This document shows, in pieces, positions 1 to 64,000 of a stretch of DNA of 64,000 bases (positions are counted from its first letter, which is position 1; each line of letters starts with the position of its first letter). The DNA is from Sulfitobacter sp. M05 (lineage in GTDB: Bacteria > Pseudomonadota > Alphaproteobacteria > Rhodobacterales > Rhodobacteraceae), in contig NZ_JABEDH010000002.1 of assembly GCF_029285175.1 (NCBI RefSeq), positions 124,001-188,000 on the forward strand, written 5' to 3'. The translations under genes were made by a program, and so were the position numbers. Under the pieces are notes generated by a model, which worked only from the letters and a program-made list of their open reading frames with translations, was not told the DNA's origin and did no database searches.

Positions 1-250
1 ATTGCTACAAGAGGGTGGTCAATTTGGAAAGGATCAATTTAGATTTCTACGGTATTTTTCCAACCTTGTGGGTGCATTGAACGGAAGAAATCTCATAACC
101 AATTTTACCCGATGCAATTATGCGCAAGCAGGCATTAGCGAGCGTGTCGAAATGACTGCAAAGCCCGCTCCCTGGTTGTCTAATCCAGCTGTCGCGAAGG
201 TAAGGTTTTGGATCACCAGTCCCTCCACGTTTAATGACCGCTTCAGTGAT

Positions 251-293
251 TTGCGTTGCGTTGCGGCAGGAACCCTGCTGCAACGCAACGCAA
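251..293. repeat. 20-bp near-perfect hairpin built from TTGCG pentamers
   Basis: The left arm (251-270) is three tandem TTGCG units followed by GCAGG. The right arm (274-293) is its reverse complement apart from one base that still allows a G-U pair. The loop is only AAC. Such a long stem with a three-base loop is far beyond chance. There is no T-run on either side, so it is not a standard terminator. Function unknown. Confidence 0.85.
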
Positions 294-512
294 TACTGCG
301 TCAGCAATAGCCGTATCTGCAAAAGGCGGCTTCGTCCGCGATTTGCCCCTTGGCATATCCGACGATGAAGGGCCGTTTCAGGTCAGAAATGCTTGACGTT
401 TGGATCAATATTTCTCGACGCGGCCCACTGATAAGATTCAGAAAATCCGCCGCCTTGAGTCAATGATGCGCAACGTTCCACACCAGGAAATCCTTGTACG
501 CGAACGCGGCAT

Positions 513-553
513 TAAAGCGTCCGGCCTTTAACCTGATAACCCGAAGCGTTTCG
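513..553. repeat. dispersed repeat copy 1
   Basis: The first 24 bases match 37361-37384 at 22 positions (core AAAGCGTCCGGCCTTTAACC), and a weaker AAGCG-TTTCG tail matches the continuation of that copy. A third partial copy lies at 12262. This looks like an intergenic REP-like element. Confidence 0.6.
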
Positions 554-643
554 TCTCACCAATGCCCCAAGAACGCGCAGCGTGGCAGGGTATTGCGAGG
601 CATTTAAAGCCGACGCTAAAAACCCGCAAAACATGCGCCGGGC

Positions 644-672
644 GGTGTACCAAAGGTGTACGGGGGGTGTAC
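644..672. repeat. three GGTGTAC repeats at 11-bp spacing
   Basis: GGTGTAC occurs at 644-650, 655-661 and 666-672, so successive copies start exactly 11 bases apart, about one helical turn. Such spacing puts each copy on the same face of the helix, as in iterons or arrayed operator sites. No gene start lies directly beside them. The third copy is also part of the hairpin at 661-687. Confidence 0.6.
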
Positions 673-687
673 AAGTGGTGCCCCCCG
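661..687 (-). terminator. possible terminator after the photolyase gene
   Basis: A 7-bp perfect stem (CGGGGGG at 661-667, CCCCCCG at 681-687) with a 13-base loop lies about 50 bases past the photolyase stop codon. There is no T-run after it on the minus strand, so the call is tentative. Confidence 0.35.
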
Positions 688-738
688 AAACGGACTGCCC
701 CTGTTGCGCAGCCCATCACCGTTGCGCGCGCGGCCCCG

Positions 739-2265
739 TCAGACCACCTCGCCCGCATCCAGCCGCGCCAGCCAGCGCTCCGCATCCAGCAACACAGTCT
801 CGCGCCGGTCGCCATCCATCCGGTCCCATGTGCGGTACATATTACCCATCCGCGCATTGTTCTGGAAACGGTCACGATGCCGATCCAGAAAGTGCCAGTA
901 CAGCAGGTTGAACGGGCAGGCATCGGCACCGGTTTTGACACTCACCTTATAGGTACATCCCTTACAGTAATCCGACATCCGGTTGATGTAAGCCCCTGAA
1001 GAAACGTAAGGTTTCGACGCAACCACCCCACCATCAGCGAACTGTGACATGCCCACTGTGTTGGGGCTTTCCACCCATTCGAACGCATCTGCATAAACCT
1101 CCAGATACCACTCATGCACATGGTGTGGATCAACCCCTGCAAGCAGGGCAAAATTGCCCGTCACCATCAGCCGCTGGATATGGTGCGCATAGGCATGTTC
1201 CCGCGTCTGTGCCACCGCATGTGACACACAGTTCATCTTGGTCTCTGCCCCCCAGTAAAACCCGGGTAAATCCCTGTCATGCTTCAAAATATTGCGCTTT
1301 GGGTACTCCGGTCCCTCAAGGAAATAGATGCCTCGTACATATTCCCGCCAGCCGATGATCTGGCGAATGAACCCTTCGGCGGCATTGATTGGCACATCGC
1401 CTTTTTTCCACGCCTTTTCAACAGCCTGGCACACCTCCAACGGGTCCAGAAGGCCAATATTGATATAGGGCGACAGCACTGCGTGATAGAGGAAAGCATG
1501 GCTTTTCAGCATCGCATCCTGATAATCTCCGAACCGCGGCAGGGCGCGTTTCACAAAATGCTCCAAGGCCTGCAAAGCCTGCGCGCGGGTGGTGGCAAAA
1601 CCAAAGGGGCGCAGGTCTCCAAAATGATCGCCAAACCGCGCCTCGACCAGCGCCAGAACCTCTTCAACAACCGCGTCCGGCTCGAACCACAAAGGCCCTT
1701 CTACGGATACATCATCAGGCGCCGGTTTGCGGTTGTCATGGTCGAAATTCCACTTGTCTCCGGCGGGTGTGTCTCCTTCCATCATCAGGCCGGTCTTGCG
1801 CCGCATCTCGCGGTAGAAATACTCCATCCGCAACGCCTTGCGCCCCTCGGCCCAGCGCTCGAATTCCGCGTGACTGGCGATGAACCTGTCGTCCGGCAGC
1901 ATACGCATTTTGACCGGCGCAAATTTCAGCTTCTCAATCAGCCGCCACTCCCCCGGTTCGGTACAGATCACCTCCTGCGCGCCGGTTTCCTCCGCACGGC
2001 GCAACAGCTCTCCGACAATGCTGCCTGCGTTCTCTTCATCATCCAGCGTGGCATACCGCACGTCCCAGCCATCCGACTGTAATACTTGTGAAAATTTTCG
2101 CATCGCAGCAAAGATCAGGGCGATTTTCTTGGGGTGGTGTTTGACATATTCCGCCTCCTCAGCGACCTCTGCCATGACCACAATGTCTGTCGAACGGTCC
2201 GCCTCTCGCAACGCCGAAAGCCCCTGCGAAAGCTGATCGCCCAGTACCAGAACCAGCCGCGTCAC
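739..2265 (-). CDS. iron-sulfur bacterial photolyase/cryptochrome (PhrB/CryB type)
   Basis: A 508-residue protein of the FeS-BCP branch of the photolyase/cryptochrome superfamily. Members such as Agrobacterium PhrB repair (6-4) photoproducts using FAD and a lumazine antenna, and Rhodobacter CryB also acts in light signalling. Four cysteines fit the [4Fe-4S] site: C346, C434, C437 and C450, with the C-X2-C pair and a spacing matching PhrB as I recall it. The N-terminal deoxyribodipyrimidine photolyase-related domain begins TRLVLVLGDQL. The start is GTG at 2265, with AAGGAGG just upstream; it overlaps the stop of the upstream short-chain dehydrogenase gene, so the two are probably cotranscribed. 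Repair enzyme versus photoreceptor cannot be settled from sequence. Confidence 0.88.
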   Translation of the reverse strand: MTRLVLVLGDQLSQGLSALREADRSTDIVVMAEVAEEAEYVKHHPKKIALIFAAMRKFSQVLQSDGWDVRYATLDDEENAGSIVGELLRRAEETGAQEVICTEPGEWRLIEKLKFAPVKMRMLPDDRFIASHAEFERWAEGRKALRMEYFYREMRRKTGLMMEGDTPAGDKWNFDHDNRKPAPDDVSVEGPLWFEPDAVVEEVLALVEARFGDHFGDLRPFGFATTRAQALQALEHFVKRALPRFGDYQDAMLKSHAFLYHAVLSPYINIGLLDPLEVCQAVEKAWKKGDVPINAAEGFIRQIIGWREYVRGIYFLEGPEYPKRNILKHDRDLPGFYWGAETKMNCVSHAVAQTREHAYAHHIQRLMVTGNFALLAGVDPHHVHEWYLEVYADAFEWVESPNTVGMSQFADGGVVASKPYVSSGAYINRMSDYCKGCTYKVSVKTGADACPFNLLYWHFLDRHRDRFQNNARMGNMYRTWDRMDGDRRETVLLDAERWLARLDAGEVV

Positions 2266-2927
2266 CACGCCACCTCCTTGCCTGCCCAATCATAAAATCC
2301 ACCGGTCTGGGCCGGGGTCAGACCATCCATTACGCGCACCAAATTCTCCGCTGCCTCCGCTGGCGGAACCGCCGGATGGCGCGCCAGATAATCGGTGGTG
2401 AAAGGTGTCTCCACAGTGCCCGGATGCAGCGCCACACAGATGCTCTCCCGATGCGACCGCGCCAGCTCAATCGCCGCAGTATGCACGATCTGGTTCACCG
2501 CCGCCTTCGCCGCGCGGTAGCTGATCCAGCCGCCCATCCGGTTGTCCCCGATCGACCCAACCCGCGCCGACAATACCGCCAGCACGCCCCGCCCCCTGCG
2601 CGGCAACATACCATGCGCCCGCGCCAGCACCAACGCCGGCCCCACCGCATTTAACCTGAACTGATCCAGCATCGCCTTGCTGTCGATGGCCTTGATCGTC
2701 TTCTCCGGCTCTGCCCCCTCAATGACCAAGGCACCCGTCGCCACCACCACCCTGTCATACGGCCTGTCCAGCGCATCCAAATGCCGGGCAACCGAGGCCG
2801 GGTCGGTTATGTCAAACCCATCCCCATTGCGCGACAGACCAGTGACCACCTCACCCCTTGCCGCGCAGGCCGTCACCAATGCGGCCCCGATGCCGCCAGA
2901 AGCGCCTATTATCAATGTTTTTCCCAT
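2262..2927 (-). CDS. short-chain dehydrogenase/reductase, C-factor-like
   Basis: A 221-residue SDR with the nucleotide-binding GASGGIG at residues 8-14, catalytic S120, and Y137-x-x-x-K141 (YRAAK). The short length and organisation resemble the CsgA/C-factor-like SDR subgroup. The substrate cannot be deduced. It sits directly upstream of the photolyase gene with a 4-base overlap, an arrangement suggesting one transcript. The 272 bases between this start and leuA must hold both divergent promoters. Confidence 0.85.
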   Translation of the reverse strand: MGKTLIIGASGGIGAALVTACAARGEVVTGLSRNGDGFDITDPASVARHLDALDRPYDRVVVATGALVIEGAEPEKTIKAIDSKAMLDQFRLNAVGPALVLARAHGMLPRRGRGVLAVLSARVGSIGDNRMGGWISYRAAKAAVNQIVHTAAIELARSHRESICVALHPGTVETPFTTDYLARHPAVPPAEAAENLVRVMDGLTPAQTGGFYDWAGKEVAW

Positions 2928-3033
2928 ATTCCTGACCTAGCCGGGGCACGCCACAGGTCAACGTTGGCGGTGAAAAAAAGCAAAATCAAACTCCCCCCTT
3001 CCCATTTCAAATCCCGGGCCTATAAATACCGCC

Positions 3034-3120
3034 ATGAAACACGCTTCACATACTGTGACCCCATCGCGCATCGACGCGGTGCTTATGCGTGCCAACCTCC
3101 TGCTGCTAATCCGCCTCTGA
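3034..3120 (+). CDS. leucine-rich leader peptide upstream of leuA
   Basis: A 28-codon frame ends in A-N-L-L-L-L-I-R-L followed by TGA. It carries four consecutive leucine codons and a fifth just before the stop, immediately before a hairpin (3114-3150) and 79 bases before leuA. This is the layout of ribosome-mediated attenuation, in which scarce Leu-tRNA stalls the ribosome in the leader. The start is uncertain. ATG 3034 follows a TATAAAT box (3021-3027) so closely that the mRNA might be nearly leaderless. ATG 3085 would give an 11-residue peptide with the same Leu run. It is too small for a standard gene caller. Inferred from position and composition only. Confidence 0.7.
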   Translation: MKHASHTVTPSRIDAVLMRANLLLLIRL

Positions 3121-3165
3121 GCGTGCCATCCCGGCGCGTCCGCTCAGAGGGTTTGCCATCGCGCC
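3114..3165 (+). promoter_or_regulatory. candidate leucine attenuator RNA
   Basis: CCTCTGAGCG (3114-3123) pairs perfectly with CGCTCAGAGG (3141-3150), and the left arm contains the leader stop codon. Within its loop GGCGCG (3133-3138) can pair instead with CGCGCC (3160-3165), so two folds compete, as expected of an attenuator. There is no clear U-run, so the terminating form is not obvious. Confidence 0.5.
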
Positions 3166-3199
3166 ATGGATTAGAACAAGCAGAACGAAAGACATCATA

Positions 3200-4768
3200 A
3201 TGACAGATACACAGACCCAAGATCGCGTCATGATCTTTGACACAACCTTGCGTGACGGCGAACAATCCCCCGGTGCCACGATGACCCATGCGGAAAAGCT
3301 GGAAATCGCAGGTTTGCTGGACGAAATGGGCGTCGATATTATCGAAGCCGGCTTTCCCATCGCTTCCGAAGGGGATTTTGCCGCTGTTTCCGAAATCGCG
3401 AAGAACTCCACAAATTCAGTTATCTGCGGCTTGGCCCGCGCCCAATTCGGTGACATCGATCGCTGCTGGGAGGCGGTGAAACACGCCCCCAAGCCGCGCA
3501 TCCACACCTTTATCGGCACCTCGCCGCTGCACCGCGCCATTCCCAACCTTACCATGGATGAAATGGCCGACCGGATCCACGAAACGGTCACCCATGCCCG
3601 CAACCTGTGTGACAATGTGCAATGGTCGCCCATGGATGCAACACGGACAGAGCTGGATTACCTCTACCGCGTGGTGGAAATCGCCATCAAGGCGGGCGCA
3701 ACCACAATCAACATTCCTGATACCGTGGGCTATACTGCCCCACGCGAGAGCGCCGATCTGATCCGCAAACTGCTTGAAAACGTACCCGGTGCGGACGAGA
3801 TCATTTTCGCCACTCACTGCCACAATGATCTGGGTATGGCGACGGCCAACAGCCTTGCCGCCGTTGAAGCCGGGGCGCGCCAGATCGAATGCACCATTAA
3901 CGGCTTGGGCGAACGGGCCGGCAATACGGCATTGGAAGAAGTGGTGATGGCCCTGCGCGTGCGCAATGACATCATGCCCTATCAAACCGGCATCGACGCC
4001 ACCAAGATCATGAACATCTCGCGCCGCGTCTCGACTGTATCGGGTTTTCCGGTGCAACCAAACAAGGCCATTGTTGGCAAAAACGCCTTTGCCCACGAAA
4101 GCGGCATCCACCAGGACGGCATGTTGAAAAACGCCGAAACCTTCGAGATCATGCGCCCCGAAGATGTCGGCCTGACCGAAACCAATATCGTAATGGGCAA
4201 ACACTCGGGGCGCGCCGCGCTGCGCTCCAAGCTGGAGGACCTCGGGTTCGAATTGGGCGACAACCAGCTCAAGGATGTGTTCGTACGCTTCAAGGAACTG
4301 GCTGATCGCAAAAAGGAAATCTATGAAGATGACCTTATCGCCTTGATGCGCACCTCAACCGATCCCGAAGAGGACCGCATTAAACTGGTTTCGATGCATG
4401 TGATCTGCGGCACCGAGGGGCCGAATCAGGCGCGCATGACCCTGAACATAGACGGCACCGAAGGCACCACAGAGCAGACTGGCGACGGCCCGGTTGATGC
4501 CGCCTTCAACTGCGTCAAGGCTCTGGTTCCGCATGAGGCGCGATTGCAGCTTTATCAGGTACATGCGGTAACCGAAGGCACCGATGCGCAGGCCACAGTC
4601 TCTGTTCGCATCGAAGAGGACGGACGCATCGTGACCGGCCAATCAGCCGATACCGATACGGTTGTTTCTTCCACCCGCGCCTATATCCACGCGCTGAATC
4701 GCCTGTTGGTGCGTCGCGAAAAGGGTGGCTCGGACAAACGCGAGATTAACTATAAAGACGTAAACTGA
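3200..4768 (+). CDS. leuA: 2-isopropylmalate synthase
   Basis: A 522-residue bacterial LeuA that condenses acetyl-CoA with 2-oxoisovalerate in the first committed step of leucine synthesis. The HMGL-like TIM barrel begins with the signature DTTLRDGEQS at residues 14-23. The metal-binding HCHND motif is near residue 206 and GKHSGRAAL near 333. The C-terminal ~130 residues are the LeuA allosteric domain that binds leucine for feedback inhibition. The length is normal. The gene stands alone behind the leucine-rich leader, so both attenuation and feedback inhibition are likely controls. Confidence 0.97.
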   Translation: MTDTQTQDRVMIFDTTLRDGEQSPGATMTHAEKLEIAGLLDEMGVDIIEAGFPIASEGDFAAVSEIAKNSTNSVICGLARAQFGDIDRCWEAVKHAPKPRIHTFIGTSPLHRAIPNLTMDEMADRIHETVTHARNLCDNVQWSPMDATRTELDYLYRVVEIAIKAGATTINIPDTVGYTAPRESADLIRKLLENVPGADEIIFATHCHNDLGMATANSLAAVEAGARQIECTINGLGERAGNTALEEVVMALRVRNDIMPYQTGIDATKIMNISRRVSTVSGFPVQPNKAIVGKNAFAHESGIHQDGMLKNAETFEIMRPEDVGLTETNIVMGKHSGRAALRSKLEDLGFELGDNQLKDVFVRFKELADRKKEIYEDDLIALMRTSTDPEEDRIKLVSMHVICGTEGPNQARMTLNIDGTEGTTEQTGDGPVDAAFNCVKALVPHEARLQLYQVHAVTEGTDAQATVSVRIEEDGRIVTGQSADTDTVVSSTRAYIHALNRLLVRREKGGSDKREINYKDVN

Positions 4769-4775
4769 AAATAAG

Positions 4776-4794
4776 GGTGGGTAATCTGCCCACC
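4776..4794 (+). terminator. weak hairpin after leuA
   Basis: GGTGGG (4776-4781) pairs with CCCACC (4789-4794) across a 7-base loop, 8 bases past the leuA stop. It has only a short TT after it, so it is a weak candidate. Confidence 0.35.
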
Positions 4795-4842
4795 TTGCCT
4801 GCGCCCTAACATTAAGGTGGCGCGTGCGGCGGGCGACAGGAT

Positions 4843-4899
4843 TGAGTTTAATTGGCAAGATGAAGGCATGGGCCTCTCTTCATCTTGCCCTTAAACTCA
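4843..4899. terminator. long inverted repeat between convergent genes
   Basis: TGAGTTTAA (4843-4851) plus GGCAAGATGAA (4854-4864) are reverse complements of TTCATCTTGCC (4879-4889) and TTAAACTCA (4891-4899). This gives a 20-bp stem with a small internal bulge and a 14-base loop. It lies between leuA (plus) and the VOC gene (minus), where a bidirectional terminator is expected. Neither flank has a strong T-run. Confidence 0.55.
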
Positions 4900-4939
4900 T
4901 TTCCAACCGTGCCACGCATGAAACAGCTGCGTTGCCCCG

Positions 4940-6744
<1,805 letters not shown>

Positions 6745-6796
6745 TTATTGCTAGTCTCGATGGAAGCATGGCACCCTGGGCAGGAGCGCAAGGGAT

Positions 6797-7693
6797 ATGG
6801 CAAGCGACCGTTCAAACAGCGTTGACTATTCCGCCCCCCTTCGGCGGCTGCTGCTTGCTGTCCTGATCCTGCTGCTCAGCGCGACTTTTCTGCTTTGGCG
6901 GATCGACAGCCCCCGTGTTGAACGATTCCGCGCCCAGATCACGGATCGACTGGTGCCCAATCTCGAATGGGCCATGGCCCCTGTCACCGGCACCATCAAT
7001 TTGCTGCGTGACTTCCGGTCTTATCAGCGGCTGTCAGAGCAAAATCAGGAACTGCGCAGCGAATTGCGCCAGATGCAGGCGTGGAAAGAAGCCGCCCTGC
7101 AATTGGAACAGGAAAACGCCCGCCTGCTTGATCTTAACAAGGTGCGGCTGGACCCACGGCTGACCTTTATCACCGGTGTTGTGCTTGCCGATTCCGGCTC
7201 TCCGTTCCGCCAGTCCGTGCTGCTCAATGTTGGCGCGCGCGACGGGTTGGTCGATGGCTGGGCGACGATGGATGGCATCGGGCTGGTCGGGCGGATTTCT
7301 GGCGTCGCCGAAAACACCGCCCGCGTGATCCTGTTGACCGATGCCACCAGCCGCATTCCCGCAACGATCCAGCCCTCCGGCCAGCGCGCAATTGTGGCCG
7401 GCGACAACACCATCGCGCCGCCCATAGATTTCCTTGAAAACCCCGATCTGGTTCGGCCCGGCGACCGCGTAATCAGCTCTGGTGATGGCGGTGTGTTCCC
7501 TGCAGGCTTGCTGATCGGCCAAGTTGCCGCCGACCCCGGTGGCCGCTTGCGGGTGCGTCTGGCCGCAGATTACGAACGTCTCGAATTTCTGCGGGTGTTG
7601 CGCCACTATGGCACAGAAAGCGTGACGGACACGGCCCGTGTGATCACCGAAAACGGCCCGCTTGAAGAAGCTCAGGAGGTCGCGACCGAATGA
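6797..7693 (+). CDS. mreC: rod-shape-determining protein MreC
   Basis: A 298-residue bitopic protein. One N-terminal membrane segment (residues ~14-36, LLLAVLILLLSATFLLW) is followed by a coiled coil (~75-115, rich in Q/E/L) and the beta-barrel periplasmic domain that bridges MreB/MreD to the PBP2-RodA synthase. The GATG family motif appears as the NVGARDGLVDGWATM region. It ends in a 4-base ATGA overlap with mreD, indicating translational coupling. Confidence 0.95.
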   Translation: MASDRSNSVDYSAPLRRLLLAVLILLLSATFLLWRIDSPRVERFRAQITDRLVPNLEWAMAPVTGTINLLRDFRSYQRLSEQNQELRSELRQMQAWKEAALQLEQENARLLDLNKVRLDPRLTFITGVVLADSGSPFRQSVLLNVGARDGLVDGWATMDGIGLVGRISGVAENTARVILLTDATSRIPATIQPSGQRAIVAGDNTIAPPIDFLENPDLVRPGDRVISSGDGGVFPAGLLIGQVAADPGGRLRVRLAADYERLEFLRVLRHYGTESVTDTARVITENGPLEEAQEVATE

Positions 7694-8229
7694 ACGATCT
7701 GTCTGTCACCCGCCTCTGGTTGATGCGCGCGGCTTTTCTGCTGTTGACCCTCGTTATCCTGTTCTTCCATCTGTTGCCGCTTGAAACCACGCCACGCCGC
7801 TGGGCTGCGCCTGATCTGGTGTTGTGTTTTGCACTGGCTTGGAGCATGCGCCGCCCCGAATATGTGCCCGCGCTGGCCCTTGCCTGCGCCTTTCTGCTGG
7901 CCGATCTGTTGTTGCAACGTCCGCCGGGGCTGGGCGCGGTTCTGGCGTTGATCGGTTGCGAAAACCTGAAAGGGCGGTCGCGGTCATTGCGGGATGCCAA
8001 TTTCGCCGCCGAATGGATCAGCGTCAGTATTATCATCGTCGGGATCGCCGTTGCGTATCGGGTCATCCACGCCGTTGTGTTGATCGAACAGCCCAGCCTG
8101 TCACTTAGCCTGTCAGAGCTGTTTCTGACCCTGCTGGTCTATCCGATTGTTGTCGCGATCACCCATGTCGGCATGGGCGTGCGCAAAGCCAGCCCGGGTG
8201 ATCTGGACGGTTTTGGGCATCGGATTTAG
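7690..8229 (+). CDS. mreD: rod-shape-determining protein MreD
   Basis: A 179-residue, very hydrophobic protein with about five to six membrane segments, poorly conserved as MreD usually is. It is identified by topology and by its position between mreC (4-base overlap) and the PBP2 gene. It is the inner-membrane partner of MreC in the elongasome. Confidence 0.9.
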   Translation: MNDLSVTRLWLMRAAFLLLTLVILFFHLLPLETTPRRWAAPDLVLCFALAWSMRRPEYVPALALACAFLLADLLLQRPPGLGAVLALIGCENLKGRSRSLRDANFAAEWISVSIIIVGIAVAYRVIHAVVLIEQPSLSLSLSELFLTLLVYPIVVAITHVGMGVRKASPGDLDGFGHRI

Positions 8230-8243
8230 GGGGAAGCAGCCGC

Positions 8244-10187
8244 ATGAGACGTAACCGCGCGGAAAACGATGCAAGCCACGCCAAGCTGACCCGGCGGGCA
8301 GCCTTGCTGGGTGGTGCGCAGTTGTTGTTCATGGGCGGTCTGGCCGCAAGAATGCGGTATTTGCAGGTTGATCAAGCCGATCAATTCCGACTACTGGCCG
8401 AGGAGAACCGGATCAACATCCGGCTTATCCCCCCTGCGCGCGGCGAGATTTTTGACAGAAACGGTGTGCGTCTGGCCGAGAATGTTCCGTCCTACCGGAT
8501 TGTCATGGTGCGCGAGGATGCCGGCGATGTTGACGCCGTGATGGCGCGTCTTAGTCGCATCATCGAGATTGATCTGGAAACCTATGAACGGGCGCTGGAA
8601 GAACTGAAACGTTCGGCCCCCTTCCTGCCGGTAACCATCGTAGAGGGCGTCAGCTGGGACGAGGTCAGCAAGGTCAGCGTAAATGCCCCCGCCCTGCCCG
8701 GCGTCACGCCGGAAGTCGGACTGACGCGGGTCTATCCGCGCGGATCGGATTTCGCCCATGTGGTTGGGCGTGTCGGGCGGGTCAGCCAGAAAGACCTTGA
8801 TGCGCTGGAAAACCCCGATCAGGTGCTGCGCATTCCGCGCTTCCAGATTGGCAAACTCAACGTTGAGGCCCGTGCCGAAGATGCCCTGCGTGGTGTCGCG
8901 GGCACCAAACAGGTCGAAGTGAACGCCACCGGCCGCGTGATGCGCGAACTAGATCGGCGCGAGGGGCAGTCCGGTGCCGATTTGCAGTTGACCATCGATT
9001 CCAAACTTCAGGGATATGTGCAGGCACGCCTTGGCAGTGAAAGCGCGGCGGTTGTGATCATTGATTGCGAAAGCGGCGATCTGGCCGCTATCGCCTCTGC
9101 ACCCAGCTATGACCCGAACCTGTTTATTGGCGGTATTTCATCCGCAGATTACAACCCGTTGCTGAATTCGAAATTCCGCCCCTTGGTCAATAAAACCGTT
9201 CAGGGGGCCTATCCCCCCGGCTCGACCTTCAAGATGATCACGGCCATGGCCGCTCTTGAGGACGGATTGATCAGCCCCGATGATACGGTGTACTGCCCCG
9301 GTTATCTGGAAGTTGCCGAACGCAAGTTCCACTGTTGGAAACGCGCCGGCCACGGATGGGTTGACCTGACCAATTCGCTGAAACAATCCTGCGATGTCTA
9401 TTATTATGATCTGGCGCTCAAGGTCGGCATCGAAAAGATCACCGCCATGGCAAACCGCTTTGGCCTTGGCATCCGCCATGATCTCGCGCTGTCGTCGGTC
9501 AATTCCGGCCTGACCCCGACCAAGGATTGGAAGCGTACGGCCCGCGGCGCGGATTGGGTCATTGGCGATACGGTAAACGCCTCGATCGGACAGGGGTTTA
9601 TGCTGGCCTCGCCGTTGCAACTGGCGGTGATGACCGCGCGCATTGCCACCGGGCGGGCTGTGGCTCCGCGGTTGATCAAATCACGAGACGGCGTGGAACA
9701 GCCGCTGGGCGACGGCACAGCGCTTGATATGAATGACAACAACCTGCGCAAAATGCGGCGCGCCATGTATGAGGTTGTGAACGACCGGCGCGGCACTGCC
9801 TATCGCAGCCGGATCATTGCCGACGAATGGCGCATGGCGGGCAAGACGGGCACCTCGCAGGTGCGCAACATTACCGCCGCAGAACGCGCGCGCGGTGTCA
9901 CGCGCAACGCGGATTTGCCATGGGAACGCCGTGACCATGCGCTGTTTGTCGGCTTCGCCCCTTACGACAAACCACGCTATGCAGTGTCGGTGCTGGTCGA
10001 ACACGGCGGCGGCGGATCAACCGCGGCGGCCCCCATCGCGCGGGATGTCATGTTGCAGGCGCTTGCCGGTGGGGAACCACCGTTGAACGCCTATCCCACC
10101 GGTGCCCGCGCCCGCATCAAGACCCAGCAGAACCGCCTGCGCAATGTGCAGCCCGAGGTGTCGATCAAGGGCAAAGATCAAGCATGA
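8244..10187 (+). CDS. mrdA: penicillin-binding protein 2, elongasome transpeptidase
   Basis: A 647-residue class B PBP. An N-terminal membrane anchor (residues ~15-35) leads into the dimerisation/pedestal domain, then the transpeptidase domain with the nucleophile motif S327-T-F-K330, an S-C-D in the SxN position, and K534-T-G. It crosslinks the peptidoglycan strands polymerised by RodA. Start ATG 8244 follows the ribosome site AGGGGGAAG. It overlaps rodA by 4 bases, which fits their function as one complex. Confidence 0.97.
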   Translation: MRRNRAENDASHAKLTRRAALLGGAQLLFMGGLAARMRYLQVDQADQFRLLAEENRINIRLIPPARGEIFDRNGVRLAENVPSYRIVMVREDAGDVDAVMARLSRIIEIDLETYERALEELKRSAPFLPVTIVEGVSWDEVSKVSVNAPALPGVTPEVGLTRVYPRGSDFAHVVGRVGRVSQKDLDALENPDQVLRIPRFQIGKLNVEARAEDALRGVAGTKQVEVNATGRVMRELDRREGQSGADLQLTIDSKLQGYVQARLGSESAAVVIIDCESGDLAAIASAPSYDPNLFIGGISSADYNPLLNSKFRPLVNKTVQGAYPPGSTFKMITAMAALEDGLISPDDTVYCPGYLEVAERKFHCWKRAGHGWVDLTNSLKQSCDVYYYDLALKVGIEKITAMANRFGLGIRHDLALSSVNSGLTPTKDWKRTARGADWVIGDTVNASIGQGFMLASPLQLAVMTARIATGRAVAPRLIKSRDGVEQPLGDGTALDMNDNNLRKMRRAMYEVVNDRRGTAYRSRIIADEWRMAGKTGTSQVRNITAAERARGVTRNADLPWERRDHALFVGFAPYDKPRYAVSVLVEHGGGGSTAAAPIARDVMLQALAGGEPPLNAYPTGARARIKTQQNRLRNVQPEVSIKGKDQA

Positions 10188-11323
10188 GCTATCTTGAATA
10201 TACGGTCAAATCCGTCCCGACAGGGTTTCGCAAAATTCTGCACCTGAACTGGCCGCTGGCCTTGTTGTTGGGCACGGTTTGCGGCGTCGGTTTCCTGATG
10301 TTGTACTCCGTCGCTGGCGGGTCATTCACCCCTTGGGCGGAACCACAGATCAAACGCTTTGGCCTGGGCCTTGCCTTGATGATGGGGGTGGCCATGGTGC
10401 CGGTCTGGCTGTGGCGCAACCTATCCGGTGTGGCCTATGGCGGGTCCTTGATCCTGCTGGTGCTGGTCGCGTTGATCGGGGATGAACGCAAGGGGTCGCA
10501 GCGTTGGCTGGACCTTGGGTTCATTGATCTGCAACCCTCCGAACTGATGAAAATTACGTTGGTGATGTTTCTGGCCGCCTATTACGACTGGTTGCCCGCG
10601 AAAAAAGTGTCCAAACCGTTTTGGGTTCTGCTGCCGGTGCTGATCATCCTTGCCCCCACCGCGCTGGTGCTGGAGCAACCAGACCTTGGCACGTCGATCC
10701 TGTTAATGGCCGCTGGTGCGGGTCTGATGTTTCTGGCCGGTGTGCATTGGGCGTATTTCGCAGTTGTCATCGCCTCTGGCATCGGGCTGATCACAGCGGT
10801 ATTTCAATCCCGTGACACCACATGGCAGTTGTTGAACAACTACCAGTACCGCCGGATTGATACGTTTCTGAACCCCGCCGCCGATCCTCTGGGCGCGGGA
10901 TACCACATCACCCAATCCAAGATTGCACTGGGCTCTGGCGGCTGGACCGGGCGGGGGTTTATGCAAGGCACCCAATCGCGGCTAAACTTCCTGCCCGAAA
11001 AACACACAGATTTCATCTTTACCACTTTGGCCGAGGAATTCGGTTTTATCGGAGCAATATCCCTGTTGGGGCTTTATGCGCTGATCATCATCTTCTGCGT
11101 GGTCACTGCGATCCGCAACAAAGACCGTTTCTCCTCCCTACTGACACTGGGCATCGCGCTGAACTTTTTCCTGTTCTTTGCCGTTAACATGTCGATGGTG
11201 ATGGGCATGGCGCCCGTGGTCGGCGTGCCTTTGCCGCTGGTCAGCTATGGCGGCTCTGCAATGCTGGTGCTGCTTTTGGCCTTTGGCCTTGTCCAATCTG
11301 CCCATGTCCACAGACCGAGGTAA
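10184..11323 (+). CDS. rodA: RodA, SEDS peptidoglycan glycosyltransferase
   Basis: A 379-residue SEDS protein with about ten membrane segments that polymerises lipid II together with PBP2. The family region EKHTDFIFTTLAEEFGF is at residues ~270-286, and GVPLPLVSYGGSAML, the C-terminal SEDS signature, is near residue 350. Its start overlaps the PBP2 stop (ATGA). The gene after it, ghrA, starts only 4 bases past the rodA stop. Confidence 0.97.
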   Translation: MSYLEYTVKSVPTGFRKILHLNWPLALLLGTVCGVGFLMLYSVAGGSFTPWAEPQIKRFGLGLALMMGVAMVPVWLWRNLSGVAYGGSLILLVLVALIGDERKGSQRWLDLGFIDLQPSELMKITLVMFLAAYYDWLPAKKVSKPFWVLLPVLIILAPTALVLEQPDLGTSILLMAAGAGLMFLAGVHWAYFAVVIASGIGLITAVFQSRDTTWQLLNNYQYRRIDTFLNPAADPLGAGYHITQSKIALGSGGWTGRGFMQGTQSRLNFLPEKHTDFIFTTLAEEFGFIGAISLLGLYALIIIFCVVTAIRNKDRFSSLLTLGIALNFFLFFAVNMSMVMGMAPVVGVPLPLVSYGGSAMLVLLLAFGLVQSAHVHRPR

Positions 11324-11327
11324 CCAA

Positions 11328-12263
11328 ATGCCCCTGAACATCCTATTCGCCGCACGCCCCGAACGCTGGGAAACCTATGAACGCCCCCTGCGGGACGCAT
11401 TGGACAAGGCAGGCTTTGGTGACGCCAACCTCGCCCAAGAGATCAACCCGCGAGATGTTGATTACATCGTCTATGCCCCCAACAGCCCCTTGCAGGACTT
11501 CACGCCCTACACACGTACCAAGGCAGTGCTGAACCTGTGGGCCGGTGTTGAGGCGATTGTCGGAAATGATACCCTGACGATGCCGTTGGCCCGTATGGTT
11601 GATCCTGGCCTGACCAAGGGCATGGTGGAATGGGTCACGGGCCATGTCATGCGTTACCATCTGGGGATCGACACCGATATCTTGCGGAGCGCCCCCGAAT
11701 GGATGCCGCGCACGCCGCCCTTGGCACAGGAACGGCAGGTGGTTGTACTGGGCCTTGGTGCCTTGGGTGCTACGGTGGCCCAAACGCTTGCCGGTCTCGG
11801 CTTTCAGGTCACCGGTTGGTCCCGCAGCGCCAAGAAGGTCGACGGCATTGATTGCCTGCATGGCGCGGCTGGGTTGAAAGAATCCCTATCGCGGGCCGAA
11901 ATTGCGGTGCTGTTGCTGCCGGACACACCGGCCACCCACAACACACTGAATGCTGAAACACTGGCGCAGATGCCCAAAGGTGCCTTTATCATCAACCCCG
12001 GTCGTGGCCCGTTGATCGACGACAACGCTTTGCTTGCCGCGCTGGACAGCGGCCAGATTGCCCATGCCACATTGGATGTCTTTCGGGTTGAGCCCCTGCC
12101 CGCTGACGATCCCTATTGGACACATCCCAAGGTCACAGTCACGCCGCATATCGCCGCCGAAACCCGCGCCAGCACGGCCAGCGAAGTGATTGTCGAAAAC
12201 ATCCGCCGTGGTGAGGCGGATGAGCCCTTTATCAACCTCGTTGACCGCGCCCTAGGCTACTAG
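11328..12263 (+). CDS. ghrA: glyoxylate/hydroxypyruvate reductase A
   Basis: A 311-residue D-2-hydroxyacid dehydrogenase of the GhrA type, reducing glyoxylate or hydroxypyruvate with NAD(P)H. The Rossmann motif GLGALGATVAQTLAGLG lies near residue 142. The catalytic Arg, Glu and His are in the NPGRGPLID, FRVEPLP and TPHIAAET stretches. The start is placed at ATG 11328, after GAGG and just past the rodA stop; an in-frame upstream codon at 11247 would force an 81-base overlap with rodA. The gene is at the tail of the cell-shape block and probably cotranscribed, though functionally unrelated. Confidence 0.9.
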   Translation: MPLNILFAARPERWETYERPLRDALDKAGFGDANLAQEINPRDVDYIVYAPNSPLQDFTPYTRTKAVLNLWAGVEAIVGNDTLTMPLARMVDPGLTKGMVEWVTGHVMRYHLGIDTDILRSAPEWMPRTPPLAQERQVVVLGLGALGATVAQTLAGLGFQVTGWSRSAKKVDGIDCLHGAAGLKESLSRAEIAVLLLPDTPATHNTLNAETLAQMPKGAFIINPGRGPLIDDNALLAALDSGQIAHATLDVFRVEPLPADDPYWTHPKVTVTPHIAAETRASTASEVIVENIRRGEADEPFINLVDRALGY

Positions 12264-12278
12264 AGCGTCCCGCCTTTA
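12262..12278. repeat. dispersed repeat, half copy
   Basis: AGAGCGTCCCGCCTT at 12262-12276 is identical to the reverse complement of the right arm of the repeat at 37445-37463. It starts inside the ghrA stop codon and fills the 25-base gap before the convergent peptidase gene. Confidence 0.6.
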
Positions 12279-12288
12279 GCAGGGAAAA

Positions 12289-14301
12289 TCAGGCAGCCAG
12301 CCCCCGGCCCTTCAGCAGGGCCTCAACTCCGGGCAAACGGCCACGGAATGCCACATACAGCTCTGCCGCGTCCTGCGATCCACCAGTGGACAGAATATGC
12401 GTTTCCAACGCTTTGGCACGCTCTGCATCAAAGGCCCCGCCGGCGTCCTCAAAGGATTGAAAGGCGTCGGCATCCATCACCTCGGACCACATGTAGCTGT
12501 AATAGGCGCTGGAATACCCGTCGCCGGCAAAGACATGGGCAAACTGCGGTGTCGCATGGCGCATACGGATGGCGTCCGGCATCCCCAATGCGCCCAGCAC
12601 TTCGGCCTGTTTCGCCATCGGATCAGCAGGCGGCTTGCCATCGTGAAATTCCAGATCGACCAGCGCGGAGGCGACATATTCAACCGTCTGGAACCCCATA
12701 TCAAAAGTGGCTGCACCCAGAACCTTGTCCAACATCTCTTTTGGCATCGCCGCGCCTGTAGTCGCATGGGTGGCAAATTCACCCAGCACCTCAGGGACTT
12801 CCAGCCAGTGTTCATAAAGCTGGCTGGGCAGTTCCACAAAATCACGTGCCACCGAGGTGCCGCTAACGCTTTCGTAGGTCACATCCGACAGCATCTGGTG
12901 CAGCGCATGGCCGAATTCGTGAAACAGGGTGCGCGCATCATCATAAGACAGCAGCGCCGGGTCGGATTTGGCAAAATTACAGACGTTGATCACAACGGGC
13001 GCTTGCACCTTGGGATACTTGGCCTGCGCACGCATCGCCGAACACCACGCCCCCGAGCGTTTCGAACCACGGGCAAAGTAATCGCCGATGAACACCGCCA
13101 CATGTTCCCCCCCGCGCGTCACCTCCCAAGCGCGGCAATCCGCGTGATAGAGCGGCACATCCAGCGGCGTGAATTCCAGCCCGAACAAGCGGGTAGCGCA
13201 GGCAAAAGAGGCCTCGATCATCCGGTCCAGCTGGAAATAGGGCTTCAACGCTGCCTCATCCAGATCATGCTCGGCGGCGCGGCGTTTCTCTGCATAATAG
13301 CGCCAGTCCCACGGGGCCAGATCACCGTTCACACCATCGGCATGCATCATGCCGGTCAGCACCCCGGCATCGGCATTTGCCTGTGCCTTGGCCGGTTCCC
13401 AGACATCCATCAACAGCTTGCGCACCGCGTCCGGCGTTTTGGCCATCTCGGTTTCCAGCTTAAACTTGGCAAAATTGTCATAGCCCAACAGCTGCGCACG
13501 TTCCTCACGCAGAGCCAGCGTTTCGGCAGCAATCGCGCGGTTGTCGGTTTCGCCGCCATTGGCCCCGCGGGCCTCCCAGGCGCGAAACGCCTTTTCACGC
13601 AGATCACGACGCGGCGAGAATTGCAAAAACGGCACAATCAGAGAGCGCGACAGGGTGACAACCGGGCCGCCCGCGTCCTTTTCCTTGCCCGCGGCACGGG
13701 CCGCGCTGACAACAAACTCCGGCAACCCTTCAAGGTCAGCCTCATCCAGCGGCATGAACCATTCACGTTCGTCCGCCAGCAGGTTCTGGGTGAACTGCGT
13801 GCCCAGCACCGCCAGACGCCCCTTGATCTCTTTCATCCGCTTTTCCTGATCCCCGATCAGGGCGGCACCAGAACGCACAGCATCCCGGTGCGCAATCATC
13901 AAAATCCGCGCCTGTTCGTCGCTCAGATCAAGGGTATTGCGGGCCTCCCAAACGGCAGCGATGCGTTCAAACAGCGCCTTATTGCCCGAAATTTCGGCAA
14001 AATGCGCGGCCAACTTTGGGGAAAATTCCCGCTGCAATGCCTCGCGGGCCGGGTTGCTGTCCGCCCCTGCCACGGTGAAGAACACGCTTAGCACTTTGTT
14101 CAGCGCTTCCCCCACACCTTCCAGTACCTCGATGGTATTGGCAAAACTCGGGGCCTCTGGGTTATTGGCAATCGCTTCAATCTCGGCGTTATGCGCGGCA
14201 AGGGCCTCGTCCAGCGCGGGCGCAAAATCATCGTCTGAAATCCGATCAAACGGCGCAATTTCAAAGGGTGTGGCCCAATCGGCCAACAGGGGGTTTGTCA
14301 T
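12289..14301 (-). CDS. dcp: M3 family metallopeptidase, peptidyl-dipeptidase Dcp type
   Basis: A 670-residue zinc peptidase. The active-site helix HEFGHALH lies around residues 455-462, with the third zinc ligand Glu downstream. The stretch SGTSVARDFVELPSQLYEHW matches Dcp better than oligopeptidase A. Dcp removes C-terminal dipeptides from peptides in the cytoplasm or periplasm; no signal peptide is visible, so it is probably cytoplasmic. Start ATG 14301 follows GGAGAA. It converges on ghrA with only 25 bases between. A 564-codon open frame on the opposite strand is a high-G+C shadow. Confidence 0.9.
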   Translation of the reverse strand: MTNPLLADWATPFEIAPFDRISDDDFAPALDEALAAHNAEIEAIANNPEAPSFANTIEVLEGVGEALNKVLSVFFTVAGADSNPAREALQREFSPKLAAHFAEISGNKALFERIAAVWEARNTLDLSDEQARILMIAHRDAVRSGAALIGDQEKRMKEIKGRLAVLGTQFTQNLLADEREWFMPLDEADLEGLPEFVVSAARAAGKEKDAGGPVVTLSRSLIVPFLQFSPRRDLREKAFRAWEARGANGGETDNRAIAAETLALREERAQLLGYDNFAKFKLETEMAKTPDAVRKLLMDVWEPAKAQANADAGVLTGMMHADGVNGDLAPWDWRYYAEKRRAAEHDLDEAALKPYFQLDRMIEASFACATRLFGLEFTPLDVPLYHADCRAWEVTRGGEHVAVFIGDYFARGSKRSGAWCSAMRAQAKYPKVQAPVVINVCNFAKSDPALLSYDDARTLFHEFGHALHQMLSDVTYESVSGTSVARDFVELPSQLYEHWLEVPEVLGEFATHATTGAAMPKEMLDKVLGAATFDMGFQTVEYVASALVDLEFHDGKPPADPMAKQAEVLGALGMPDAIRMRHATPQFAHVFAGDGYSSAYYSYMWSEVMDADAFQSFEDAGGAFDAERAKALETHILSTGGSQDAAELYVAFRGRLPGVEALLKGRGLAA

Positions 14302-14375
14302 GGGAAATTCTCCTTTGCGCTCAAGCTAGGGGCGCGGGCGGCAGGTTACAATCCGTCGCTGAAAACCAAGCGGCC

Positions 14376-15416
14376 TCAGCTGCCGCCACAGGTCGCACAA
14401 TCCGCACGGCGGGCGATCTGGATCGTGCGGTTCTCGCCGTAAAGTGCGTCATAGATCAACATCTGGCTGCGCGCCGGCGTGCCGGCACCGGTGATCACCT
14501 TGACCGCCTCGACCGCCATCATTGATCCGATCACACCCGGCAAGGGCCCGATCACCCCCGCCTGTGCGCAACTTGGCGCAAGATGGGAGGCAGGGGCCTG
14601 CGGGAAAATGCAGCGGTAGCAGGGCGCACCCTTGGCGGGATCAAAGACCGACAATTGCCCCTCCCACTGGCTCAGCGCCCCGGACACCAGCGGCACCCCC
14701 GCCGCCACACAGGCCGCATTCACCAGATAGCGGGTTTCGAAATTGTCCGTGCCATCCAGTACCAGATCATATTCCCCCACCAGTTCCGCCGCGATGTCAT
14801 TTGTCAAACGGCGATGATAGGGACGCACGGTGATAAAGGGGTTCTGCGCTTCCATCTGCGCCTGGGCGGAAAACACCTTGGGCATACCAATATTGCCATC
14901 GGGATGGATAACCTGCCGTTGCAGGTTGGCGTTTTCAACCACATCATCATCCACAACACCGATGGTGCCCACCCCTGCCGCCGCCAGATATTGCAGCGCC
15001 GGTGCCCCCAACCCGCCGGCACCAATGACCAGTACCTTGGCATTCTTCAGCGCTTTCTGCCCTGCGCCGCCAACCTCACGCAGCACGATATGACGGGCAT
15101 AGCGGTCCAGCTCGGTCTCGGAAAAACTGCCTTGTTTTGTTGGCACATCAGGTATTTTTGCGCTCACACGGCCCCGCAAATGCACAATCACCCGCCGATA
15201 AGCCCAGATCACCGCGGCAAATCCGCCAAGGATCAACCACAACGCGGCACTGCCCCCCGTGGCCTGACGCAACCCATTCCCCTCGGGCAAGGCCAGTTGC
15301 ATCCCCAAGACCGCAACAAACAGCAACCCCAACATCGACAGGCGCGCCGCACGGGGCACGCCCACCATACGCCCCCCGAACCAAAGCGCCGCCGCGATCA
15401 CCAGAACCAGCAGCAT
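14376..15416 (-). CDS. MoeB/ThiF/HesA-type adenylyltransferase with N-terminal membrane domain
   Basis: A 346-residue protein of two parts. Residues 1-80 contain about three hydrophobic segments. Residues ~95-346 form a complete E1-like adenylation domain that activates the C terminus of a ubiquitin-like sulfur carrier (MoaD or ThiS). The ATP motif VIGAGGLGAPALQYL is near residue 130, and paired CxxC motifs (CYRC, CATC) bind zinc. MoeB proteins are normally soluble, so the membrane tether is notable, although I believe other Rhodobacterales share it. Its ATG overlaps the dut stop (TGATG), placing it in the coaBC-dut-moeB operon. Confidence 0.88.
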   Translation of the reverse strand: MLLVLVIAAALWFGGRMVGVPRAARLSMLGLLFVAVLGMQLALPEGNGLRQATGGSAALWLILGGFAAVIWAYRRVIVHLRGRVSAKIPDVPTKQGSFSETELDRYARHIVLREVGGAGQKALKNAKVLVIGAGGLGAPALQYLAAAGVGTIGVVDDDVVENANLQRQVIHPDGNIGMPKVFSAQAQMEAQNPFITVRPYHRRLTNDIAAELVGEYDLVLDGTDNFETRYLVNAACVAAGVPLVSGALSQWEGQLSVFDPAKGAPCYRCIFPQAPASHLAPSCAQAGVIGPLPGVIGSMMAVEAVKVITGAGTPARSQMLIYDALYGENRTIQIARRADCATCGGS

Positions 15417-15868
15417 CAGGTTTCTCCGGTCGAGCCGAACCCGCCAGAAGCGCGCGCGGTATGGCCAAGCATATCGGCAATTTCGAACACCACCTGCGGG
15501 GCCGGTGCCACAACCATCTGCGCAATGCGCATACCATGGGTCACCTCGAACGCTTCGGTGCCCGCGTTCAACATGATCACGCCAACCACCCCGCGATAAT
15601 CGCTGTCGATTGTACCAGGACTGTTGGGCAGCATAATCCCGTGTTTCAATGCAAGCCCGGAGCGCGGCCTGACCTGCACCTCAAACCCTTGGGGAATTTC
15701 CATATGTAATCCAGTCGACACAAGCGCACGCGCCATCGGTGCAATCCGCACCGGCCCCTCCGGCAGGTTGGCGCGCAGATCCGCGCCCGCTGCGCCCGTG
15801 GTGGCATATTCCGGCAAGCCCAGCGCCTGATCCGCGCCCGCCGCCCATGTGCATTTGATCGTGGTCAT
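15416..15868 (-). CDS. dut: deoxyuridine 5'-triphosphate nucleotidohydrolase
   Basis: A 150-residue trimeric dUTPase that hydrolyses dUTP to dUMP and pyrophosphate, keeping uracil out of DNA and feeding dTMP synthesis. Conserved motifs are visible: AGADLRA (I), RPRSGLALKHG (III region), GTIDSDYRG and a C-terminal glycine-rich RASGGFGSTG arm that closes over the nucleotide. The length is typical. It overlaps both coaBC (ATGA) and the moeB-like gene, so translation is coupled across all three. Confidence 0.97.
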   Translation of the reverse strand: MTTIKCTWAAGADQALGLPEYATTGAAGADLRANLPEGPVRIAPMARALVSTGLHMEIPQGFEVQVRPRSGLALKHGIMLPNSPGTIDSDYRGVVGVIMLNAGTEAFEVTHGMRIAQMVVAPAPQVVFEIADMLGHTARASGGFGSTGET

Positions 15869-17064
15869 TTCGTTTCCAGCGCCTGTGCAACCCGTGACGC
15901 CAAGGCCTCTGCCACTGCCTCTTTTGACATGCGCGGCCAGTCTTCCGCACCTTCATCCGTAATCAGGATGACGGCGTTTTCACTGCCTCCCATGATGCCG
16001 GTTTCGGGGGACACATCATTGGCCAGAATCCAGTCACAGCCCTTGCGCTCACGTTTCGCCGTTGCATGATCCAATACGTCGTTGGTTTCCGCCGCAAACC
16101 CGACGACCAGCGGCGGGCGGCCCGTTTCCATGCGGCTGACCGTTTTCAGGATGTCGGGGTTTTCCGCGAACTCAAGTACCGGCAACCCGTCCTTGGACTT
16201 CTTCAGCTTCCTGTCACTGGCCCCTTCAACCCGCCAATCGGCCACAGCAGCAGCAAAAATACCGGCATCCACAGGCAAAGCGCTCTGCACCGCCTCTAGC
16301 ATATGTTGTGCGGTTTGCACCGCAACCACAGCAACCCCGGCGGGGGGGGGCACGTCGGCCGGACCGGTCACAAAAATCACCTCGGCCCCTAATGCGGCCA
16401 AGGCCTGACCAATCGCTGCGCCCTGCGCCCCGGACGACCGGTTGGCGATATATCGAACAGGATCAATGGGCTCGTGGGTCGGACCAGAGGTGACAAGGAT
16501 GCGCTTGCCACGCAGCGGCCCGGCGGCAAACTGCGCCTCTATCGCCGCGACAATCTCCATCGGTTCAGCCATCCGCCCGGGCCCGTGTTCGCCACAGGCC
16601 ATATCGCCCTTGTTCGGGCCAACCACTGTGATCCCGTCACCTTGCAGGGTTTTCAGATTGCGTTGCGTGGCCGGATGATCCCACATGCGCACGTTCATGG
16701 CCGGGGCAATCATCACGGGCGTATCCGTCGCCAGCAATAGCGTCGAGGCCAGGTCATTGGCCAAACCCTGCGCCATCTTGGCCATCAGATCAGCGGTCGC
16801 AGGGGCCACAACCACGAGATCGGCCACTCGGCTCAACTGGATATGCCCCATCTCGGCCTCGTCCCCCAGATCAAAGAGATCGCGAAAAACCTTTTTCCCG
16901 GCCAAGGCAGACACAGACAGCGGAGTGACAAATTCTTCTCCGGCGCGTGTCAGCACCGGTGTGACCTGCGCCCCGCGTTCGCGCAGCCGGCGGATCAGGT
17001 CAAGTGACTTGAAAGCGGCAATGCCCCCCCCGATGATCAGCAAAATGTGCTTGTCTGCCAGCAT
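15865..17064 (-). CDS. coaBC: bifunctional phosphopantothenoylcysteine decarboxylase/synthetase
   Basis: A 399-residue bifunctional CoA-synthesis enzyme. The N-terminal flavoprotein CoaC half has the catalytic His in GHIQLSR, PAMNVRMW, and the reductive Cys in GDMACGEHGPGRM (~residue 160). The C-terminal CoaB half begins near residue 188 (ILVTSGPTHEPIDPVRYI) and contains KLKKSKDGLP. It makes phosphopantothenoylcysteine and decarboxylates it to 4'-phosphopantetheine. It is first gene of the minus-strand coaBC-dut-moeB unit. Confidence 0.97.
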   Translation of the reverse strand: MLADKHILLIIGGGIAAFKSLDLIRRLRERGAQVTPVLTRAGEEFVTPLSVSALAGKKVFRDLFDLGDEAEMGHIQLSRVADLVVVAPATADLMAKMAQGLANDLASTLLLATDTPVMIAPAMNVRMWDHPATQRNLKTLQGDGITVVGPNKGDMACGEHGPGRMAEPMEIVAAIEAQFAAGPLRGKRILVTSGPTHEPIDPVRYIANRSSGAQGAAIGQALAALGAEVIFVTGPADVPPPAGVAVVAVQTAQHMLEAVQSALPVDAGIFAAAVADWRVEGASDRKLKKSKDGLPVLEFAENPDILKTVSRMETGRPPLVVGFAAETNDVLDHATAKRERKGCDWILANDVSPETGIMGGSENAVILITDEGAEDWPRMSKEAVAEALASRVAQALETK

Positions 17065-17165
17065 GATGCGCCCTCTTCACGATTTGGTTCAGGGAACCAT
17101 AAGCGCCAAGCTTGGCCAGTGCCAGCCCTCACCGTCCTGTGCCAGTGGGACAAGGGCACATCGCA

Positions 17166-18044
17166 TCACTGAAGCAGGTTCATAACCTCGGGAGAACGCC
17201 CCTCAAGGGACTTGCGCATCTTCAACAGCGCCGCCGCCTCAAGCTGGCGCACACGTTCCTTGGATAGGTTCAATTCTTCACCAAGGCTTTCCAGCGTGCG
17301 CGGCGTATCACGCAGCTTGCGCTCACGCAGAATAAACTGCTCGCGTTCGCGCAGTTCCTGCATCGACGACAAGAGCCAACTGCGCAACTGTGCCGTGTCG
17401 TGGTTATTTTCGACCTGCTCTGCGGCCTGAGCGGAATCATCTTCCAACGCATCAATCCACTCGCGCCCTTCGTCTTCCGCCGATTGTGTCGCGTTCAACG
17501 AATAGTCTGACCCGGACAGCCGCCCTTCCATCATTTCGACATCATGCAATGGCACGCCAATCTCGGTCGAGATCATCTGGCGCAACTGATGGCGGTCCAG
17601 CTCCTGTCCCGCTGTGCTTGCCTCACGCTCCATCCGGGCCTGAATGCGGCGCATGTTGAAAAACAACGATTTTTGCGAGGACGTAGTGCCGGTGCGCACC
17701 ATAGACCAGTTGCGCATTACGTGATCCTGAATACCGGCCTTGATCCACCACATCGCATAGGTCGAGAACCGGACTCCGCGGTCGGGGTCAAATTTTTCCG
17801 CGGCCTTCATCAAACCCAAACCGGCCTCTTGAATAAGATCGTTCATCGGGGCACCGTAGCGGCGAAATTTGCCAGCCATCGAAATCGCCAGCCGCATGTA
17901 AGCGTTAATCAATCGGTGCAACGCCGCCTCGTCACGGTGATCGCGCCAAGCGACTGCCAAAGAAAGCTCCGTTTCCGCATCCAGCATTTCCGCTTTCATT
18001 GCAGTACGAGTGATTGAAAAATCGCGCGCTTCTTCTTTAGCCAT
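17166..18044 (-). CDS. rpoH: RNA polymerase sigma factor RpoH, type II
   Basis: A 292-residue sigma-32 family factor. Region 2 includes RFSTYAMWWIKAGIQDHVMRNW. The RpoH-box region is QKSLFFNMRRIQARM, and region 4 ends with a helix-turn-helix (TLESLGEELNLSKERVRQLE). The N terminus and the GTTSSQKSLFFN segment resemble RpoH-II of Rhodobacter, which in that genus controls singlet-oxygen and oxidative-stress genes. The start is set at ATG 18044; a longer frame to 18101 adds 19 residues absent from relatives as I recall them. Divergent from cobU across a 94-base gap. Confidence 0.93.
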   Translation of the reverse strand: MAKEEARDFSITRTAMKAEMLDAETELSLAVAWRDHRDEAALHRLINAYMRLAISMAGKFRRYGAPMNDLIQEAGLGLMKAAEKFDPDRGVRFSTYAMWWIKAGIQDHVMRNWSMVRTGTTSSQKSLFFNMRRIQARMEREASTAGQELDRHQLRQMISTEIGVPLHDVEMMEGRLSGSDYSLNATQSAEDEGREWIDALEDDSAQAAEQVENNHDTAQLRSWLLSSMQELREREQFILRERKLRDTPRTLESLGEELNLSKERVRQLEAAALLKMRKSLEGRSPEVMNLLQ

Positions 18045-18138
18045 GTTAAATTGTCCCCGACCACATTGCGTGTATTTCGCAAACCTTTGTACAGTTAACA
18101 AACGAACCCGGTTTCGGTTCCACAGATGAGTAAAAAAA

Positions 18139-18660
18139 ATGCAACCAATGTCTACGTTTGTCTTGGGAGGGGCCGCTTCGGGAAAGTCTCTTTGGGCCGA
18201 AGAGTTTGTTAAATCATATGATTTACCAATGACCTACCTCGCGACGGGGCAGGTATTTGACGACGAGGTTGCGGCCAAGGTTGCGGTGCATAAAAATCGT
18301 CGTGACAACAGTTGGCACACGGTGGAAGAACCCTTTGATCTGGCCAAACCGCTGGCGGCCATGCCCCGCGATCAGGTTGTGCTGATTGATTGCGCCACCA
18401 TGTGGCTCAGCAATCATCTGTTGGCGCAGAATGATCTGGAACAAGCGCAATCCGCGCTGATCGCCGCCTTGCGAAACTGCCCCGCCCCTTGGGTCATTGT
18501 ATCCAACGAAGTGGGCCACGGGGTTGTGCCCGAAAACGCGCTGGCACGGCAATTTCGTGACGCGCAGGGCCGCTTGAACATTGCACTGGCCGCCGAGGCC
18601 GAATTGGCGGTGCAGGTGATTGCCGGCCTGCCGCAAGTCTTAAAAGGAACCTTACCATGA
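18139..18660 (+). CDS. cobU: adenosylcobinamide kinase/adenosylcobinamide-phosphate guanylyltransferase
   Basis: A 173-residue CobU/CobP enzyme. It phosphorylates adenosylcobinamide and adds GMP to give AdoCbi-GDP, in the nucleotide-loop assembly of vitamin B12. The P-loop GGAASGKS is at residues 10-17, the VVLIDCATMWLSNHL Walker-B-like strand is near 80, and VSNEVGHGVVPEN near 121 is diagnostic. ATG 18139 or the in-frame ATG 18148 could be the start. It overlaps the following phosphatase gene by 4 bases. I see no cobalamin riboswitch upstream. Confidence 0.95.
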   Translation: MQPMSTFVLGGAASGKSLWAEEFVKSYDLPMTYLATGQVFDDEVAAKVAVHKNRRDNSWHTVEEPFDLAKPLAAMPRDQVVLIDCATMWLSNHLLAQNDLEQAQSALIAALRNCPAPWVIVSNEVGHGVVPENALARQFRDAQGRLNIALAAEAELAVQVIAGLPQVLKGTLP

Positions 18661-19235
18661 CCGTCTGGCACTGGGTGCGCCATGGGCCGACCCATGAAAA
18701 GACCTTTGTCGGCTGGCGCGATGTGCCGGCTGATCTGTCCGACGCGGCCCAGATAGTGCGGTTGCAGGACCACCTGCCAGAGACGGCGCTGGTGATTTCT
18801 TCGGATCTGCTCCGCTGCACTGCGACGGCTGATGTACTTCAGCAATCACGTACCCGGCTTTCCCACCACCGTGACCTGCGCGAGATGCATTTCGGGGTCT
18901 GGGACGGGATGCATTTTAAAGACGTTGCCGCCCGTGATCCCGACCTGTCGCGCGCCTATTGGGAAACCCCCGGCGACGTGCAGGCCCCGGGCGGCGAAAG
19001 CTGGAACCAGACGGCCGCGCGGGTGAATGGCGTGGTTGATGCGATGAATGCCGCCCACCCTGACACACATATTATCGCCGTTGCGCATTTCGGCGTGATC
19101 CTGACACAGGTGCAGCGCGCGCTTGGTGTCACCCCCTATGCGGCCATGGCCCATAAAATCGACAATCTGTCGGTAACCACCCTGATCCATCAGACCGGCG
19201 ATTGGCAGGTAGAGAAGATCAATCATCTTGTGTGA
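18657..19235 (+). CDS. histidine phosphatase family protein, possible alpha-ribazole phosphatase
   Basis: A 192-residue phosphoglycerate-mutase-like phosphatase. The phospho-acceptor R8-H9-G10 (RHGPTH) is at the N terminus, SSDLLRCTATAD holds the second Arg, and VAHFGVI holds the C-terminal catalytic His. Its 4-base overlap with cobU suggests it is the CobC-type enzyme that removes phosphate from alpha-ribazole phosphate, but the domain alone cannot prove that. Confidence 0.85.
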   Translation: MTVWHWVRHGPTHEKTFVGWRDVPADLSDAAQIVRLQDHLPETALVISSDLLRCTATADVLQQSRTRLSHHRDLREMHFGVWDGMHFKDVAARDPDLSRAYWETPGDVQAPGGESWNQTAARVNGVVDAMNAAHPDTHIIAVAHFGVILTQVQRALGVTPYAAMAHKIDNLSVTTLIHQTGDWQVEKINHLV

Positions 19236-19295
19236 TTGTACCGCGCACAAATATGAATTTGCGGCAGGGGACAGTGCGCTTTACCCCTGAACCCC

Positions 19296-19979
19296 ATGAC
19301 ATATGACCTATATATCGGCGATCGTACCTTCTCCAGCTGGTCCTTGCGGGGCTGGCTGATGATGGAGAAATTCAACCTGCCTTACCGCGCACATCTGGTC
19401 GGGCTTTACAGTGGTACGATGGCGGCAGAACTTGCCGCACTTGCCCCGGCCAGATTGGTCCCCGCCATGCGCACCCCCGAGGGCATGGTGGTTGGCGAGA
19501 GCCTTGCCATGGCTGAAACCCTTGCTGAACGGCACCCTGACGCCGGCATGTGGCCCGCCGATCCTGCGGCCCGTGCTGCGGCGCGGTGGCTCTGCGCTGA
19601 AATGTGCGCCGATTTCTCGGCCCTGCGCGGGAGCTGTGCGATGCAACTACAACATGTCATACAGGGCTTTGTCGTCACGCCAGAGGTTCAGGCCGATCTG
19701 GCAAGGATAGAAGTCTTGTGGGATCATGCCCGCGCCCAACGTACAAAAGACGGCCCGTGGCTGTTTGGCGATTATTCACTGGCAGACGCGTTTTTTGCCC
19801 CCGTGGTCGCCCGTATCATTGGTTACGAGCTGCCAGTCTCGGAGGATGCCAAAGCATACTGCGTGACAACCTTGAACGATCCTGCTTTTAAGGCATGGCG
19901 CGCTGAAGGGCTGAAAGTGACCTATGATCCCTTTCCCTATGACATCGGCGGGCCAACACGGGAATGGCCAGTGACCTGA
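19296..19979 (+). CDS. glutathione S-transferase family protein
   Basis: A 227-residue cytosolic GST. The N-terminal thioredoxin-like domain (YDLYIGDRTFSSWSLRGWLMM) has the catalytic Ser in the FSSWSLR loop, and GESLAMAETLAE binds the glutathione gamma-glutamyl group. The C-terminal all-helical domain includes the SLADAFFAPVVAR N-capping region. The substrate is unknown. It is a stand-alone gene between the cobalamin pair and yifB. Confidence 0.9.
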   Translation: MTYDLYIGDRTFSSWSLRGWLMMEKFNLPYRAHLVGLYSGTMAAELAALAPARLVPAMRTPEGMVVGESLAMAETLAERHPDAGMWPADPAARAAARWLCAEMCADFSALRGSCAMQLQHVIQGFVVTPEVQADLARIEVLWDHARAQRTKDGPWLFGDYSLADAFFAPVVARIIGYELPVSEDAKAYCVTTLNDPAFKAWRAEGLKVTYDPFPYDIGGPTREWPVT

Positions 19980-20086
19980 GGGGTGCTGCCAATATTAACT
20001 ATTCCTAAACAATCCCTGCCTACCCCTGAAGATGGTTAACCCTTGCATGTGGTTTTTCACCTTCAGCGGCTGGCAGGAGCAATTTC

Positions 20087-21601
20087 ATGGTATCACGCGC
20101 CTATACAGTCGCGTTTCAGGGGGTCGAGGCGCGGATGGTCGAGGTGCAATGCGCCGTCACCCCTGGTCTGCCCGCCTTTTCCATCGTCGGATTGCCAGAC
20201 AAGGCCGTTTCCGAAGCCCGCGATCGGGTGCGCACCGCGCTTAACGCGATGGCGATTGCCCTTCCATCCAAACGCATCACCGTCAACCTAAGCCCGGCCA
20301 ACCTGCCCAAGGAGGGCAGCCATTTCGATCTACCGATTGCCGTCGCCCTATTGGCCGCGCTGGGCATTTTGCCCGACGATGTGACCCAATCGGTCGTAGC
20401 CTTGGGTGAATTATCGCTGGACGGCACGTTAATCCCGGTTGTCGGGGCCTTGCCCGCCGCCATGACCGCCGCCGCGCAGGGACGCGGCCTGTTGTGCCCA
20501 TATGGTTCCGGAGCCGAAGCCGCATGGGTGGGCGACGCCGAAGTGATTGCCGCCCGGTCGTTGGGTGACGTGGTGCGCCACTACACCGGCCAAACCCCAC
20601 TGGCCCCCGCCACACCGGGCGAAGTCACACTGGATGCCTCGGACCGCGATCTGCGCGAGGTGAAAGGGCAGGAACGCGCCAAACGCGCCCTTGAGATTGC
20701 TGCCGCAGGGCGACACCACCTGATGCTGGTCGGCCCCCCCGGATCGGGCAAAAGCATGTTGGCCGCGCGATTGCCCACCATCCTGCCGCCGCTTAGCGCC
20801 GGCGAAGCACTGGAAACCTCAATGATCCATTCTCTGGCCGGACTGCTGGACGAAGGCGGCATTTCGCGGATGCGCCCGTTTCGTGAACCACATCACACCG
20901 CCTCAATGGCTGCGATCATTGGTGGTGGCCGGATGGCCAGACCGGGCGAGGTCAGCCTTGCCCATAACGGTGTGTTGTTCATGGACGAATTCCCGGAATT
21001 CACCCGCACCGTTCTGGAAACCCTGCGCCAGCCGATCGAAACCGGCGAGGTAATGATCGCGCGGGCCAATGCACACGTGAAATACCCCTGCAAATTCATG
21101 CTGGTTGCGGCGGCAAACCCCTGCAAATGCGGCTATCTGTCCGACCCTGCCCGCGCCTGCGCCCGTGTGCCGGATTGTGGCGACGACTATCTGGGTCGCA
21201 TTTCTGGGCCCTTGATGGACCGGTTCGATCTGCGTGTTGATGTCCCGCCCGTGGCATATACCGACCTTGATTTGCCCGCAAACGGCGAAACCTCTGCCAT
21301 CGTCGCGGCCCGTGTCGCCAAAGCGCGTGACGTTCAAACCAATCGGTTTCAGGAGCAGGCGAACATGCACGTCAACGCCGATGCACAGGGGGATATTCTG
21401 GAGGAAATCGCGACTCCCGATGCCGAGGCAAGGGCGCTGTTGACCAAAGTGGCAGAGCGGTTTCACCTTTCGGCCCGGGGGTATCACAGGATCTTGCGCG
21501 TTGGCCGTACAATCGCCGATCTTGACGGATCTGCCAATGTCCGCCGCCCACATATCGCTGAAGCGGTCAGCTTTCGCCTTGCCGCGCCGGTATTTGCCTG
21601 A
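20087..21601 (+). CDS. YifB family Mg-chelatase-like AAA ATPase (ComM-like)
   Basis: A 504-residue AAA+ protein. The N-terminal ChlI/Lon-protease-like domain (residues 1-~170) precedes the Mg_chelatase ATPase with Walker A GPPGSGKSML near residue 216 and Walker B LFMDEFPEF near 300. A Cys-rich patch (NPCKCGY..C..C) follows. ComM in Haemophilus and Vibrio is a hexameric helicase promoting branch migration during natural transformation, and the YifB name is used where this is untested. Start ATG 20087 follows GGAG. Its last 35 bases overlap the convergent hydrolase gene. Confidence 0.93.
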   Translation: MVSRAYTVAFQGVEARMVEVQCAVTPGLPAFSIVGLPDKAVSEARDRVRTALNAMAIALPSKRITVNLSPANLPKEGSHFDLPIAVALLAALGILPDDVTQSVVALGELSLDGTLIPVVGALPAAMTAAAQGRGLLCPYGSGAEAAWVGDAEVIAARSLGDVVRHYTGQTPLAPATPGEVTLDASDRDLREVKGQERAKRALEIAAAGRHHLMLVGPPGSGKSMLAARLPTILPPLSAGEALETSMIHSLAGLLDEGGISRMRPFREPHHTASMAAIIGGGRMARPGEVSLAHNGVLFMDEFPEFTRTVLETLRQPIETGEVMIARANAHVKYPCKFMLVAAANPCKCGYLSDPARACARVPDCGDDYLGRISGPLMDRFDLRVDVPPVAYTDLDLPANGETSAIVAARVAKARDVQTNRFQEQANMHVNADAQGDILEEIATPDAEARALLTKVAERFHLSARGYHRILRVGRTIADLDGSANVRRPHIAEAVSFRLAAPVFA

Positions 21602-22493
21602 TCCAGTCCGCAAGGTTGTTCAACGTCTGACGCGCTTCGGGCAGGATGTCGTGGAAAAGCGGCCAGACATGGGGCAAGTCCTGTTGCTCGACAAAAGTCA
21701 CATCAACACCGCTCTCGATCAGCACCTGCACCATTCGGCGGGCATCATCATATAGGATTTCAGTATCCCCCACTGTGATCCAAACCGGTGCGGCCCCATT
21801 GAAATGCCCAAAAATGGGGCTGACCTGCGGGTCTTTCGGGTTGCCGTTTTGCAGGTACATCTCGGCCATGGAATGCGCCCGTTCAGCGGGCAAGACGGCT
21901 TCGACTTTTGCATTTTTGCGAAAACTCTCACCGCTGAACGTCAAATCCGTCAAAGGGGAAAAACAAAACGCTGCGGCGGGCATCAGGCCCTGTTCCTGCC
22001 CCAACCGATGCAGCAGCGACAACGTCAAGGCACCCCCGGCACTGTCCCCGCCAATTACAATACGATCCGGCGCAATTCCGCTGCGCAGCAAACCGTCCCA
22101 TGCGGCACGTACATCATCGGATGCGGCAGGGAAAATATGCTCCGGAGCCAGCCTGTAACGCGGAAGGACCACCCGCGCGCCCAACCGCTGCGCCAGCTGA
22201 CCTGCCAAGGCGGCATAGACCTTAGGACTGCCAAAAACAAACCCGCCACCGTGCAGATAAAGCACCACCTTGTCAGAGCTCAGATTGCGCGGCACCACAT
22301 CAAGCGTATCAACGCGGTGCTGCCCATCGCCCAGAGCCTGCCACTGCGTCCGGGTGCCACGCGGGATACGAAAAAACCACCGCGCGTGCATCTCGATGCG
22401 GCGGCGCAGCTGCGCGGGGTCCTGTGCCCGCGCCATCGCAGGTTTCTCTACGTTCCTTAGCCAGATGTTAAGAAGCCTGGCCCGCCAGCTCAC
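21567..22493 (-). CDS. alpha/beta hydrolase, hormone-sensitive-lipase-like esterase
   Basis: A 308-residue esterase of the HSL/family IV group. The oxyanion-hole motif HGGGF is near residue 80, the nucleophile elbow GDSAGG near 150, and the remaining triad Asp and His lie in the last 80 residues ([16 protein letters not shown]). It probably acts on short acyl esters. The gene overlaps gshB upstream by 4 bases and yifB at its 3' end by 35 bases. Confidence 0.9.
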
Positions 22494-23425
22494 GCCAGCC
22501 GCCCTTCAATCGCCTCCCAGATTCTGCCCGCGATATTGCCACCGTCAAATCGTTCCAGTTCCTGAATACCGGTCGGCGAGGTCACGTTGATCTCTGTCAG
22601 GTAGTCCCCGATGACATCAATGCCGACAAAAACCTGACCCTTTTCTTTCAATAGAGGCCCGATGGCGGCACAAATCTCCAGATCACGCGCGCTCAACCCG
22701 ATCTTTTCAGGGCGCCCGCCAACATGCATGTTTGAACGTGTTTCGCCTTCGGCTGGCACGCGATTTATGGCACCAACCGCTTCCCCATCCACCAGAATGA
22801 CGCGTTTGTCCCCCTTGGCCACAGCAGGCAGGAATTTCTGTACAATCAAGGGCTCGCGGGAAAAGCCAGTGAACAGCTCGTGCAGGGAGGTCAAATTCCG
22901 GTCGCGCGCATCCAGACGGAACACCCCCGCGCCGCCATTGCCATAAAGTGGCTTCAGAATGACATCGCCGTGCTTTTCCTTGAAGGCCTTGATCGTATCA
23001 AGATCACGCGCGATTGTTGTGGGTGGTGTCAACTCGGGGAAATCCAGAACCATCAGTTTCTCTGGGTAGTTTCTGACCCAGAACGGATCATTCACCACAA
23101 GCGCTTGCCCCTTCAAACGATCCAGCAAATGCGTCGAGGTGATGTAATGCATGTCGAAAGGCGGGTCTTGTCGCAACCAGACCACGTCGAAATCCGCCAG
23201 ATCAACTTCGACTTCCGGCCCCAGATGCGCGTGATCCCCCTGCACCCGCTGTACAGTGAAGTCATGCCCCCGCGCGGTAACGCGACCCTCTTGATAGGCC
23301 AGTTTGTCAGGCGAATAGAAAAACAAACTATGCCCGCGGGCCTGCGCCTCTTCGGCGAGGCGGAAACTGCTGTCGGCGTTAATATTGACGTCCCCAATGG
23401 GGTCCATCTGAAAGGCAATTTTCAT
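22490..23425 (-). CDS. gshB: glutathione synthetase
   Basis: A 311-residue ATP-grasp ligase that adds glycine to gamma-glutamylcysteine. The N-terminal PreATP-grasp domain starts [20 protein letters not shown]. The ATP-binding glycine loop is [16 protein letters not shown] (near residue 155), and Mg/ATP residues lie in [20 protein letters not shown] near 275. The length is normal. It is followed with 4-base overlap by the esterase gene. Confidence 0.97.
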
Positions 23426-23482
23426 CAGTCTATCCTTGCTGCGTCCCCTTTAGATGGCGCAGCAGCGGCACAGGTGCAATGG

Positions 23483-23863
23483 TCAGCCGTGCCCAAAGGC
23501 GTTTTCGATGATCTGCAAGTCACCGGAACCATCCACCAGAGCCACATCAAAACGCACCTCTGTCAGGCTGCCCATTGGCTCAGTCCCCAAAAACGCCTCT
23601 GCGCAGGCATAGATCCGTTGCATCTGGCGCGACGAAAGACTTTCAGCCGCGCGGGCAAGGCTGCGGCTTTTCTTGACTTCAACAAAAATCAATCCGTTGC
23701 CGTCCCGCACGATCAGATCAATTTCGCCGCCTGCGCTACGCCATCTGCGCCGCGCAATTGCGAAACCACGCCGTTCGTAATCCTGTGCAATCCGTTGTTC
23801 TGCTGCAATTCCTGCATGGTACGCCATGCGTCCGCGATGATGTCTTGCCGTTGCCAACGTCAC
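23483..23863 (-). CDS. YraN/UPF0102 family nuclease-fold protein
   Basis: A 126-residue protein with the YraN signature GEIDLIVRDGNGLIFVEVKKS, a restriction-endonuclease-like core with D and E-x-K catalytic-type residues. Its cellular role is not settled. The start could also be the internal Met at residue 13, which is closer to family length. It lies downstream of rsmI on the same strand with a 62-base gap, a common gene pair in proteobacteria. Confidence 0.88.
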   Translation of the reverse strand: MTLATARHHRGRMAYHAGIAAEQRIAQDYERRGFAIARRRWRSAGGEIDLIVRDGNGLIFVEVKKSRSLARAAESLSSRQMQRIYACAEAFLGTEPMGSLTEVRFDVALVDGSGDLQIIENAFGHG

Positions 23864-23925
23864 AATCCTTTTGCCCGGTCTCTGCCTTTCACGTCATCGC
23901 TGAACAATCGTGATTGTTGGTGCCC

Positions 23926-24786
23926 CTACCCTTCGTTGTCCAGCGATAAGGCAATTTGATACACTTTGCGGCGCGGCAGATCATGTGCTTGTGACACCAT
24001 ATCCGCCGCATCCCGCACCGACATTTCCTTTAATGCCGCACGCAGGCTTGTTTCTATATCAACATTCTTAACGGTTTCTGAATGTCCCCGATCTACAAGC
24101 ACAACGATTTCGCCTTTCGGCGACAGCTTTTCATAAATCTGGGACAGTTCTTTGAGGGATCCGCGACGGACTTCCTCGAATTTCTTGGTCAGCTCGCGAC
24201 ACACCGCCGCCGACCTGTCATCGCCCAACACAGAAGCGGCGTCGCGCAACATTGCGCCCAAGCGTTTGGGTGATTCGTAGAAAACCAGTGTTCCGGCAAC
24301 ATCCTTAAGCTTTTCCAATGCCGTTGCGCGTGCCGAGGTGGTGTTCGGCAAGAAACCGGCGAAGAAAAACGCGTCGGTCGGCAACCCTCCCAGCGCCAGC
24401 GCGGTCAGCACCGCCGACGGGCCGGGCGCACAGGTCGGGTTGATCCCTTCGGCAACTGCCAGCCGGGACAATTCAAACCCTGGGTCCGCAATCAACGGCA
24501 TACCAGCCTCTGATGCATAGGCTACCGATTTGCCTTCTTTCACCGCCTCGACCAACCGCATGGCAACATCCGCGCCGCTGTGATCATGTAGGGCGACAAT
24601 GCGCCTGCTCCCCAGCGGCACGCCATGGATATCCATCAATTTACGCAACGATCTTGTATCCTCGGCCGCCAGCACATCCGCCGACGCCAAGACGTCAAGC
24701 GCGCGCAATGTAATGTCACGCGCCGTGCCGATGGGAACACCGACAAAATACAATCCAGCCGACAATGGCACCATTTGGTAATTCAC
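23926..24786 (-). CDS. rsmI: 16S rRNA (cytidine-1402-2'-O)-methyltransferase
   Basis: A tetrapyrrole-methylase-fold enzyme that 2'-O-methylates C1402 of 16S rRNA at the decoding centre. Visible motifs are GLYFVGVPIGTARDITLRALDVL at the N terminus, AAEDTRSLRKLMDIHG, ADPGFELSRLA and FFAGFLPNTTSAR. I chose GTG 24786 (V-N-Y-Q-M), giving 286 residues like the E. coli protein; the frame extends to ATG 24852 and would then nearly touch the divergent lpoA-like gene, leaving no promoter space. Confidence 0.93.
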   Translation of the reverse strand: MNYQMVPLSAGLYFVGVPIGTARDITLRALDVLASADVLAAEDTRSLRKLMDIHGVPLGSRRIVALHDHSGADVAMRLVEAVKEGKSVAYASEAGMPLIADPGFELSRLAVAEGINPTCAPGPSAVLTALALGGLPTDAFFFAGFLPNTTSARATALEKLKDVAGTLVFYESPKRLGAMLRDAASVLGDDRSAAVCRELTKKFEEVRRGSLKELSQIYEKLSPKGEIVVLVDRGHSETVKNVDIETSLRAALKEMSVRDAADMVSQAHDLPRRKVYQIALSLDNEG

Positions 24787-24872
24787 GCTGGACCCGCCTT
24801 TCGCACCGTCTATGATCACGTCCGAGTGATGCGGTGCGGCTGCATCCATCAAACTTTGGGGAGTGAGTGCCG

Positions 24873-26057
24873 ATGATTGCCTTTTTGAACGCCAGCCGCA
24901 AGAAGTTGCGGCTATTGATGTTGCCTTTTGCCGCGCTTTTTTTAGCCGCCTGTGACCCGGCCACGGTCGGGTCGCTGTCCACCGGAGGCGGTGTCAAAAT
25001 TGACGCCAACGCGCCTGTTCCTGTGGCTTTGCTGATTCCACGCGGCGGCACGCAGAACGACAACCTGTTGGCCAAGAACCTTGAGAATGCAGCACGTATG
25101 GCAATACGTGATCTGGATGGCGTCAAGATTGATCTGCGCGTCTATGGCACCGCTGGCAATGCCGGCACAGCCGCAAACATGGCCGCTCAGGCGGTCAACG
25201 ACGGTGCCAAGATCATCCTTGGGCCGGTCTATGGCGAATCCGCCAATGCTGCGGGTGTTGCCGTCGCAAAACAGGGTGTGAATGTCTTGTCCTTCTCCAA
25301 CAACCCGACCATCGCGGGCGGCAATGTGTTTGTCTTGGGTCAGACCTTTTCCAACACAGCGAACCGTCTGGTTGGATATGCCAAACGCAACGGCAAGGAC
25401 CGTATTGTCGTTCTGCATGCGAGCGATGTCGCCGGTCAGTTGGGACGCAACGCAATTCAGCAAGCCATTTCGACAAACGGCGCAACGCTGGCAGGAACCG
25501 TGGACTATGCGCTTAGTCAGGAATCGGTTGTTGCCGCCATTCCCCGCGTCAAAGCAACAGTTCAGTCCGGTAACGCAAACGCTCTGTTTCTAACAACCTC
25601 ATCTGCCTCTGCTCTGCCCTTGTTTGCCCAGCTTTTGCCCGAAGCTGGCATCAGCTCGGCATCGACGCAGTATGTCGGCCTGACGCGGTGGGACATCCCC
25701 AAACAGACGTTGGATATGCCCGGGGTTCAGGGTGGTTGGTTTGCCAAGCCTGACCCTGCCGCGACCGCCGCCTTCAGTCAGAAGTACAGTGCCGCCTACG
25801 GTAGCGCACCACATCCGCTGGCCGGCCTTGCTTTTGACGGCATTGCAGCAGTCGGGGCCTTGGCAAAATCCGGCAAATCCTCCGCGCTGACCGCTTCGTC
25901 CCTGACACAGGGCGCGGGTTTTCGCGGGGCGACCGGTATTTTCCGCCTACGCCGTGACGGCACCAACGAGCGTGGCCTGGCCGTGGCAACAATCCGCGAT
26001 AAATCGGTTGTGATCCTGGAAGCTGCACCGCGCGCCTTTGGCGGGGCTGGTTTCTAG
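24873..26057 (+). CDS. penicillin-binding protein activator, LpoA/YraM-like lipoprotein
   Basis: A 394-residue lipoprotein. The signal peptide ends in lipobox L-A-A-C with C27 as lipidation site. The remainder is a periplasmic-binding-protein-like fold of the LppC/LpoA group (VPVALLIPRGGTQNDNLLAKNL; IILGPVYGESANAAG). LpoA in E. coli activates PBP1A, but the alphaproteobacterial form lacks the N-terminal TPR domain and its role is inferred. ATG 24873 is preferred over GTG 24867 for its spacing to GGGGAGTGAG. It is divergent from rsmI, the order found in many proteobacteria. Confidence 0.88.
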   Translation: MIAFLNASRKKLRLLMLPFAALFLAACDPATVGSLSTGGGVKIDANAPVPVALLIPRGGTQNDNLLAKNLENAARMAIRDLDGVKIDLRVYGTAGNAGTAANMAAQAVNDGAKIILGPVYGESANAAGVAVAKQGVNVLSFSNNPTIAGGNVFVLGQTFSNTANRLVGYAKRNGKDRIVVLHASDVAGQLGRNAIQQAISTNGATLAGTVDYALSQESVVAAIPRVKATVQSGNANALFLTTSSASALPLFAQLLPEAGISSASTQYVGLTRWDIPKQTLDMPGVQGGWFAKPDPAATAAFSQKYSAAYGSAPHPLAGLAFDGIAAVGALAKSGKSSALTASSLTQGAGFRGATGIFRLRRDGTNERGLAVATIRDKSVVILEAAPRAFGGAGF

Positions 26058-26059
26058 AC

Positions 26060-28846
26060 TTGGCCTTGCCTTCGATCTTACACCAACAATCAGGCGCGGC
26101 GATTTCACCGCCGCGCCTGATCTGCGCGCCCGAACTGATTTTCGATACCGCTGCGGTCAAAGAGGCGCTGAATGAAGCCGCCAGTGACCAGTCTCAGCCG
26201 GACCAACGCGCCGCCGCGGTAAATACTCTGAGCGCGGCACAAAAGGCCGGGCGCGCCAAAATCGCTGAAAGTTTTGCAGCCGCCCCGTTTGACGCGCGTC
26301 CGATGACCCGAGCTTATACCTATCTGACAGACCAGCTTGTGCGCTGCGCGCTAGAGTTCTCGACACAGGTCCTGCACCCCAAGCCGAACCCGACTGAAGG
26401 CGAACGACTTTGTGTGATGGGTGTCGGTGGCTATGGCCGCGGCGAGATGGCCCCGTTTTCGGATGTCGATCTGCTGTTTCTTATACCCTACAAGGCCACC
26501 GCATGGTCTGAAAGCGTGATCGAAAGCATGCTCTATATGCTGTGGGATCTGAAACTGAAGGTCGGACATGCGACCCGCACAGTGCAGGACTGTGTCCGGC
26601 TGGGCGGCGAGGATTACACCATCAAGACGGCTTTGCTGGAACACCGGTTTATCACCGGTGATACCGCGCTTGAGGCCGGACTGGAGCAGGCGCTTGAGAT
26701 GCAACTGTTTTCAGGCGACGGGCGCGACTTTCTGGAGGCTAAGCTGGAAGAACGTGACCAGCGCCACGAGAAGCAGGGCCAACGATATGTGGTCGAACCG
26801 AACGTCAAAGAGGGCAAAGGCGGGTTGCGCGACCTGCATTCCCTGTTCTGGATTGCCAAGTTCATTTACAAGGTCAACCACTCTTCGGAGCTGGTCGCGA
26901 AAGGCATTTTCCGCCCCGAAGAATATGCCACCTTCAGGGCCGCTGAGGATTTCCTTTGGGCGGTGCGCGGCCATCTCCACTTGCTGACCAACCGCGCCAC
27001 AGAAAAGCTGACCTTCGATATGCAGGTACAGGTGGCCGAAGCCATGGGGTACACGGACACCGGCGGCCGACGCGGTGTCGAAGTGTTTATGCAGGCATTC
27101 TTTCGTCATGCGACTGCGGTGGGCGACCTGACCCGAATTTTCCTGACCAGTCTGGAGGCAATCCACGTCAAGGCCGAACCCTTGCTGGAACGGTTGTTCC
27201 GTCGCCGGCCCAAGATCAAAAAGGGATACATCGTGGTGCATAACCGCATCGCCATTCCCGACGAGACCGCATTCCTTTCTGACAAGCTGAACCTGTTGCG
27301 CCTGTTCGAAGAGGCCTTGCGCACCGGCATGTTGATCCATCCCGACGCCATGCGACTGGTCAAAGCGAACCTGCATCTGATCGACGATGACCTGCGCACC
27401 ACTCCCGAAGCGCGGCGGATTTTCTTTGACCTGCTGCTAAAACACGGCAATCCGGAACGCGCCTTGCGGCGGATGAACGAGTTGGGCGTGCTATGCGCGT
27501 TTATCCCCGAATTCGAACCCATCGTCGCGATGATGCAGTTCAACATGTATCACAGCTATACGGTTGACGAACATACGATCCAGACCATTGCGAACCTTGC
27601 CCGCATCGAGAAACACGAGCTGGAAGAAGAGCTGCCCGTGGCCTCCTCCATCCTGTCGCGCGGGGTCAACCGCAAGGTACTTTATACCGCATTGTTGCTG
27701 CATGACATCGGCAAGGGACGGCCAGAGGACCATTCCATTCTAGGGGCCAAGATTGCCCGTCAGGTCGCCCCGCGCCTGGGGCTGAAACAGGACGAGGTGG
27801 ACACTGTCGAATGGTTGATCCGCTATCATCTGCTGATGTCGGACATGGCGCAGAAACGCGATATTGCCGATCCGCGCACGGTGCGTGATTTCGCCAAGGC
27901 CGTACAGACGGTCAAGCGGCTTGACCTGTTATGTGTGCTGACAGTCTGTGACATTCGCGGGGTTGGGCCGGACACGTGGAACAACTGGAAAGCTGTGCTG
28001 ATCCGTGGTCTTTATCGCCAGACCGAGCGCGCCCTTGAAACCGGCCTTGAAGACCTGAACCGCGAGAATCGCGGTGCCGAAGCGAAAAAAGCGTTGCGGC
28101 TATCGCTTTCGGACTGGCCGCGCAAAGAATTGCAAAAAGAAACATCGCGCCATTACGATCCTTACTGGCAGGGCCTGCATGTCACGGCACATGTGGCCTT
28201 TGCCAACCTGCTGCGCGGAATCGGAAACGAGGACGTGCGGATCGACCTGCACCCGGATGAAGACCGCGACGCCACCCGGGCCTGTTTTGTGATGCCCGAC
28301 CACCCCGGTATCTTTTCCCGCCTTGCCGGTGCCCTTGCTCTGGTGGGGGCCAATGTCGTGGACGCCCGCAGTTATACAACCAAAGATGGATTTGTTACTG
28401 ACGCCTTTTGGATACAAGACGCAGAGGGCAACGCCTATGAATCCTCGCGCCTGCCCCGTCTGCGCAAGATGATCGAAAAGACCCTGCGCGGCGAGGTTGT
28501 CGCCCGCGATGCCCTGAAGTCCCGCGACAAAATCAAGAAACGCGAAAAGGCGTTTAAGGTGCCGACGCATATCACCTTTGATAACGACGGATCGGAAATC
28601 TACACCATCATCGAGGTCGACACCCGTGACCGCCCCGGCCTGCTTTATGATCTGGCGCGCAGTCTGGCCGCCAGCAATGTCTATATCGCCAATGCGGTCA
28701 TCGCCACCTATGGCGAACAGGTGGTGGATACTTTCTATGTCAAGGATATGTTCGGGCTGAAATACTACACCGAGGGCAAACAGCGGACGCTGGAGAAACG
28801 TCTGCGACAAGCCATTGCCGAAGGGGTGGAACGGGCCGACAAATAA
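26060..28846 (+). CDS. glnD: [protein-PII] uridylyltransferase
   Basis: A 928-residue bifunctional nitrogen sensor that uridylylates PII at low glutamine and deuridylylates it at high glutamine. The nucleotidyltransferase motif GGYGRGEMAPFSDVDLL is at residues ~121-138, the HD hydrolase motif HDIGKG is near 547, and two ACT domains begin near 743 and 848. The start is probably TTG 26060, three bases after the lipoprotein stop, because no ATG precedes the conserved region by a suitable distance. It may be cotranscribed with the lpoA-like gene. Confidence 0.96.
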   Translation: MALPSILHQQSGAAISPPRLICAPELIFDTAAVKEALNEAASDQSQPDQRAAAVNTLSAAQKAGRAKIAESFAAAPFDARPMTRAYTYLTDQLVRCALEFSTQVLHPKPNPTEGERLCVMGVGGYGRGEMAPFSDVDLLFLIPYKATAWSESVIESMLYMLWDLKLKVGHATRTVQDCVRLGGEDYTIKTALLEHRFITGDTALEAGLEQALEMQLFSGDGRDFLEAKLEERDQRHEKQGQRYVVEPNVKEGKGGLRDLHSLFWIAKFIYKVNHSSELVAKGIFRPEEYATFRAAEDFLWAVRGHLHLLTNRATEKLTFDMQVQVAEAMGYTDTGGRRGVEVFMQAFFRHATAVGDLTRIFLTSLEAIHVKAEPLLERLFRRRPKIKKGYIVVHNRIAIPDETAFLSDKLNLLRLFEEALRTGMLIHPDAMRLVKANLHLIDDDLRTTPEARRIFFDLLLKHGNPERALRRMNELGVLCAFIPEFEPIVAMMQFNMYHSYTVDEHTIQTIANLARIEKHELEEELPVASSILSRGVNRKVLYTALLLHDIGKGRPEDHSILGAKIARQVAPRLGLKQDEVDTVEWLIRYHLLMSDMAQKRDIADPRTVRDFAKAVQTVKRLDLLCVLTVCDIRGVGPDTWNNWKAVLIRGLYRQTERALETGLEDLNRENRGAEAKKALRLSLSDWPRKELQKETSRHYDPYWQGLHVTAHVAFANLLRGIGNEDVRIDLHPDEDRDATRACFVMPDHPGIFSRLAGALALVGANVVDARSYTTKDGFVTDAFWIQDAEGNAYESSRLPRLRKMIEKTLRGEVVARDALKSRDKIKKREKAFKVPTHITFDNDGSEIYTIIEVDTRDRPGLLYDLARSLAASNVYIANAVIATYGEQVVDTFYVKDMFGLKYYTEGKQRTLEKRLRQAIAEGVERADK

Positions 28847-28945
28847 CCAAAGCGATAGGCACGGATCGCGCCGCACAAGGATGCCAATTGCGCAAACCCG
28901 CCGTGCAAGCTAAATCAGCCTGACCTCCCGCATGGAAAGCACCCG

Positions 28946-30487
28946 ATGAAACCCATCCGTCTCATGTCTGGCTTTTTCACCGTTGGCGTCTGGACCTTGC
29001 TCAGCCGTGTGCTGGGTTTCCTGCGCGAGGCCCTGCTGATTGCATTGATTGGCCCCGGTCCAGTGATGGACGCTTTTGTCGCCGCCTTCCGCTTGCCGAA
29101 CATGTTCCGCCGGTTCTTTGCAGAGGGTGCGTTCAACGCCGCCTTTGTCCCGATGTTTTCCAAGAAACTGGAGGGCGATGAGGACGCGCAGAGCTTTGCC
29201 CAAGAAGCTTTCAACGGGTTGGGGTTTGCAGTTCTGATCCTTGTCGGGTTGGCCATGGTATTCATGCCCGCCTTTGTCTGGCTCACCGCCGAGGGATTCG
29301 CCGGCGACGAACGTTTTGACATGACCGTCGGCTTTGGCCGTGTGGTGTTTCCCTATATCCTATGCATGTCACTGGCGGCCCTGTTTTCCGGCATCCTGAA
29401 CGCCACAGGCCGGTTTGCCGTTGCCGCCGCCGCACCTGTGTTGCTGAATATCCTGTTGGTTGGGGCAATGACACTCGGGGCGCTGACCGGCGGGCCGGTT
29501 ATCACATGGCTGATCTGGGCGGTTCCCATTGCAGGGGTGGCACAATTGGCGCTGACATGGCGCGCGGCAGCCGCAGCCGGATTTGCCCTGCGCCCGTCAC
29601 GCCCGCGCTGGTCACCGGATATGAAAGCGATGGTGGTCATCGCCCTGCCCGCAGCCCTTGCGTCTGGTGTCATGCAGATCAATCTGGTCGTGGGGCAAGT
29701 TGTTGCCAGCCAGTATGACAAGGCCGTGTCATGGTTGTTTGCTGCCGACCGGCTCTATCAATTGCCGTTGGGTGTGGTTGGCATTGCGGTTGGCATTGTC
29801 CTGCTGCCCGATCTGTCACGCCGTTTGCGTGCCGGCGATGACGCAGGTGCCCGCATCGCCCTCAGCCGCGCGGGGGAAATCGCGCTGGCGCTCACGATCC
29901 CCTCGGCCATCGCCCTGATGGTGGTGCCCCAGACGTTGGTATCGGTGCTGTTTGAACGCGGCGCTTCCGATGTCGATGATACAGCGGCCATTGCCACAGC
30001 CGTGGCGGTCTACGGGCTGGGCTTGCCCGCCTTTGTCTTACAAAAAGTGCTGCAACCTATCTATTTCGCCCGCGGTGATACCCGTCGCCCCTTCCATTTT
30101 GCGCTTGTCTCCATGGTGGTGAATATTGCGCTCGCGGTGGGGCTTGCCCCGTTTATCGGCTGGATCGCCCCGGCCATAGCCACCACTTTCGCGGGCTGGG
30201 CCATGGTGGTTTGCCTCTTCATCGGTGCGCGCAAATACGGCGAAGCGGCGCGATTTGACGACCGGTTCCGCAAACGCATCTGGCGGATCGTCGCTGCCTC
30301 GCTGGTGATGGGGGTGGCCTTGATTCTGGGCAATTCCCTGTTGGAAGCCCTGTTAAACACCCCGTGGTGGCGCGGTCTGGGGCTGGCCTTGCTGATTGGC
30401 ATCGGTGCGGTCAGTTACTTTGGTGTGGGCCAGTTGTTCGGGGCCTTCCGGTTGGCCGAGTTCAAAGCGGCGATGCGGCGCGGTTAA
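28946..30487 (+). CDS. murJ: lipid II flippase MurJ
   Basis: A 513-residue MATE/MOP-family protein with about fourteen membrane helices that flips lipid II across the inner membrane. The N-terminal segment DAFVAAFRLPNMFRRFFAEGAFNAAFVPMF is diagnostic, and charged central-cavity residues are retained there. It follows glnD by 99 bases on the same strand. Its final 4 bases overlap the convergent rhomboid-like gene. Confidence 0.97.
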   Translation: MKPIRLMSGFFTVGVWTLLSRVLGFLREALLIALIGPGPVMDAFVAAFRLPNMFRRFFAEGAFNAAFVPMFSKKLEGDEDAQSFAQEAFNGLGFAVLILVGLAMVFMPAFVWLTAEGFAGDERFDMTVGFGRVVFPYILCMSLAALFSGILNATGRFAVAAAAPVLLNILLVGAMTLGALTGGPVITWLIWAVPIAGVAQLALTWRAAAAAGFALRPSRPRWSPDMKAMVVIALPAALASGVMQINLVVGQVVASQYDKAVSWLFAADRLYQLPLGVVGIAVGIVLLPDLSRRLRAGDDAGARIALSRAGEIALALTIPSAIALMVVPQTLVSVLFERGASDVDDTAAIATAVAVYGLGLPAFVLQKVLQPIYFARGDTRRPFHFALVSMVVNIALAVGLAPFIGWIAPAIATTFAGWAMVVCLFIGARKYGEAARFDDRFRKRIWRIVAASLVMGVALILGNSLLEALLNTPWWRGLGLALLIGIGAVSYFGVGQLFGAFRLAEFKAAMRRG

Positions 30488-31170
30488 CGCCGCCGCATCC
30501 GGTTCACGATCCGCGCCCATTCCCCCGGAGCCATGACAAAGCACAAACCAAAGCCCAGAAAGAACCCGATCAGCTCTGCCACCCACTGGGTTCCGACTTC
30601 AAAAAACACCCCCCAAAACAGCTGAATGCCCATCAGAAAGGCAATCAGTGTGAAAGCGCGGTATTGCTGCGCACCGGTGCCAGCCAACTGCCGCCACATC
30701 ACAAAAGAATAGCCACCAATCAGCCCGTAAACGCTGGGGTAGGCCCCGACCAACCAAGTAGGATCATCCAGCAACAGCGCATAAAACGCGGCACCGCCGG
30801 CACCGGCCAGCACAAAAATCACCGCAAAGGTCAGCGGCCCCATGGCTTCGGCCACCATCTTGCCCAATGCCAAAAGCAGGACCATGGCAAATAAACTATG
30901 TGTAAATCCCAGATGGATAAACGGATAGGTAAAGGCGCGGATGGCCTCAGGCAGTGGCCACTGCCCATTTGCCACCATCCAATCAAAAATCTGGCCCGAA
31001 AATCCGTAATCGCGGATCAGGCCCAGCCGCCAGCCCACCGCCCCCGGTCCACCAATGATGCCCGCCTCCCCCAGCGACAGGCCCGCCTCGATGCCGGCAA
31101 GCGCCAGAAACGTCAGGGTGACGATAGGCGGCAGGGGATTTACCGGTGGCTGGAATTCAGGATCTTGCAT
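30484..31170 (-). CDS. rhomboid-fold membrane protein lacking catalytic residues
   Basis: A 228-residue, six-helix membrane protein of the rhomboid superfamily, but apparently not a protease. The nucleophile motif G-x-S-G reads G-A-Y144-P145. The TM6 catalytic His of AHLGG reads AE199LIG. The oxyanion Asn after the H-x4-H pair (HLGFTHSLFA) is Ala. The fold landmarks (H86, H91, G-x3-G of TM6) remain, so alignment is straightforward. I infer an iRhom- or Derlin-like noncatalytic role. Start ATG 31170 follows AAGGAG; an upstream in-frame ATG at 31212 is less likely. Confidence 0.8.
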   Translation of the reverse strand: MQDPEFQPPVNPLPPIVTLTFLALAGIEAGLSLGEAGIIGGPGAVGWRLGLIRDYGFSGQIFDWMVANGQWPLPEAIRAFTYPFIHLGFTHSLFAMVLLLALGKMVAEAMGPLTFAVIFVLAGAGGAAFYALLLDDPTWLVGAYPSVYGLIGGYSFVMWRQLAGTGAQQYRAFTLIAFLMGIQLFWGVFFEVGTQWVAELIGFFLGFGLCFVMAPGEWARIVNRMRRR

Positions 31171-31507
31171 GGCCGCTCCTTGACGCGATGAAGGTCCGGC
31201 ATCGAACCCCAATAATATATCTCACCGATATGTCAGACTTTACCGCTGACAAGCAGCATCAGTGCCGGAATAGTGTTTCTATTTCAAGCAGATGTGACGC
31301 AAACCAACTCCAAAACCCGGCGACGACAAGACCTGCGCGCCCTATGTTGCGACACCGCTTGCCGCCCACCGCCACAGAATCTCTATGGACGTTAGGGCGC
31401 AAACCGCTGATATATCGTGAAATAAGCGCTAACGGCACGAAATAGGGGCGCCCGCCCCCAAAGTTACGCCGCCGGCATCCGTTCATACACGCCTTCGAGG
31501 TCCGCAT
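31171..31507. other. 337-base intergenic region
   Basis: This separates the divergent rhomboid-like and trpS genes. I see no plausible small gene. It is relatively A+T-rich near 31208-31222 (ATAATATATC) and 31410-31445, where promoters for the two divergent genes are likely. There is a short GC-rich palindrome (GGGGC-GCCC-GCCCC, 31445-31458) just before the trpS leader. Confidence 0.5.
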
Positions 31508-32539
31508 ATGCCCGACACCCCCACAAATACCACGTTCACCCCCCGCGTTTTCTCTGGCATCCAACCGTCTGGCGGTCTGACGCTGGGCAACTATCTGGGT
31601 GCGATCAAACGGTTCGTGTCGATGCAGGACGAAGATTACGAAACAGTTTATTGCATGGTCGATCTACATGCGATCACCGCCAAATTCCTTGATCCCAAGA
31701 CGCTGGCCCATAATACCCGCGAATTAGCGGCAGGATTTATCGCGGCGGGTATTGATCCGGCCAAGTCAATCCTGATCAACCAGTCACAGGTCCCGGAACA
31801 CGCGCAACTGGCGTGGATTTTCAACTGCGTGGCGCGAATGGGATGGATGGGGCGCATGACCCAGTGGAAGGATAAGGCCGGCAAGAATGCCGAAGCGGCC
31901 TCCCTGGGATTGTTCGCCTATCCGGCGCTGATGGCTGCTGACATCCTGATCTACCACGCAACCCATGTGCCGGTTGGCGACGATCAGAAACAACACCTTG
32001 AGCTGACACGCGACATCGCGGCCAAGTTCAACCATGACTACGGCGTTGATTTCTTTCCCATTACCGAACCGGTGATCGAAGGCGCAGCCACCCGTGTGAT
32101 GTCGCTGCGCGATGGATCTAAAAAGATGTCCAAGTCTGACCCATCCGATGCCAGCCGTATTAACATGACCGATGACGCGGATGCGATTGCCAAGAAAATC
32201 CGCAAGGCCAAGACCGATCCCGATGCCCTGCCCTCCGAGGTGGAAGGGCTGGAAGGACGCCCGGATGCCCGTAATCTGGTGAACATCTATGCCGCCCTAA
32301 GCGAACAATCCGTCGAGCAGGTTCTGAGCGAAGTCGGCGGGCAGCAGTTCGGCACGTTCAAGCCTGCTCTGGCCGAGCTTGCGGTTTCCAAACTGGCACC
32401 GATCTCGACCGAGATGGCGCGATTGATGGCAGAACCTGACGAGATTGACCGCATTCTAAAGAAAGGGTCGGAACAGGCACGGGAAATCACGGCACCCATT
32501 TTGAAAAAAACCTATGAAATTGTCGGCATGGTTGGCTAA
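31508..32539 (+). CDS. trpS: tryptophanyl-tRNA synthetase
   Basis: A 343-residue class I synthetase charging tRNA-Trp. The HIGH-equivalent [10 protein letters not shown] is at residues 20-29, and KMSKS is near 206. DLHAIT and the [23 protein letters not shown] tract bind Trp and ATP. The length is standard. ATG 31508 follows GAGG. It ends 12 bases before a stem-loop with a T-tract. Confidence 0.97.
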
Positions 32540-32551
32540 GCCCGTAAAATA

Positions 32552-32584
32552 AGTGGCCCCTCAAGCGGGGGTTGCTCATCTTTT
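32552..32584 (+). terminator. rho-independent terminator of trpS
   Basis: AGTGGCCCC (32552-32560) pairs with GGGGTTGCT (32568-32576) in a 9-bp stem containing three G-U pairs, followed by CATCTTTT (32577-32584). The position directly after trpS and the T-tract support it. Confidence 0.6.
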
Positions 32585-32664
32585 GGCACAGCTCATTTTC
32601 ACCGGAGAGGTTGAAACAGGTCGCGCGACCCCACAGATTCTGATCAACAAAAAGGAACACCACA

Positions 32665-33771
32665 ATGGCCACCGGATTTTTCTGGGATGAACGCTGTTTC
32701 TGGCACGGCGGCGGGAACTATGCCTTTACCATCCCCTTTGGTGGCTTGGTGCAACCCTTGGCCGCCGGTGGTATTCCTGAAAACCCCGAAACCAAACGCC
32801 GCCTGAAAAACCTGATGGACGTGACCGGCCTGACGGCGGAACTTGCCGCGCAAAGCGCCCCGAACGCGACCCGCGAAATGCTGGAACGGGTGCATCCGGC
32901 CTCCTACCTTGATGCGTTCAAAGCTGCGTCTGACGCTGGTGGCGGCGAAATGGGCCCGAATGTGCCCTTCGCGCGTGGCGGTTTTGAACTGGCAACCCTG
33001 TCGGCAGGGCTTGCCGTGGCGGCGGTGGATGCGGTGGCCAGTGGCACGCTTGAAAACGCCTATGCCCTCAGCCGCCCGCCGGGTCATCATTGTGAACCGG
33101 AAACGCCAATGGGGTTCTGTCTGCTGGCCAATATCGCCATCGCCATCGAGGCGGCCAAGGCCAAAGGGCTGGCGCGGCGTGTTGCCGTCCTTGACTGGGA
33201 TGTGCATCACGGCAACGGCACCGAAACCATTTATTATGACCGTGACGACGTTCTAACCATTTCCTTGCATCAGGAAGGTAACTATCCCCTGACCAGCGGC
33301 GATCTGGCCGACCGTGGCACCGCAGATGGTACAGGGTTTAACATCAACCTGCCGATGCACGCAGGGTCTGGCCATACCGCATACCTGCACGCCCTGGACC
33401 GCGTCGTTATTCCCGCACTTGAAGCCTACAAGCCCGACCTCATTATTGTCGCCTGTGGCTACGATGCCGCGATCATCGACCCGCTGGCACGGATGCAGGC
33501 CACGGCCGAAACCTTTGGTGCAATGACCCACAAAATCAAGGAAACCGCCGAACGCCTGTGTGAAGGCAAGCTGGTGCTTGTCCACGAGGGTGGCTATTCC
33601 GAGGTCTACGTGCCCTTCTGCGGCCACGCGACCATTGCCAACCTGTCAGGCAGTAGCATTGATGCCCCTGACCCCTTGGCCGTCGCATTGAACAACCGCC
33701 AGCCTTCGCCAGCTTTTGATCGTTTCCTTCGTCAGTCGATTGATGACATGGCGCAAAAACTGGACCTTTGA
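32665..33771 (+). CDS. histone-deacetylase-family amidohydrolase
   Basis: A 368-residue zinc-dependent deacetylase-fold enzyme, class II type, resembling bacterial HDAH and acetylpolyamine amidohydrolases. RPPGHHCEPETPMGFC near residue 137 contains the catalytic His pair. DWDVHHGNGTETIYY near 177 contributes zinc ligands, with the further Asp and Tyr downstream (LVHEGGYSEVYVPF). The substrate may be acetylated polyamines or other N-acyl amines. AAGGA precedes ATG 32665. It is followed after 3 bases by the nitroreductase gene. Confidence 0.92.
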   Translation: MATGFFWDERCFWHGGGNYAFTIPFGGLVQPLAAGGIPENPETKRRLKNLMDVTGLTAELAAQSAPNATREMLERVHPASYLDAFKAASDAGGGEMGPNVPFARGGFELATLSAGLAVAAVDAVASGTLENAYALSRPPGHHCEPETPMGFCLLANIAIAIEAAKAKGLARRVAVLDWDVHHGNGTETIYYDRDDVLTISLHQEGNYPLTSGDLADRGTADGTGFNINLPMHAGSGHTAYLHALDRVVIPALEAYKPDLIIVACGYDAAIIDPLARMQATAETFGAMTHKIKETAERLCEGKLVLVHEGGYSEVYVPFCGHATIANLSGSSIDAPDPLAVALNNRQPSPAFDRFLRQSIDDMAQKLDL

Positions 33772-33774
33772 CAT

Positions 33775-34353
33775 ATGCCTGAGCAAAACTCCGAAGCCCT
33801 GAACTTTCTACAGACGCGGCGTTCGCGTCCAGCCAAGACCCTTACCACGCCAGTCCCTGACCGTGACGCGCTTGCCCCGCTGTTGATCGCTGCGGCCCGC
33901 ACCCCCGATCACGGCAAGCTGGAGCCGTGGCGGTTTATCGTTGTCGAAAAGCCCGCGATGGCGCGGCTGGCCGAGACTGCAGAAGAACGCGGCACCGCCC
34001 TTGGTCTGGACCCTGAACAAATCACCAAAGGCCGCAACCAATTCGATCAGGGCAATCTGGCTGTTGTCGTTGTCGAAGTGCAAAAACCATCTGCCAAAAT
34101 TCCCGCAATCGAACAGACATATTCCGCCGGGGCCGTTTGCCTTGCGCTGCTTAATGCCGCCCTTGCTGCGGGCTGGGGCGCGAACTGGCTGAGCGGCTGG
34201 CCGTCGCATGATCGTGGTTTTCTGACCGAAGCCTTTGATCTTGGGGATCACGAACGTATTGCCGGTCTGATTCACATCGGCACCGAAACCTCTGCGCCAC
34301 CGGACCGCCCGCGCCCGGATATCGCGCAGATCACCACATGGATGCCTGCATGA
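33775..34353 (+). CDS. nitroreductase family protein
   Basis: A 192-residue FMN-dependent nitroreductase of the YdjA-like small type. The N-terminal FMN motif RRSRPAKTL, AARTPDHGKLEPWRF and the C-terminal GLIHIGTE segment fit. The physiological substrate is unknown. It lies between the HDAC-like gene (3-base gap) and the EI24 gene (ATGA overlap), so the three are one operon. Confidence 0.9.
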   Translation: MPEQNSEALNFLQTRRSRPAKTLTTPVPDRDALAPLLIAAARTPDHGKLEPWRFIVVEKPAMARLAETAEERGTALGLDPEQITKGRNQFDQGNLAVVVVEVQKPSAKIPAIEQTYSAGAVCLALLNAALAAGWGANWLSGWPSHDRGFLTEAFDLGDHERIAGLIHIGTETSAPPDRPRPDIAQITTWMPA

Positions 34354-35072
34354 TCTTTCGTTCATTCCTGTTGGCCATGGGGCAGTTGTCAGACCCGCGC
34401 TTTCGCCGCGTGTTTTTCATTGGTATCGCGCTGGCCCTTGCCCTGCTGATCGGGTTCACCGCCGCGTTTACAGGGCTGATTAACTGGGTGACCCCAGAAG
34501 AGGTCTGGTTGCCGATCTTGGGAGAGGTACGCTGGATCAGTGATCTGGTCTCCTGGGGGTCGGCATTTTTGCTGATGTTCCTGTCGGTTTTCCTGATGAT
34601 CCCCGTCGCCTCGGCCATCACGTCGATGTTTCTGGATGATGTCGCAGAAGCCGTCGAGGACGAGCACTACCCTGGACTGCCCGCCCCGACAAAAGTGCCA
34701 TTCGGCGACGCCCTGCGCGATACGATCAACTTTCTGGGTCTACTGGTCGGGGTGAACATATTGGCCATTGTCCTGTATGTTCTTTTTGCCCCGGCGGCCC
34801 TATTCATATTCTGGGGCGTCAACGGGTTCCTGCTGGGCCGCGAGTATTTCACCATGGTGGCAATCCGCCGGGTTGGCCGCGTCGCAGCAAAGAAGCTGCG
34901 CCGCCGTTTCGCAGGCACCATTTGGTTAGCGGGCGTATTTATGGCGATGCCGCTTTCAGTGCCGCTGTTGAACTTGATTATTCCAATTCTGGGTGCAGCG
35001 ACATTTACCCATCTATTTCACGGCCTGACCAATCCCCGACCCGAAACAGGCTCTCTACATCATCCACAGTGA
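34350..35072 (+). CDS. EI24/CysZ-like membrane protein
   Basis: A 240-residue inner-membrane protein with four clear membrane spans and re-entrant-like hydrophobic stretches, matching the EI24 domain family that includes the sulfate permease CysZ. Sulfate transport is not established for this branch. Start ATG 34350 overlaps the nitroreductase stop (ATGA), better than the in-frame ATG at 34338. Its last 68 bases overlap the convergent DUF1467 gene. Confidence 0.85.
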   Translation: MIFRSFLLAMGQLSDPRFRRVFFIGIALALALLIGFTAAFTGLINWVTPEEVWLPILGEVRWISDLVSWGSAFLLMFLSVFLMIPVASAITSMFLDDVAEAVEDEHYPGLPAPTKVPFGDALRDTINFLGLLVGVNILAIVLYVLFAPAALFIFWGVNGFLLGREYFTMVAIRRVGRVAAKKLRRRFAGTIWLAGVFMAMPLSVPLLNLIIPILGAATFTHLFHGLTNPRPETGSLHHPQ

Positions 35073-35298
35073 TCCAGCCGGACAGGATGATCGTCGCCAC
35101 GATCCCCCAAAGCACCAGCGCCACAAGTGTGGTCCAGAACGCCTTTTTGCCCAGATGGTGGTGCTCGGGAGATCCCGCATGAGTGCCCGGCACGATATTG
35201 CTCAGATCACCCTGCGTTTGCACACGGATGGGCAGCGCAATCAGAAACACCATCGACCAAATCACTGCAAACAGAACCAATCCCGATACAATACCCAT
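35005..35298 (-). CDS. DUF1467 family membrane protein
   Basis: A 97-residue protein with two membrane segments (residues ~5-25 and ~53-75) and the conserved cytosolic-facing stretch GTHAGSPEHHHLGKKAFWTT. This is the DUF1467 signature common in alphaproteobacteria, function unknown. It is 3 bases downstream of the methylmalonyl-CoA epimerase gene and probably cotranscribed with it, a pairing I recall in other Rhodobacterales. Confidence 0.88.
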   Translation of the reverse strand: MGIVSGLVLFAVIWSMVFLIALPIRVQTQGDLSNIVPGTHAGSPEHHHLGKKAFWTTLVALVLWGIVATIILSGWITVDDVESLFRVGDWSGREIDG

Positions 35299-35301
35299 GG
35301 T

Positions 35302-35706
35302 TTACACCTGCTCCAGTTCGACAAGCGCACCGTTGAAGTCCTTCGGGTGCAGGAACAACACAGGCTTGCCATGCGCCCCGATTTTGGGTTCGCCAGTGCC
35401 CAGAACACGCGCCCCGGTAGATTTCAGATGGTCACGCGCCGCGATGATGTCATCAACTTCGTAACAGATGTGGTGAATGCCGCCTGAAGGGTTCTTTTCA
35501 AGGAACCCGTTAATCGGGCTGTCGTCGCCAAGTGGATACAACAGTTCGATTTTCGTGTTGGGCAGTTCGATGAAAATGACTGTAACGCCATGATCCGGCT
35601 CATCTTGCGCAGGCCCGACATTGGCCCCCAAGGCGTTGCGGTATTGGTCCGCTGCGGCTTCGAGATCAGGCACAGCGATGGCCACATGGTTCAGACGTCC
35701 GATCAT
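35302..35706 (-). CDS. mce: methylmalonyl-CoA epimerase
   Basis: A 134-residue VOC-fold enzyme interconverting (2R)- and (2S)-methylmalonyl-CoA, in propionyl-CoA assimilation and the ethylmalonyl-CoA pathway. Metal ligands appear as LNHVAIAV, the Glu in TKIELLYPL, GGIHHICYEV and the final ALVELEQV. The length is exact for the family. It is first of a two-gene unit with DUF1467. Confidence 0.95.
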   Translation of the reverse strand: MIGRLNHVAIAVPDLEAAADQYRNALGANVGPAQDEPDHGVTVIFIELPNTKIELLYPLGDDSPINGFLEKNPSGGIHHICYEVDDIIAARDHLKSTGARVLGTGEPKIGAHGKPVLFLHPKDFNGALVELEQV

Positions 35707-35835
35707 CTTCTCTTCCTTCAGTTTAGCACAGTAGCGGCGTTTATGGCCGCATGAACACTGAAGAGCAATGCGTCATGTTAACCCGCTGTTAGTGACCAAT
35801 GGGTAACCATGAAACAAGTTCAGCTGGAGGCTATC

Positions 35836-36555
35836 ATGGACACAATAAACCCGTTTGCCGCAAATATACCGGTGCCAACCTCGGCCCGCCCCCTTTTGGG
35901 ATTAACGGTGTTGGTCGTCGAGGACAGCCGTTTTGCCTGCGAGGCGTTGCGCCTTTTGTGCCTGCAATCGGGCGCACGGATCAGACGCGCCGATTGCCTG
36001 CGCTCTGCGCGCCGCCACTTTCGGGTCTATCGGCCATCGGTTGTATTGATCGATCTAGGCCTGCCGGATGGCAATGGCAGCGACCTGATTGCCGAACTAC
36101 ACGAGGCCGTGCCGCGGGTGGATGGCATTCTGGCGATTTCCGGTGATCCCCAGCTTGCGGAGGCCGCCCTTGCTGCAGGGGCCGACGGATTTATGGAAAA
36201 ACCCATCTTGTCCATCGGCGGGTTTCAGGAAAAGATTTTGGGGCTGTTGCCGCCTGAACGACGCCCGAAAGGGCCGCGACAGGTGGACAATACCGATGTT
36301 GCGCCGGACCGGCTGGCCTATCAGGACGACATGGCCCATATCGCGGATGTTCTGGATGAAGGTCTGGACGATCACACGCTGGACTACATTGCCCAGTTTT
36401 TAAGTGGTCTGGCACGATCTGCCGATGATCCGGTTTTGGAGAATGCGGCAAGGGCCTTGGCCCGCAAGCGCGCTATGGGCAAAACCGCAGCCTCCGAAAC
36501 CGCACAGATTGCCGGCATTATTCAAACCCGTCTGGCCGAAAAGCTGGCCATCTGA
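35836..36555 (+). CDS. response regulator with unrecognised C-terminal region
   Basis: A 239-residue protein. Residues ~22-140 form a CheY-like receiver (LTVLVVEDSRFACEALRLL; phospho-acceptor Asp in VVLIDLGLPDGNG; Lys in GFMEKPI). The C-terminal ~100 residues are helical, without a DNA-binding or enzymatic domain I recognise. No kinase gene is adjacent. ATG 35836 is chosen because GGAGG precedes it; an in-frame ATG at 35809 lacks such a site. Confidence 0.85.
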   Translation: MDTINPFAANIPVPTSARPLLGLTVLVVEDSRFACEALRLLCLQSGARIRRADCLRSARRHFRVYRPSVVLIDLGLPDGNGSDLIAELHEAVPRVDGILAISGDPQLAEAALAAGADGFMEKPILSIGGFQEKILGLLPPERRPKGPRQVDNTDVAPDRLAYQDDMAHIADVLDEGLDDHTLDYIAQFLSGLARSADDPVLENAARALARKRAMGKTAASETAQIAGIIQTRLAEKLAI

Positions 36556-36564
36556 ACGCCATCA

Positions 36565-37290
36565 CTAAAGTGTCGGATCGCCGGCAACCCGTACCAAACG
36601 CGTCAAGTCACCCAGCCGCTCCTGCTGTTGGCCGTTCTCGTCAAAATTCGCGGGTGCCAGCCATGCTTCAAAGGCTTCCTTCAACGCTGGCCATTCCCTG
36701 TCTATGACGGCAAACCATGCGGTATCACGGTTACGCCCCTTGACCACATCAGCCTGACGAAACACCCCTTCAAAGCTGAAGCCCAGCCGCTGTGCTGCCC
36801 TGCGCGACGGCGCATTCAGCGCGTTGCATTTCCACTCATACCGGCGGTACCCAGCGTCAAAGGCCCATTTCATCATTAGAAACATCGCCTCGGTCGCCGC
36901 GCGGCTGCGCTGCAACGCCGGCGCATAGCTGATATAGCCCACCTCGATCGACCCCGCTTGCGGAGCGATGCGCAGATAGCTGGCAACCCCTTCCCACTGA
37001 CCGCTTTCAAGATTGCGAATGGCATAAAACAACGGATCGGACGATCCTTCGTGATCGCGAACCCAACGGTGATACTGCGCGGCAGAGGAGAACGGACCAT
37101 TTGGCATATAGTCCCAGACATCATCATGCCCCGCAAACTCGCGATACAATAGCGCAGCATGGGCCTCGGCGGACAGCGGGGCAAGTTCAACATATCGACC
37201 GGCAAGCACGTCACCCACGGGTGCATCGGGCGCTGTCCAGTCGGAAACCGGCGCGCCAAAGGGGCGGGAGTGTGACGTTTCAGTATTCAT
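36565..37290 (-). CDS. GNAT family N-acetyltransferase, RimJ/RimL type
   Basis: A 241-residue acetyltransferase. The acceptor domain begins with GRYVELAPLS. The acetyl-CoA region is EVGYISYAPALQRSRAATEAMFLMM with the Q/R-x-x-x-A/G loop, and NAPSRRAAQRLGFSFEG is the canonical RimJ-like C-terminal motif. The substrate may be a protein N terminus or a small molecule. It converges on the response regulator with a 9-base gap. Confidence 0.9.
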   Translation of the reverse strand: MNTETSHSRPFGAPVSDWTAPDAPVGDVLAGRYVELAPLSAEAHAALLYREFAGHDDVWDYMPNGPFSSAAQYHRWVRDHEGSSDPLFYAIRNLESGQWEGVASYLRIAPQAGSIEVGYISYAPALQRSRAATEAMFLMMKWAFDAGYRRYEWKCNALNAPSRRAAQRLGFSFEGVFRQADVVKGRNRDTAWFAVIDREWPALKEAFEAWLAPANFDENGQQQERLGDLTRLVRVAGDPTL

Positions 37291-37361
37291 AACTGCACGT
37301 TAGGCGGAACATCGCCGCAGGCCAAGTCCCCAATCGCGCCGGCCACCACGCTTTGGCCACT

Positions 37362-37463
37362 AAAGCCTCCCGCCTTTAACCTGAGCCATGATCTATCGCT
37401 TTTCGCGTTCGACCAAGGGAAGAGGCCGCGAACAAACGATTCATGTTTAAGGCGGGACGCTCT
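37362..37463. repeat. dispersed repeat, full copy with inverted ends
   Basis: Left end AAAGCCTCCCGCCTTTAAC (37362-37380) and right end (37445-37463) are reverse complements at 16 of 19 positions, bounding ~100 bases. The left end matches 513-531, and the right end matches 12262-12276. The element fills the gap between the GNAT and DUF1501 genes and ends at the DUF1501 stop codon. Confidence 0.7.
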
Positions 37464-38628
37464 AACGCAGCACTTTCGGATCAGCCCCAAGGTCAAGACC
37501 GGGAAACACCGCCCCCTCAAGCACCGCACGATCAAGCCCCAAAAGTCCGCGCATAATCCAGGCCACCGGTGCACGCACATCTGCGGTCGGCATCAAGTCG
37601 CGTTCTTGATACAGTGCCGCGGTGTCCAGACCGGGCCACTCTCTATACACCTGCCCGCCGCGCACCGCGCCACCGGCAAGGATCATCGCCCCTGCCGTCC
37701 CGTGATCGGTGCCACCACTGCCATTCTCACGGGCAGTACGACCAAATTCGGTCATGGCGACAATCGCGGTCTTTCCCCAGACATCCGCCCCCAAGCCGGA
37801 CCGCAGGGTCAACAGCGTCTCGGACAGCTGGCGCAGACTGCGCGCCATATTGCGGTCCTGCCGGCGGTGCGTATCCCACCCCCCCAGTGAAAAGGCCGCA
37901 ACCCGCGCGTCATGCTGCAAACGGGAGGCCGCGAAAGCCGCGATTTTGGCGTGTGGCCGCCCCTTGGATGCAACCGGATTTGTCCCTGTCGACAGCATCT
38001 GCGCCTCGGCCAGCGCCGCATGTAAGGCCGGATCATCCGCCATCACCAGTTCGGCCAGACGCATCGCCTGCGGGCTAAGCCCCAGATGAGCGTCGGGGGC
38101 CCAATTCGCCACCGGCGCAGATCCATCCAGCACCCTCACGTCGTTGTTTCCAATCGCATAAGCCGTATCAGCCTGAAGCCCTGGCACCTGTTGCAACATC
38201 CGGTTCAACCATCCGTCCCGCACCCCGCCTTGCACGCGGTCAGTGCCCGCCTCCAGCATGTCCTGACCATCAAAATGACTGCGCCGGTCACGATAGGGCG
38301 TTGATACGGCGTGGAAAAAACCCAGCTCCTGCGCCCGCCAAAGCGGCATCAAAGGGGCCAGCGCAGGATGCAAGGCAAAAAAACCGTCCAGATCCAGACC
38401 GCTGCCCGAGGCATTCAAACCCGGACGCAAGACGGCAAAGGCCGGATCCCCCACGGGGCGCACAACATCCAACCCATCCATCCCGCCGCGCAGAATAATC
38501 ACAACCAGCCGCGTGTCCCAAGGGGCGCTTGCAAAGGTCACAGGTGTTAACAAGGGGCTGGCCGCCAAGGAACAGCCCACAACGCTGGCGCGGGTCAACA
38601 ATTGCCGTCTGGACAGCTTGGCGTGCAT
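37462..38628 (-). CDS. DUF1501 family protein, Tat-exported
   Basis: A 388-residue protein of the DUF1501 group (alkaline-phosphatase/sulfatase-like fold). A twin-arginine signal (SRRQLL, R7-R8) precedes a hydrophobic stretch ending in ASA near residue 34. Typical segments are LVVIILRGGMDGLD and AIVAMTEFGRTARENGSGGTDHG, the latter with metal-binding-type residues. DUF1501 genes are nearly always paired with DUF1800, as here (8-base gap), and the function is unknown. Since the partner is frameshifted, this gene may have lost its context. Confidence 0.9.
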   Translation of the reverse strand: MHAKLSRRQLLTRASVVGCSLAASPLLTPVTFASAPWDTRLVVIILRGGMDGLDVVRPVGDPAFAVLRPGLNASGSGLDLDGFFALHPALAPLMPLWRAQELGFFHAVSTPYRDRRSHFDGQDMLEAGTDRVQGGVRDGWLNRMLQQVPGLQADTAYAIGNNDVRVLDGSAPVANWAPDAHLGLSPQAMRLAELVMADDPALHAALAEAQMLSTGTNPVASKGRPHAKIAAFAASRLQHDARVAAFSLGGWDTHRRQDRNMARSLRQLSETLLTLRSGLGADVWGKTAIVAMTEFGRTARENGSGGTDHGTAGAMILAGGAVRGGQVYREWPGLDTAALYQERDLMPTADVRAPVAWIMRGLLGLDRAVLEGAVFPGLDLGADPKVLR

Positions 38629-38636
38629 CCTTCCTC

Positions 38637-40018
38637 CTATCGCCGTTGAAATGCTGGCGCGGCAAAGATCAGCCCGACAGCAACCGCGCGGGTTTCTGCC
38701 GCATTGGCCGCAAAATCTACTGCATCCGTCACCCGCCCGTCCAAGACGGTATGCACAAGTTCACGCGGGTCCGGCAAATCATCCATCAGTTGCGCCGGCG
38801 CGCTCACCGCCCAATCCAACCGCGCCGAAATGCCTTGCGGTGTGGCCCAATCATCATCCCCCTCAGGAAATCCATCAGGGCCGGAGGGAGCAAACCACCC
38901 CTGCCCCATCAGTTGCAAAGGCTGAAAGAAAACCTCGCGAATTTGTCGCCACTCCATCTGCTGAAGTTTTTCGGCGGTAACCCCAAGGCCGCGCAAAGCG
39001 GCGCTGACAAATTCGTCCGGCGGGCGCATGTTTGTGCAGGTCGGCTGCCACGCTTGCGGGTGTTCCAACAGCGCAGCATAACAGGCCATCAAATCGCCCT
39101 CATTGCGCAGATAGGCGGCAGTGATGTGCCCCACCAGATCGTCAGGGGGGACATCGCTGACAAAATGCACCGCCAGTTTTCGCGCGATATGGGCGGCAGT
39201 CGCGGGGTGGCGTGCAAATCCCGTAAGGCCGCATGGATCGTGGCCAGCCCCCCCGCGTCGCCATAGGTCTGGCCCAAAACCGTTTCCGGCCCCGGTTCGA
39301 CCATGGCCGGGCGGAATTTAAACCCGTAGTGGCGCGTGGCCCCCAGACCGGTAAACAGCTTGGCCAACTCGCGTACATCTGTTTGGGTATACGGCCCATC
39401 GACCCCCAATGTGTGCAGCTCCAACACTTCGCGGGCCAGGTTTTCGTTCACCCCACCTTGCCGCCCACGCCGCCGTGCTGCGCGGCTGTTGGGGCCAACG
39501 GATGTGTTTTGATCAAGATAGTGCAACATCAACGGATGAGAGACACAAGCAGTCAGCAAGCTGCCAAAATCCCCCGTGATATTGGGGCGCACAGCTTCCT
39601 CGACATAAAGCGGGCTGGCAAACCGCAACAGCCCACCACCACCCAACGCGGTGAAATGATCGGCCCAGAACGCTGTTAACCGTTCCCGAAATCCGTGACG
39701 GGCACTGATGCGGCGCAATTGCGTCTGAACAAACCATTGGCTGTGATCCCGGCGCATGTCGCGTAAAATCCGGCGGGCCTTTTTTCGGGCATCCACCCCC
39801 GCTGCCGTGTCAGGGTTCTTTCGGGCATAGCTGTTGAACCGGTTTCTAAGCGCCAAAGCATCTTGCAACACATGAAATGGCGGGATCGGAAACGCGTTTC
39901 TGGCCTGATCCGTGCCACGCAGCTCTGCCAATATATCAGCGACGTTTTCAGGCGCTGCAATGCGCGCGGATCGACCATAGCCAAAGCGGTGTTCGGCAAG
40001 GACAGGGTCGAAATTCAC
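38637..40018 (-). pseudogene. DUF1800 family gene, broken by a one-base frameshift
   Basis: Two frames together make one DUF1800 protein of about 460 residues. The N-terminal part (from 40018) reads correctly through GGLATIHAALRDL. The family then requires A-R-H-P-A-T-A-A-H-I-A-R-K-L, which is present only in another frame and continues to the stop at 38637. Restoring one base, TTGCAC to TTGGCAC on the minus strand near 39215, joins them. Left as is, the first frame ends at 39089 after ~25 unrelated residues. A real inactivating mutation and a sequencing error are both possible. It is upstream of DUF1501 in one operon. Confidence 0.85.
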
Positions 40019-40126
40019 CGGAAAGACGTGTGCAATGCAGGTTTCATTGCGGGGAGCCTAGCGACAATTGCGCGAAATTTCATCCGGCGATTTACGACAA
40101 TTTTACGCAATGCCCGGACCGAATAG

Positions 40127-40152
40127 GAAAAGGGGCCGCACACCACGGCCCC
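40127..40152 (-). terminator. rho-independent terminator of aspS
   Basis: GGGGCCG (40132-40138) pairs with CGGCCCC (40146-40152) across a 7-base loop. On the minus strand the stem is followed by TTTTCC (40131-40126). It sits 20 bases past the aspS stop and before the DUF1800 gene. Confidence 0.8.
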
Positions 40153-40171
40153 AGCCCCTGATTTTGTGTCG

Positions 40172-42022
40172 TTATTCCTGCGGAATGACCCGCAGACCCA
40201 GCTCCATCAACTGATCCGAAGAAGGATCGTTTGGCGCGTTCATCATCAGGTCTTCGGCACGCTGGTTCATCGGGAACAGGATCACCTCGCGGATGTTCTG
40301 TTCATCCGCCAACAGCATCACAATCCGGTCAATACCTGCGGCACAGCCACCGTGCGGCGGGGCACCATATTGAAAGGCGTTAACCATACCGCCAAACCGC
40401 TTCTCAACTTCGTCCTTACCGTAACCGGCAATTTCAAAGGCTTTGAACATGATCTCGGGCTTGTGGTTCCGGATCGCACCCGACACCAGCTCGTAACCGT
40501 TACAGGCCAAATCATACTGATAGCCCAATACCTTAAGCGGATCGCCCTGAAGCGCTTCCATCCCGCCCTGCGGCATGGAGAAGGGGTTGTGTTCAAAGTC
40601 GATCTTGCCGGTTTCCTCGTCTTTTTCGTAGATCGGGAAGTCGACGATCCACGCAAAGGCAAAGCGGTTTTGATCGGTCAGACCCAGTTCGTCACCGATG
40701 ACAGTCCGGGCGCGGCCTGCAACCGCTTCAAAGGCTTTCGGCTTGCCGCCAAGGAAAAACGCCGCATCACCGATGCCCAGGCCCAACTGCTGGCGGATTG
40801 CCTCGGTACGCTCTGGTCCGATGTTTTTGGCCAACGGTCCTGCCGCTTCCATGCCGCCTTCAACCTCGCCTGATTTCAGCTTGGCCTGCGCTTCTTTCAC
40901 TGTGATGCCCAGTTCCTGCGCCACGGCATCCGCTGTTTTTTCACGCCAGAAGATATAGCCCATGCCGGGCAGGCCTTCTTTTTGGGCAAATACGTTCATC
41001 CGGTCACAGAACTTGCGCCCGCCCCCCGTGGGTGCCGGAATGGCGCGCACTTCGGTGCCTTCCTGCTCCAACAGCTTGGCAAAGATTGCAAAGCCGGAAC
41101 CCGCGAAATGTTCGCTGACAACCTGCATTTTGATCGGGTTACGCAGGTCTGGTTTATCGGTACCGTACCAAAGGGCCGCATCTTTATAGGAAATCTGTTC
41201 CCATGTTTCATCTACTTTGCGACCGCCGCCGAACTCTTCAAAGATGCCACCGATCACTGGCTGGATCGTGTCGAACACGTCCTGCTGGGTGACAAAGGAC
41301 ATCTCAAGGTCAAGCTGGTAAAAATCTGTCGGGGACCGGTCCGCACGCGGGTCTTCATCACGGAAACAAGGCGCGATCTGGAAATATTTGTCGAAACCCG
41401 AAACCATCAACAGCTGTTTGAATTGCTGAGGGGCCTGCGGCAAAGCATAGAACTTGCCCGGATGCTGGCGCGACGGCACCAAAAAGTCGCGGGCCCCTTC
41501 CGGCGAGGACGCCGTGATGATCGGGGTCTGAAATTCTTTGAACTCCTTGTCCCACATACGTTTACGGATCGAGGAAACCACATCGGAACGCAGCACCATG
41601 TTTTGCTGCATCTTCTCGCGGCGCAGATCAAGGTAACGATAGCGCAGACGGGTTTCCTCTGGGTATTCCTGTTCGCCGAACACCATCAGCGGCAATTCCG
41701 CGGCAGAACCCAAGACTTCGACCTCACGGACAAAAACCTCGATCTCGCCGGTCGGGATTTTTGTGTTGATCAGATCAGCGGCGCGCGCCTTCACTTCACC
41801 GTCAATGCGGATACACCATTCGGACCGGATCTTTTCCATGTCCTTGAATGCTGGGCTATCAGGGTCACACAGAACCTGCGTCATCCCGTAGTGGTCACGC
41901 AGGTCGATAAACAGGATACCACCGTGATCGCGCACGCGATGCACCCAGCCGGACAGGCGCACAGCGTCACCTTTGTTTGAGATGTTAAGATCGGCGCAAG
42001 TATGGCTGCGGTAGGCGTGCAT
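40172..42022 (-). CDS. aspS: aspartyl-tRNA synthetase
   Basis: A 616-residue class II bacterial-type AspRS. The anticodon-binding OB domain comes first ([25 protein letters not shown]). The catalytic core carries motif 2 ([20 protein letters not shown]), then a GAD insertion domain, and motif 3 ([14 protein letters not shown]) near the C terminus. It may charge tRNA-Asp only or also tRNA-Asn; that cannot be decided here. Start ATG 42022 follows AAAGGGAC; an in-frame ATG at 42079 adds 19 unconserved residues. Confidence 0.97.
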
Positions 42023-42218
42023 GACGGTCCCTTTCGAGGGCTGGATTTGTTGGCGCAGATACACCTTTTGACAGCGCAAAAGTCAAGGGCAGCACAACGC
42101 ACCCTGCACGCGCTGATCCGGCGCATGATCCGCGCCGCTATGTCACAAGACACTTCACATCAATGAATGTTGTCGTATACCTTTCGCGTATTCAAACAAA
42201 ACCAATTGGACGTTACTC

Positions 42219-44141
42219 ATGGAACAGGACTTTTCCGACGCGCTAGCGCGGGCTTTCGCCACCTTTGGCACAATCGGCTCTTACGGCAATCTGACCGTAC
42301 CAACCTCGGCTGATGACGTATTGAACTGGACAGTCGGTGATTACCTTGCGCTGGTTGATGCCGCCGAAACCGCGCTGACGTCAATTGACCGTTCAGTGTT
42401 CTCGATGATCCTGAACGACCCCACCTTATCCGCCGAGCTGGACGCTGAGGGGCGCGCGCTACTCGAAGCATGGTCGGCAGGCGATTTTTCACAGATCACA
42501 CAACCGCTTAACGAGGTGCGGGCCCTGATGGCCCCCTATTCTGCGGAAACGCTGCTGCGCGATGCCCTCGACCCCGACGGCGGCGGCATCGAAGGGATCG
42601 AAAACGCCTTTGCCGATGCCGAGACGCGGATTTCAGAATTGCTGTGGAACGAAGACAACGGTCTTTTCGCCTCGCCTACCTTTACGGTCGATCCGGACAC
42701 CGGAGTCTGGTCATCAGGCAGCGCCGGCTTTAGCGGCACCACCTTGGCCGAATTCTTCAGCTTGCTGGGCGAAGCGGCTGGCAATGCCATCATGTCCTTC
42801 CTTGGCAACCGCGACGGTCTGTTAAACCAGCTGGCCAACGACGGCATCGACCCCGCAGCGATTGCAGCTGCCACCGATGCCGCAGAAGCCGCCAGCGCGC
42901 AAGCACTACAGGCACTGCAAGAGATCGGGACACGGGTAACGACACAGGGCACCAGCAATCCCACAGATATAGAATCACAGGCCACTGCGCAGATTCAGGG
43001 ATTAATCAACGCGCTTGTCTCGGCCCTCCCGGGCCTAGGCAACGCACTGGATACCTTGATTTTCGGATCACGCAATTCCGACCCCACTTTCATCGTCAGC
43101 CCGCAAGGCGATGTTTCAGGGTCAGACGAAGGCGATTGGTTCTATCTGTCAAAACTGGCAGACAGCTTTGACGGCGGCAGCGGGGCCGATGTGCTTTTCG
43201 GGTTCGAAGGTGACGACAGCCTGCTGGGCGGCGGCGACGCTGACAACCTCTTTGGCGGCGCAGGCAATGATATGCTGCGCGGCGGCAGCGGTAATGACCA
43301 GATTAACGGCGGCGAGGGTGACAGCGATGTTGCAAACTTCCTGAACGGTTTGGGACAGTTCACCTTGCAGTTTTCCAGTGACGGCAGCGTCACCGTGCAA
43401 GACCGTTCCGCCGACGGCGAAGGCACCGATCTATTGACCGGCATCGAAACCCTGTCCTTTGGCAGTGGCGCGTCGGTCTTTGCCGACGGCGTCATCAACC
43501 TAAGCCAGTTTCAAGCCATCGCAGGGCTGGATGCCGATCAGATCAATACTTTTGTTGAACTCTACGTCGCCTATTTCAACCGCGCGCCTGATGCGGCTGG
43601 CCTGAACTTCTGGGGCTCGGCGTTTGCCAATGGCACCTCGCTGGAAGAGATCGCGAACCTGTTTCTCGATCAGGATGAAACCCGTGCCACCTATGCGCCG
43701 GATATCAGCAACCTCGAATTCGCCTCTCAGGTTTATCAGAACGTCTTGGGCCGCAGTCCCGATGTGGACGGGCTGGCCTTTTGGCAAGGGCAACTGGACA
43801 GCGGCAATATTGGCCGTGGTGCCTTTATCCTTGAGGTGCTGAAAGGGGCCAAGGTTGATCTGGACGCAGGTGCCTCACAGACTGACATTGATCTGCAACT
43901 GTCCGACCGGTCTTATCTGTCCACGAAAACCGACCTTGGCACCTATTTCGGTGTGATCAAAGGCCTGTCCGATGTGAACGATGCCTCTGCTGCGATGCAA
44001 TTGTTCGTGCGCGGGTCCGACACCTCTGTCCAGTCGGCGATCGAACGTATCGACGCGGACTATGCTGCGGCTTTGGCAGATGACAGTGGCGAAATGGTGA
44101 TGCAGCTGGTGGGCGTGGCCGACGATCCCTTCGCGGTCTAA
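42219..44141 (+). CDS. RTX-repeat protein with DUF4214 domain, probably type I secreted
   Basis: A 640-residue acidic protein without a signal peptide. Residues 1-~290 are helical and unrecognised. Residues ~313-368 hold several glycine-aspartate nonapeptides of the RTX type (GGSGADVLFGFEGDD, GGAGNDMLRGGSGND), which bind calcium after export. Residues ~440-560 contain two DUF4214 units (ELYVAYFNRAPDAAGLNFW; VYQNVLGRSPDVDGLAFW), a module found in surface-layer and RTX proteins. The acidic C terminus ending DDPFAV suits a type I signal. No exporter gene is adjacent. Confidence 0.85.
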   Translation: MEQDFSDALARAFATFGTIGSYGNLTVPTSADDVLNWTVGDYLALVDAAETALTSIDRSVFSMILNDPTLSAELDAEGRALLEAWSAGDFSQITQPLNEVRALMAPYSAETLLRDALDPDGGGIEGIENAFADAETRISELLWNEDNGLFASPTFTVDPDTGVWSSGSAGFSGTTLAEFFSLLGEAAGNAIMSFLGNRDGLLNQLANDGIDPAAIAAATDAAEAASAQALQALQEIGTRVTTQGTSNPTDIESQATAQIQGLINALVSALPGLGNALDTLIFGSRNSDPTFIVSPQGDVSGSDEGDWFYLSKLADSFDGGSGADVLFGFEGDDSLLGGGDADNLFGGAGNDMLRGGSGNDQINGGEGDSDVANFLNGLGQFTLQFSSDGSVTVQDRSADGEGTDLLTGIETLSFGSGASVFADGVINLSQFQAIAGLDADQINTFVELYVAYFNRAPDAAGLNFWGSAFANGTSLEEIANLFLDQDETRATYAPDISNLEFASQVYQNVLGRSPDVDGLAFWQGQLDSGNIGRGAFILEVLKGAKVDLDAGASQTDIDLQLSDRSYLSTKTDLGTYFGVIKGLSDVNDASAAMQLFVRGSDTSVQSAIERIDADYAAALADDSGEMVMQLVGVADDPFAV

Positions 44142-44171
44142 CCGGGCTTCAAGCCGGATCAAGACCAACAA

Positions 44172-44195
44172 CAGCGGGCAGGGAATTGCCCGCTG
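44172..44195 (+). terminator. hairpin after the RTX gene
   Basis: CAGCGGGCA (44172-44180) pairs perfectly with TGCCCGCTG (44187-44195) over a 6-base loop, 31 bases after the RTX stop. It has no T-run, so it is only a candidate terminator. Confidence 0.5.
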
Positions 44196-44299
44196 ACACT
44201 CCGGTGCCCCGCCGCTTTTGCGTTTTGCGGCATTTCCCATCGCATACGTTCTAAGCGACAGATCAACATATCGCCGCATCGCAGAAAAATCAGCGCGCC

Positions 44300-44320
44300 C
44301 ACTAGACGACTGGTCTAGTG
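44300..44320. promoter_or_regulatory. NemR-type operator upstream of nemR
   Basis: A perfect palindrome CACTAGAC-GACTG-GTCTAGTG, 8-base arms around 5 bases, ends 17 bases before the nemR start. The core TAGAC..GTCTA resembles the E. coli NemR box as I remember it. It probably overlaps the promoter (TATAT at 44326-44330), giving autorepression. Confidence 0.75.
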
Positions 44321-44337
44321 CGACCTATATCACGGGT

Positions 44338-44928
44338 ATGAACAAGCAAGGACAAGATACACGCGGCCATATTCTGACGGTTGGTCGCCGCCTCACAGCG
44401 CAGCAGGGCTATACCGGCGTTGGCCTGAGCGAACTGTTGAAGCAAGCAGGCGTGCCGAAGGGATCATTCTATCACTATTTCCCATCGAAAGAGGCCTATG
44501 GTTGCGCCGTTCTAGAAGACTTCATTCGCGAATACAAAGAACGCCTGCGAACTTCCCTGTACAATCCGCAGCTGAATGGCCGCGACAAGTTCCTGACCTA
44601 TTTCCGGGACTGGAGCTGCAAGCAACTCAGCAACAACCCCGAGGACCGCTGTCTGGTGGTCAAACTCTCTGCCGAGGTCGCGGACCTGTCAGAAGACATG
44701 AGCAGGATTTTACGCAACGGTGTGACCGACATTGTCGCGCGTCTGGCGGAAACTCTTGAACAGGGAATTGCGGACAGCTCTATCGGGGCTCTTGAAAAGC
44801 CCGCCGCCACCGCGGCAACGATCTATCACATGTGGCTGGGGGCCAGCCTTGTTGCCAGCCTCTCGCGCAGTGACGCCGCACTTGAGGCTGCGATGAAATC
44901 AACAGAGGCGCTTGTCCCCGCCCCATAA
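44338..44928 (+). CDS. nemR: NemR-like TetR-family redox/electrophile repressor
   Basis: A 196-residue TetR regulator closely resembling E. coli NemR, which senses bleach, methylglyoxal and quinones. The helix-turn-helix segment GLSELLKQAGVPKGSFYHYF (residues 29-48) and CLVVKLSAEVADLSEDM (from C105) match the remembered NemR sequence. C105 aligns with the redox-sensing Cys106. The start at ATG 44338 is preferred over a far upstream in-frame ATG because the palindromic operator lies between. It regulates itself and probably the next two genes, since a second copy of the operator core precedes the ohr-like gene. Confidence 0.82.
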   Translation: MNKQGQDTRGHILTVGRRLTAQQGYTGVGLSELLKQAGVPKGSFYHYFPSKEAYGCAVLEDFIREYKERLRTSLYNPQLNGRDKFLTYFRDWSCKQLSNNPEDRCLVVKLSAEVADLSEDMSRILRNGVTDIVARLAETLEQGIADSSIGALEKPAATAATIYHMWLGASLVASLSRSDAALEAAMKSTEALVPAP

Positions 44929-44951
44929 CATAAACACGTTAACAAACTCAC

Positions 44952-44967
44952 AAGACGACTGGTCTAA
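44952..44967. promoter_or_regulatory. second NemR-type operator, before the ohr-like gene
   Basis: AGACGACTGGTCT (44953-44965) is identical to the centre of the palindrome at 44300-44320, with an imperfect outer base on the left. It ends about 15 bases before the ohr-like start, indicating that the gene is under the same repressor. Confidence 0.7.
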
Positions 44968-44981
44968 TAAAGGAAAAACCG

Positions 44982-45398
44982 ATGAAAATTTTTTACAAAA
45001 CCGCAGCAACGGCAACTGGTGGACGCTCAGGCACCTCTGCCCTGAATGATGGCAGCCACTCTGTTCAGATGGTTCGCCCCGACAGCAAAGATGCGGGTGT
45101 AAACCCCGAACAACTGTTCGCACTTGGCTATGCCGCTTGTTTTGACAGCGCGATGGATCTGACGGCAAAGCAGCTGAAGATTGACGCCACTGGTGCCAAA
45201 ACCTCAGTCGAAGTTGGCATCGGTCAGCGCGCCGAAGGCGGCTATGGGCTTGACCTCGACATTACTGCTTACCTGCCGGGCATGGATACTGACGACGCAC
45301 AGCGGCTGGTCGAAGCAACCCATCAGGTTTGCCCCTATTCTAACGCCACGCGCGGCAACATCGACGTGCGTCTGCACATCAAAACCGACGCAAGCTAG
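44982..45398 (+). CDS. organic hydroperoxide resistance protein, Ohr/OsmC family
   Basis: A 138-residue OsmC-fold thiol peroxidase that reduces organic hydroperoxides using two cysteines: C53 in GYAACFDSA and C117 in HQVCPYSNATRGN. The Ohr-type signature NPEQLFALGYAACF is clear. A NemR-type operator lies directly upstream, whereas classical ohr genes are controlled by the MarR-family OhrR, so this wiring is unusual. It is followed by the curA-like gene. Confidence 0.92.
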   Translation: MKIFYKTAATATGGRSGTSALNDGSHSVQMVRPDSKDAGVNPEQLFALGYAACFDSAMDLTAKQLKIDATGAKTSVEVGIGQRAEGGYGLDLDITAYLPGMDTDDAQRLVEATHQVCPYSNATRGNIDVRLHIKTDAS

Positions 45399-45494
45399 GG
45401 CCCAGCGCCCGGCCCTTGCAATAACGCCAAGACCGCGATGCCGCCTCGATGGTACGCATCCGGTCTTGAAACGGCATCACAAAAGAAGACGCAA

Positions 45495-46538
45495 ATGACA
45501 CAGACCAACGACATTAATCGGCAGCTGGTGCTGGCCGAGCGCCCCAAAGGCGAACCAACCAAAGACACCCTGAAACTGCTGAAAAGTGACGTTCCCGCCG
45601 CCGGAGACGGACAGATGCTGCTGCGGGTCGAGTATCTTTCGCTTGATCCTTACATGCGCGGCCGGATGAGCGACGCCCCCTCCTATGCCGCACCGGTTGA
45701 AATCAACGGGGTGATGGAAGGCGGCACAGTGGCGCAGGTTGTCACGTCGAACATCGACGGGTTTACAGCCGGTGACTGGGTCCTCAGCTTTAGCGGCTGG
45801 CAGGACTACGCCCTGTCCGATGGCACCGGCGTGACCAAGCTGTCGCAATCACCTGATCATCTGTCTTGGGCGCTTGGCATCATGGGGATGCCGGGCTTTA
45901 CCGCTTGGGCTGGTCTGATGCAGATCGGTGCCCCGAAAAAAGGCGAAACAATTGTCGTCGCTGCGGCAACCGGTCCGGTTGGTGCCACTGTTGGGCAAAT
46001 CGGCAAACTGTTGGGATGTCGCGTTGTCGGTGTGGCCGGGGGGGCGGAAAAATGCGCCTATGCGGTGAACGAGCTGGGCTTTGACGCCTGTATTGATCAC
46101 AAGAGCGCCGATTTCGCGGACCAGTTGGCCAAGGCCAGCCCTGACGGCATCGACGTCTACTTCGAGAATGTCGGCGGCAAGGTGCTAGACGCGGTGATCC
46201 CCCTGCTGAACCCGAACGCACGGATGCCGGTTTGTGGTTTGATATCACAGTACAACGCGACAAGCCTGCCAGATGGGCCGGACCGGATGAACTGGCTGAT
46301 GGGGCAGATCCTGCGCAAAAAAGTAAAGGTCCAAGGCTTCATTATCTTTGACGATTTCGGACATCTCTATCCAGAGTTTGCAAAGGAAATGGGCGCATGG
46401 ATCGAAAGCGGCAAAATCAAATACCGCGAAGAGATCATCGACGGCCTTGAGAATGCCCCTCAAGCCTTCATTGGTTTGCTGAAGGGTGAAAACTTTGGCA
46501 AACGTGTGATCCGCGTCGGCCAACTGGCAAAATCCTAA
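45495..46538 (+). CDS. NADP-dependent oxidoreductase, CurA-like
   Basis: A 347-residue zinc-independent medium-chain reductase of the leukotriene B4 dehydrogenase/curcumin reductase group, reducing alpha,beta-unsaturated ketones and aldehydes with NADPH. YLSLDPYMRGRMSD, LGMPGFTAWAGL and the cofactor motif AAATGPVGATVGQIGK (near residue 154) match E. coli CurA closely as remembered. ATG 45495 is chosen over an upstream frame extension to 45438. With nemR and the ohr-like gene it forms a detoxification module for reactive electrophiles. Confidence 0.9.
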   Translation: MTQTNDINRQLVLAERPKGEPTKDTLKLLKSDVPAAGDGQMLLRVEYLSLDPYMRGRMSDAPSYAAPVEINGVMEGGTVAQVVTSNIDGFTAGDWVLSFSGWQDYALSDGTGVTKLSQSPDHLSWALGIMGMPGFTAWAGLMQIGAPKKGETIVVAAATGPVGATVGQIGKLLGCRVVGVAGGAEKCAYAVNELGFDACIDHKSADFADQLAKASPDGIDVYFENVGGKVLDAVIPLLNPNARMPVCGLISQYNATSLPDGPDRMNWLMGQILRKKVKVQGFIIFDDFGHLYPEFAKEMGAWIESGKIKYREEIIDGLENAPQAFIGLLKGENFGKRVIRVGQLAKS

Positions 46539-46675
46539 GCCCATGAGAAATAGCAACCTTAGGGCTGAAACGGACGAAATACCTGCCGTCCGGTCCCGGG
46601 TTGTCTGGTCACGTCCGGAAATTTCGGGCGTGACGCGACATCACATCACCTTGCGCATCCCGCATCAGTTATTCA

Positions 46676-46687
46676 ATACCACGGTAT
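46676..46687. promoter_or_regulatory. small palindrome upstream of the export genes
   Basis: ATACC-AC-GGTAT is a perfect short inverted repeat 66 bases before the HlyD-type gene, in a 215-base gap where its promoter must lie. It could be an operator; no regulator gene is adjacent. Confidence 0.35.
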
Positions 46688-46753
46688 CTCACGTTTATCC
46701 AAAGAACCGTGATTTCATTCCCGTTCCACCAGCCATGCCCGAGGTCGCCCGCC

Positions 46754-47752
46754 ATGAAGACAACTAGAAACGCAATTCTGGCCGTGCTGGCCGTCTTGGC
46801 GGTTGCCGCTCTGCTGATCTGGACCCTACGCCAACCCACAACCTACCTGGTACAGGGCGAGGTAGAGGCGACACGTATCGACCTTTCAGCTCAGGTCACG
46901 GCGCGGGTGGCACAAACCCCTGTCAGCTTTGGTGACCGCATTCGCGCCGGCGATGTCGTTGTTCAGCTGCACAGCCCGCAACTTCTGGCACAGCTCTCTG
47001 CTGCGCAGGCCGGTGTCGGTGTGGCCCAAGCCAACCGCGATCTGGCGTTTTCCACCCGCCCCGAAACAATCGCCGCCGCCGAGGCCCAGCTGGCCAAGGC
47101 CGTTGCCGATGTCGAACTGGCGCAAAGTAACTTTGACCGTATCAATAAACTGCGTGCGGATTCGGTTGTGTCACAAGCCAACTTTGACCGGGCCACCAAC
47201 ACGCTGGACGCCGCGGTTCAGGCACAGGCCGCAGCGCAGGCAAATCTGGATCAGGCACGCAATGGCACCAGCGCAGAGCAAAAGGCCGTCGCCACAGCAC
47301 AGGTCACACAAGCAGAGGCAAATCTGGCCCAGCTTCAGGCCAATGTCGATGAATTGACAGTCACCTCCCCGATTGACGGTCAGGTCACCACCCGCACTGC
47401 CGAAGTCGGCAAATTGTTCAGCGCCGGCGCGCCGTTGATTTCCATCGTTGACGTGGATCACGCATGGTTCACGTTCAATCTGCGCGAAGACCTTTTGCAG
47501 GGGCTGGAAATCGGCCAGCCGCTGGAAATCCGTGTTCCCGCACTCGGACAGGACCACGCCGCAATCCCCGCGCGGATTACTGCCATCAACGTGGAAGGCA
47601 GCTATGCCAACTGGCGCGCGACCAAGGCGACCGGCGATTTTGATCTGCGTACGTTTTCCGTCCGTGCGCAACCTGTCGAGCCTATCGTCGGGTTGCGCCC
47701 GGGCATGAGTGCGCTGGTTGACTGGTCCACCACCAACCGCAACGCCGATTAA
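46754..47752 (+). CDS. HlyD-family periplasmic adaptor (YhiI-like)
   Basis: A 332-residue membrane-fusion protein. One N-terminal membrane anchor (residues ~7-24) leads to a split lipoyl domain around a long Ala/Gln-rich alpha-hairpin coiled coil (~85-205), then the beta-barrel (LTVTSPIDGQVTTRTAEVGKLF; AWFTFNLREDLLQGL). It would link inner-membrane transporters to an outer-membrane channel. Start ATG 46754 follows GAGG. It is first of three export genes. Confidence 0.92.
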   Translation: MKTTRNAILAVLAVLAVAALLIWTLRQPTTYLVQGEVEATRIDLSAQVTARVAQTPVSFGDRIRAGDVVVQLHSPQLLAQLSAAQAGVGVAQANRDLAFSTRPETIAAAEAQLAKAVADVELAQSNFDRINKLRADSVVSQANFDRATNTLDAAVQAQAAAQANLDQARNGTSAEQKAVATAQVTQAEANLAQLQANVDELTVTSPIDGQVTTRTAEVGKLFSAGAPLISIVDVDHAWFTFNLREDLLQGLEIGQPLEIRVPALGQDHAAIPARITAINVEGSYANWRATKATGDFDLRTFSVRAQPVEPIVGLRPGMSALVDWSTTNRNAD

Positions 47753-47756
47753 TCCA

Positions 47757-48950
47757 GTGCGTGACCGCCAGCCTCCCCCCGGCCTGCGCCGCATATTGGG
47801 CCGCGAATTGCGCCAGATTGCGACGCGCCCTGCGTTGGCCTTTATGCTGGCACCAATGCCGATGATCATCTTTCTGGCGCTTGCGGCGGTCTTTGCTCCG
47901 GGTCTGCCGCGCGAACTGCCGGTGGCGGTGGTGGATCTTGATGGCACAACCCTGTCGCGGCAGGTGGTGCGCATGGTCGATGCCGCCTCTGACGTGGCCG
48001 TGGCCCAACAGGTGCCAAATCTCAGCGAAGCGCGACAGGCCCTTGTCGCGCGCGAAGCCTATGCAATTCTGGTGATCCCGCAGGATTTGGAACGCAATCT
48101 GCAACTTGGCCAAAGCCCCGAGGTTGTGATTTTTTCCAACAGCCAGTTCCTGCAATCTGGCGGAACCGCCGCCCGCAGCATGGCCACCTCTGTGTCTACA
48201 TTCGCGGCCGGGGCATCGCTGCGGCTGCTTGAAACGCGGGGCATCGGCACAGATCGTGCGATGGACCTGATCACCCCGATCCCGGTGCAGCAAAGCCCGT
48301 TGTTCAACCCCTCGCTGGACTACATCCAGTTCCTTTTGTCGGCGATCGTTCCGACAGTGATGCAGATTTTTATCTGCGCCGCTGCGGTTTTGTCCTTCTC
48401 GCGTGAACGTCATTCGACTGGCGGCATGTCCCGCCTGATGCGCCTTGCAAAGACACCAACCAACGCAATCATCGGCAAGCTGTTGCCCTATACCGTTCTG
48501 GGTACGCTGGTTCTTTTGTTCGGTGACGTGCTGCTGTTCACCGTCTTCGGCGCAGATTTTCGCGGCAATGTGCCGGTGTTTTTCCTGAACGGGTTGCTGT
48601 TTATTCTGGCCTGTCAGGCACTGGGTGCCCTTATTGCAATGATTGCGCAGGATACGACCGGTGCGTTGGGCATGATGGCAGTGATTGTCGCCCCCGCTTT
48701 CGGCTTTGCCGGAGTCAGCTTTCCACGCTTCGGCATGACCGAATTTTCGCAGGCATGGGGCGCGGTTATTCCGCTGACACCTTATCTAGAGCTGCGTACG
48801 GATCAGACCCTGCGCGGTGCCCCGCTGGAATATTCCCTGCCAACGATGGCCATTCTTTTTGCGCTCTTGGTTGTCTTCGCCACCCTCTTATGGATCACCC
48901 TGCGCAAGGCCGCACGCCTTGCTGCCACAACATCAGAGGTGGACCTATGA
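47757..48950 (+). CDS. ABC-2 type permease, first of a pair
   Basis: A ~397-residue permease of the ABC-2/YhhJ type. There is a first membrane helix at ~30-50, a large extracytoplasmic domain (ELPVAVVDLDGTTLSRQVV), then five helices in the last 200 residues. The start is probably GTG 47757, four bases past the hlyD stop; the frame stays open upstream. It has no ATP-binding domain. It overlaps the second permease by 4 bases. Confidence 0.88.
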   Translation: MRDRQPPPGLRRILGRELRQIATRPALAFMLAPMPMIIFLALAAVFAPGLPRELPVAVVDLDGTTLSRQVVRMVDAASDVAVAQQVPNLSEARQALVAREAYAILVIPQDLERNLQLGQSPEVVIFSNSQFLQSGGTAARSMATSVSTFAAGASLRLLETRGIGTDRAMDLITPIPVQQSPLFNPSLDYIQFLLSAIVPTVMQIFICAAAVLSFSRERHSTGGMSRLMRLAKTPTNAIIGKLLPYTVLGTLVLLFGDVLLFTVFGADFRGNVPVFFLNGLLFILACQALGALIAMIAQDTTGALGMMAVIVAPAFGFAGVSFPRFGMTEFSQAWGAVIPLTPYLELRTDQTLRGAPLEYSLPTMAILFALLVVFATLLWITLRKAARLAATTSEVDL

Positions 48951-50086
48951 TTGCCCTGCACCGGTTCACAAGCGCGCTTGCCCTCGCCTACCGTCACCTG
49001 TTGGGAGATTCCAGCGCGCGCATGACGATGATTGCCGGCATCCTAATCTATAGCGCGCTTTATCCGCAGCCCTTCGTCGGTGAGGTTGTGCGCGATGTGC
49101 CTGTCGCCGTGATTGATCAGGACAACTCGACCGAAAGCCGCAAGTTCTTGCGCCGGATCGACGCCACCGATCAAGTCACCATTGCCACAACAGTGCCCAA
49201 TATGGCCGCCGCCCGCGATGCGTTCTTCCGCCGTGATGTCTATGGCATCGTGATTATCCCTGCCGGTTTTGAGCGCGATCTGTCTGCCGGCGTGCCGTCC
49301 CCCATCGCGGCCTACGGCGATGGCAGCTACCTGTTGGTCTACTCCAATATCATGGGCGCGGTCACCAGCGTCGCCCGTGCCATGGGCACCGAAGTCAACT
49401 TTGACCGTCTAACCGCAACCGGTATGGACGCCGGACAGGCCCGCGCGGCCCTGTCCCCGGTCAAAGTGACCAATATTCCCGTGTTCAACCCACAGGGCGG
49501 CTATGCCAGCTATATCGTGCCCGCCTCCTTTGTTCTGATCCTGCAACAGACCCTGATGATGGGCATCGGGCTGCTACATGCAGGGCGCCGGCTGCCCACT
49601 GGAATGCGCATGTGGGCCACACCAATTGCCTACATCACGCTCTATCTGGGATGGGTTGTCTTTACCCAGCTGATGTTGCCGGTGTTCTACGGCATCCCGC
49701 GCACAGGGGATTTTGGCACGCTGATGCTGATTGCCCTGCCGTTCCTATGTGCCTGCGCGGCCATGGGTTTTGCCATCGCCTTGCTGATACCCTCACGCGA
49801 AGGCGTGGTGTTCTTTTTGGTGGTGATGGGGCTACCGCTGTTCTTCCTATCTGGCATCGCATGGCCCGCCGAGGCAATTCCCGATCAACTGCGGAATATC
49901 GCAATGCTGGTGCCTTCCTCGACCGCCATTTCCGCTTTTGTCGCGGTCAACCAGATGGGCGCCGCACCGCAAGACATCATCGGTGCCGTGGAGCACCAGA
50001 TCATCCTGGCCTTCGGGTATACTGCGTTGGCCTTTGCGATCTACCCGTTCACCAAGACGCGGCTGGAAAGACACCCGCAACCATAG
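48947..50086 (+). CDS. ABC-2 type permease, second of a pair
   Basis: A 379-residue permease homologous in layout to the preceding one (DVPVAVIDQDNSTESRKFLRRIDATDQV is the paralogous ectodomain start), with five C-terminal helices. ATG 48947 overlaps the first permease stop. The pair probably forms a heterodimer. In E. coli yhiI-rbbA-yhhJ an ATPase is fused or adjacent, but none is visible here: the next genes downstream are on the other strand and belong to another unit. Confidence 0.88.
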   Translation: MIALHRFTSALALAYRHLLGDSSARMTMIAGILIYSALYPQPFVGEVVRDVPVAVIDQDNSTESRKFLRRIDATDQVTIATTVPNMAAARDAFFRRDVYGIVIIPAGFERDLSAGVPSPIAAYGDGSYLLVYSNIMGAVTSVARAMGTEVNFDRLTATGMDAGQARAALSPVKVTNIPVFNPQGGYASYIVPASFVLILQQTLMMGIGLLHAGRRLPTGMRMWATPIAYITLYLGWVVFTQLMLPVFYGIPRTGDFGTLMLIALPFLCACAAMGFAIALLIPSREGVVFFLVVMGLPLFFLSGIAWPAEAIPDQLRNIAMLVPSSTAISAFVAVNQMGAAPQDIIGAVEHQIILAFGYTALAFAIYPFTKTRLERHPQP

Positions 50087-50105
50087 CGCCCCCTGGGCAC
50101 CGGGT

Positions 50106-50570
50106 TCAAAAATCCCCCGGTGCGCATTGCAGACACACCAGCCCCTCTGCGCGCCATGCTTCGACAACCGAATTACGATCATCCACAACCAACCACGGTG
50201 CCAACCCATCCGCCTGCATCTCAGCCAAGGCGCGGCGTTTGACTTCCGGATCGCTGGCTTCGTCTTGGTCAGCAGCACGCAGGTACACCCCGTCGAACGG
50301 CAGGTCATGCATGCGCAACCACGCAATTGTATGCGCAGCCCACCCTCTTGGCCGACCCGAACAGATCACAATCGTCTCACCGCTTTCTTTCAACCGCCGC
50401 AACAGCTTTGCAACCGGTTCGATCAGGGGGGCCGTGGCCATTGCCGCGTGAAACTCATCCCAGTGCTTTTCCACCCCATGCACAAGATGTCCAAGCCGTT
50501 GCGCGTCAAATTCCGCCAATGTGCCATCCACATCAAAAACGACACAGGGTGTCAGATCAGTTACAGTCAT
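50106..50570 (-). CDS. HAD-family phosphatase, T4 Pnkp 3'-phosphatase-like
   Basis: A 154-residue compact HAD hydrolase. The nucleophile motif is D13-V-D15-G-T in VVFDVDGTLAE, motif II is ICSGRP, and the final acidic motif is LVVDDRNSVVEAW. The short length and the SGRPRG segment recall the phosphatase domain of T4 polynucleotide kinase, which acts on 3'-phosphates, but other phosphoesters are possible. It is last gene of the six-gene ABC-transporter unit; its ATG overlaps the preceding stop. Confidence 0.85.
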   Translation of the reverse strand: MTVTDLTPCVVFDVDGTLAEFDAQRLGHLVHGVEKHWDEFHAAMATAPLIEPVAKLLRRLKESGETIVICSGRPRGWAAHTIAWLRMHDLPFDGVYLRAADQDEASDPEVKRRALAEMQADGLAPWLVVDDRNSVVEAWRAEGLVCLQCAPGDF

Positions 50571-51112
50571 AGTTGCTTTTCCTCGAAGTGATGGCCGTGT
50601 TTCTCGAATAGGATCGGTGTGGCATTCGGTGGCCTGTCCCCGACACAGCCCTTCCCCCAAAGCACACGCGCCACGCGGATGATGCCGGAATGACAGACAA
50701 GAACCGGCAGGGCATCCTCACTTGCGGAACAGATTTCGCATATGGCTTGCTGCACACGCGCCAACATCGCAGGCCAGCTTTCGCCACCTTCCGGCGTGTC
50801 CTTGCGCGGTGGTTGAACCCCGATCGGGCACCCCTCGAACACGCCCCAATTGCGTTCCCTCAGCCCGTCGTTCAGGACAAAGCCACGCCCCGGAAACGCC
50901 AACTTGCAGGTATCCTGAGCCCGGGCCATCGGGCTGGCAAACACCGCAATCCTGTCAGGCCACGCCTGATCCGCCAATGCCTGCGCCTGCCTGCGCCCCA
51001 GCGGGCTTAGCGGCACATCCGTCACCCCTGCAATAATCTGGTTCGCATTGGCGGTGGTTTCACCATGGCGGATCAGGCAGAAATCTCTGGCTGGAAAAAA
51101 ACACTCCGTCAC
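50567..51112 (-). CDS. histidine phosphatase family protein
   Basis: A 181-residue phosphoglycerate-mutase-like phosphatase. R15-H16-G17-E18 provides the phospho-histidine, ASPMARAQDT the second Arg, and LVCHSGIIR the C-terminal catalytic His. The substrate is unknown. It overlaps both neighbours (the MBL-fold gene and the HAD gene) by 4 bases, so it is translationally coupled to a transporter and two other hydrolases. Confidence 0.9.
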   Translation of the reverse strand: MTECFFPARDFCLIRHGETTANANQIIAGVTDVPLSPLGRRQAQALADQAWPDRIAVFASPMARAQDTCKLAFPGRGFVLNDGLRERNWGVFEGCPIGVQPPRKDTPEGGESWPAMLARVQQAICEICSASEDALPVLVCHSGIIRVARVLWGKGCVGDRPPNATPILFEKHGHHFEEKQL

Positions 51113-52176
51113 AGGCGCACCGGATCATGCATAAAAACCTCTACGCCCAGATCCTCGATAAGGTAATCCTCCGGCTGAGTGCAAAAGGCAGGGGCAAATC
51201 GTTTCGCGCCAAGGCGCTTTAACATCTTGATCTGGTCCCGCAGCGGCGGGTGGACATTCCAGCGCTGAAAATACCCCCCCGGCACGCTGCAAATGCCACG
51301 GGCGTGGGCCGTCATATGACCGGTAAAGACGACATGCGCATCATGGCCCAACCGTCCGCTTTCATGCCATGCCCGCACATACCCCCAAGCGGCACCACCA
51401 TCCGCATTTGGTGTGTCACAGATCAGAAAACGCGCATGTTCCATCGGGCTGCGCTCCAGCAGCGGTGCAATTTCCTGAACCTGCACGCCAAGCCCCGGAC
51501 TGGCCAATGCCGCCCGCAAAGTGGTCTGGCATTCCGGGTCAAGCATGACACTGGCCGATCCGAAACGACGGATCAAATGCAGAGCCATCTCCCCCGCGCG
51601 CCCGGAAGGAGGCACCGGCAGCAACACCTGCCCGTCAAGCCCGTCTATCAACTTGTCCAGCGCGGCAAAGCGGGCGGTCTGGGGCACATCGTCAAGGTGA
51701 TAGGAGCAATCCAGAATAGCCGTCGCCGCTGGCGGAGGGACGTCGAAAGGGAACCAGTCTGATTCCTCGGACCAGTCACCGGAATAGAACAATCCATCAC
51801 CAATGGCGAAATGCATCCAGACACCACCCATGGCGTGGCCGTTGCGTCCCGTGTTTAAGCGCACCCCGTCAATCACCGTTTCGCCCTGCTCGGGCAACAG
51901 CCGGACCACAGCCGCCGGCGGCAATGCCTTAGCAGTACGTGCCGTTGCATAGATCGGCGATCCGGCTTCGACCACATGGGACGCACCACCAATGTGATCA
52001 ATGTGATCATGGGTGATAAAGACCGCGTCGACACCCTCCAGCCATGCAGGATTGAACTGGGCATGAGCCTCTGGACCAAAGCCGCAGTCCAGTAACCAAC
52101 GCCGATTGCCTGTGTTCAATTGCATGCACGCAGGCCCCTTGTCTCCGATACCGGAGAGTACTCTTACACTTTGCAT
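51109..52176 (-). CDS. metallo-beta-lactamase-fold hydrolase, beta-CASP-like
   Basis: A 355-residue MBL-fold protein. The binuclear metal motif T-H56-x-H58-x-D60-H61 is followed by FYSGDWSEES and a later VVFTGHMTAHARG, reminiscent of beta-CASP nucleases, which process nucleic acids; MBL-fold phosphodiesterases such as PhnP share the metal site. The exact substrate is open. It starts directly after the ATPase stop (TAA then ATG), with GAGGAA as ribosome site, and overlaps the phosphatase gene by 4 bases. Confidence 0.82.
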   Translation of the reverse strand: MQSVRVLSGIGDKGPACMQLNTGNRRWLLDCGFGPEAHAQFNPAWLEGVDAVFITHDHIDHIGGASHVVEAGSPIYATARTAKALPPAAVVRLLPEQGETVIDGVRLNTGRNGHAMGGVWMHFAIGDGLFYSGDWSEESDWFPFDVPPPAATAILDCSYHLDDVPQTARFAALDKLIDGLDGQVLLPVPPSGRAGEMALHLIRRFGSASVMLDPECQTTLRAALASPGLGVQVQEIAPLLERSPMEHARFLICDTPNADGGAAWGYVRAWHESGRLGHDAHVVFTGHMTAHARGICSVPGGYFQRWNVHPPLRDQIKMLKRLGAKRFAPAFCTQPEDYLIEDLGVEVFMHDPVRL

Positions 52177-53220
52177 TTATTCCTCGTAGAACGCCCATGG
52201 GGTGGTTATCGTCAGGCCAAGCTGCATCCCGACATCGAATTTTGCCCGCGTCTCTGCCATCAATCGGGTGCCGCACTCCGCCACCGTTTCCAGCAGGTAT
52301 TTCCCACCCAGATAGGTGACCCGTGCAACGCGCGCGCGCAGATCGCCGGTCTCGGTGATGGTCAGGTTTTCGGGGCGTAGACAAACGTGACTAGGCCTTT
52401 CATGATTGCTCTGAACCTCCACCCGTGCCCCCAACACATGACCGTGTGCGGCCACATCCGAGGTCTCAACACTGCGCACCGGCACAACCGTACCGCGGCC
52501 TACAAACTCGGCGACGAAACGGTTCTTTGGGCGCTCGTACAGGTTTTGCGGTGTGTCGAATTGCTGAATCTGTCCACGGTCCATCACCGCAATCCGATCC
52601 GCCATTGCCATGGCTTCAGCCTGATCATGGGTGACATAGACCATCGTTGCACGGGTGCGTTTGTGAAAATCGGTAAACACCGTTTGCAACGTCGCCCGCA
52701 ACGCAACGTCAAGGTTGGCCAGCGGTTCGTCCAACAACACCGCATCCGGATCAGAGACCAGACAACGTGCCAGCGCGACCCGTTGCCTCTGACCACCGGA
52801 CAACTCTGACGGCATCCGGTCGGCATAGGCCGAAAGCCCCGTCGCCTCTAGCGCCACGTCGGTCTGAGCAGCAATCTCTGCCTTGGAAAATCGGCGAATT
52901 TCCAGCGGGTAGGACACGTTGCGCCGGACAGTCATATGCGGCCAAAGCGCGTAGGACTGAAACACAAACCCCATATTGCGGTCTTCCGACGGCACCATCA
53001 TGCCGGTATCCCCGTTTGCAAGCTGCCGATCACCGATGCGGATTTCACCGGCGCTTGGCATCTCGAACCCTGCCAACAGCCGCAACAGCGTGGTTTTTCC
53101 ACACCCCGACGGCCCCAGCAGCGCGATGAACTCGCCATCCTCGAAACATGTGGTGATGTCTTGCAACGCGGGCGCACCCGAAAACGTTTTGCCGACGGAT
53201 GATAAGGCTATGTTTGCCAT
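52177..53220 (-). CDS. ABC transporter ATP-binding protein (AfuC/PotA-like)
   Basis: A 347-residue importer ATPase. Walker A GPSGCGKTT is at residues 36-44, the signature LSGGQRQR near 139, Walker B LLDEP near 160, and a C-terminal TOBE domain (FVGRGTVVPV onward) typical of the iron/thiosulfate/phosphonate/spermidine class. It overlaps the permease gene by 13 bases. With the fused permease and binding protein it makes a complete importer. Confidence 0.95.
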   Translation of the reverse strand: MANIALSSVGKTFSGAPALQDITTCFEDGEFIALLGPSGCGKTTLLRLLAGFEMPSAGEIRIGDRQLANGDTGMMVPSEDRNMGFVFQSYALWPHMTVRRNVSYPLEIRRFSKAEIAAQTDVALEATGLSAYADRMPSELSGGQRQRVALARCLVSDPDAVLLDEPLANLDVALRATLQTVFTDFHKRTRATMVYVTHDQAEAMAMADRIAVMDRGQIQQFDTPQNLYERPKNRFVAEFVGRGTVVPVRSVETSDVAAHGHVLGARVEVQSNHERPSHVCLRPENLTITETGDLRARVARVTYLGGKYLLETVAECGTRLMAETRAKFDVGMQLGLTITTPWAFYEE

Positions 53221-54911
53221 GGAACTACTCCTTTCGGGAATCGACGCGACAACAGCTGAACAGCGATCATCAACACCATGACCACCAGAACGATGGTCAT
53301 CGCCAATGCGCTGGCCATTGCGGTTTCACCGCTGTCATCCAGATTGAAAATGACGACACCCAGAGTCTCTGTCCCCGATGACCACAGCAGGGCCGATACC
53401 GTTAACTCGTTGAACGCCGTCAGAAAAACAAGAATTCCGCCCGCCGCTGCGGCAGGGGCAGACAAGGGTACGATCACGTCACGCAACCGCTGGAATAGGC
53501 TGGCCCCAACCGATTGGGCGGCCTCGCCCATTGCCGGGTCAAGCTGTTTCAGGCTGGCCTGAACGGGCCGGAACATCACCGCAAAAAACCGCGCCAGATA
53601 GGCCAGGAAAATGATCCAGATCGTACCGTACAGCGTCGCTTCGGTGAACGGCAGGTTGATCAACAACAGGATCATCGCAATCGACAAAACAACACCGGGC
53701 AGAGCATAGGGCAGGTCCAGCAGGCTATCGAACACCCGAGAAAGTCGCGTTGGATTTCGCTCCATCAGCCATGCCAGCGGCAGACAAAGGACCACCAGTA
53801 CAAAGGCCGCCCCAAACGCGAGGCCAAAGGAATTTGCGAAGGCCCGTGTTGTCACCGGTTGGCGAAACAGAACCTCCCACCACGAGGTCAACGTCACCGT
53901 GTCCACACGCAGCGGCACGCCGTAGGCCGGCACCAGCGACGTCGCCAGCAAACCGAACATCGGCAATACAAGGATCACACAGACAACCGCCCAAAGCAGG
54001 ATTTCCACCGGCAACCGTACAGCCCCCAAAGGGATTGCCAACGGACGCGACGTCGCGCCAACCAGAAACACTTTTTGCCGGGTCTGGAAAAACCGCTGCA
54101 CCAGAATGCCGACAACCGCCACAACACCGATCAACATGGCCAGAACCGAGACTTCGGCAAGCACGCTGGTGCCCAATCCTGCAAGCTTTTGATAAACCAG
54201 CGTCGGCAACGTCACATACCCTGCCGGAATACCAAGCATCGCAGGGATGCCAAAATTACCAAGCGCCGTAACAAACGTGATCGCGATGCCGGCGGCAAGG
54301 CTCGGCAGGGTCAGCGGCATCACCACCTGCCACCATGTCCGCAATCCCCGTGCGCCACTGATCCGCGCGGCCTCGACCACATCCTGCGGGATTGAACGCA
54401 ATCCGGCACGCAGGGTCAGAAAAATGATCGACATGTGCTGAATACCCAGCAAAAGGATGATCCCCTCTGCCGAATATAGAGGTTGCGGCGTCCCAAGCGG
54501 CGGCGCAATCCCCAATGTTTTCAAAAGCACCGACGACGGCCCCATGATCTGGGTCCACGAAAGCGCGGTGATCTGGGGCGGGATCATCATCGGGATCATC
54601 AAACAGAACACCAAGGCCCCTTTGGCCCGCAAATCTGTCAGCGCCACCAGAAAGGCAAACGCCGCCCCCAGCACCAGAGACACCACCGTCCCAAGCCCTG
54701 CCGTAACCAATGAATGCTTGAGCGCCGTCAAGGTCGCGGGTTGGGACAACACTTCGGAGGCAAGCGTCAGGCCGATTGCCCCCTGATCCGCAAACCCCTC
54801 GACAAACAGGCGCAGCACCGGTGCCAACGTCAAACAGATCGCAACCACCAGAATAGCACCAAGCAGCCGACCCTCTGACCGGCTGCCCCCTTTTTGCATC
54901 GCGAAACTCAT
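53208..54911 (-). CDS. ABC transporter permease, two fused membrane domains
   Basis: A 567-residue permease with about twelve membrane helices and two copies of the binding-protein-dependent transport domain. The EAA loops are visible as EAARISGARGLRTWWQVVMP (first half) and GEAAQSVGASLFQRLRDVIVP (second half). Fused permeases of this size are typical of the iron(III)/AfuB/2-aminoethylphosphonate group. Its start overlaps the binding-protein stop at 54911. Confidence 0.95.
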   Translation of the reverse strand: MSFAMQKGGSRSEGRLLGAILVVAICLTLAPVLRLFVEGFADQGAIGLTLASEVLSQPATLTALKHSLVTAGLGTVVSLVLGAAFAFLVALTDLRAKGALVFCLMIPMMIPPQITALSWTQIMGPSSVLLKTLGIAPPLGTPQPLYSAEGIILLLGIQHMSIIFLTLRAGLRSIPQDVVEAARISGARGLRTWWQVVMPLTLPSLAAGIAITFVTALGNFGIPAMLGIPAGYVTLPTLVYQKLAGLGTSVLAEVSVLAMLIGVVAVVGILVQRFFQTRQKVFLVGATSRPLAIPLGAVRLPVEILLWAVVCVILVLPMFGLLATSLVPAYGVPLRVDTVTLTSWWEVLFRQPVTTRAFANSFGLAFGAAFVLVVLCLPLAWLMERNPTRLSRVFDSLLDLPYALPGVVLSIAMILLLINLPFTEATLYGTIWIIFLAYLARFFAVMFRPVQASLKQLDPAMGEAAQSVGASLFQRLRDVIVPLSAPAAAAGGILVFLTAFNELTVSALLWSSGTETLGVVIFNLDDSGETAMASALAMTIVLVVMVLMIAVQLLSRRFPKGVVPWQT

Positions 54912-55879
54912 TACTCAGCGCCAAACAGCTCTGAAAATTTCGCTTTGTTTGCATCCGCATTCTCAAGCGCGACAGCAGGATCGAAATCCATCAGCTTGAT
55001 ATCTGCGCGCGCGGGGAAACCTTCGGGCACCCCCATGCCGTCACGTGCCGGGATATATCCCATATCAAGCACCAGATCCTGACCTGCCTCGCTCAGCAAG
55101 AAGTCGACGAATTTCTGCGCCCCTTCCACATTCTTGGCAGAGGACATAATCGCCACCGGCTCTGTCACATAAGACACGCCTTCTTTCGGGAACACGAATT
55201 CGATCGGGGAACCTTGCGCCTTGTTGCGAATGGCAAGGAAGTCGACAACCATACCATAGGGCTTTTCGCCTGACGCGACTGCCTTGAAGGTGCCACCGTT
55301 GCCACCCTGCGCCCGCGCATCATTTTCCGCCAGCTTCTCGTAGTACCCCCAGCCAAGGCTATCTGCGCCTGTCAGCGTTGCCAGATGGATCAACGCCGCA
55401 CCAGAGTACAACGGGGATGGCATGGCGATTTGCCCTTTGACCGCCGCGTCGGTCAGATCACCCCATGACGCAGGAGCGTTTTCGATACCAGTGTTGTAAA
55501 CGATGCCGGTCGTGATCAGCTTGGTCGAATGGTAATACCCTTCGGCAGAGTAAAGCGCGCTGTCATACCGCGCGGCCTCGGGGGATTTGTAGGCGGTCAA
55601 AAGGCCGTCTTGGGCCATCCCTTCCAAGGTCACGGTATCGGCAATCAACAGAACATCCGGCTGTGGGTTGCCAGCTTCGATTTCGGCGCGCAGCCGTGCC
55701 ATCAGCTTGGTTGTGCCGTCACGAACCCACTCGACTTCGGTGCCCGGATTGGCGGAGATAAATGCATCAACGGTCTTTTGCGCATCCGCATTGGGTTGCG
55801 AGGTATATAGCGTAATCGTATCCGCCATTGCGGTGCTGGCCAAAAGCGCAAAGGCTGTTGTGGTAAGGAAGTTTTTCAT
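54911..55879 (-). CDS. ABC transporter substrate-binding protein, iron/AfuA/phosphonate group
   Basis: A 322-residue periplasmic binding protein with a cleavable signal (MKNFLTTTAFALLASTAMA, cut after residue 19). The fold resembles the FbpA/AfuA/PhnS cluster (ITLYTSQPNADAQKTVDAF). The tandem tyrosines that bind iron in FbpA are not evident in the GNGGTFKAVASGEKPYG region, which argues against iron. AfuA relatives bind hexose phosphates and PhnS 2-aminoethylphosphonate. With three hydrolases encoded in the same operon I favour a phosphorylated ligand. A palindromic operator lies just upstream. Confidence 0.88.
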   Translation of the reverse strand: MKNFLTTTAFALLASTAMADTITLYTSQPNADAQKTVDAFISANPGTEVEWVRDGTTKLMARLRAEIEAGNPQPDVLLIADTVTLEGMAQDGLLTAYKSPEAARYDSALYSAEGYYHSTKLITTGIVYNTGIENAPASWGDLTDAAVKGQIAMPSPLYSGAALIHLATLTGADSLGWGYYEKLAENDARAQGGNGGTFKAVASGEKPYGMVVDFLAIRNKAQGSPIEFVFPKEGVSYVTEPVAIMSSAKNVEGAQKFVDFLLSEAGQDLVLDMGYIPARDGMGVPEGFPARADIKLMDFDPAVALENADANKAKFSELFGAE

Positions 55880-55897
55880 GGGGCTCTCCTGAAATTT

Positions 55898-55913
55898 GCT
55901 TTCGTACGAAAGC
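55898..55913. promoter_or_regulatory. 16-bp perfect palindrome, probable DeoR-family operator
   Basis: GCTTTCGTACGAAAGC is fully self-complementary and lies 19 bases upstream of the binding-protein start. The TTCG..CGAA core is typical of GlpR/DeoR-type operators, and a DeoR gene is divergent here. It is the likely repressor site for the transporter operon. Confidence 0.75.
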
Positions 55914-56028
55914 TGTTCACGGCTGCCTTATTCTCCCCTTTCGCAACAGATTCATGACAAAAAAGTAACAATAATAATATATTGCGGTATTTCGGACCAC
56001 ACCCTAACCTCGACTTAACCCAAGGTTG

Positions 56029-56042
56029 TTTTCGAAGGAAAA
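56029..56042. promoter_or_regulatory. second candidate operator at the DeoR gene start
   Basis: TTTTC-GAAG-GAAAA is an inverted repeat overlapping the ribosome site of the DeoR gene, and shares TTTCG with the palindrome at 55898. It could allow autorepression. Confidence 0.35.
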
Positions 56043-56044
56043 TC

Positions 56045-56812
56045 ATGAGGCGGACGGACCTAACCCAACGACGCGACAGCATCATCACGCTATTGTCCCA
56101 GAACGACGCCCTGTCCGCTGCTGAGTTGTCGGGCCGTCTTTCGGTCTCTGTCCAAACTATCCGGGCCGATCTTCGCGAATTGGATGATGCCGCATTGGTG
56201 CTGCGGCGAAATGGCAAGGTCCGCCTGCGCCAGCAAAGCGAAAACATCGGTTACCTGCCCCGCGAAAGCATCGCGCGTCAGGAAAAACAACGGATCGCCC
56301 TCGCTGTTAAAAACCTGATTCCGACGGGCGCGCGGGTCGCCCTTGGCACCGGCACCACGGTCGAGAATTGCGCGCGCCTTCTGGCTTCTCACGAAAACCT
56401 GTTCGTCGCCTCAAACAGCCTTCACGCAGTCTGCGCCCTGCAAAACGCTGCGGGGGTCACAGTCGAAATGGCCGGCGGCGCTGTGCGTATGCGCGACCTC
56501 GACCTAATCGGCGCCGCCGCTCTTGAATTCTTTATGAAATACCGCGTGGACTATGCGGTCTTTAGCTGCGGCGGCCTGTCGCCATCTGGCGCGGTGATGG
56601 ACTATAATTCAGATGAGGTTACCGCCCGCAAGGCCATTTCGAATTGCGCCAAGACAACAATTTTGGTTGTCGACAGCGGCAAGGCGAACCTTGATCTGGC
56701 CTGCCAGCATGTGCACCTGTGGCAGTACGATATTGTCGTAACCAGTGCCGAACTCGCGGCGGATGTTATGCGAAACTGCGCCAAAAATGCCTGCCGGATC
56801 ATTCAGGTCTGA
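56045..56812 (+). CDS. DeoR/GlpR-family transcriptional regulator
   Basis: A 255-residue regulator. The N-terminal winged helix (ELSGRLSVSVQTIRADLRELDDAALVLR) is followed by a DeoRC sensor domain (GTGTTVENCARLL; VFSCGGLSPSGAVMDYNSDE; VVDSGKANL). Most characterised family members bind a sugar phosphate or related phosphorylated metabolite. ATG 56045 follows GAAGGA. It is divergent from the transporter operon across 165 bases containing the palindromes, and so probably controls it. Confidence 0.93.
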   Translation: MRRTDLTQRRDSIITLLSQNDALSAAELSGRLSVSVQTIRADLRELDDAALVLRRNGKVRLRQQSENIGYLPRESIARQEKQRIALAVKNLIPTGARVALGTGTTVENCARLLASHENLFVASNSLHAVCALQNAAGVTVEMAGGAVRMRDLDLIGAAALEFFMKYRVDYAVFSCGGLSPSGAVMDYNSDEVTARKAISNCAKTTILVVDSGKANLDLACQHVHLWQYDIVVTSAELAADVMRNCAKNACRIIQV

Positions 56813-56849
56813 CAGAGACCAGCCAAACCATACACAACCCGCACACAAT

Positions 56850-59800
56850 TCAGCCGCGCACGCACATCCGCAGTCCCTTGGCGATCCAGCCGCGTGTTTC
56901 AGCCGGATCAATCACCGCGTCTATTTCATGGGTCGACGCAACACTCATTGCCCCGCCACGTTCATAAAGCCCTGAAACCAAACGATTGTACAAGGTTTCG
57001 CGGACCACCGGATCGGTTTCCGCTTCCAGCTCCTTGCGATATCCAAGCTGCACAGCCCCCTCCAGTCCCATCGGTCCGAATTCTCCTGTCGGCCATGCAA
57101 TCGCAAACGCCGGTTCGCCCAGACTGCCCGCCGCCATCGCTTGCGCCCCGATGCCATAGGCCTTGCGCAGACAGACAAAGAACATCGGGGCCGTCAGGTT
57201 TGCCCCTGCCGAAATCAGATCACAAGCGGCAGCAACCGCGCCCTGTTCCTCGCTTTCGGGCCCCACCATGAACCCCGGTGTGTCACAGAGCGACAAAACC
57301 GGCAGATCGAACTTTGCACAAAGGGTCAGAAAACGCGCGCCCTTGGCCGAGGCCGCCGCATCCAAAGCACCGCCAAGATGCTGGGGGTTGTTTGACATCA
57401 CCCCCATGGGGCACCCCTCTATGCGCAAAAACCCGGTGATCATGCCCAACGCATGATGTCCACCCAGTTCCATAAAGCTGTCGACATCCCCTAAGGCTTC
57501 GATCACCGGTCGAATGCAATATGCCTTCTTGCGGTTCTCCGGAACCACATGGCGCAAAAGCCGCTGGTCGGATGCTTCCCAGGCCGCACTATCACCTTGG
57601 AAATATGACAAGACCTTTCGCGTTGCGCTGATGGCCTCATCGTCATCCTGTGCCAGAACATCGACCAGCCCGTTCTTGGCATGCATCAAGGCCGGTCCGA
57701 TGTCCTTGGGATGATAGCTGCCGATGCCACCCGCTTCGATCATCGCGGGACCGGCCAGACCGATCCAGCTGTTACGCGTCGCAATGCGGATATCACCCGC
57801 GCCGAAAATCGCCGCGTTCCCAGCAAAACAAAACCCCGAATTCACGGTAATTTTGGGGCCCCAACCGCGCAACCGCGCAAATTCCGCAAATGTCGTCACC
57901 TTAAGCCCCGACTGCACGGTCTGCGCGAAATCGTCATCGTTTGGGCGCCCGCCACCACCTTCCGTAAAGAAAATAGATGCCAACCCCTGCGCGCGGGCGA
58001 CTTCCAACATCCTGTCGGTCTTGAGATGGCCAAAGAACCCCTGCGTTCCCGCCATCACCGTCGAATCATATGCCAAAAGGGCGACCTGCGAACGTGTCTC
58101 GGGGAAATGGCCAGCATTCACCGAACCGACACCGGTAACGATCCCGTCAGCGGGTGAGGCATCAATCAGCGCCTCCAGCCCCAGTTTGCGGCGCTGTCCG
58201 GCCAGCACAAGCTGACCGTATTCGTGGAAATCCCCGCCCACACACAGGGCGTCGATGATCTCGCGGGTTGTGCGTTGATCCCTGTCGCGACGGCGCGCCA
58301 CGGCCTTGGGCCGGTTTTCATCCAGCGTCCGCGCCACCCGCGCGCGCAGCGCCATAAGGTCATCGCGGATATGATCCGGATCAGGCAACGCCTCCTCAGT
58401 CGAGATCTCGGCCAGCCTATCATCCGGCGTAAAGGTCAAAACCGGCGCGCCCAAAGCAACGGTATCCCCAGCACCAACAAAAATATCTGTCACTACTCCG
58501 CCAGCTTCGGCAAACATTGTATGCTGCATCTTCATGGCCTCGACCACGGCAATGGCCTGTCCTTTCGCGATGCAAGCCCCAACCTCGACATGCATTTCTC
58601 GGATCATGGCCTGCATCGGTGCGCGCAGTGCTTCGGTGCCAGCGGGCAAATCCATTGCACTGCCAGCATCCTCGGCCTGCACATTGAAGAACCGTTCCCG
58701 CCCGGTTTTGGCTTTCAGCAGGTCGGTGATCTGTGTGTCCAGCGTACGCACATCAACCCGCCAATCTGCGACAACCGGCAAGCACAAAAGCCCACGTAAA
58801 AAGTTGATGTTGGTTTCGACACCGGCAATCTGGAATTCCGACAGCGCCCGCTCCGCTTTGGCAAACAACCGGCCCAGATCGCCGGATTTTTCATGCACCA
58901 CCAGCTTGGCCAGCATCGGATCAAAATTCGGGTTTGTGCTGTAGCCGGGATAGGCATAACCGTCGATCCGCACCCCCGGACCACTGGGCGGTGCATAGCC
59001 CGTCAACCGCCCTCCCGTAGGGGTAAAGCTGGTATCGCTCTCCAGCCGCTCGGTGTTGATACGGGTCTGCAAACCATACCCGACAGGGACCGGCGGCGGA
59101 CCCTGTAATCCAACATCAGCAAGCCGCGCACCCGAAGCAATCGCCAGCTGGATTTCCACCAGATCAAGACCGGTGATTTCTTCGGTAATGGTATGTTCGA
59201 CCTGAATGCGCGGATTGGCCTCGATGAAATGGAACGCACCACTGGCCTCAAGCAGGAACTCTACTGTACCAAGGCCACGATACTGGCAGGCGCGCCCGAT
59301 GGCGATTGCCGCATCCAGCAGACCGGCACGAGACACATCAGGCAAAAACGGTGCCGGCGCCAGTTCGATCACCTTTTGATGGCGGCGCTGCATCGAGCAA
59401 TCACGTTCCCACAGGTGGGTCACATCACTGCCATCCCCGACAATCTGCACCTCGATATGGCGCGCGCCCTCAAGAAGCTGCTCGGCATAGAGGGCCCCGT
59501 CACCAAAGGCGGTTTCCGCTTCGGTTGTGGCTTGAGAGAATGCCGCCTCAATCTCGGCCCGCTGGCGGACAACACGCATGCCCCGCCCGCCACCGCCGTT
59601 AACCGCCTTGATCATCAACGGGGTGCCTTTTTGGGCGTCAAAATACGCCACAGCATCTGATACCGACGCAAATGGATCGGAACCGCGCAGCACCGGAACA
59701 CCCGCTCGTTCCGCCAGCGCCCGCGCAGAAACCTTGTCGCCCTGCATCCGCAGCGTCCCGGCCTCAGGCCCAACGAATACCAGCCCCGCGTCAGCGCAGG

Positions 59801-60077
59801 CCTGCGCAAAATCTGCCCTCTCGCTCAGGAAACCGTATCCAGGATGCACCGCGTTGCAGCCGCTTTCCAACGCTATCGCAATCAGCGCGGTGGCATCCAA
59901 GTATCCCGCAACCCCGCCCAGAGGCAGCATGCGCACCTCGTCGGCGTGTTTTATATGCAAGGAAGTTGCGTCATCGACGGTGTGGACCGCAACAGTCTTG
60001 ATCCCCATCCCCGCAGCACTGCGCGCGATACGTATCGCAATCTCGCCACGGTTGGCGATCAACAGTTTCCCGATCAT
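56850..60077 (-). CDS. single-chain biotin-dependent acyl-CoA carboxylase (LCC-like)
   Basis: A 1075-residue protein uniting all activities of a biotin carboxylase complex. Biotin carboxylase is at residues 1-~450 (MIGKLLIANRGEIAIR; ATP-grasp GGGGRGMRVV). A linker leads to the biotinyl domain with the carrier Lys in EAMKMQHT near 515. Carboxyltransferase N and C domains run from ~600 to 1075. The size and order resemble the homohexameric long-chain acyl-CoA carboxylase (LCC) described in Mycobacterium. Substrate unknown. Start ATG 60077 follows GGGAGGG. The divergent TetR gene is likely its regulator. Confidence 0.9.
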   Translation of the reverse strand: MIGKLLIANRGEIAIRIARSAAGMGIKTVAVHTVDDATSLHIKHADEVRMLPLGGVAGYLDATALIAIALESGCNAVHPGYGFLSERADFAQACADAGLVFVGPEAGTLRMQGDKVSARALAERAGVPVLRGSDPFASVSDAVAYFDAQKGTPLMIKAVNGGGGRGMRVVRQRAEIEAAFSQATTEAETAFGDGALYAEQLLEGARHIEVQIVGDGSDVTHLWERDCSMQRRHQKVIELAPAPFLPDVSRAGLLDAAIAIGRACQYRGLGTVEFLLEASGAFHFIEANPRIQVEHTITEEITGLDLVEIQLAIASGARLADVGLQGPPPVPVGYGLQTRINTERLESDTSFTPTGGRLTGYAPPSGPGVRIDGYAYPGYSTNPNFDPMLAKLVVHEKSGDLGRLFAKAERALSEFQIAGVETNINFLRGLLCLPVVADWRVDVRTLDTQITDLLKAKTGRERFFNVQAEDAGSAMDLPAGTEALRAPMQAMIREMHVEVGACIAKGQAIAVVEAMKMQHTMFAEAGGVVTDIFVGAGDTVALGAPVLTFTPDDRLAEISTEEALPDPDHIRDDLMALRARVARTLDENRPKAVARRRDRDQRTTREIIDALCVGGDFHEYGQLVLAGQRRKLGLEALIDASPADGIVTGVGSVNAGHFPETRSQVALLAYDSTVMAGTQGFFGHLKTDRMLEVARAQGLASIFFTEGGGGRPNDDDFAQTVQSGLKVTTFAEFARLRGWGPKITVNSGFCFAGNAAIFGAGDIRIATRNSWIGLAGPAMIEAGGIGSYHPKDIGPALMHAKNGLVDVLAQDDDEAISATRKVLSYFQGDSAAWEASDQRLLRHVVPENRKKAYCIRPVIEALGDVDSFMELGGHHALGMITGFLRIEGCPMGVMSNNPQHLGGALDAAASAKGARFLTLCAKFDLPVLSLCDTPGFMVGPESEEQGAVAAACDLISAGANLTAPMFFVCLRKAYGIGAQAMAAGSLGEPAFAIAWPTGEFGPMGLEGAVQLGYRKELEAETDPVVRETLYNRLVSGLYERGGAMSVASTHEIDAVIDPAETRGWIAKGLRMCVRG

Positions 60078-60140
60078 CGGTAGCCCTCCCAAGCATCCCG
60101 TTTCCCGTTTGATGCCTAAAGTGGTGACCAAACGACGGTC

Positions 60141-60159
60141 TGGTAACCGACGGTTACCA
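60141..60159. promoter_or_regulatory. TetR-type operator between the carboxylase and its regulator
   Basis: TGGTAACC-GAC-GGTTACCA is a perfect palindrome with 8-base arms, 64 bases upstream of the carboxylase start and 95 bases before the TetR start. A further half-site-like TGGTGACC lies at 60122-60129. Confidence 0.75.
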
Positions 60160-60253
60160 AATTATCCTGACGCTACCGTTCTCGCATTCCATTCGTCAAC
60201 GCCACATTTTTGACACTATTGACTGAAATTTACACGCGTCCGATAGTCAGAGG

Positions 60254-60865
60254 ATGGAAGATGTCTCTGGTTTCCCGACCAAATCACAGCTGCGCGACCT
60301 CAAACGCCGCGAAATCATCCGCTGTGCCGCGGCCCGATTTGGCAGCCAAGGTTTCGAAAACGTCCCGCTTGATGCAATCGCAAGCGACATTGGCGTGACC
60401 AAAGCCGCACTCTACAATTACGTCGCAAGCAAGAACGACCTGCTCATGCAGTGTTATGAAGTCGGAATGGACCGCTTGGTTGCTGCCGTCGAGGCCGCAA
60501 CAGCCCCTGAAGGTACTGCCGCCCAAAAGCTGGATGCCGGGCTTCAGGCCTATATCGTTACCATGACGCAGCCCGACATGCAGTTCCTATGGATCTATAC
60601 CCGCCCGATGATCATGGCAGGGAAACAGCGTATCATTCGGGCTGTCCGCGACCGGCTTGATACCATCATGCGGGACTTGCTTGCCAACGGCGTGAAGGAC
60701 GGTTCCTTGCGGGCCGACCTTGACCCCAAACTGTCAAGTCTGGTGATACTGGGTGCCGTGAACTGGGTGGGCATCTGGTACAACCCAAACGGCCCGCAAA
60801 AACCCGAGGATATTGCCCGCGAAATCGCGCGTGAAACTCTCTATGGTTATCTCAATAACACCTGA
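60254..60865 (+). CDS. TetR/AcrR-family transcriptional regulator
   Basis: A 203-residue TetR protein. The DNA-binding domain (KRREIIRCAAARFGSQGFENVPLDAIASDIGVTKAALYNYVASKNDLL) fits the fatty-acid-metabolism-type regulators. The C-terminal ligand domain is not assignable. Its divergence from the acyl-CoA carboxylase gene, with the palindrome between, suggests an acyl-CoA-responsive repressor. Confidence 0.9.
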   Translation: MEDVSGFPTKSQLRDLKRREIIRCAAARFGSQGFENVPLDAIASDIGVTKAALYNYVASKNDLLMQCYEVGMDRLVAAVEAATAPEGTAAQKLDAGLQAYIVTMTQPDMQFLWIYTRPMIMAGKQRIIRAVRDRLDTIMRDLLANGVKDGSLRADLDPKLSSLVILGAVNWVGIWYNPNGPQKPEDIAREIARETLYGYLNNT

Positions 60866-61344
60866 AAACAGATGGTTAATCTATTTCTCCCGACCTTAAA
60901 ATAGAATCCCCAATACCCTGTCACGCTGCGCGCTCTCAGGGCATCGGGGGTACGAAATGCTTCAGCTTACAAGCCGGACGCTTAAACATCTCTGTGGCAG
61001 CGGGAGGACCAACCGTCAGAACCTACCATCGCTGCGGTGTCTGGCAGTTGCGTCTCCGCCAAAACGATGTCCGTTCGCCGCGCACTATGCGATGATCTGC
61101 TGCGTGCGGGACACAACCGCCTAGAGCCCCCGCAGAAAGCCCTTGCACGTACGGTGTCACATTTAATGCCTTGCTATAGCCCCGATGTGACACCGTGCCG
61201 ATATCAGTCAGACGAGATACTCCATCCAGATCTCATCTCAAAGGATGGCGACCGCGACGCAGGAAGGCGGTAAAGAGCCCATTTGCCACCTTTCGGCAAA
61301 GTAGCGCATGTAGAGTCTGTTGATAAATCGGTTTCCGACATGCG
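60866..61344. other. 479-base gap with a hairpin, no gene seen
   Basis: A 78-codon frame at 61037-61273 has no recognisable similarity and no ribosome site, so I do not call it. The region contains a 12-bp inverted repeat (61151-61196), and near 61314 the phrase GAGTCTGTTGATAA, which resembles the outer ends of some insertion sequences but has no partner. Composition is mixed. It may be remnant DNA between two regulatory islands. Confidence 0.45.
61151..61196. repeat. 12-bp inverted repeat
   Basis: ACGGTGTCACAT (61151-61162) is the exact reverse complement of ATGTGACACCGT (61185-61196), with 22 bases between. It has the look of a dimer binding site or RNA hairpin. No T-run follows. Confidence 0.6.
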
Positions 61345-62376
61345 TTATTGAATTGCCGGAAAATAATCGGCAGGCGAAATACGGATGTGGTCGAAACTCC
61401 TATCGGTATGGGTCAGCAACGCGATATCTGGCCCAAAAATCCGACCCTCGAAGATAGATGGATTGACAGAAACAGCCTGTTGGATTGCCAACACACCTTG
61501 TTGCACAGGATCGTCGAAAGATGCCGCGACAACCTGGCCATTTTGTAAGCCACGCAGGACAGAGTGATTCACATAGGTCGACAGCAGCAGCGGCTGGGTC
61601 AGGTAGGTTTGCGTATTGAACAGACCGAATGCGGCCTCGATCGCAGGAGCATCACCAATTAGGTAGTCAACGTTCGGGTGACGCGCGAGGGCCGTTTCGA
61701 CAAGGTCCAACTGCGCCCGAAGGCCGGTATCGGCTCGGAAAACCTCTAAAATCTTGACTGAACTTGCCCTGAGGCCGTCGCGCAACCCCGTTTCGAGCGG
61801 CCCGGTCCAGCCTGCTTCGGCGGGGCCGGTCAGAAAAACGACGGTTTTTGGCGGTGTCTCTGCCGGATGCAAAAGACTCAGGTGCTGGCCCAGGAGATAT
61901 CCCATGCCTCTCCAACTGACGCCGATGCGGCCGCTTAAGGTCGGAGCGTATAATTCATTGACCAACCCGAAAACAGGTACAGTCTGCTCCACCTGTGCAA
62001 TAGCAGTCAATAGGCTTGGATGATCGGACGTGACTGCCCCTATGAGGATCGCGTCGGCACCCCGTTCTACACAAGTATTGATCTGGTCAATCTGCGTAAC
62101 TCTGGCGCTGTAGCCCCCCGCTTCGAAGAACAAAAGTTCTACGCTCTGACGCGCGGCTTCTTGTTCCAAACCAAAGCTGACGCTGAGCCAATATTCATCT
62201 TTGAAGTGCGGGACCAGCACGCAAAAAAGCGGCCTTGTTCCGGCAGAAGCAGCCGTAAGCAAGAGCGAAAGAGCTACTCCGAATCCGATGATTGTACCCA
62301 CAAAGACCACCCCGTAGTGTCGGATTATGAGACGAACAAACTTTGACACGCGGTTGATCCAGATCCTAAGCACCAT
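61345..62376 (-). CDS. TorT-like periplasmic sensor-binding protein
   Basis: A periplasmic-binding-protein-fold receptor similar to TorT, which binds trimethylamine N-oxide and signals through TorS. The segment LVPHFKDEYWLSVSFGLEQEAAR resembles TorT, and YLTQPLLLSTYVNHSVLRGLQNGQVVAASFDDPV fits its C-terminal lobe. The N-terminal hydrophobic run (VVFVGTIIGFGVALSLLLTAASA) is a signal or anchor. The start is uncertain: ATG 62376, GTG 62349 and GTG 62310 are possible, and the first two overlap the divergent kinase start. The ligand could be another N-oxide or sugar-like solute. Confidence 0.8.
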   Translation of the reverse strand: MVLRIWINRVSKFVRLIIRHYGVVFVGTIIGFGVALSLLLTAASAGTRPLFCVLVPHFKDEYWLSVSFGLEQEAARQSVELLFFEAGGYSARVTQIDQINTCVERGADAILIGAVTSDHPSLLTAIAQVEQTVPVFGLVNELYAPTLSGRIGVSWRGMGYLLGQHLSLLHPAETPPKTVVFLTGPAEAGWTGPLETGLRDGLRASSVKILEVFRADTGLRAQLDLVETALARHPNVDYLIGDAPAIEAAFGLFNTQTYLTQPLLLSTYVNHSVLRGLQNGQVVAASFDDPVQQGVLAIQQAVSVNPSIFEGRIFGPDIALLTHTDRSFDHIRISPADYFPAIQ

Positions 62377-64000
62377 GGCGGCTTTGGCTATTATGGTGGG
62401 TATCGCTGCTATTGGCGTCAACCAATATCTGGTTCGCACACAGGACGCGCTTATTCAAACCAACATGCCTGCAATCACGCTGGCCAGCAAGATTGGCGCG
62501 TCAGCCGAGGTGATGAGTTCGTTGGCTTCAGCCTTTGCGCAGGCCGATACACGCGAAGATCTTGAACAAGTCGCAGCAGTGCTTGGACGGACAGTCATGA
62601 GTATTGAGGACGGGACGCGGACGCTTGAGGAAATGGGTCCGCCTGCCACTGGTGCCGCCCCATACCTGCAAGCGCGGGAAATTGTTGGCCGAATGACCAC
62701 AAACGCACTTGAAAACCTGACTCTTGAGGAAAGTATTCGCGCCGAGGTTCACAACCTCACGCGGGATGGCGCACGGTTGGATGCTCTGATTGAAGCGGAG
62801 ACCGATCTGGCCCGTCTCAGGATCACGGCTGGCATCGCCGATCTGTATCTAAGTCCTGACGCGGATCCACGCTCTGCGCTGGATGCCTTAGCTGATCGGC
62901 ATTTTTTTGCATTCGAACGTCTGACAGAATTAGCGCGTTTGATCGACGCTGTACGGTTGCAGTTTCAACAGGTGCCTACAATTGCATCGCTGCAAGAGGT
63001 TGAAATAGCGCGTTCCGAGTTATCAAAGCGCTTGTCTTTGGCGCTGCGTCGCGTTGCTTTTCTGCCGTCACCTCTGGCTGCAAAGGAAGCCACTTCGCTT
63101 TTAAACCATCAACAAAGGGCCTTGGACGCGGGAGGTTTGATCAATCTGCAACGTGATAGGATTGCGCTGCAGGCGTCTATCACGCAAGATCGTGTGCTGC
63201 TGCAAGGTGTTATCGCAGCCCTGTCAGAACGAGCAAGGCACGCGCGTGATGTGGTCCGAGCCGAAGGGCTGGCGCAAATTGCAGCCGCCAAGCAGAAATC
63301 AACCTTCCTGCTCTTTGCGCTATTGGTGGTGGTCGCAAGCGCGGTGGTCATTGGTGCCGTTCTATGGCTCTATGCCCGCAGGCAATTGGTCGCGCGGCTG
63401 GGAAACATCTCGCGGCGTATCGTTGCTGTCGCTCGCGGAGAATACGGCACCCCTATCTTAATCAGTGGCCATGACGAAATCGGACGCATGGAAAAGGCGC
63501 TTAACATTTTGCGACGCCGTGCCCGCGACGCCACCCGGCTGCGCGACAGTCTGGAAGACGCCGTGATCGCGCGGACAGGTGATGTAGTGCGTGAAATGCA
63601 CACTTCAGACACGGCTCGCGCTGAAGCAGAATCTGCCAATCGCAGCAAGACCGAGTTTCTTGCGCGCATGAGCCATGAAATCCGCACCCCACTGAACGGC
63701 ATCATCGGTATGCTTGACCTGCTGGAGGTCGACGAGCCGGACCCGGACCGCAAGCGGCGAACCCTTACAGCCTTGAATTCTGCCCATGAGTTGCTTGACA
63801 TCACAAACGATATCCTCAATTTCGCGAGCGCTGAGAACAGGTCGAACCGTAGTAATCCCGTGCATTTCCGGTTGCGCGAACTTGTCGGGCAAATGGGTTT
63901 TCATTTGCAGTCTCTGGCGACCCCCAAGGGGCTAGAGGCCATCATTGACCTGTCCGAGCCCGCGCCGTTGGCCCTGTTGGGTGATGTGGTGAAAATCCGT
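62327..64000 (+). CDS. TorS-like sensor histidine kinase, cut by the window end
   Basis: The first 558 residues of a membrane sensor kinase, open at the right edge. TM1 (~10-36) and TM2 (~325-348) bracket a ~290-residue helical periplasmic domain like that of TorS. A HAMP linker (~349-401) and a dimerisation helix follow, with the phospho-acceptor H450 in [12 protein letters not shown]. The ATP-binding and any receiver/Hpt domains lie beyond the window. It is divergent from the torT-like gene, so the two should form a receptor-kinase pair. The start at ATG 62327 has no clear ribosome site. Confidence 0.85.

Follow-up and report, generated by a model that had tools for sequence, protein, structure and literature searches.

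An operon of Sulfitobacter sp. M05 that joins an ABC importer to a beta-CASP-type enzyme and phosphatases: a candidate phosphodiester scavenging system

In the 64,000-nucleotide stretch of the Sulfitobacter sp. M05 genome that was analysed (hereafter, the window), six genes for an importer and three hydrolases form an operon on the minus strand, and the importer and its metallohydrolase remain together in most of the relatives found. Our leaning, by a little, is that the operon is a self-contained phosphodiester scavenging system. The evidence is the gene order and its conservation, the replacement of the phosphatases between lineages, the fold and catalytic motifs of the MBL enzyme and a conserved operator, whereas the diester substrate, the order of steps and the inducer are what we infer from them.

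Gene order and the divergent regulator

The operon starts with the gene of a periplasmic substrate-binding protein, AfuA/PhnS2-like (54911..55879, - strand, 322 aa), followed on the same strand by those of a fused two-domain permease, PhnU2-like (53208..54911, 567 aa, with two BPD_transp_1 stretches), the importer ATPase (52177..53220, 347 aa, ABC_tran and TOBE_2), a beta-CASP-type MBL enzyme, a predicted phosphodiesterase (51109..52176, 355 aa), a CobC-like histidine phosphatase of branch 1 (50567..51112, 181 aa, PF00300 with E 1.4e-29) and an HAD phosphatase of the PNKP phosphatase-domain family (50106..50570, 154 aa, PF25109). Adjoining genes abut or share 1-13 bases. The gene families agree with Pfam and NCBIfam, and the six-gene operon of importer and three hydrolases lies just where the sequence-only reading had placed it. 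In the public annotation, the permease is named 'iron ABC transporter permease'.

A DeoR/GlpR-type repressor gene (56045..56812, + strand, 255 aa, PF08220 and PF00455 above cut-off) diverges from the operon. Its start is probably the ATG at 56045 rather than the listed ORF start at 55982, because the resulting 255 aa match the annotated Phaeobacter inhibens homologue (254 aa). The best NCBIfam model for the protein is PRK10906 (GlpR), with 144 bits, under the cut-off of 331. Between the two transcription units lies the perfect 16-bp palindrome GCTTTCGTACGAAAGC, which the sequence-only reading had pointed out and which is exact at 55898..55913, 18 bases from the start codon of the binding protein. 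By simple arithmetic, a gap of such length should contain about 0.002 perfect 16-base palindromes. The palindrome occurs once in the window, and the exact 14-mer site of the operator has its sole copy there in the 4.07-Mb genome.

The operator core, TTCGnnCGAA, was counted at 55 loci having both the DeoR and the binding protein genes. Among the 47 clean gaps it was found in 42, compared with 0.2 expected by shuffling, and it was also present at 7 of the 8 loci dropped from this count, the eighth (L058) being incompletely covered. We infer that the DeoR protein binds the palindrome, a probable operator. Since both the synteny, described below, and the operator are conserved, the gene arrangement is not due to chance.

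A defence system was considered and rejected, as no PADLOC match was obtained for 4 of 5 proteins. The DeoR protein matched the PADLOC WYL regulator model (E 2.3e-7), and this match was ascribed to its DNA-binding domain.

Conservation of the operon and exchange of its phosphatases

The importer, the MBL enzyme and the histidine phosphatase are kept in all 34 close loci, of which 31 have the HAD gene and 33 the DeoR gene. In a wider set of 68 loci (17 plasmid and 51 genome), the MBL gene lies beside that of a PhnS2-like binding protein in 64; at least one replicon was entered twice in this set (L068 and L124), and the pairs L048/L152, L050/L153 and L040/L154 look like the same strains present in two sets. 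The locus L080, where the binding-protein label came from a 22% match, was excluded from the counts. In the family sample, where MBL searches scored 5-13 candidates per genome, all 22 MBL-bearing genomes had a binding-protein match on the same contig with its start within approximately 4 kb. The genome-sample counts include the own or centre genomes, and in one sample the single match is the centre genome itself.

Lack of synteny in related genomes had been named by the sequence-only reading as an observation that would speak against a coupled pathway; synteny is present, and the predicted co-occurrence of transporter and hydrolases is borne out. The linkage of importer and hydrolases supports the proposed logic of import coupled to processing, yet importers also stand alone: among the 51 family genomes having a relative of the binding protein, 29 carry it with none of the hydrolases nearby, indicating that import and processing are separable.

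The trio of hydrolases did not hold as a unit. The steady part is the importer with the beta-CASP enzyme. In the phosphatase slot, four non-homologous families occur, namely histidine, HAD-PNKP, dual-specificity and SurE, and 60 of the 68 wider loci carry one or two of them. The other 8 have no recognised phosphatase, which counts against our preferred explanation. The phosphatase type follows the MBL tree, on which its label changes 11 times compared with a mean of 42.5 after shuffling, although the window row was labelled 'none' despite having histidine and HAD phosphatases, which can add one change. The histidine phosphatase scored 71 bits with the CobC model, under its cut-off of 162.9, and its RHG motif is present in all 34 close loci. 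The enzyme described earlier as Pnkp-like is a true PNKP-family HAD protein, scoring 84.2 bits with PF25109 against the gathering cut-off of 27.6, with PDB matches to Pnkp1 and a phage Pnkp and with the DxDGT and DDR motifs in all 31 close loci having the gene.

The operon is also present in the genome of MED193 (L042). The available part of a phosphate-stress proteome of that strain (PMC10132767) gives no evidence for or against it, its locus tags being unmatched. Among the matches listed in the open-licence PMC literature, no paper on this operon was found.

Binding protein and beta-CASP enzyme

The nature of the ligand was considered from the binding protein, for which structure prediction gave no usable fold (pLDDT 40.5). 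In an AfuA-type protein, the residues around the phosphate are Ser37, Gly38, Thr60, Ser148, Gly149, Thr150 and Gly185, according to the accessible portions of PMC4546632 and PMC8427247. The window protein retains three of the seven, Ser37 (as T56), Ser148 (S159) and Gly149 (G160), all invariant in 16 aligned rows. Thr150 and Gly38 are changed to A161 and T57, Gly185 aligns with N194 between two Gly, and the counterpart of Thr60 is ambiguous in the alignment. As four of the seven positions are changed or ambiguous, phosphate binding is only partly supported. The sugar contacts of AfuA, His205, Asp206 and Glu229, align with F214, L215 and V238 (with an inferred numbering offset), and none is kept. 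The AfuABC hexose-phosphate and P5PA pyridoxal-phosphate importers share with the window the binding-protein family and some phosphate contacts, but not the sugar contacts; this comparison covers the binding protein.

The same alignment bears on iron(III) as the ligand. The binding protein resembles an iron-binding family, and the permease annotation agrees with that. However, the Tyr-Tyr pair of the iron binder 1y4t, the metal pair of FbpA-type proteins, aligns with F214-L215, and none of the 16 members has the pair at this position. An iron importer is thus disfavoured, and we regard it as very improbable. The sequence-only reading had proposed an AfuA-like, non-iron protein and had held that a strict iron(III) binder would contradict coupling; judged from the residues, the protein appears to be of the former kind.

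The best NCBIfam models of the three importer components are PhnS2, PhnU2 and PhnT2, and importers of this PhnSTU2 type belong to the same Pfam family as the 2-aminoethylphosphonate importers AepX and AepS (PMC8316502, in the part available). These matches and the related importers standing alone in 29 genomes would suit a plain importer of a monoester or phosphonate (hexose phosphate or 2-aminoethylphosphonate) whose neighbouring hydrolases act on unrelated substrates. The scores are, however, far under the curated equivalog cut-offs (136.9 of 392.75 bits for PhnS2, 188.4 of 593.25 for PhnU2 and 308 of 457.7 for PhnT2), for which reason a phosphonate importer was rejected. Unlike PhnSTU2-type importers, the window importer has the MBL enzyme and phosphatases attached, the MBL enzyme is nearly always tied to this AfuA/PhnS2-type importer, and no phosphonate gene was recognised among the recurrent neighbours of the module. 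Such an importer is improbable, though less so than one for iron.

The MBL enzyme, previously called beta-CASP-like, has a true beta-CASP fold, including the inserted beta-CASP domain, and its profile and its motifs 1-4, A and B are likewise of the beta-CASP kind. Conservation was tabulated in 109 rows, consisting of the window, 107 grouped relatives (among them L001, the window's own locus) and one mixed-label row. The metal ligands of motifs 1-4 (H56, H58, D60, H61, H114 and D134) are intact in the window enzyme, in every one of the 99 relatives that have a recognised phosphatase and in 7 of the 8 for which none was recognised; the motif A acid, D156, is found in 107 of 107 and the motif B residue, H309, in 106 of 107. 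Motif C is His in beta-CASP enzymes of the RNA type and Val in those of the DNA type. The window enzyme fits neither, having Phe, as do 92 of the 107 relatives; in 14 rows of the SurE clade a His lies one place earlier, and one further row has a gap. With Phe in place of the His, a change at the second metal site is possible, and the enzyme, if a member, belongs to a deviant subclass. CPSF-73, TTHA0252 and KH-CPSF share its fold and motifs 1-4, A and B; unlike them, it is short (355 aa), has the motif C Phe and is encoded in an importer operon. Among the 50 matches listed in each fold search, the beta-CASP proteins all process nucleic acids, so that a small-molecule substrate is an extrapolation.

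Proposed pathway and comparison with known systems

In the pathway that we propose, the AfuA-like binding protein and the ABC importer would bring in a small phosphate-bearing molecule, most likely a phosphodiester, which the beta-CASP enzyme would cleave in the cytoplasm to an alcohol and a phosphomonoester. Inorganic phosphate would then be freed by the partner phosphatases, here the histidine phosphatase and the PNKP-type HAD, leaving a sugar, a polyol or a nucleoside to enter general metabolism. DeoR would occupy the palindrome immediately ahead of the binding-protein gene until released by a phosphorylated intermediate, so that the phosphatases would also switch off the signal.

The sequence-only reading had suggested a nucleotide or cyclic phosphate as ligand; the evidence suits sugar or polyol phosphodiesters equally. 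For the former, the compound could be a 2',3'-cyclic nucleotide, a dinucleotide or a very short oligonucleotide from RNA or DNA breakdown, opened or cut by the beta-CASP enzyme and converted by a phosphatase to the nucleoside. In favour of this, several parts have nearest relatives that act on nucleotides: those of the MBL enzyme are beta-CASP nucleases, the PNKP phosphatase family and, in L076, the SurE of the sister clade score above the Pfam cut-offs, the histidine phosphatase resembles the alpha-ribazole-phosphate phosphatase CobC, and the dual-specificity partner matches PTP-SAK, an RNA-repair name, above cut-off in one of three cases. Against this, the motif C His of RNA-cutting enzymes is lost in the window clade, and the NCBIfam specificity models CobC, SurE, DeoR, RbsR and CytR were missed.

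The regulators adjoining the module belong to the DeoR, LacI or SorC types, whose usual signals are sugars or sugar phosphates, in favour of the proposed pathway. All three SorC regulators tested scored best with Bacillus DeoR, a deoxyribonucleoside regulator, in favour of nucleotides. Conversely, both LacI regulators tested scored best with RbsR, with GalS ranking over CytR, PurR and UriR, and the DeoR of the window clade was nearest to GlpR in all three proteins tested. Of the 28 most recurrent neighbour groups listed, those recognised were regulators, ABC ATPases, an Na/Pi transporter (near 5 SurE-type loci, which speaks for the proposed pathway) and FAH (3 loci), and the remaining groups, each in at most 7 loci, are mostly without identity; no nucleoside or sugar-processing gene was recognised among them, which tells against both kinds of ligand. 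On balance, a nucleotide ligand is possible but doubtful.

We judge equally tentative a sugar or glycerol phosphodiester such as agrocinopine, xanthosan or a glycerophosphodiester. It agrees with the AfuA-type importer, the sugar-type regulators including the GlpR-like DeoR, an RpiR/SIS gene near the MBL gene in L080, and L145, where Opp-type ABC genes are followed by those of the MBL enzyme and SurE; agrocinopine uptake is of the Opp type. It does not agree with the loss of the AfuA sugar residues, and a GH31 gene with a transporter gene was found in L118 alone, beyond the divergent LacI gene.

For the scavenging system as a whole, a bolder proposal, which we hold with less confidence than the pathway itself, is that a beta-CASP nuclease fold, its motif C His changed to Phe, was recruited for catabolism, as the phosphodiesterase that cleaves a small molecule after its import. 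In that case, chromosomes and plasmids of alphaproteobacteria and of some gammaproteobacteria would carry an uncharacterised route for a not-yet-recognised phosphodiester nutrient, with unrelated phosphatases by lineage. If the pathway is right, a testable function would be gained for the recurring cluster of 'iron permease + MBL + phosphatase' genes that annotation mislabels, a nuclease fold would be employed in small-molecule catabolism, and marine roseobacters would use a phosphodiester nutrient through a food or phosphorus route not yet worked out. Its ligand can be screened for directly by way of the two enzyme steps and the DeoR sensor.

The acc operon of Agrobacterium has an Opp-type importer and a GDPD-like phosphodiesterase, AccF. 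The window, compared by described types and not by Acc sequences, has an AfuA/PhnS2-type importer and a beta-CASP MBL enzyme instead. Direct precedents for a sugar phosphodiester as nutrient are given in the accessible text of two papers (PMC4526662; PMC12807533). In xanthosan uptake by XanT-XanP, a sugar phosphodiester is imported and hydrolysed for nutrition, as proposed here, although by a TonB-dependent transporter and a 2H phosphoesterase under a ROK regulator (PMC12807533). The agrocinopine operon (AccR, AccABCDE, AccF, AccG) also comprises a DeoR-family repressor, an ABC importer, a phosphodiesterase and a phosphatase, and the ligand of its repressor is the phosphomonoester that the phosphodiesterase produces, providing a precedent for the proposed circuit (PMC4526662). 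By this analogy, the best reading of the window operon is that it may work like the agrocinopine operon with different parts.

Organization and distribution of the operon

The binding protein, permease, ATPase, beta-CASP-type (MBL), histidine phosphatase (HP) and HAD genes on the reverse strand (50106..55879) and the divergent DeoR gene lie where the sequence-only reading had placed them, with neighbours overlapping by 1-13 bases or abutting directly, and the gene families it assigned agree with Pfam and NCBIfam. The 16-bp palindrome it described is exact at 55898-55913 and occurs only once in the window. For the DeoR gene, a start at 56045 is more likely than one at 55982, judging by how long its homologue is annotated to be in Phaeobacter inhibens (pPGA2_239), where the same set of seven genes is found. 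On the two sides, 56850-60131 (-) encodes a single 1093-aa protein that unites biotin carboxylase, biotin carrier and carboxyltransferase domains, and 46709-50086 (+) an HlyD-type adaptor and, after it, two ABC-2 permeases, between which no separate ATPase gene was seen.

Using the MBL protein as query against one genome per species, we obtained 34 close loci (MBL identity 71-91%). The conserved synteny on which the earlier reading had made its coupled pathway depend was found in these MBL-selected loci, since the binding protein, permease, ATPase, MBL and HP were present in 34/34, HAD in 31 (absent from L042, L043 and L056) and DeoR in 33 (absent from L043). The operon is real and conserved, and is probably one functional unit; no published account of an importer-MBL-phosphatase operon was found among the literature matches listed.

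The module is accessory. Full-length MBL was found in 6 of 36 same-genus genomes, the window's own among them, and, again with own or centre genomes counted, in 22/296 genomes of the family, 14/151 of another family of the class, 9/387 of the class, 17/397 of the phylum and 1/329 of another class, the single match there being the centre genome itself. In the family sample, each of the 22 genomes with MBL also had a binding-protein match on the contig that carries it, with its start no more than about 4 kb away. At a threshold of E 1e-60 or better, the binding protein was present in 51 of the 296 family genomes, and at the 29 remaining places neither MBL nor any of four phosphatases occurred within 7 kb (L156, L161 and L181 are cut by contig ends), indicating that the importer is a wider family of which the hydrolases mark a subset. 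At these 29 places (L155-L183), the ATPase of the related importer is on the opposite strand in many. A conjugative plasmid of Enterobacter hormaechei bears one importer-MBL-HP module (L065), which has an IS5-like transposase gene on its upstream side and, at a greater distance on its downstream side, an IS1 gene.

Replacement of the phosphatase

Plasmid records supplied 17 and genomes 51 of the 68 wider loci, and in 64 of the 68 MBL lies with a PhnS2-like binding protein. This does not hold for L108; L145 (2435-10825), where Opp-type permease and ATPase genes (Pfam OppC_N, oligo_HPY) precede MBL and SurE; L080 (5969-9059), where MBL is near two other ABC ATPase genes, the one tested by Pfam giving ABC_tran only, with an RpiR/SIS gene ahead; and L079 (7929-8999), where an MBL relative without several metal ligands, perhaps a non-catalytic copy, adjoins a LacI gene with no importer.

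The exact hydrolase trio proposed as a unit was retained in 19 of the 68 wider loci, with HP+HAD in the phosphatase slot, and did not hold for the others, which carried SurE (15), a dual-specificity phosphatase (13), HP alone (10), HAD alone (3) or none recognised (8). Regulators were paired with these types, DeoR with HP+HAD in 19/19, SorC with SurE in 13/15 and LacI with dual-specificity in 7/13. A tree built from 71 MBL rows, kept from 103 by thinning at 88% identity, required 11 changes of phosphatase label versus 42.5 in shuffles, and a fully supported branch separated the SurE clade from the rest. Active-site motifs were kept in HAD (DxDGT, 53/53), dual-specificity (HCxxGxxR, 13/13), SurE (NDDG, 15/15) and HP (RHG, 63/64); the second HP histidine matched the pattern in 52/64, and among the 12 misses 8 showed HSG on inspection and 4 were unclear, one of them (L137) an unrelated 35% match. 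The filling of one slot by unrelated phosphatases is the strongest sign that phosphate removal is the selected step. A Na/Pi transporter near SurE-type modules (L075, L076, L138, L142 and L143; confirmed by Pfam, with a PhoU domain, in L076) could handle the released phosphate.

Binding protein and putative operator

The best single-sequence alignment of the binding protein was to AfuA (hexose phosphates), and profile ranking gave 8x1a, deposited as an iron-compound-binding protein, and then AfuA and P5PA (pyridoxal phosphate). By the AfuA contacts given in PMC4546632 and PMC8427247, with an inferred numbering offset of two, three of seven residues surrounding the phosphate are kept (Ser37 as T56, Ser148-Gly149 as S159-G160), and all three are invariant among 16 members; Thr150 and Gly38 are changed to Ala and Thr, Gly185 aligns with an Asn flanked by two glycines, and the counterpart of Thr60 is unclear. 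This pattern gives partial support to phosphate binding. The sugar contacts align with F214, L215 and V238. A strict iron binder, which the earlier reading had set against its coupled pathway, is disfavoured by sequence, as the position of the iron Tyr-Tyr pair is occupied by F214-L215 and the pair is absent in 16/16 members. From the changed sugar contacts and the missing pair, the ligand looks like something other than hexose 6-phosphate or iron. Structure prediction was unsuccessful (pLDDT 40.5).

TTCGnnCGAA, mostly as CTTTCGnnCGAAAG, was found in 42 of 47 gaps between DeoR and binding protein genes versus 0.2 expected by shuffling, and in 7 of eight loci left out by the gap filter. The five gaps without it (L081, L109, L120, L121 and L122) are those whose DeoR proteins diverge most (35-40% identity). 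In 30 of the 42 gaps with the motif, 28-37 bases separate the beginning of the core from the called start that follows, and in 9 the called start is further upstream; ten have a second site, near the DeoR start in 9. The exact 14-mer occurs once in the genome, and matches with up to 2 mismatches show no excess (7 versus 16 in the reversed control), which fits DeoR as a dedicated local repressor.

Proposed pathway

In the simplest account, the importer would take up a phosphodiester, which would then be cleaved and the product dephosphorylated, with a phosphorylated intermediate controlling the operon. As to the ligand, the enzyme relatives lean towards nucleotides, and the regulators and importer towards sugar phosphates. 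Among the recurrent neighbours of the module, a minority of whose groups could be identified, none was recognised as a catabolic gene. In L118 (3449-8418), past a LacI gene that diverges from the operon, there are genes for an MFS-type transporter and a GH31 glycosidase; beside no other module were sugar-processing genes recognised.

In the Agrobacterium acc operon, as described in PMC4526662, the DeoR-family repressor AccR binds not the imported diester but arabinose-2-phosphate, which the phosphodiesterase AccF produces. On this description the window operon would follow the same logic with different parts.
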